Shown here: positions 1 to 10,849 of the stretch, one piece after another | How the letters are laid out: every line of letters starts with the position of its first letter | Position numbering within the stretch: the stretch's first letter is position 1 | NCBI GenBank assembly: GCA_012841995.1 | Contig: DUTQ01000154.1 | Span: forward strand, 1-10,849 | Reading direction: 5' to 3' | DNA from: Thermoanaerobacterales bacterium | Lineage (GTDB): Bacteria; Bacillota; Thermosediminibacteria; Thermosediminibacterales; Tepidanaerobacteraceae | DNA length: 10,849 bases | Position numbers and translations under genes: made by a program | The notes under the pieces: model-generated | Databases searched by the model: none | Seen by the model: only the letters and a program-made list of their open reading frames with translations | Told to the model about the DNA's origin: nothing

Positions 1-44
1 ATGACATTATCATAGAATAACTACACAAAAGTCAGGAATATATC

Positions 45-73
45 TTGACTTTTTTTTATTTATATATTATATT
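45..73 (+). promoter_or_regulatory. Sigma-A promoter of the ytr-like operon
   Basis: A -35 box TTGACT (45-50) and a -10 box TATATT (68-73) are separated by exactly 17 bases, very close to the vegetative consensus. The expected transcription start is near base 80, directly at the edge of the palindromic operator at 80-104. The spacer is almost pure A/T. Nothing else in the first 110 bases looks like a gene. Confidence 0.7.
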
Positions 74-79
74 GAGCAT

Positions 80-104
80 AGTGTATTAGTTCTAATAGTA
101 CACA
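80..104 (+). promoter_or_regulatory. YtrA-type operator, AGTGTA-N13-TACACA
   Basis: AGTGTA (80-85) and TACACA (99-104) form an inverted repeat with a 13-base spacer. Symmetry extends inward through TTA/TAG-like bases. From memory, the operator reported for Bacillus subtilis YtrA is AGTGTA, 13 bases, TACACT, so this copy differs in one outer base. It lies on the predicted transcription start of a gene encoding a YtrA-subfamily GntR protein, which implies negative autoregulation of the whole operon. Binding itself is inferred. Confidence 0.65.
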
Positions 105-126
105 TAGTACGCTTGGAGGTGATTGT

Positions 127-516
127 TTGCTAAACATTGATACTGCAAGTAGCACCCCTATATATGAACAAATTGTTGACGGAGTAAAAGAAGGAATTTT
201 AAAGGGCATAATAGAGCCCGGAGAAAAAATACCGTCAGTTAGGGAGCTTGCAAAGATGCTGACCTTAAATCCTAATACAGTACAAAAGGCTTATCGAGAG
301 CTAGAAAGGCAAAGGATAACAGTAACTGTTAGTGGTAAAGGAACTTTTATTTCTCAAGAATATAAGCCGAGAAAGGATGAAGAAAAGCTCATGAAACTAA
401 AGGATTTATTTAAAAAAGGTATTATTGAAGCATATTATATGGGTTTGAATAAGGATGATATTAATGAAATAATTAACAGTTTAATGGATGAAATTGAGGG
501 GGGTGGATGGGAGTGA
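127..516 (+). CDS. ytrA: GntR-family transcriptional repressor, YtrA subfamily
   Basis: A 129-residue cytoplasmic DNA-binding regulator. An N-terminal GntR winged helix covers about residues 9-75, with the recognition region SVRELAKMLTLNPNTVQKAY (37-56) and the wing ending in SGKGTFI. The remaining ~55 residues are a short helical tail, as in the YtrA subfamily, which lacks the large effector domain of FadR or HutC types and dimerises through the tail. The start is TTG at 127: GGAGG at 115-119 lies 7 bases upstream and no in-frame ATG or GTG precedes it. The stop overlaps the start of the ATPase gene by 10 bases, so translation is probably coupled. YtrA-type repressors usually control the ABC transporter genes beside them and often respond to cell-envelope-active antibiotics. 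The inducer here is unknown. The symbol indicates family resemblance rather than proven orthology. Confidence 0.9.
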   Translation: MLNIDTASSTPIYEQIVDGVKEGILKGIIEPGEKIPSVRELAKMLTLNPNTVQKAYRELERQRITVTVSGKGTFISQEYKPRKDEEKLMKLKDLFKKGIIEAYYMGLNKDDINEIINSLMDEIEGGGWE

Positions 517-1412
517 TTAGGGCTAAAAATATCGATAAATTTTTAGGTGGAGTTAAAATATTAGATAATGTAAACCTAAACGTAAAACAAGGTTCTATTT
601 ATGGTCTTATCGGACCAAATGCAGCAGGGAAAACCACTTTAATTAAAACTCTGGTGGATATTTATAAGCCTGATGCCGGTGAAGTATTGATTGATAAGGA
701 ACCTATTTCAGATAATAAGAGAATAAAATCTAGACTTGGGTATGTATCGGATTTTCAATATCTTTACCCTACTTTTAAGGTAAAGGAGATAGTTGAGTTT
801 TATAAGGGAGCTTATCTGTTATGGAATGATGAAAGATACAGCCAGCTGAAAAAGCTGTTTAAGTTAGATGAAAATAAAAAAATTAAATATCTGTCTAAAG
901 GTATGAAAACTCAACTTGCAATACTTTTGAACTTATCTATTATGCCAAATGTGCTTATACTAGATGAACCTACATCGGGTTTAGACCCTGTTATTAAAAA
1001 AAAGGTTTTAAATTTAATAGTTGATGAAGTGAGCACAAATGAAACCACGGTTTTGATTTCTAGTCACAATCTAGGTGAACTGGAACAAATTTGTGACCAC
1101 ATAGGCATTATCCATGAAGGCAGGGTTTTGTTGGAGGAAAGTGTTGATAATTTAAAGAGCAGTGTGAGAAAAATCCAAGTGGCCTTTAAGGTTGAGATTC
1201 CGGAAGAGATAAAGTCAAATGAACATATTTTGAAAATAGAAAGTGTAGGCAAGATACATCAGATAATAGTTCGGGACAATTTAGATGATGTAATCGAAAA
1301 CATCAAAAAATATAATCCTATTTTGCTTGAAACCATTGATATGTCATTAGAGGAAATATTTATACATAAGATGGGAGGGGAAGGTTATGTGTTTGAAGAT
1401 ATTGCCCTTTAA
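507..1412 (+). CDS. ABC transporter ATP-binding protein (YtrB-like)
   Basis: A 301-residue ATPase that would power the adjacent ABC-2 permease from the cytoplasmic face. Visible motifs: Walker A GPNAAGKTT at 36-44, Q-loop Gln84, signature LSKGM at 129-133 (a variant of LSGGQ common in this ABC-2 subgroup), Walker B VLILDEPTSGLD at 149-160 and H-loop His187. Residues after about 220 form the C-terminal extension typical of these ATPases. The ATG at 507 follows a G-rich ribosome-binding site at 496-503 and lies inside the end of the repressor gene. A GTG at 513 is a less likely alternative. The end overlaps the permease gene by 26 bases. Substrate cannot be read from the sequence; relatives act in peptide-antibiotic resistance or envelope maintenance. 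Confidence 0.92.
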   Translation: MGVIRAKNIDKFLGGVKILDNVNLNVKQGSIYGLIGPNAAGKTTLIKTLVDIYKPDAGEVLIDKEPISDNKRIKSRLGYVSDFQYLYPTFKVKEIVEFYKGAYLLWNDERYSQLKKLFKLDENKKIKYLSKGMKTQLAILLNLSIMPNVLILDEPTSGLDPVIKKKVLNLIVDEVSTNETTVLISSHNLGELEQICDHIGIIHEGRVLLEESVDNLKSSVRKIQVAFKVEIPEEIKSNEHILKIESVGKIHQIIVRDNLDDVIENIKKYNPILLETIDMSLEEIFIHKMGGEGYVFEDIAL

Positions 1413-2484
1413 TAAGACATTACTTAAAAAAGATCGGAAAATGACTAAGTGGGTAGCTTGGCTTGTGGCAATTGTTTTGTTTTTCGCCGTGACATTAGGT
1501 GTGATAAATACTTACAATAATTATCAGCGGACATTAAAAGAAACAGAAGAACACCCGGAGCATTATAGAAAGCGTGTTGTAGATATAGATGAAGACAGGG
1601 AATACTATGAAGATTTTGATGCAGAAGGATACAAGACTTCATTAATAGATGCTCTTGATGACGGATTTAAGCGATTAAGCGGCAAAGAAGTAATTTTAAT
1701 AGTTTTTGTCCCTATTGCAGTTGCGACTTTATTATTTGGTGAGGAAAAGAGGAGAAAGACCTTTGAAGTGCTTTCAACTATGCCATTTACCAGGTTTGAG
1801 ATATTTTTTAACAAGGTGATAATAGCTTTTGTGAATGTTTTTGTGCCTTTTTTAATAAATGCTTTAATAATGATAGTAGCACTAGGGTTTTCCAAAGGCT
1901 TAAGGGAATTTTATTCAACAGGTTTAGTAATGTATTGGCTCGGGGCACATTCCTTTAGATTATTTGTAATGCTGAGTTTTTCACTACTTTTTGCAACTTT
2001 AACAGGCACCTCTATATCTCAAGCGGTTTTAACTCTGATTTTTTTCATATTTCCTATTGGTTTTACCTTACTTTTAGGTATGAATATGTCGGTATGGGGA
2101 TATGGCGTTTATGTGATAGAGGAATTTTTAGATAAATTCGGATCCTATACTTTACCAGCTGTATTAGATAGGATGGAGTATATACCAATAGCCTATCATA
2201 TTATATGTGGAATAATTATGCTCATAGGTGCTAAATTATTGTTTGATAGAAACAAATTGGAAAGAAGTGGGGAGACACTGGAATTTGAATCTATTGAAAC
2301 GTTTTTTAAGGTGGGAGTAGCGGTGTGCACTTCTCTGTTGACAGGAGTTTTGTTTACAGGTTTTGGAGAAGGAATTATGTATTCATCTGGCAATACATAT
2401 ACAATATTAGGATATATTATAGGGATAGCATTAGGCTGGCTTGCGGCAAGTTATAGTATAAAACTCAATCGAAGTAAGGCTTAA
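1387..2484 (+). CDS. ABC-2 type transporter permease (YtrC/D-like)
   Basis: A 365-residue polytopic membrane protein with about eight hydrophobic segments, roughly at residues 21-41, 100-117, 143-167, 189-206, 211-231, 265-285, 307-326 and 338-357. Segments one and two are separated by a charged, acidic loop of about 58 residues that should lie outside the cell. The stretch FGEEKRRKTFEVLSTMPFTR (117-136) is the cytoplasmic coupling region typical of ABC-2 permeases. The ATG at 1387 is preceded by GGGAGGGG at 1373-1380 and lies 26 bases inside the ATPase gene. It is the last gene of the operon, since a strong terminator follows. Only one permease is encoded, so the complex is probably two ATPases plus a permease homodimer. 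The exported substrate is unknown. Confidence 0.88.
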   Translation: MCLKILPFNKTLLKKDRKMTKWVAWLVAIVLFFAVTLGVINTYNNYQRTLKETEEHPEHYRKRVVDIDEDREYYEDFDAEGYKTSLIDALDDGFKRLSGKEVILIVFVPIAVATLLFGEEKRRKTFEVLSTMPFTRFEIFFNKVIIAFVNVFVPFLINALIMIVALGFSKGLREFYSTGLVMYWLGAHSFRLFVMLSFSLLFATLTGTSISQAVLTLIFFIFPIGFTLLLGMNMSVWGYGVYVIEEFLDKFGSYTLPAVLDRMEYIPIAYHIICGIIMLIGAKLLFDRNKLERSGETLEFESIETFFKVGVAVCTSLLTGVLFTGFGEGIMYSSGNTYTILGYIIGIALGWLAASYSIKLNRSKA

Positions 2485-2487
2485 ATA

Positions 2488-2527
2488 AAACCGCCCTTTT
2501 TAGCAAAAACGAAAGGGCGGTTTTTTT
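2488..2527 (+). terminator. Intrinsic terminator of the ABC transporter operon
   Basis: The arms AAACCGCCCTTT (2488-2499) and AAAGGGCGGTTT (2512-2523) pair perfectly over 12 bases with a 12-base loop. A run of seven T follows (2521-2527). It begins four bases after the permease stop codon. The A-run before the stem means it may also work on the opposite strand. Confidence 0.93.
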
Positions 2528-2622
2528 ATGTTACTTTTTTGTAACCAATTCGTCCAAAAATTAGTATAGAATATAGTTAAGATAAAAAGTAAGGATAAAA
2601 AAATCAGAAAGGATGAGCTTAT

Positions 2623-3870
2623 GTGTTGAAAAGATTTGCGTTGACTGCATTTATTTTAGCCTTTATGTTAATTTATTCATTGCCATTAGGGCCGGCTCTA
2701 GCAGATGTTAACCAAATGGCAGAGCATTATATTGTATACCCTTTTATGGCTATTGGAATGGACGTAAAAACTCTTGAAGCAAGTCAAGGAAAAGGTGAAT
2801 ATCAGTATAGCAAAAGCGCTGAAGAAAAGTCTTTGTCAGGCATTGTTTACGAGCTTGATTGGTCAGAGCTGTTAGGGGTAAAGGGTCAATTAGATACTGA
2901 ATATGCAGTATCAAAGGTTGAGGGTGAAAATATAATAAATCAGATTACCATTAGGTTCCCAGATAAGGCTGATAGGGAGCAGCTGATAGGGAATATTAGT
3001 GCAGTTTTGGGAACCCCCGCAGATGAGGGAAAAGTGGAAAAAGCGCCTTATGTATACTGCGCTAAATGGTATAAGGAAGGTATTTTATATGAGCTCCAGG
3101 ACTATGGAACATATATCAAAATGCATATAAACCATGCTAAATTTACTGATGGCAAAGAATACAATCTTCCGGAAGATATGTTTGTACTGGCAAAACAGAA
3201 AGCCGATATAAATGGTGACGGAAAAAAAGAATTTGTAAGCATCATAGGTAAAAGAAGATATGAAGATTCCATATATATGGAGAATATAAATATATTAGTT
3301 GAGCCCTTAAATGGAGAAAAAGGATATGCTATATCCCTTGGCGAATACGATGGTGGTTATTTACCCGGTATGGAGCTTTGGGACTTTACCGGTGACGAAA
3401 TCCCAGAGGTGATGGTTTCCATTCCCACCGGAGGCAGTGGGGGGATAACCGATTATTACATCTACTCATTAAAAGATAAACCGGAATTAATTTTTGATCC
3501 GGAGAAAGTCAGTGTTGAAATCGAAGGGGAATTTGTGGAAAACTATAAGGGCAAAATCCATGCAAGAGATCCCAAAGGTGCATTGGATATTATAGCAACG
3601 ATAGATCTTAAGGACAGGAAAGATGTTTATGATGAACTTGAAATTTATAAAGATGGTAAGTTAGTTAAGGATATGTATCATGAACTTATGCCATATCAAC
3701 TGTATGGCCTAATAAAAGCTGTAGATGTCGATAATGATGGTGTAATGGAACTTGAGGCCTATCAGAGCGTAAGAGGTTGCTGTAATGCCGATTTTGTAGC
3801 AAATATCATCACTTTTTGGAAATGGGAAAATGATGGATGGAACCTTCATAGGATAGCTGTGGAAAACTAG
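2623..3870 (+). CDS. Secreted protein with three Asp-rich VCBS/FG-GAP-like motifs, function unknown
   Basis: A 415-residue protein with a clear signal peptide: Lys3-Arg4, a hydrophobic core 5-20, and a signal peptidase I site GPALA|DV after residue 27. No lipobox and no further membrane segment are seen, so it should be released or wall-associated. Residues 30-185 match no family I can name. The second half carries three Asp-rich motifs, each followed by a beta-strand-like stretch: DINGDGKKE (195-203), DFTGDEIPE (254-262) and DVDNDGVME (368-376). This pattern is typical of calcium-binding FG-GAP/VCBS-type repeats, although the middle copy lacks the full DxDxDG. A Cys pair is at 386-387. The start is taken as GTG at 2623, after the AGAAAGGATG ribosome-binding site. 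It follows a terminator, so it should have its own promoter, which I could not place with confidence. It appears monocistronic. Confidence 0.8.
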   Translation: MLKRFALTAFILAFMLIYSLPLGPALADVNQMAEHYIVYPFMAIGMDVKTLEASQGKGEYQYSKSAEEKSLSGIVYELDWSELLGVKGQLDTEYAVSKVEGENIINQITIRFPDKADREQLIGNISAVLGTPADEGKVEKAPYVYCAKWYKEGILYELQDYGTYIKMHINHAKFTDGKEYNLPEDMFVLAKQKADINGDGKKEFVSIIGKRRYEDSIYMENINILVEPLNGEKGYAISLGEYDGGYLPGMELWDFTGDEIPEVMVSIPTGGSGGITDYYIYSLKDKPELIFDPEKVSVEIEGEFVENYKGKIHARDPKGALDIIATIDLKDRKDVYDELEIYKDGKLVKDMYHELMPYQLYGLIKAVDVDNDGVMELEAYQSVRGCCNADFVANIITFWKWENDGWNLHRIAVEN

Positions 3871-3887
3871 ATTAGTGAATTATAGTG

Positions 3888-3992
3888 ATGATATATGTTA
3901 TGATAGATAGGGACCGAATAATCGGTTCAGGTAAAATGACTGAAATGCTTAATGATTACAGCGCGGCATTGGCAAAAAAAAACCGTTATTAG
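3888..3992 (+). CDS. Possible 34-codon mini-ORF or gene remnant in the gap before the DUF364 gene
   Basis: An open frame of 34 codons starts at ATG 3888 and ends at TAG 3990-3992. The predicted peptide ends with MTEMLNDYSAALAKKNRY, which reads like a helical, soluble protein segment. There is no convincing ribosome-binding site before ATG 3888 or the inner ATG at 3936. A small hairpin, ACCGA (3913-3917) with TCGGT (3922-3926), lies inside it. It could be a small protein, the decayed tail of a lost gene, or chance. I recognise no family. The rest of the 3871-4024 gap holds only the ribosome-binding site of the next gene. Confidence 0.25.
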   Translation: MIYVMIDRDRIIGSGKMTEMLNDYSAALAKKNRY

Positions 3993-4024
3993 CGGGCAAA
4001 TACTTATAAGGAGGCAGCTTTAGG

Positions 4025-4771
4025 ATGGTTTTAGATTCTTTGATAGACAGTGTAAGCAAGAAGGCAGCGTTAAGAATAGTTGAGGATGTTCGCATCGGCC
4101 TTGGGTATACTGCAGTTCTTTTAGATAATGGCAGCTGTGGCCTTGCTTATACCTTTCGAAACCAACTTGGCGGATGTTGCTGTGTGCTAAAAGATGCAGG
4201 ACATATGAAAGGCATGAAGTGTGATGATGTGATACGATGGGCAAAAGATGCAAATCTTGCAAAATCTGCCGTTGGATTAGCAACGATAAATGCCTTGCTC
4301 CAGGAAGATATAAAAGATTATAGATGTGATAACATCTTTGATAATTTACAGGTAAAGCCTGAAGATACTTTGGGAGTTGTGGGGGACTTTGGGCCTTTTT
4401 TGAGAGATATTAGAAAACAGGTAAAAGATATGTATGTTTTCGAAAAAAAAGTACAAGAGGTGCAGGGCTATTTGTACCCGGAAGAATCAATGGATACATA
4501 TCTACCCAATTGTGATATTGTAATTATTACTTCAACTTCAATTATAAACAAAACATTTGATAACATAATTAAAAAATGCCAAAATGCACGAGAAATAATA
4601 ATGCTTGGCCCTTCAACACCCCTGGCGCCGGCAGTATTTAGAAAATATAAAGTTACAGTACTTGCGGGAATTATTGTGTGTGAAGCTGAAAAAGTATTAG
4701 ATGTTGTAAGTCAAGGGGGAGGCACCCGTAGCTTGGGTAATTCAGTTAAACAAATGTATATTAACATTTAG
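4025..4771 (+). CDS. DUF4213/DUF364 domain protein (putative heavy-metal chelation family)
   Basis: A 248-residue soluble protein. The N-terminal part, about residues 1-95, fits DUF4213: the segment VRIGLGYTAVLL (22-33) is characteristic. The C-terminal part, about 110-245, fits the Rossmann-like DUF364 domain, with GVVGDFGPF (117-125), DIVIITSTSIINKTFDNII (164-182) and the GPSTPLAP loop (195-202). Members have been labelled putative heavy-metal chelation proteins, but I know of no proven reaction. Unusually, three consecutive cysteines lie at 51-53, with others at 38, 66, 101, 163, 185 and 219. The ATG at 4025 is set by AAGGAGGC at 4008-4015, nine bases upstream. The gene ends 70 bases before the sigma-54 regulator, with no terminator between, so the two may be cotranscribed. 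A metal- or sulfur-related role beside the cysteine genes is inference only. Confidence 0.82.
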   Translation: MVLDSLIDSVSKKAALRIVEDVRIGLGYTAVLLDNGSCGLAYTFRNQLGGCCCVLKDAGHMKGMKCDDVIRWAKDANLAKSAVGLATINALLQEDIKDYRCDNIFDNLQVKPEDTLGVVGDFGPFLRDIRKQVKDMYVFEKKVQEVQGYLYPEESMDTYLPNCDIVIITSTSIINKTFDNIIKKCQNAREIIMLGPSTPLAPAVFRKYKVTVLAGIIVCEAEKVLDVVSQGGGTRSLGNSVKQMYINI

Positions 4772-4841
4772 GGTTGATTCATTATTTGGGAAAGCGAATT
4801 TTATCAAAAGAAATGTGTGATAAATAGGTGGGTGAAGGACT

Positions 4842-6605
4842 TTGTCTTATCTTAGACTTATAAAAGACAAGGCACAGGAGATTTCAAAAGATGTGTGCTC
4901 TGCTTTAGATGTGGATGTGACCATTACTGATGAAAATTTGGTAAGAATTTGTGGCACAGGCAGCTTTTCTTCTATGATAAACAAATATAGCCCTGAAAAC
5001 TCCATTTTTGCTCAAGTGCTAAACGAGAAAAAGCCTCTTACGGTAAAGGCACGAGAGAGGGATCCTATTTGTAGGACATGTTCTAATTATGATAAATGTG
5101 ATGAAATAAGTAATATGGCTTATCCCATAATAGTAGATGATAAGGTAATGGGTATTGTCAGCTTTGCTGCTTTTAATAAAAAGCAATTAGATCTCATGCA
5201 GAAAAAGTGGAAACAATACTTTAAACTACTTGAGAGAATAGCTACTATATTAGAAAAAGAGATCATCAACATAAAGATGGCTAATACCCTTATAATCCAG
5301 AAAGCGGAAATAAATGAACTGATAAATTCCATAGACAGAGGTATTTTAATTGCCGATATATCAAATAAAATAACCCATATAAATTCTAAAGCACTTGAAA
5401 TGCTCCGCCTTGACCTGGCCAAGGATAAAATAATTGGTAAAAGGGTAAATAAAATTATTAAAGGTATTAAGATAGGTAAAGCCGAAGAACGGCAAGTTAT
5501 CGATGTGTGGGAAATTAATGGCTATAAAGCGAGATTTTTATATAGGATAACTGAGGTTTCTTTAGAGGGACTAAAGTTGTCTACACTTATAGATTTCATG
5601 AGCTTAACTGAAATTATTAACACAGCAATGCATTATACTGCAAATGAAGGGATTACATTCTCACATATCATAGGAAACAGCTCATGTTTAAAAGAAACGA
5701 TAGAGCGGTCAAAGATTGTGGCAAAATCTGAATCAACAGTATTATTACAGGGGGAAAGCGGCACAGGAAAGGAACTTTTTGCAAGGGCCATACATAATGC
5801 AAGTTCTCGAAGAAATGGGCCGTTTATTGCTATAAATTGCTCAGCCATACCGGAAAACTTACTCGAATCCGAACTATTTGGATATGAACGCGGTGCCTTT
5901 ACAGGAGCTAGTGAAGGCGGTAAAATCGGAAAAATGGAACTGGCTAATAATGGCACATTATTTTTAGATGAGATAGGTGATTTGCCATTACATTTGCAGC
6001 CTAAGCTACTTCGAGCCCTACAGGGCCAGGAAATTACTCGCATTGGAGGCAAGACCGGCATAAAGATAAATATAAGGATTATATCGGCTACACATAAAGA
6101 CCTTTACAAACTGGTTAAATCAAGGCAATTTCGAGAAGACCTATACTACAGATTAAATGTCATTCCTCTTCTCATACCTCCGCTTAGAGAACGCGAAAAT
6201 GATGTGATAATTTTATCTGAATATATTTTGGAAAAGCTAAGTCATAAGATGGATATAAAGCAGAAAAAATTATCACGAGAAGTGGAAGACAAATTTTTAT
6301 CTTACTCTTGGCCCGGTAATGTTAGAGAGCTCGAGAATGTGTTAGAATATGCCGCAAACTTTTCAAAAACGCAAATGATTAAGCTTAATGATTTGCCTGA
6401 ATATATTTTAAGAGATGATAAAAAGCATCGAGGCGGCTTATTAGAAAACGGATTAACATTAGATGAGATGGTAAGGCAATATGAAAAGAATATATTGCAT
6501 AAATATATTGATTTTTATGGGGATACAGTTAAAAGTAAAAAAAAGATTGCCAAGAAATTGGGTATTGGCCTGACAACACTGTATAGAAAATTAGGAGAAT
6601 CATGA
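4842..6605 (+). CDS. Sigma-54-dependent enhancer-binding regulator (Cys-rich sensor, PAS, AAA+, Fis)
   Basis: A 587-residue transcription activator of the NtrC type. Residues 1-140 form a GAF/PAS-like sensor holding C77-x2-C80-x5-C86, a possible metal or Fe-S site. A PAS-like domain follows at about 155-255. The AAA+ domain covers about 275-505, with Walker A GESGTGKE (304-311), the sigma-54-contacting loop GAFTGA (351-356) and Walker [11 protein letters not shown] (371-380). A Fis-type helix-turn-helix lies at about 562-585. There is no receiver domain, so it should respond to a ligand or redox state rather than a kinase. The start is TTG at 4842: an in-frame stop lies at 4833-4835, no earlier start exists, and the next ATG (residue 45) would cut the sensor. 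A G-rich site, AGGTGGG at 4826-4832, precedes it. The obvious target is the sigma-54 promoter at 6753-6769. Confidence 0.93.
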
Positions 6606-6606
6606 A

Positions 6607-6649
6607 CTTTTCCCATAAATGAAAAATTATCTTTCATTTATGGGAAAAG
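6607..6649. repeat. 18-bp perfect inverted repeat (enhancer site or terminator)
   Basis: The arms CTTTTCCCATAAATGAAA (6607-6624) and its exact reverse complement (6632-6649) flank a 7-base loop, starting one base after the regulator's stop codon. As RNA this is a stable hairpin, but the following bases CCATGTTTTGAACC contain only four T, so it would be a weak intrinsic terminator. Its centre is about 127 bases upstream of the -24 element, the usual distance for an upstream activating site bound by an enhancer-binding protein. It could serve either role or both. The rest of the 6606-6752 gap shows nothing I can name. Confidence 0.6.
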
Positions 6650-6752
6650 CCATGTTTTGAACCATTGCCATTTACCTTAAAGCAAAACAATAGAATATCT
6701 TGAATCCCAGCCGGATCCGAGTCGCCTCACTATACAATATCTTTTACCCGAG

Positions 6753-6769
6753 TTGGTATGAATTTTGCA
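6753..6769 (+). promoter_or_regulatory. Sigma-54 (-24/-12) promoter of the cysteine desulfidase operon
   Basis: The sequence TTGGTATGAATTTTGCA has the invariant GG (6755-6756) and GC (6767-6768) separated by exactly ten bases. It matches the consensus YTGGCACGRNNNTTGCW at all but two specified positions. The predicted transcription start is near 6780, giving a leader of about 43 bases that contains the ribosome-binding site GGAGAGGAG (6807-6815). It lies directly between a sigma-54 activator gene and the genes it would control. Confidence 0.85.
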
Positions 6770-6822
6770 TTTATTTAACATTGGAGACTATTACTAATTT
6801 TACTTTGGAGAGGAGTAATTCC

Positions 6823-8103
6823 ATGATAAGGGTAGAAGATATTGTAAATATATTAAGGGAACAAGTCAGACCTGCTCTGGGTTGTACGGAACCCGTTGCT
6901 GTAGCCGTAGCGGTTTCTCGGGCCTATGCGGAAATAGGGGGACAAATCAACAGTATATACATTGAAGTAACACCAAATATCTATAAAAATGGCATGAGGG
7001 TTATGATACCCGGAACTTGTGAGAAAGGGTTGCATATGGCAGCAGCATTAGGAGCTGTTTGTGGAGACTGGAGATTGGGCCTTGAAGTATTCAGAGGAGT
7101 GACAGATGAGTTTTTAAAAGAGGCAAAGCGCATTTTAACTTTAAACATGATTAGAATAAAAAGCAACTTTGATGTAGATAGTCCTTTTTATATTTGCGCA
7201 GAAGTAAAAACCGACAATGGGTATTGTATTTGCATAATAGAAGATTGCCATACGAATATAAGCTATATAGAAAAAAACAATGAACAGGTTTTCAAAAAAA
7301 CCCAGATTTCACCGAGAAAAAACCTTGATGTAAACTTGATACGAGATGCAACTGTAAAAGGTTTAAGGCAGATAATAGAGCAAATACCAATTGATGAACT
7401 TGAGTTTCTTTTGGAAGGTGCCAATTTAAATTTGGAGGTTGCTGAATGGGGGCTGGAAGTGCAAAAAGAGGAAAATGTAGGCTATAAACTTCAGCAGATG
7501 ATACATAATGGCATTCTAGCTGATGATGTAGTGAATAGAGCCAGAGTGGTTACAGCATCCGCAGCATATGCCCGCATGTCTGGGGTGAAAATACCTGTGA
7601 TGAGTAGTGCAGGTAGCGGAAATCATGGAATTACGGCAACCTTGCCGGTGCTAGTGGTTGCAGAGCATTTAAGATGTAGTAATGAAGTCTTGATTAGGAC
7701 TCTTGCATTAAGCCATATTGTTACTATATTAATAAAAACATATACCGGAAGGCTTTCTCCCATGTGTGGCTGTGGTGTTGCTGCAGGTGTAGGAGCAAGT
7801 GCCGGTATATCATGGCTATTAGGAGGTGATGATGAAAAGATCGCCGGTGCAATAAAAAACATGATAGGTAATTTGACCGGTATTGTTTGCGATGGCGCAA
7901 AAAAAGGCTGTGCCTGGAAATTATCCACAGCTGCAGCTGAATCTGTATTAGCTGCCCAATTGGCCATAAGCGGAACTGTTATCCCGGATTTTGATGGAAT
8001 AATCGGAAAGAGTGCTGAAATGACTATTAAAAATCTTGGAAAATTGTGTAATAATGGAATGAAGGGTGTAGATGAGCAAATCATTGAAATTATGTCTTGC
8101 TAA
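6823..8103 (+). CDS. cyuA: L-cysteine desulfidase, CyuA/UPF0597 (serine dehydratase alpha-like) family
   Basis: A 426-residue cytoplasmic enzyme expected to convert L-cysteine to pyruvate, ammonia and hydrogen sulfide with a [4Fe-4S] cluster instead of pyridoxal phosphate. Family marks: VRPALGCTEPVAVAVA near the N-terminus (Cys21 in the CTEP motif), MSSAGSGNHGITATLPV starting at residue 260, MCGCG with Cys315 and Cys317, and VCDGAKKGC with Cys356 and Cys363. In the characterised archaeal enzyme the cluster is held by one N-terminal and two C-terminal cysteines, which these positions fit. The start is ATG 6823, eight bases after GGAGAGGAG. The frame is open 41 codons further up, but that part covers the sigma-54 promoter. 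Length matches E. coli CyuA (about 436). It is followed 17 bases later by the ATC hydrolase-like gene in the same operon. A different substrate, such as serine or another thiol amino acid, is possible. Confidence 0.88.
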   Translation: MIRVEDIVNILREQVRPALGCTEPVAVAVAVSRAYAEIGGQINSIYIEVTPNIYKNGMRVMIPGTCEKGLHMAAALGAVCGDWRLGLEVFRGVTDEFLKEAKRILTLNMIRIKSNFDVDSPFYICAEVKTDNGYCICIIEDCHTNISYIEKNNEQVFKKTQISPRKNLDVNLIRDATVKGLRQIIEQIPIDELEFLLEGANLNLEVAEWGLEVQKEENVGYKLQQMIHNGILADDVVNRARVVTASAAYARMSGVKIPVMSSAGSGNHGITATLPVLVVAEHLRCSNEVLIRTLALSHIVTILIKTYTGRLSPMCGCGVAAGVGASAGISWLLGGDDEKIAGAIKNMIGNLTGIVCDGAKKGCAWKLSTAAAESVLAAQLAISGTVIPDFDGIIGKSAEMTIKNLGKLCNNGMKGVDEQIIEIMSC

Positions 8104-8120
8104 AAATAAGGAGGATTAAC

Positions 8121-8837
8121 ATGTGTAAAGGGAAAATTGAGTTTACTGCAAATCAACATGCACTACTTTTTTCTTGGATAGCAAAGGAAGTTATAGATAG
8201 ATTTGGGGAAAAAGGCAAAAATGCAGTAGGCAGAGGTGTGGTAGAATACGGCAGACAGCGTGGAAAACGAATGGCGTTAAGGGTAAAGAAAGATGGCAAG
8301 CATATTGATATCTCAAATTATATAGCTTATGGAGAATGGCAGGCAAGACCCGGTGATATGGATACAAGGCTTTTTATACACGGCGATGATTTAAATATGC
8401 AGATACATAAATGCCCATGGTTTGAAGAATGGAAAAAGCATGACCTTCTTGAATATGGGCGTATTTATTGTCAATATATAGACGAGGCTATAGTTGAGGG
8501 ATATAACTCACAAATGAAGCTCGACGTACTTCAAAATCGATCGGCAGGAGCCGATTACTGTGACTTTTGGTTCAGAAAGGCAGGTATGACAGAAGAGGAT
8601 TTTGAGAAAATAAATAAGACAAAAAGTAAGCTGGGTGGCAAGGCAATCATGCCTTGGGATTATCATATAGCACATCTTTACAAGGCTTTAGAAGATGTAA
8701 TCATTCAAGAACTAGGTGAAAGAGCAAAAGATGCAATAAAGGCAGCCCTTGATATGTTTGCAAAAAACTATGGGCAAGAGTCTGCTGACATAATTTTGAG
8801 TTTAAAAGATACAGATTTTAATATACTCCCTAAATAA
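8121..8837 (+). CDS. L-2-amino-thiazoline-4-carboxylate (ATC) hydrolase family protein
   Basis: A 238-residue soluble protein that I assign to the ATC hydrolase family from its conserved pattern: FGEKGKNAVGRGVVEYGRQR (28-47, ending in the YGRxRG signature), CPWFEEW (98-104), LLEYGRIYCQYIDEAI (109-124) and GADYCDFWF (143-151). Cys98, Cys117 and Cys147 are candidate functional residues. In Pseudomonas, ATC hydrolase opens the thiazoline ring of ATC, giving a carbamoyl-cysteine that a second hydrolase turns into L-cysteine. No such second enzyme is visible here. The family is broad in anaerobes, so the exact substrate is uncertain. The start is ATG 8121 after AAGGAGGAT (8108-8116). The frame stays open to 8097, but that extension lacks a ribosome-binding site and overlaps the upstream gene. 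The close link to cyuA suggests that its product feeds cysteine degradation. Confidence 0.78.
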   Translation: MCKGKIEFTANQHALLFSWIAKEVIDRFGEKGKNAVGRGVVEYGRQRGKRMALRVKKDGKHIDISNYIAYGEWQARPGDMDTRLFIHGDDLNMQIHKCPWFEEWKKHDLLEYGRIYCQYIDEAIVEGYNSQMKLDVLQNRSAGADYCDFWFRKAGMTEEDFEKINKTKSKLGGKAIMPWDYHIAHLYKALEDVIIQELGERAKDAIKAALDMFAKNYGQESADIILSLKDTDFNILPK

Positions 8838-8885
8838 ATCAGAAAATATTATCATTATACAATTTTCAAAAACACAAGAAGGAAT

Positions 8886-8913
8886 TTGGAATTATTTATC
8901 TAAACTATATATA
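8886..8913 (+). promoter_or_regulatory. Weak candidate sigma-A promoter for the chemoreceptor gene
   Basis: TTGGAA (8886-8891) and TATATA (8908-8913) are 16 bases apart in the 97-base gap between the ATC hydrolase-like gene and the chemoreceptor. The surroundings are very AT-rich, so chance is a real possibility. No terminator is seen in this gap, so read-through from the sigma-54 operon is equally plausible. Confidence 0.3.
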
Positions 8914-8920
8914 TAACAAA

Positions 8921-8937
8921 AAGGAGGTGGTCAAATT
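8921..8937 (+). promoter_or_regulatory. Strong ribosome-binding site followed by an ATT start codon
   Basis: AAGGAGGTGG (8921-8930) is a near-complete anti-16S match. Seven bases after AAGGAGG comes ATT AAA AAA in the reading frame of the chemoreceptor. No ATG, GTG or TTG is in frame between the upstream stop (8914-8916) and TTG 8983. TTG 8983 has no ribosome-binding site and would remove most of the first membrane helix. ATT is therefore the best start, or an original ATG is mutated or misread here. Confidence 0.65.
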
Positions 8938-10554
8938 AAAAAATATAATCTCTATTTAAAGGTTTTCATTATTGCTGCCTTATTGTTTCCTGTAATACTT
9001 TATTTAAGTTCGGCTAAACTGGCATGGTCAAATCGTTTGTTGGGACTTTTACTTTTCACAGAACTTGTTATAGCAATTATTATGCTATATTCACTGGCAA
9101 AAGCAGCTACTAATTTCGAAAAATATCTAATATCGAGTATAAATATCCATGACAGTTCCGGCACATCAACAGCATTGAAGACGCGCATTTTTAAAGACAT
9201 AGCCGGCGACTTTGACGATTTTATTGAGAAAGTCAAGGGGATTCAAAGAGAACTCAAGATAGTTGCAGAACAGGCTCTATTCCTCTCAAACCAGCTTTCT
9301 GCAAGTGTAAAAGATATTGATTTTTCTCATGAGCAGGTAGTTGACTCCATTCAGAGTGTGGCATCAGGAGCTCAACAGCAGGCAGCGCTCTCGCATGAAT
9401 CTAAGAAACAATTAAATGGGTTACTGGATCTTTCGTGGGATTCTATCTCAAGGGCAAAAAGTGCCGGGGACGGTTTTGCCAATCTCGTCAAAATAATAGA
9501 AACTTCTTCTTCAATGATTAAGACATTGATGGATAGTATAAGTAATAGTAGTCAAATAAGTGAGCAATTAGTTCAAGAAATGTCTGAACTCAAAGAAAAA
9601 AGTTTGAAAATAAACAAAATAACTGTTGCAGTAGAAAAGGTAGCAGATCAAACAAACCTATTGGCTTTAAATGCAGCTATTGAAGCTGCAAGGGCAGGCG
9701 AGTATGGGCTGGGATTTGCAGTAGTCGCAAAGGAAGTAGGAAAGCTAGCAGAGGAGTCAAAGGTTTTGGCAAATGATATTAGCGGCATATTAGGAGAAAT
9801 GATGAAAGAAATAAATAAAAATGTTAAAAAAACCGAAGAAAATTCGATTCAATCTAAAAAAGATGTAAGGCAGGCACAGGAATCCAAAAGTTCATTAGAT
9901 CAGGTTATGGCAAGTGCTCATGAATTGGAAAAGCATATATATGGGATTCAGGAAAACACAAATAAGCAGACAAAAGAGGTCAAATACATAGCAAAATCTT
10001 TTGATAATATCGTTTATATAACCGAAGAGGCTTCTGCAGCATCGGAAGAGGTTGCCGCAGCTAGCGAAGAGCAAAAGGCCTCATTGGAAGAGCTCTTGAA
10101 GATGACTGTATACTTAAATGATACACAAGACAGATTGAGCGCAATTATAAAACAGTTTGGCAGTGATAGCAGCATTATAAGTGAAAAACGGGAAGCGATA
10201 AAGAACCTGCTGAATATTTTGATGGAATATGCCTCATCTGCAGAGGTTTTGACAATGGATAAACAAAAACACAAATTGGTTTTTTCAAGGCTTCAAGAAC
10301 AACATCCTGAATTTCAAATCATTTACTCAGCTAAAGGCGGTAAACTCCATTATATTACCAGAACTGTAGATATAGAAGATATAGCTTTTAGGCCGTGGTA
10401 TGGTAAGGCTATTGATGGTAAGACATACATTTCAGAGCCTTATGTTCCTGTGGGCACAGAAGATACATGTATAACTATTTCTGTCCCTATCAAGAATGAA
10501 GAAAATGAAATACTAGGTGTTTTGGCATCTGACATAAAAATAAATGACCTGTGA
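8935..10554 (+). CDS. Methyl-accepting chemotaxis protein with a C-terminal Cache-like domain
   Basis: A 539-residue chemoreceptor if read from the ATT codon. It begins (M)KKYNLYLK and has two close membrane helices, about residues 8-25 and 33-53, with almost no outside loop between, so there is no periplasmic-type ligand domain. A long coiled coil follows. The signalling tip is at about 230-276, with the classic [20 protein letters not shown] (237-256) and [16 protein letters not shown]; the second methylation helix contains [19 protein letters not shown]. After about residue 415 comes a sensor-like domain of the Cache/PDC type, with RPWYGKA (486-492), [10 protein letters not shown] and a closing VLASDI strand. 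Cache domains normally sit outside the cell before the signalling part; here it would be cytoplasmic. The RxWY core of amino-acid-binding Cache domains is present, but the Tyr five residues before the Arg is replaced. The protein should couple to CheW/CheA. The ligand is unknown. Confidence 0.9.
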
Positions 10555-10566
10555 AATGATTCATTG

Positions 10567-10591
10567 GGCGTTGAAAACACGCCTTTTTTTT
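10567..10591 (+). terminator. Intrinsic terminator after the chemoreceptor gene
   Basis: GGCGT (10567-10571) pairs with ACGCC (10579-10583) around a 7-base loop, followed directly by eight T (10584-10591). It begins 12 bases after the TGA stop. The stem is short but GC-rich, and the T-run is strong. Confidence 0.85.
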
Positions 10592-10608
10592 AAGCTTTAA
10601 TTAATACC

Positions 10609-10637
10609 TTTATAATTAAAATGATTTATGATAAAAT
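10609..10637 (+). promoter_or_regulatory. Weak candidate sigma-A promoter for the radical SAM gene
   Basis: TTTATA (10609-10614) and TAAAAT (10632-10637) are separated by 17 bases, upstream of the gene at 10704 and downstream of a terminator. A promoter is expected in this gap, but the -35 match is only four of six bases in very AT-rich DNA. Confidence 0.35.
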
Positions 10638-10703
10638 ATACGCTGTGTACTGAAATCATAGTTGTTTTGCAAAAACCGTTCTACTAACATGGGAGTGAAT
10701 GTT

Positions 10704-10849
10704 ATGACAGGTCAAATTCATAAATTCCGCGTATTTGATAAGGATATTGTCCTTGATGTAAACAGCGGTTCAATCTTTGAAATAGATGCTATGTGTTCTG
10801 ATATACTTGATTTATATAATAAATACACGATTAAAGATATCATCAAAAC
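10704..10849 (+). CDS. Radical SAM peptide maturase, SCIFF-maturase-like (N-terminal 48 codons only)
   Basis: An open frame runs off the window edge. It begins MTGQIHKFRVFDKDIVLDVN, followed by SGSIFEID. The pattern H-K-F, then IVLDVNSG, then a D and a DIL stretch, is typical of the N-terminal leader-binding-like region of radical SAM/SPASM enzymes that make thioether bonds in SCIFF peptides (six cysteines in forty-five residues). Related maturases for other ribosomal peptides share this region, and the CxxxCxxC cluster motif lies beyond the window, so the exact class is open. The start is ATG 10704 with GGGAGTGA (10691-10698) upstream; an in-frame GTG at 10695 overlaps that site and is less likely. 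The small substrate gene that usually sits next to such enzymes is not found in the 150 bases upstream. Confidence 0.6.
   Translation, partial: MTGQIHKFRVFDKDIVLDVNSGSIFEIDAMCSDILDLYNKYTIKDIIK

Follow-up and report, generated by a model that had tools for sequence, protein, structure and literature searches.

A sigma-54-controlled gene pair of a CyuA-type cysteine desulfidase and a PF14196 (ATC_hydrolase family) protein recurs across genomes

Why should a gene for a cysteine desulfidase lie next to one for a protein of the ATC_hydrolase family (PF14196), and what could the two accomplish together? The question is posed by the window, a stretch of 10,849 nucleotides of contig DUTQ01000154.1 (GCA_012841995.1) from a Thermoanaerobacterales bacterium, for which an original prediction had proposed a sigma-54-controlled route from a cyclic or carbamoylated cysteine derivative to pyruvate and sulfide. 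Its placing of the genes and promoter was correct: on the forward strand, the CyuA gene (6823-8103) runs from an ATG at 6823 to a stop at 8101-8103, with a ribosome binding site read from the sequence at 6807-6815, and the PF14196 gene (8121-8837) from an ATG at 8121 to a stop ending at 8837. The 17-nt gap between them (8104-8120), also as predicted, contains the second gene's ribosome binding site AAGGAGGA (8108-8115, likewise read from the sequence), and the -24/-12 element TGGTATGAATTTTGCA stands ahead of both at 6754-6769 on the same strand. In our judgement, the two genes are a genuine pair of cysteine catabolism, recurrent and under sigma-54 control.

The assignment of the first gene to the CyuA/CdsB-type [4Fe-4S] L-cysteine desulfidases (UPF0597) was borne out. 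Its product scores 208 bits against SDH_alpha as a single chain of 426 aa, within the range of about 400-450 aa looked for in single-chain enzymes, and its best solved relative is the L-cysteine desulfidase 9fsl (E 8.9e-36). Catalytic Cys21 and Glu23, the pair that sets desulfidases apart from serine dehydratases, stand in an LGCTE motif, and the three conserved cluster cysteines (Cys315, Cys356 and Cys363) are present. When aligned with M. maripaludis CyuA, Cys21/Glu23, Arg251 and Asn267 correspond to Cys23/Glu25, Arg223 and Asn239, and Cys315, Cys317, Cys356, Cys363 and Lys366 to Cys287, Cys289, Cys329, Cys336 and Lys339. By this strong homology, the enzyme would convert L-cysteine to pyruvate, ammonia and sulfide. 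A CyuA desulfidase likewise serves anaerobic cysteine use under a cysteine-responsive regulator in E. coli cyuPA, which differs in its reliance on CyuR and Crp, not sigma-54, and in having as partner the importer CyuP, not a hydrolase (PMC9040844).

How credible is the promoter? The element has 0 mismatches to TGGYRYRNNNNTTGCW, is the sole exact match within the window, and lies 53 nt upstream of the CyuA start codon and 148 nt downstream of the activator gene. With at most one mismatch allowed, two sites occur in the window against 1.19 expected, and because at least two also occur in 68 of 200 shuffles, the site is weak when taken alone. Support comes from its position, from rpoN (sigma-54), which is encoded in the window's genome, and from a like layout at other CyuA loci; with the activator gene, these uphold the sigma-54 control originally proposed. 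That gene (4842-6605, forward strand), directly upstream of CyuA with the promoter in between, encodes a predicted sigma-54 enhancer-binding protein of 587 aa, with a PAS-like sensor, an AAA+ domain carrying GAFTGA and a C-terminal HTH (Sigma54_activat 237 bits; PAS_8 22.7, cut-off 21.8; HTH_50 23, below its cut-off of 27), and with a CxxCx5C motif at residue 77. Its best NCBIfam match is NF041552 PrdR (415 bits, under the cut-off of 795), and by position and architecture it appears CdsR-like. In Clostridioides difficile, transcription of cdsB requires SigL and CdsR, an activator of about 590 aa with PAS, AAA+, HTH and GAFTGA, whose gene lies upstream of that for the desulfidase with a -24/-12 promoter between them (PMC5767170). 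Activator, sigma-54 and CyuA are an already known module, and the new part is the PF14196 partner, which is the second gene of the window's operon and is not named with cdsB in the parts of PMC5767170 drawn on here. The earlier remark that no pathway with this pairing was known stands in so far as none joining PF14196 or ATC hydrolase with CyuA was among the matches listed, in a literature search that covered few subscription papers; it does not stand for the sigma-54/activator/desulfidase half, already published for C. difficile.

How general is this module? Besides that of the window, 20 CyuA ORFs were found, one of which (L069) was left out as truncated by a contig end. In the remaining 19 loci, a non-random set because all the genomes were chosen for having PF14196, the activator recurs at eight, and a -24/-12 match with at most one mismatch is found at seven of these eight versus none of the 11 without an activator; considering that L055/L056 and L057/L058 are similar pairs, these are not seven independent cases. 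At the activator-linked locus L064 no -24/-12 site was found, at L061 the activator lies on the opposite strand, and the sites at L066 and L068 fall at +9 and -11 relative to the first possible start codon, so that the true starts there are probably further in. Activators were searched for within the available flanks, mostly about 1.5 kb, and L067 (G169), counted among the 11, has one further upstream in its operon. At all eight activator-linked loci PF14196 is far off in the genome, which argues against the paired reading.

The original prediction had proposed a search for conserved adjacency, and such a survey of 398 genomes finds PF14196 in 61 (matches kept at E 0.001, 56 of the 61 genomes exceeding the family cut-off) and CyuA also in 30 of these (kept at E 1e-10 or better, which leaves out G042, G133 and G323 with weaker matches only and retains partial ones in G004, G006 and G395). 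Besides the window, both genes lie within 6 kb on one strand in 4 of 29 genomes against 0.26 expected (P 1.6e-4), the limit having been set after the distances were seen and the expectation being that for genes placed at random in the genome. A limit of 1 kb gives two of the 29 (0.07 expected; P 0.0023), one of 3.5 kb three (0.17 expected; P 6.7e-4) and one of 20 kb six (0.80 expected; P 1.8e-4), the last including the near kin G013 and G014, where the genes stand 15.3 kb apart (in G013 within a co-oriented island) and are not counted as pairs. Two further pairs come from G408 and G617. The pairing is spread over several branches of the CyuA tree, with at least four changes forced by well-supported branches, and its bearers include several bacteria that are only distant relatives of one another.

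In the class survey, PF14196 is present in 7 of 25 genomes, and CyuA, searched for in all seven, forms no pair within 6 kb besides that of the window. The order survey yielded one pair of its own, G617, among 26 other genomes with both families (its SDH_alpha matches including serine dehydratases), since G408, at its centre, had been found via its PF14196 gene; in the survey of G408's class (19 of 391 genomes), CyuA was seen at none of the seven loci read. A contig scan with a single PF14196 protein gave no match, and one with a six-row alignment gave a single locus, L009, the most informative of all. Altogether 44 loci were chosen for reading, 40 of them with PF14196 by a small reference panel; several are truncated at contig ends, certain genomes are represented by two loci, and L123-L125 were read in part. 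Hand-chosen and read with a small panel, these loci fall short of both a random sample and a complete annotation, and 34 of the 40 with PF14196 lack a same-strand CyuA gene within 6 kb. For this reason, and because the family is broad, its name does not fix ATC as the substrate: of the short catabolic route originally proposed, the recurrent pair stands, with a starting compound that is putative.

What accompanies the two genes elsewhere? Linked operons also carry Liv transporters, M20 amidohydrolases or DhaK/L. An M20 gene, which would supply the amidohydrolase missing from the window, sits between PF14196 and CyuA in L009 and L114, and in L162 a Liv transporter and a carbamoylase-type M20 adjoin PF14196. 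L166 has the order activator (37% identical to that of the window), -24/-12 site with one mismatch, Liv, CyuA and PF14196, after which comes an aldehyde ferredoxin oxidoreductase. The window has an ABC pair at 507-2484, apart from which domain scans found no transporter or amidohydrolase gene among its proteins. The lack of a carbamoyl-cysteine amidohydrolase gene beside PF14196, remarked on at the outset, thus holds for the nine window proteins scanned, and the suggestion that one lies elsewhere is supported in part: the sole M20 match in the draft genome, at G000:C138 and away from the window, passes the hydantoinase/carbamoylase cut-off, but just exceeds that of the allantoate amidohydrolase subfamily too (401.6 vs 399), and so may serve purine breakdown. 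For the M20 of L162, ergothioneine breakdown was considered and dropped, the ErtE score being 415, below the cut-off of 520, and a literature search unhelpful.

The reading we tentatively favour, at slightly less than an even chance, is of a two-gene anaerobic operon, driven by its activator, in which CyuA is joined by a ring-opening PF14196 hydrolase that feeds cysteine catabolism. Sigma-54 RNA polymerase would sit at 6754-6769, to be switched on by the CdsR-like activator from the neighbouring upstream gene, with cysteine or a cysteine-like compound, by analogy with C. difficile, as the most likely inducer. The second gene's product, with its putative V4R fold, would most likely open a cyclic or adducted cysteine, whether thiazoline or thiazolidine, and the ring-opened product could feed the [4Fe-4S] desulfidase directly or via a carbamoylase or amidohydrolase encoded elsewhere; in relatives, both families together with transporters and M20 amidohydrolases would make up fuller catabolic operons. 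ATC arises from cystine. An ATC route is plausible for the window pair. In Pseudomonas, this pathway runs through ATC hydrolase, carbamoyl-cysteine amidohydrolase and then cysteine desulfhydrase (PMC10821248), and its logic of ring opening, carbamoyl removal and conversion of cysteine to pyruvate, ammonia and sulfide is putatively shared here, albeit in other organisms, with a different last enzyme and without an amidohydrolase gene in the window. ATC is also a cyanide metabolite (PMC11269370, PMC9291117). We could go further, and propose that PF14196 is a family of hydrolases with a V4R fold that open rings, and that anaerobes have time and again assembled operons around them, combining an importer, the hydrolase, an amidohydrolase or enzymes for aldehydes or trioses, and CyuA. 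Such operons would serve the fermentation of cysteine in cyclic or adducted form, for example cyanide-derived thiazolines and sugar- or aldehyde-derived thiazolidines, with the window as the shortest, sigma-54-controlled form; in this full extent, we consider the proposal unlikely. The CyuA operons of the papers cited handle free cysteine, and the recurrent pairing is a hint that its disguised forms may be consumed by a route not yet described. If true, cyanide- and aldehyde-derived cysteine adducts would be possible food, and not a dead end. Sulfide derived from cysteine is important in any place with anaerobes; the recurrent CyuA link offers a direct, testable substrate class for PF14196, a family widely annotated on thin evidence.

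Could the second protein be something other than an enzyme? It has 238 aa, scores 96.3 bits against PF14196 (curated cut-off 28.1), is the one match found in the draft genome, and is 54-65% identical to its nearest homologues (P0002-P0004). Its structure model (pLDDT 96.5) resembles the V4R/TRAPP/H-NOX folds and matches TRAPP Bet3, DmpR, MopR and PoxR over about residues 3-155, at a sequence identity of 5-16%, but has extra C-terminal helices with an MPWDYH motif; the broad PF14196 family as a whole would share this V4R-like fold. A sequence search of solved structures returned PPE-family matches only, at E 0.07 or worse. The fold otherwise occurs in sensors and structural proteins, which counts against an enzyme. 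A role as a sensor or accessory protein that binds a ligand or metal, like that of the V4R domains in MopR, PoxR and DmpR, would suit these fold matches as well as the cluster of three conserved cysteines shared with V4R (PMC5847659), yet we hold it to be very unlikely: 15 columns, with His, Arg, Glu, Cys and Asp among them, are invariant across 100 PF14196 sequences (Cys98, Cys117, Cys147 and His182 belong to these), no output domain is attached to the window protein, and a purified enzyme of the family, cited in PMC5847659, cleaves the C-S bond of a thiazoline ring.

If the protein is an enzyme, need its substrate come from outside, or concern cysteine at all? Cysteine and carbonyls form thiazolidines spontaneously, and PF14196 could be a clean-up enzyme that, as CyuA works, undoes unwanted ring adducts formed between cysteine and either pyruvate or aldehydes. 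Its position downstream of CyuA within one operon would fit, as would the aldehyde and triose enzymes of linked clusters (the oxidoreductase of L166 and, in L164 and L165, genes for Dak1 kinases), but importers (Liv, a symporter) and M20 in several linked operons point to an imported substrate, and we judge this role distinctly unlikely. Much the same improbability attaches, in our view, to PF14196 acting on amides, ureides or other rings unrelated to cysteine, with CyuA as a general amino-acid deaminase or present for other reasons. Such a substrate would account for the PF14196 genes that adjoin Liv, ureohydrolase, DhaK/L-like or PF01979 genes where CyuA is absent, and for the order of G408, in which 13 of 15 PF14196 loci have none of the panel genes nearby. 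It sits poorly with a CyuA proximity that is above chance and found in several CyuA branches, with other sulfur-amino-acid genes near PF14196 (a cysteine synthase after it in L043, and in L115 a methionine gamma-lyase-like gene, under curated cut-offs), and with the Cys/Glu pair typical of desulfidases in the linked CyuAs, a motif that served to pick the ORFs of L009, L114 and L117 and not those of L164-L166.

Some smaller points touch on the literature and on the DNA ahead of the promoter. The terms 'cysteine desulfidase' and 'thiazoline' both occur in PMC10821248 and PMC9841684, but are mentioned apart, and a search on thiazolidine adducts gave nothing useful among the matches listed; a group of genes related to ATC hydrolase, listed in co-expression data for F. 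prausnitzii (PMC9674144), has no bearing here. After the activator gene, on the forward strand, an 18-bp hairpin (21-nt inverted repeat, 6607-6649) is listed as terminator-like, and the fold of 6600-6670 reaches -25.7 kcal/mol (z -6.6); it is probably the terminator of that gene, or possibly a candidate activator site instead. Between this hairpin and the promoter, two imperfect 24-nt direct repeats (6687-6752, forward strand; 75% identity, starts 42 nt apart) may have arisen by chance, or are possible activator sites.

The window (contig C117 of a 1.71-Mb draft genome, 84% complete) holds on its plus strand a sigma-54 enhancer-binding protein gene (4842-6605; family match, GAFTGA motif), an intergenic -24/-12 element, TGGTATGAATTTTGCA (6754-6769), a CyuA-type gene (6823-8103; open reading frame of 426 aa) and a PF14196 ("ATC hydrolase" family) gene (8121-8837). 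The last starts 17 nt past the CyuA gene, and a ribosome site can be read before each of the two. The original prediction of a pair behind one -24/-12 promoter was confirmed in this layout, and the genome carries a sigma-54 gene (contig C378; rpoN model 379 bits, cut-off 277). The element is the only exact match in a scan of the window; at one mismatch two sites occur against 1.19 expected, and since chance yields about as many, it depends on context for support. Operon layout, sigma-54 promoter with activator, and CyuA identity are firmly or strongly supported, and the two genes are presumably co-transcribed. Directly 3' of the pair is a chemotaxis receptor gene (8935-10554) of unusual domain order, with its Cache sensor at the C-terminal end (MCPsignal 204-360, then dCache 378-539), whilst a DUF4213/DUF364 gene (putative heavy-metal chelation; 4025-4771) lies just 5' of the activator gene.

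The assignment of the first gene to UPF0597/CyuA held up well: its product scores 208 bits against SDH_alpha and aligns over its full length to 9fsl, the L-cysteine desulfidase of M. maripaludis (E 8.9e-36). In this alignment, Cys21 and Glu23 correspond to the catalytic Cys23 and Glu25, Cys315, Cys356 and Cys363 to the three conserved cluster ligands and Cys317 to the non-conserved fourth, whilst Arg251, Asn267 and Lys366 match residues surrounding the site. These roles are as described in the available text of PMC12647591, where the Cys/Glu pair distinguishes desulfidases from serine dehydratases.

The order of activator gene, -24/-12 promoter and desulfidase gene is shared with C. difficile CdsR-CdsB. 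In the accessible sections of PMC5767170, CdsR is a 591-aa protein with PAS, AAA+ and Fis-type domains and GAFTGA, encoded upstream of cdsB, which is preceded by a -24/-12 promoter and requires SigL, CdsR and cysteine for expression; CdsR-cdsB is also among the regulons in the accessible part of a Clostridiales survey (PMC6615313). The sigma-54/CyuA half of the system is of this known type. The PF14196 partner is the new half within the searchable literature, in which we found no report of PF14196 or ATC hydrolase paired with CyuA. Cysteine may likewise induce the window operon. Nineteen other CyuA loci were compared; they are a non-random sample, since their genomes were chosen for PF14196, and not fully independent, since four of them form two similar pairs. 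An activator homologue flanks eight of the 19; a -24/-12 element (at most one mismatch) lies near the CyuA start at seven of these eight versus none of the other 11. At all eight, PF14196 is on a different contig or more than 1 Mb away.

Recurrence of the PF14196-UPF0597 adjacency in other genomes was borne out. PF14196 occurs in 61 of 398 genomes of the phylum, and a CyuA search of all 61 (28 + 33) found both families (CyuA at E 1e-10 or better) in 30. Same-strand pairs within 6 kb, a limit fixed once the distances were already known, are present in the window and in genomes G136, G169, G282 and G267, their matches 50 nt, 167 nt, 2.9 kb and 5.1 kb apart: with the window left out, 4/29 against 0.26 expected (Poisson P 1.6e-4). 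Tighter limits give 3/29 against 0.17 at 3.5 kb (P 6.7e-4) and 2/29 against 0.07 at 1 kb (P 0.0023). Two additional pairs came from G408, reached through its PF14196 gene, and G617, from a survey of G408's order, in which 39 of 297 genomes have PF14196 and 27 of those 39 (G408 counted) an SDH_alpha match. The adjacency is real, recurrent and above chance. On a tree of 22 CyuAs, the seven linked ones are scattered over several places, with no clustering beyond chance (96/500 shuffles as low); five linkage changes are needed, at least four of them forced by well-supported branches, so the linkage is not one inherited cassette.

The linked operons, whose genes were named by eye from translations unless a family match is given, vary in content. 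In G408 (an uncultured Clostridia bacterium; locus L009), a Liv transporter, PF14196, an M20 amidohydrolase, CyuA, MarR and a second PF14196 share one strand. G282 (L114) has a flavoprotein, a 2Fe-2S protein, PF14196, a symporter, M20, CyuA and IclR; G617 (L117) has PF14196, GNAT, GntR and CyuA, the PF14196 and GNAT genes lying side by side (L117 6718-7922), and proteins P0005 and P0007 join PF14196 and a GNAT acetyltransferase domain in one chain. G136 (L164) carries Liv, PF14196, CyuA, DhaK and DhaL, and G267 (L165) Liv, PF14196, DhaK/L twice, a regulator and CyuA; these two, like L159 and L161, show a repeated cluster in which a short PF14196 gene accompanies a Liv transporter and DhaK/DhaL-like genes. 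G169 (L166) combines a sigma-54 activator sharing 37% identity with the one in the window, a -24/-12 site with one mismatch, Liv, CyuA, PF14196 and aldehyde ferredoxin oxidoreductase. The sensor parts of both activators contain CxxCx5C (window 4842-6605, residues 77-86; L166 9884-11698, residues 90-99), a motif that may serve to sense metal, redox state or thiols.

On the opposing side, CyuA is absent nearby (same strand, 6 kb) at 34 of 40 PF14196 loci, which we chose ourselves and scored with a small reference panel; the same neighbourhoods hold Liv permease at 10, M20 at eight, CyuA at six and DhaK at four. In G408's order, 13 of 15 PF14196 loci have no panel gene close by. Genome G587 has eight PF14196 matches, six inside about 21 kb of contig 1 (L118, L134), and a single SDH_alpha match over 400 kb away.

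By family name and operon company, the PF14196 protein would hydrolyse a ring or adduct form of cysteine, perhaps ATC, and the cysteine so released would pass to CyuA. In Pseudomonas, ATC is converted via carbamoyl-cysteine to cysteine and on to pyruvate, ammonia and sulfide (PMC10821248, available text), the last enzyme being a different one. Cyanide metabolism yields ATC too (PMC9291117; PMC11269370, both as available), which gives it a natural source. The original prediction saw no carbamoyl-cysteine amidohydrolase and placed it elsewhere, unless the ATC-family protein acts on another substrate; a family scan of the window proteins found neither an amidohydrolase nor an amino-acid importer, and the ABC pair at 507-2484 (within 127-2484, with a PmtR-like GntR-family regulator under cut-off) matched no amino-acid importer family. 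The genome's one M20 match, on C138 (L168) away from the pair, scores as a carbamoylase (352 bits, cut-off 204) but also, just over, as an allantoate amidohydrolase (401.6 against 399); with its XdhC- and MobA-like neighbours (by eye), it perhaps belongs to purine degradation. Elsewhere, three M20 proteins exceed the TIGR01891 amidohydrolase subfamily cut-off: those of L009 and L114, and one of L158 that adjoins PF14196 without CyuA. The M20 protein of L162, whose neighbours are a PF14196 gene, a ureohydrolase and a Liv operon, reaches 508 bits against a cut-off of 204 for the hydantoinase/carbamoylase model.

Other PF14196 genes keep further company. One ends a Liv operon and is followed on the same strand by a cysteine synthase gene (L043, 7701-9322); at L046, L047 and L133 an M20 carboxypeptidase-like gene adjoins PF14196, with a D-cysteine-desulfhydrase-like gene (by eye) a few kb off. 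A co-oriented island in G013 (L115, 1751-18764) has PF14196 at one end and CyuA at the other, end genes equally spaced in G014; between them we read by eye a SorC regulator, aldolase, dehydrogenases, a methionine gamma-lyase-like gene, sugar kinase, Dpp transporter and M20 peptidase, which could be a sugar-cysteine conjugate pathway.
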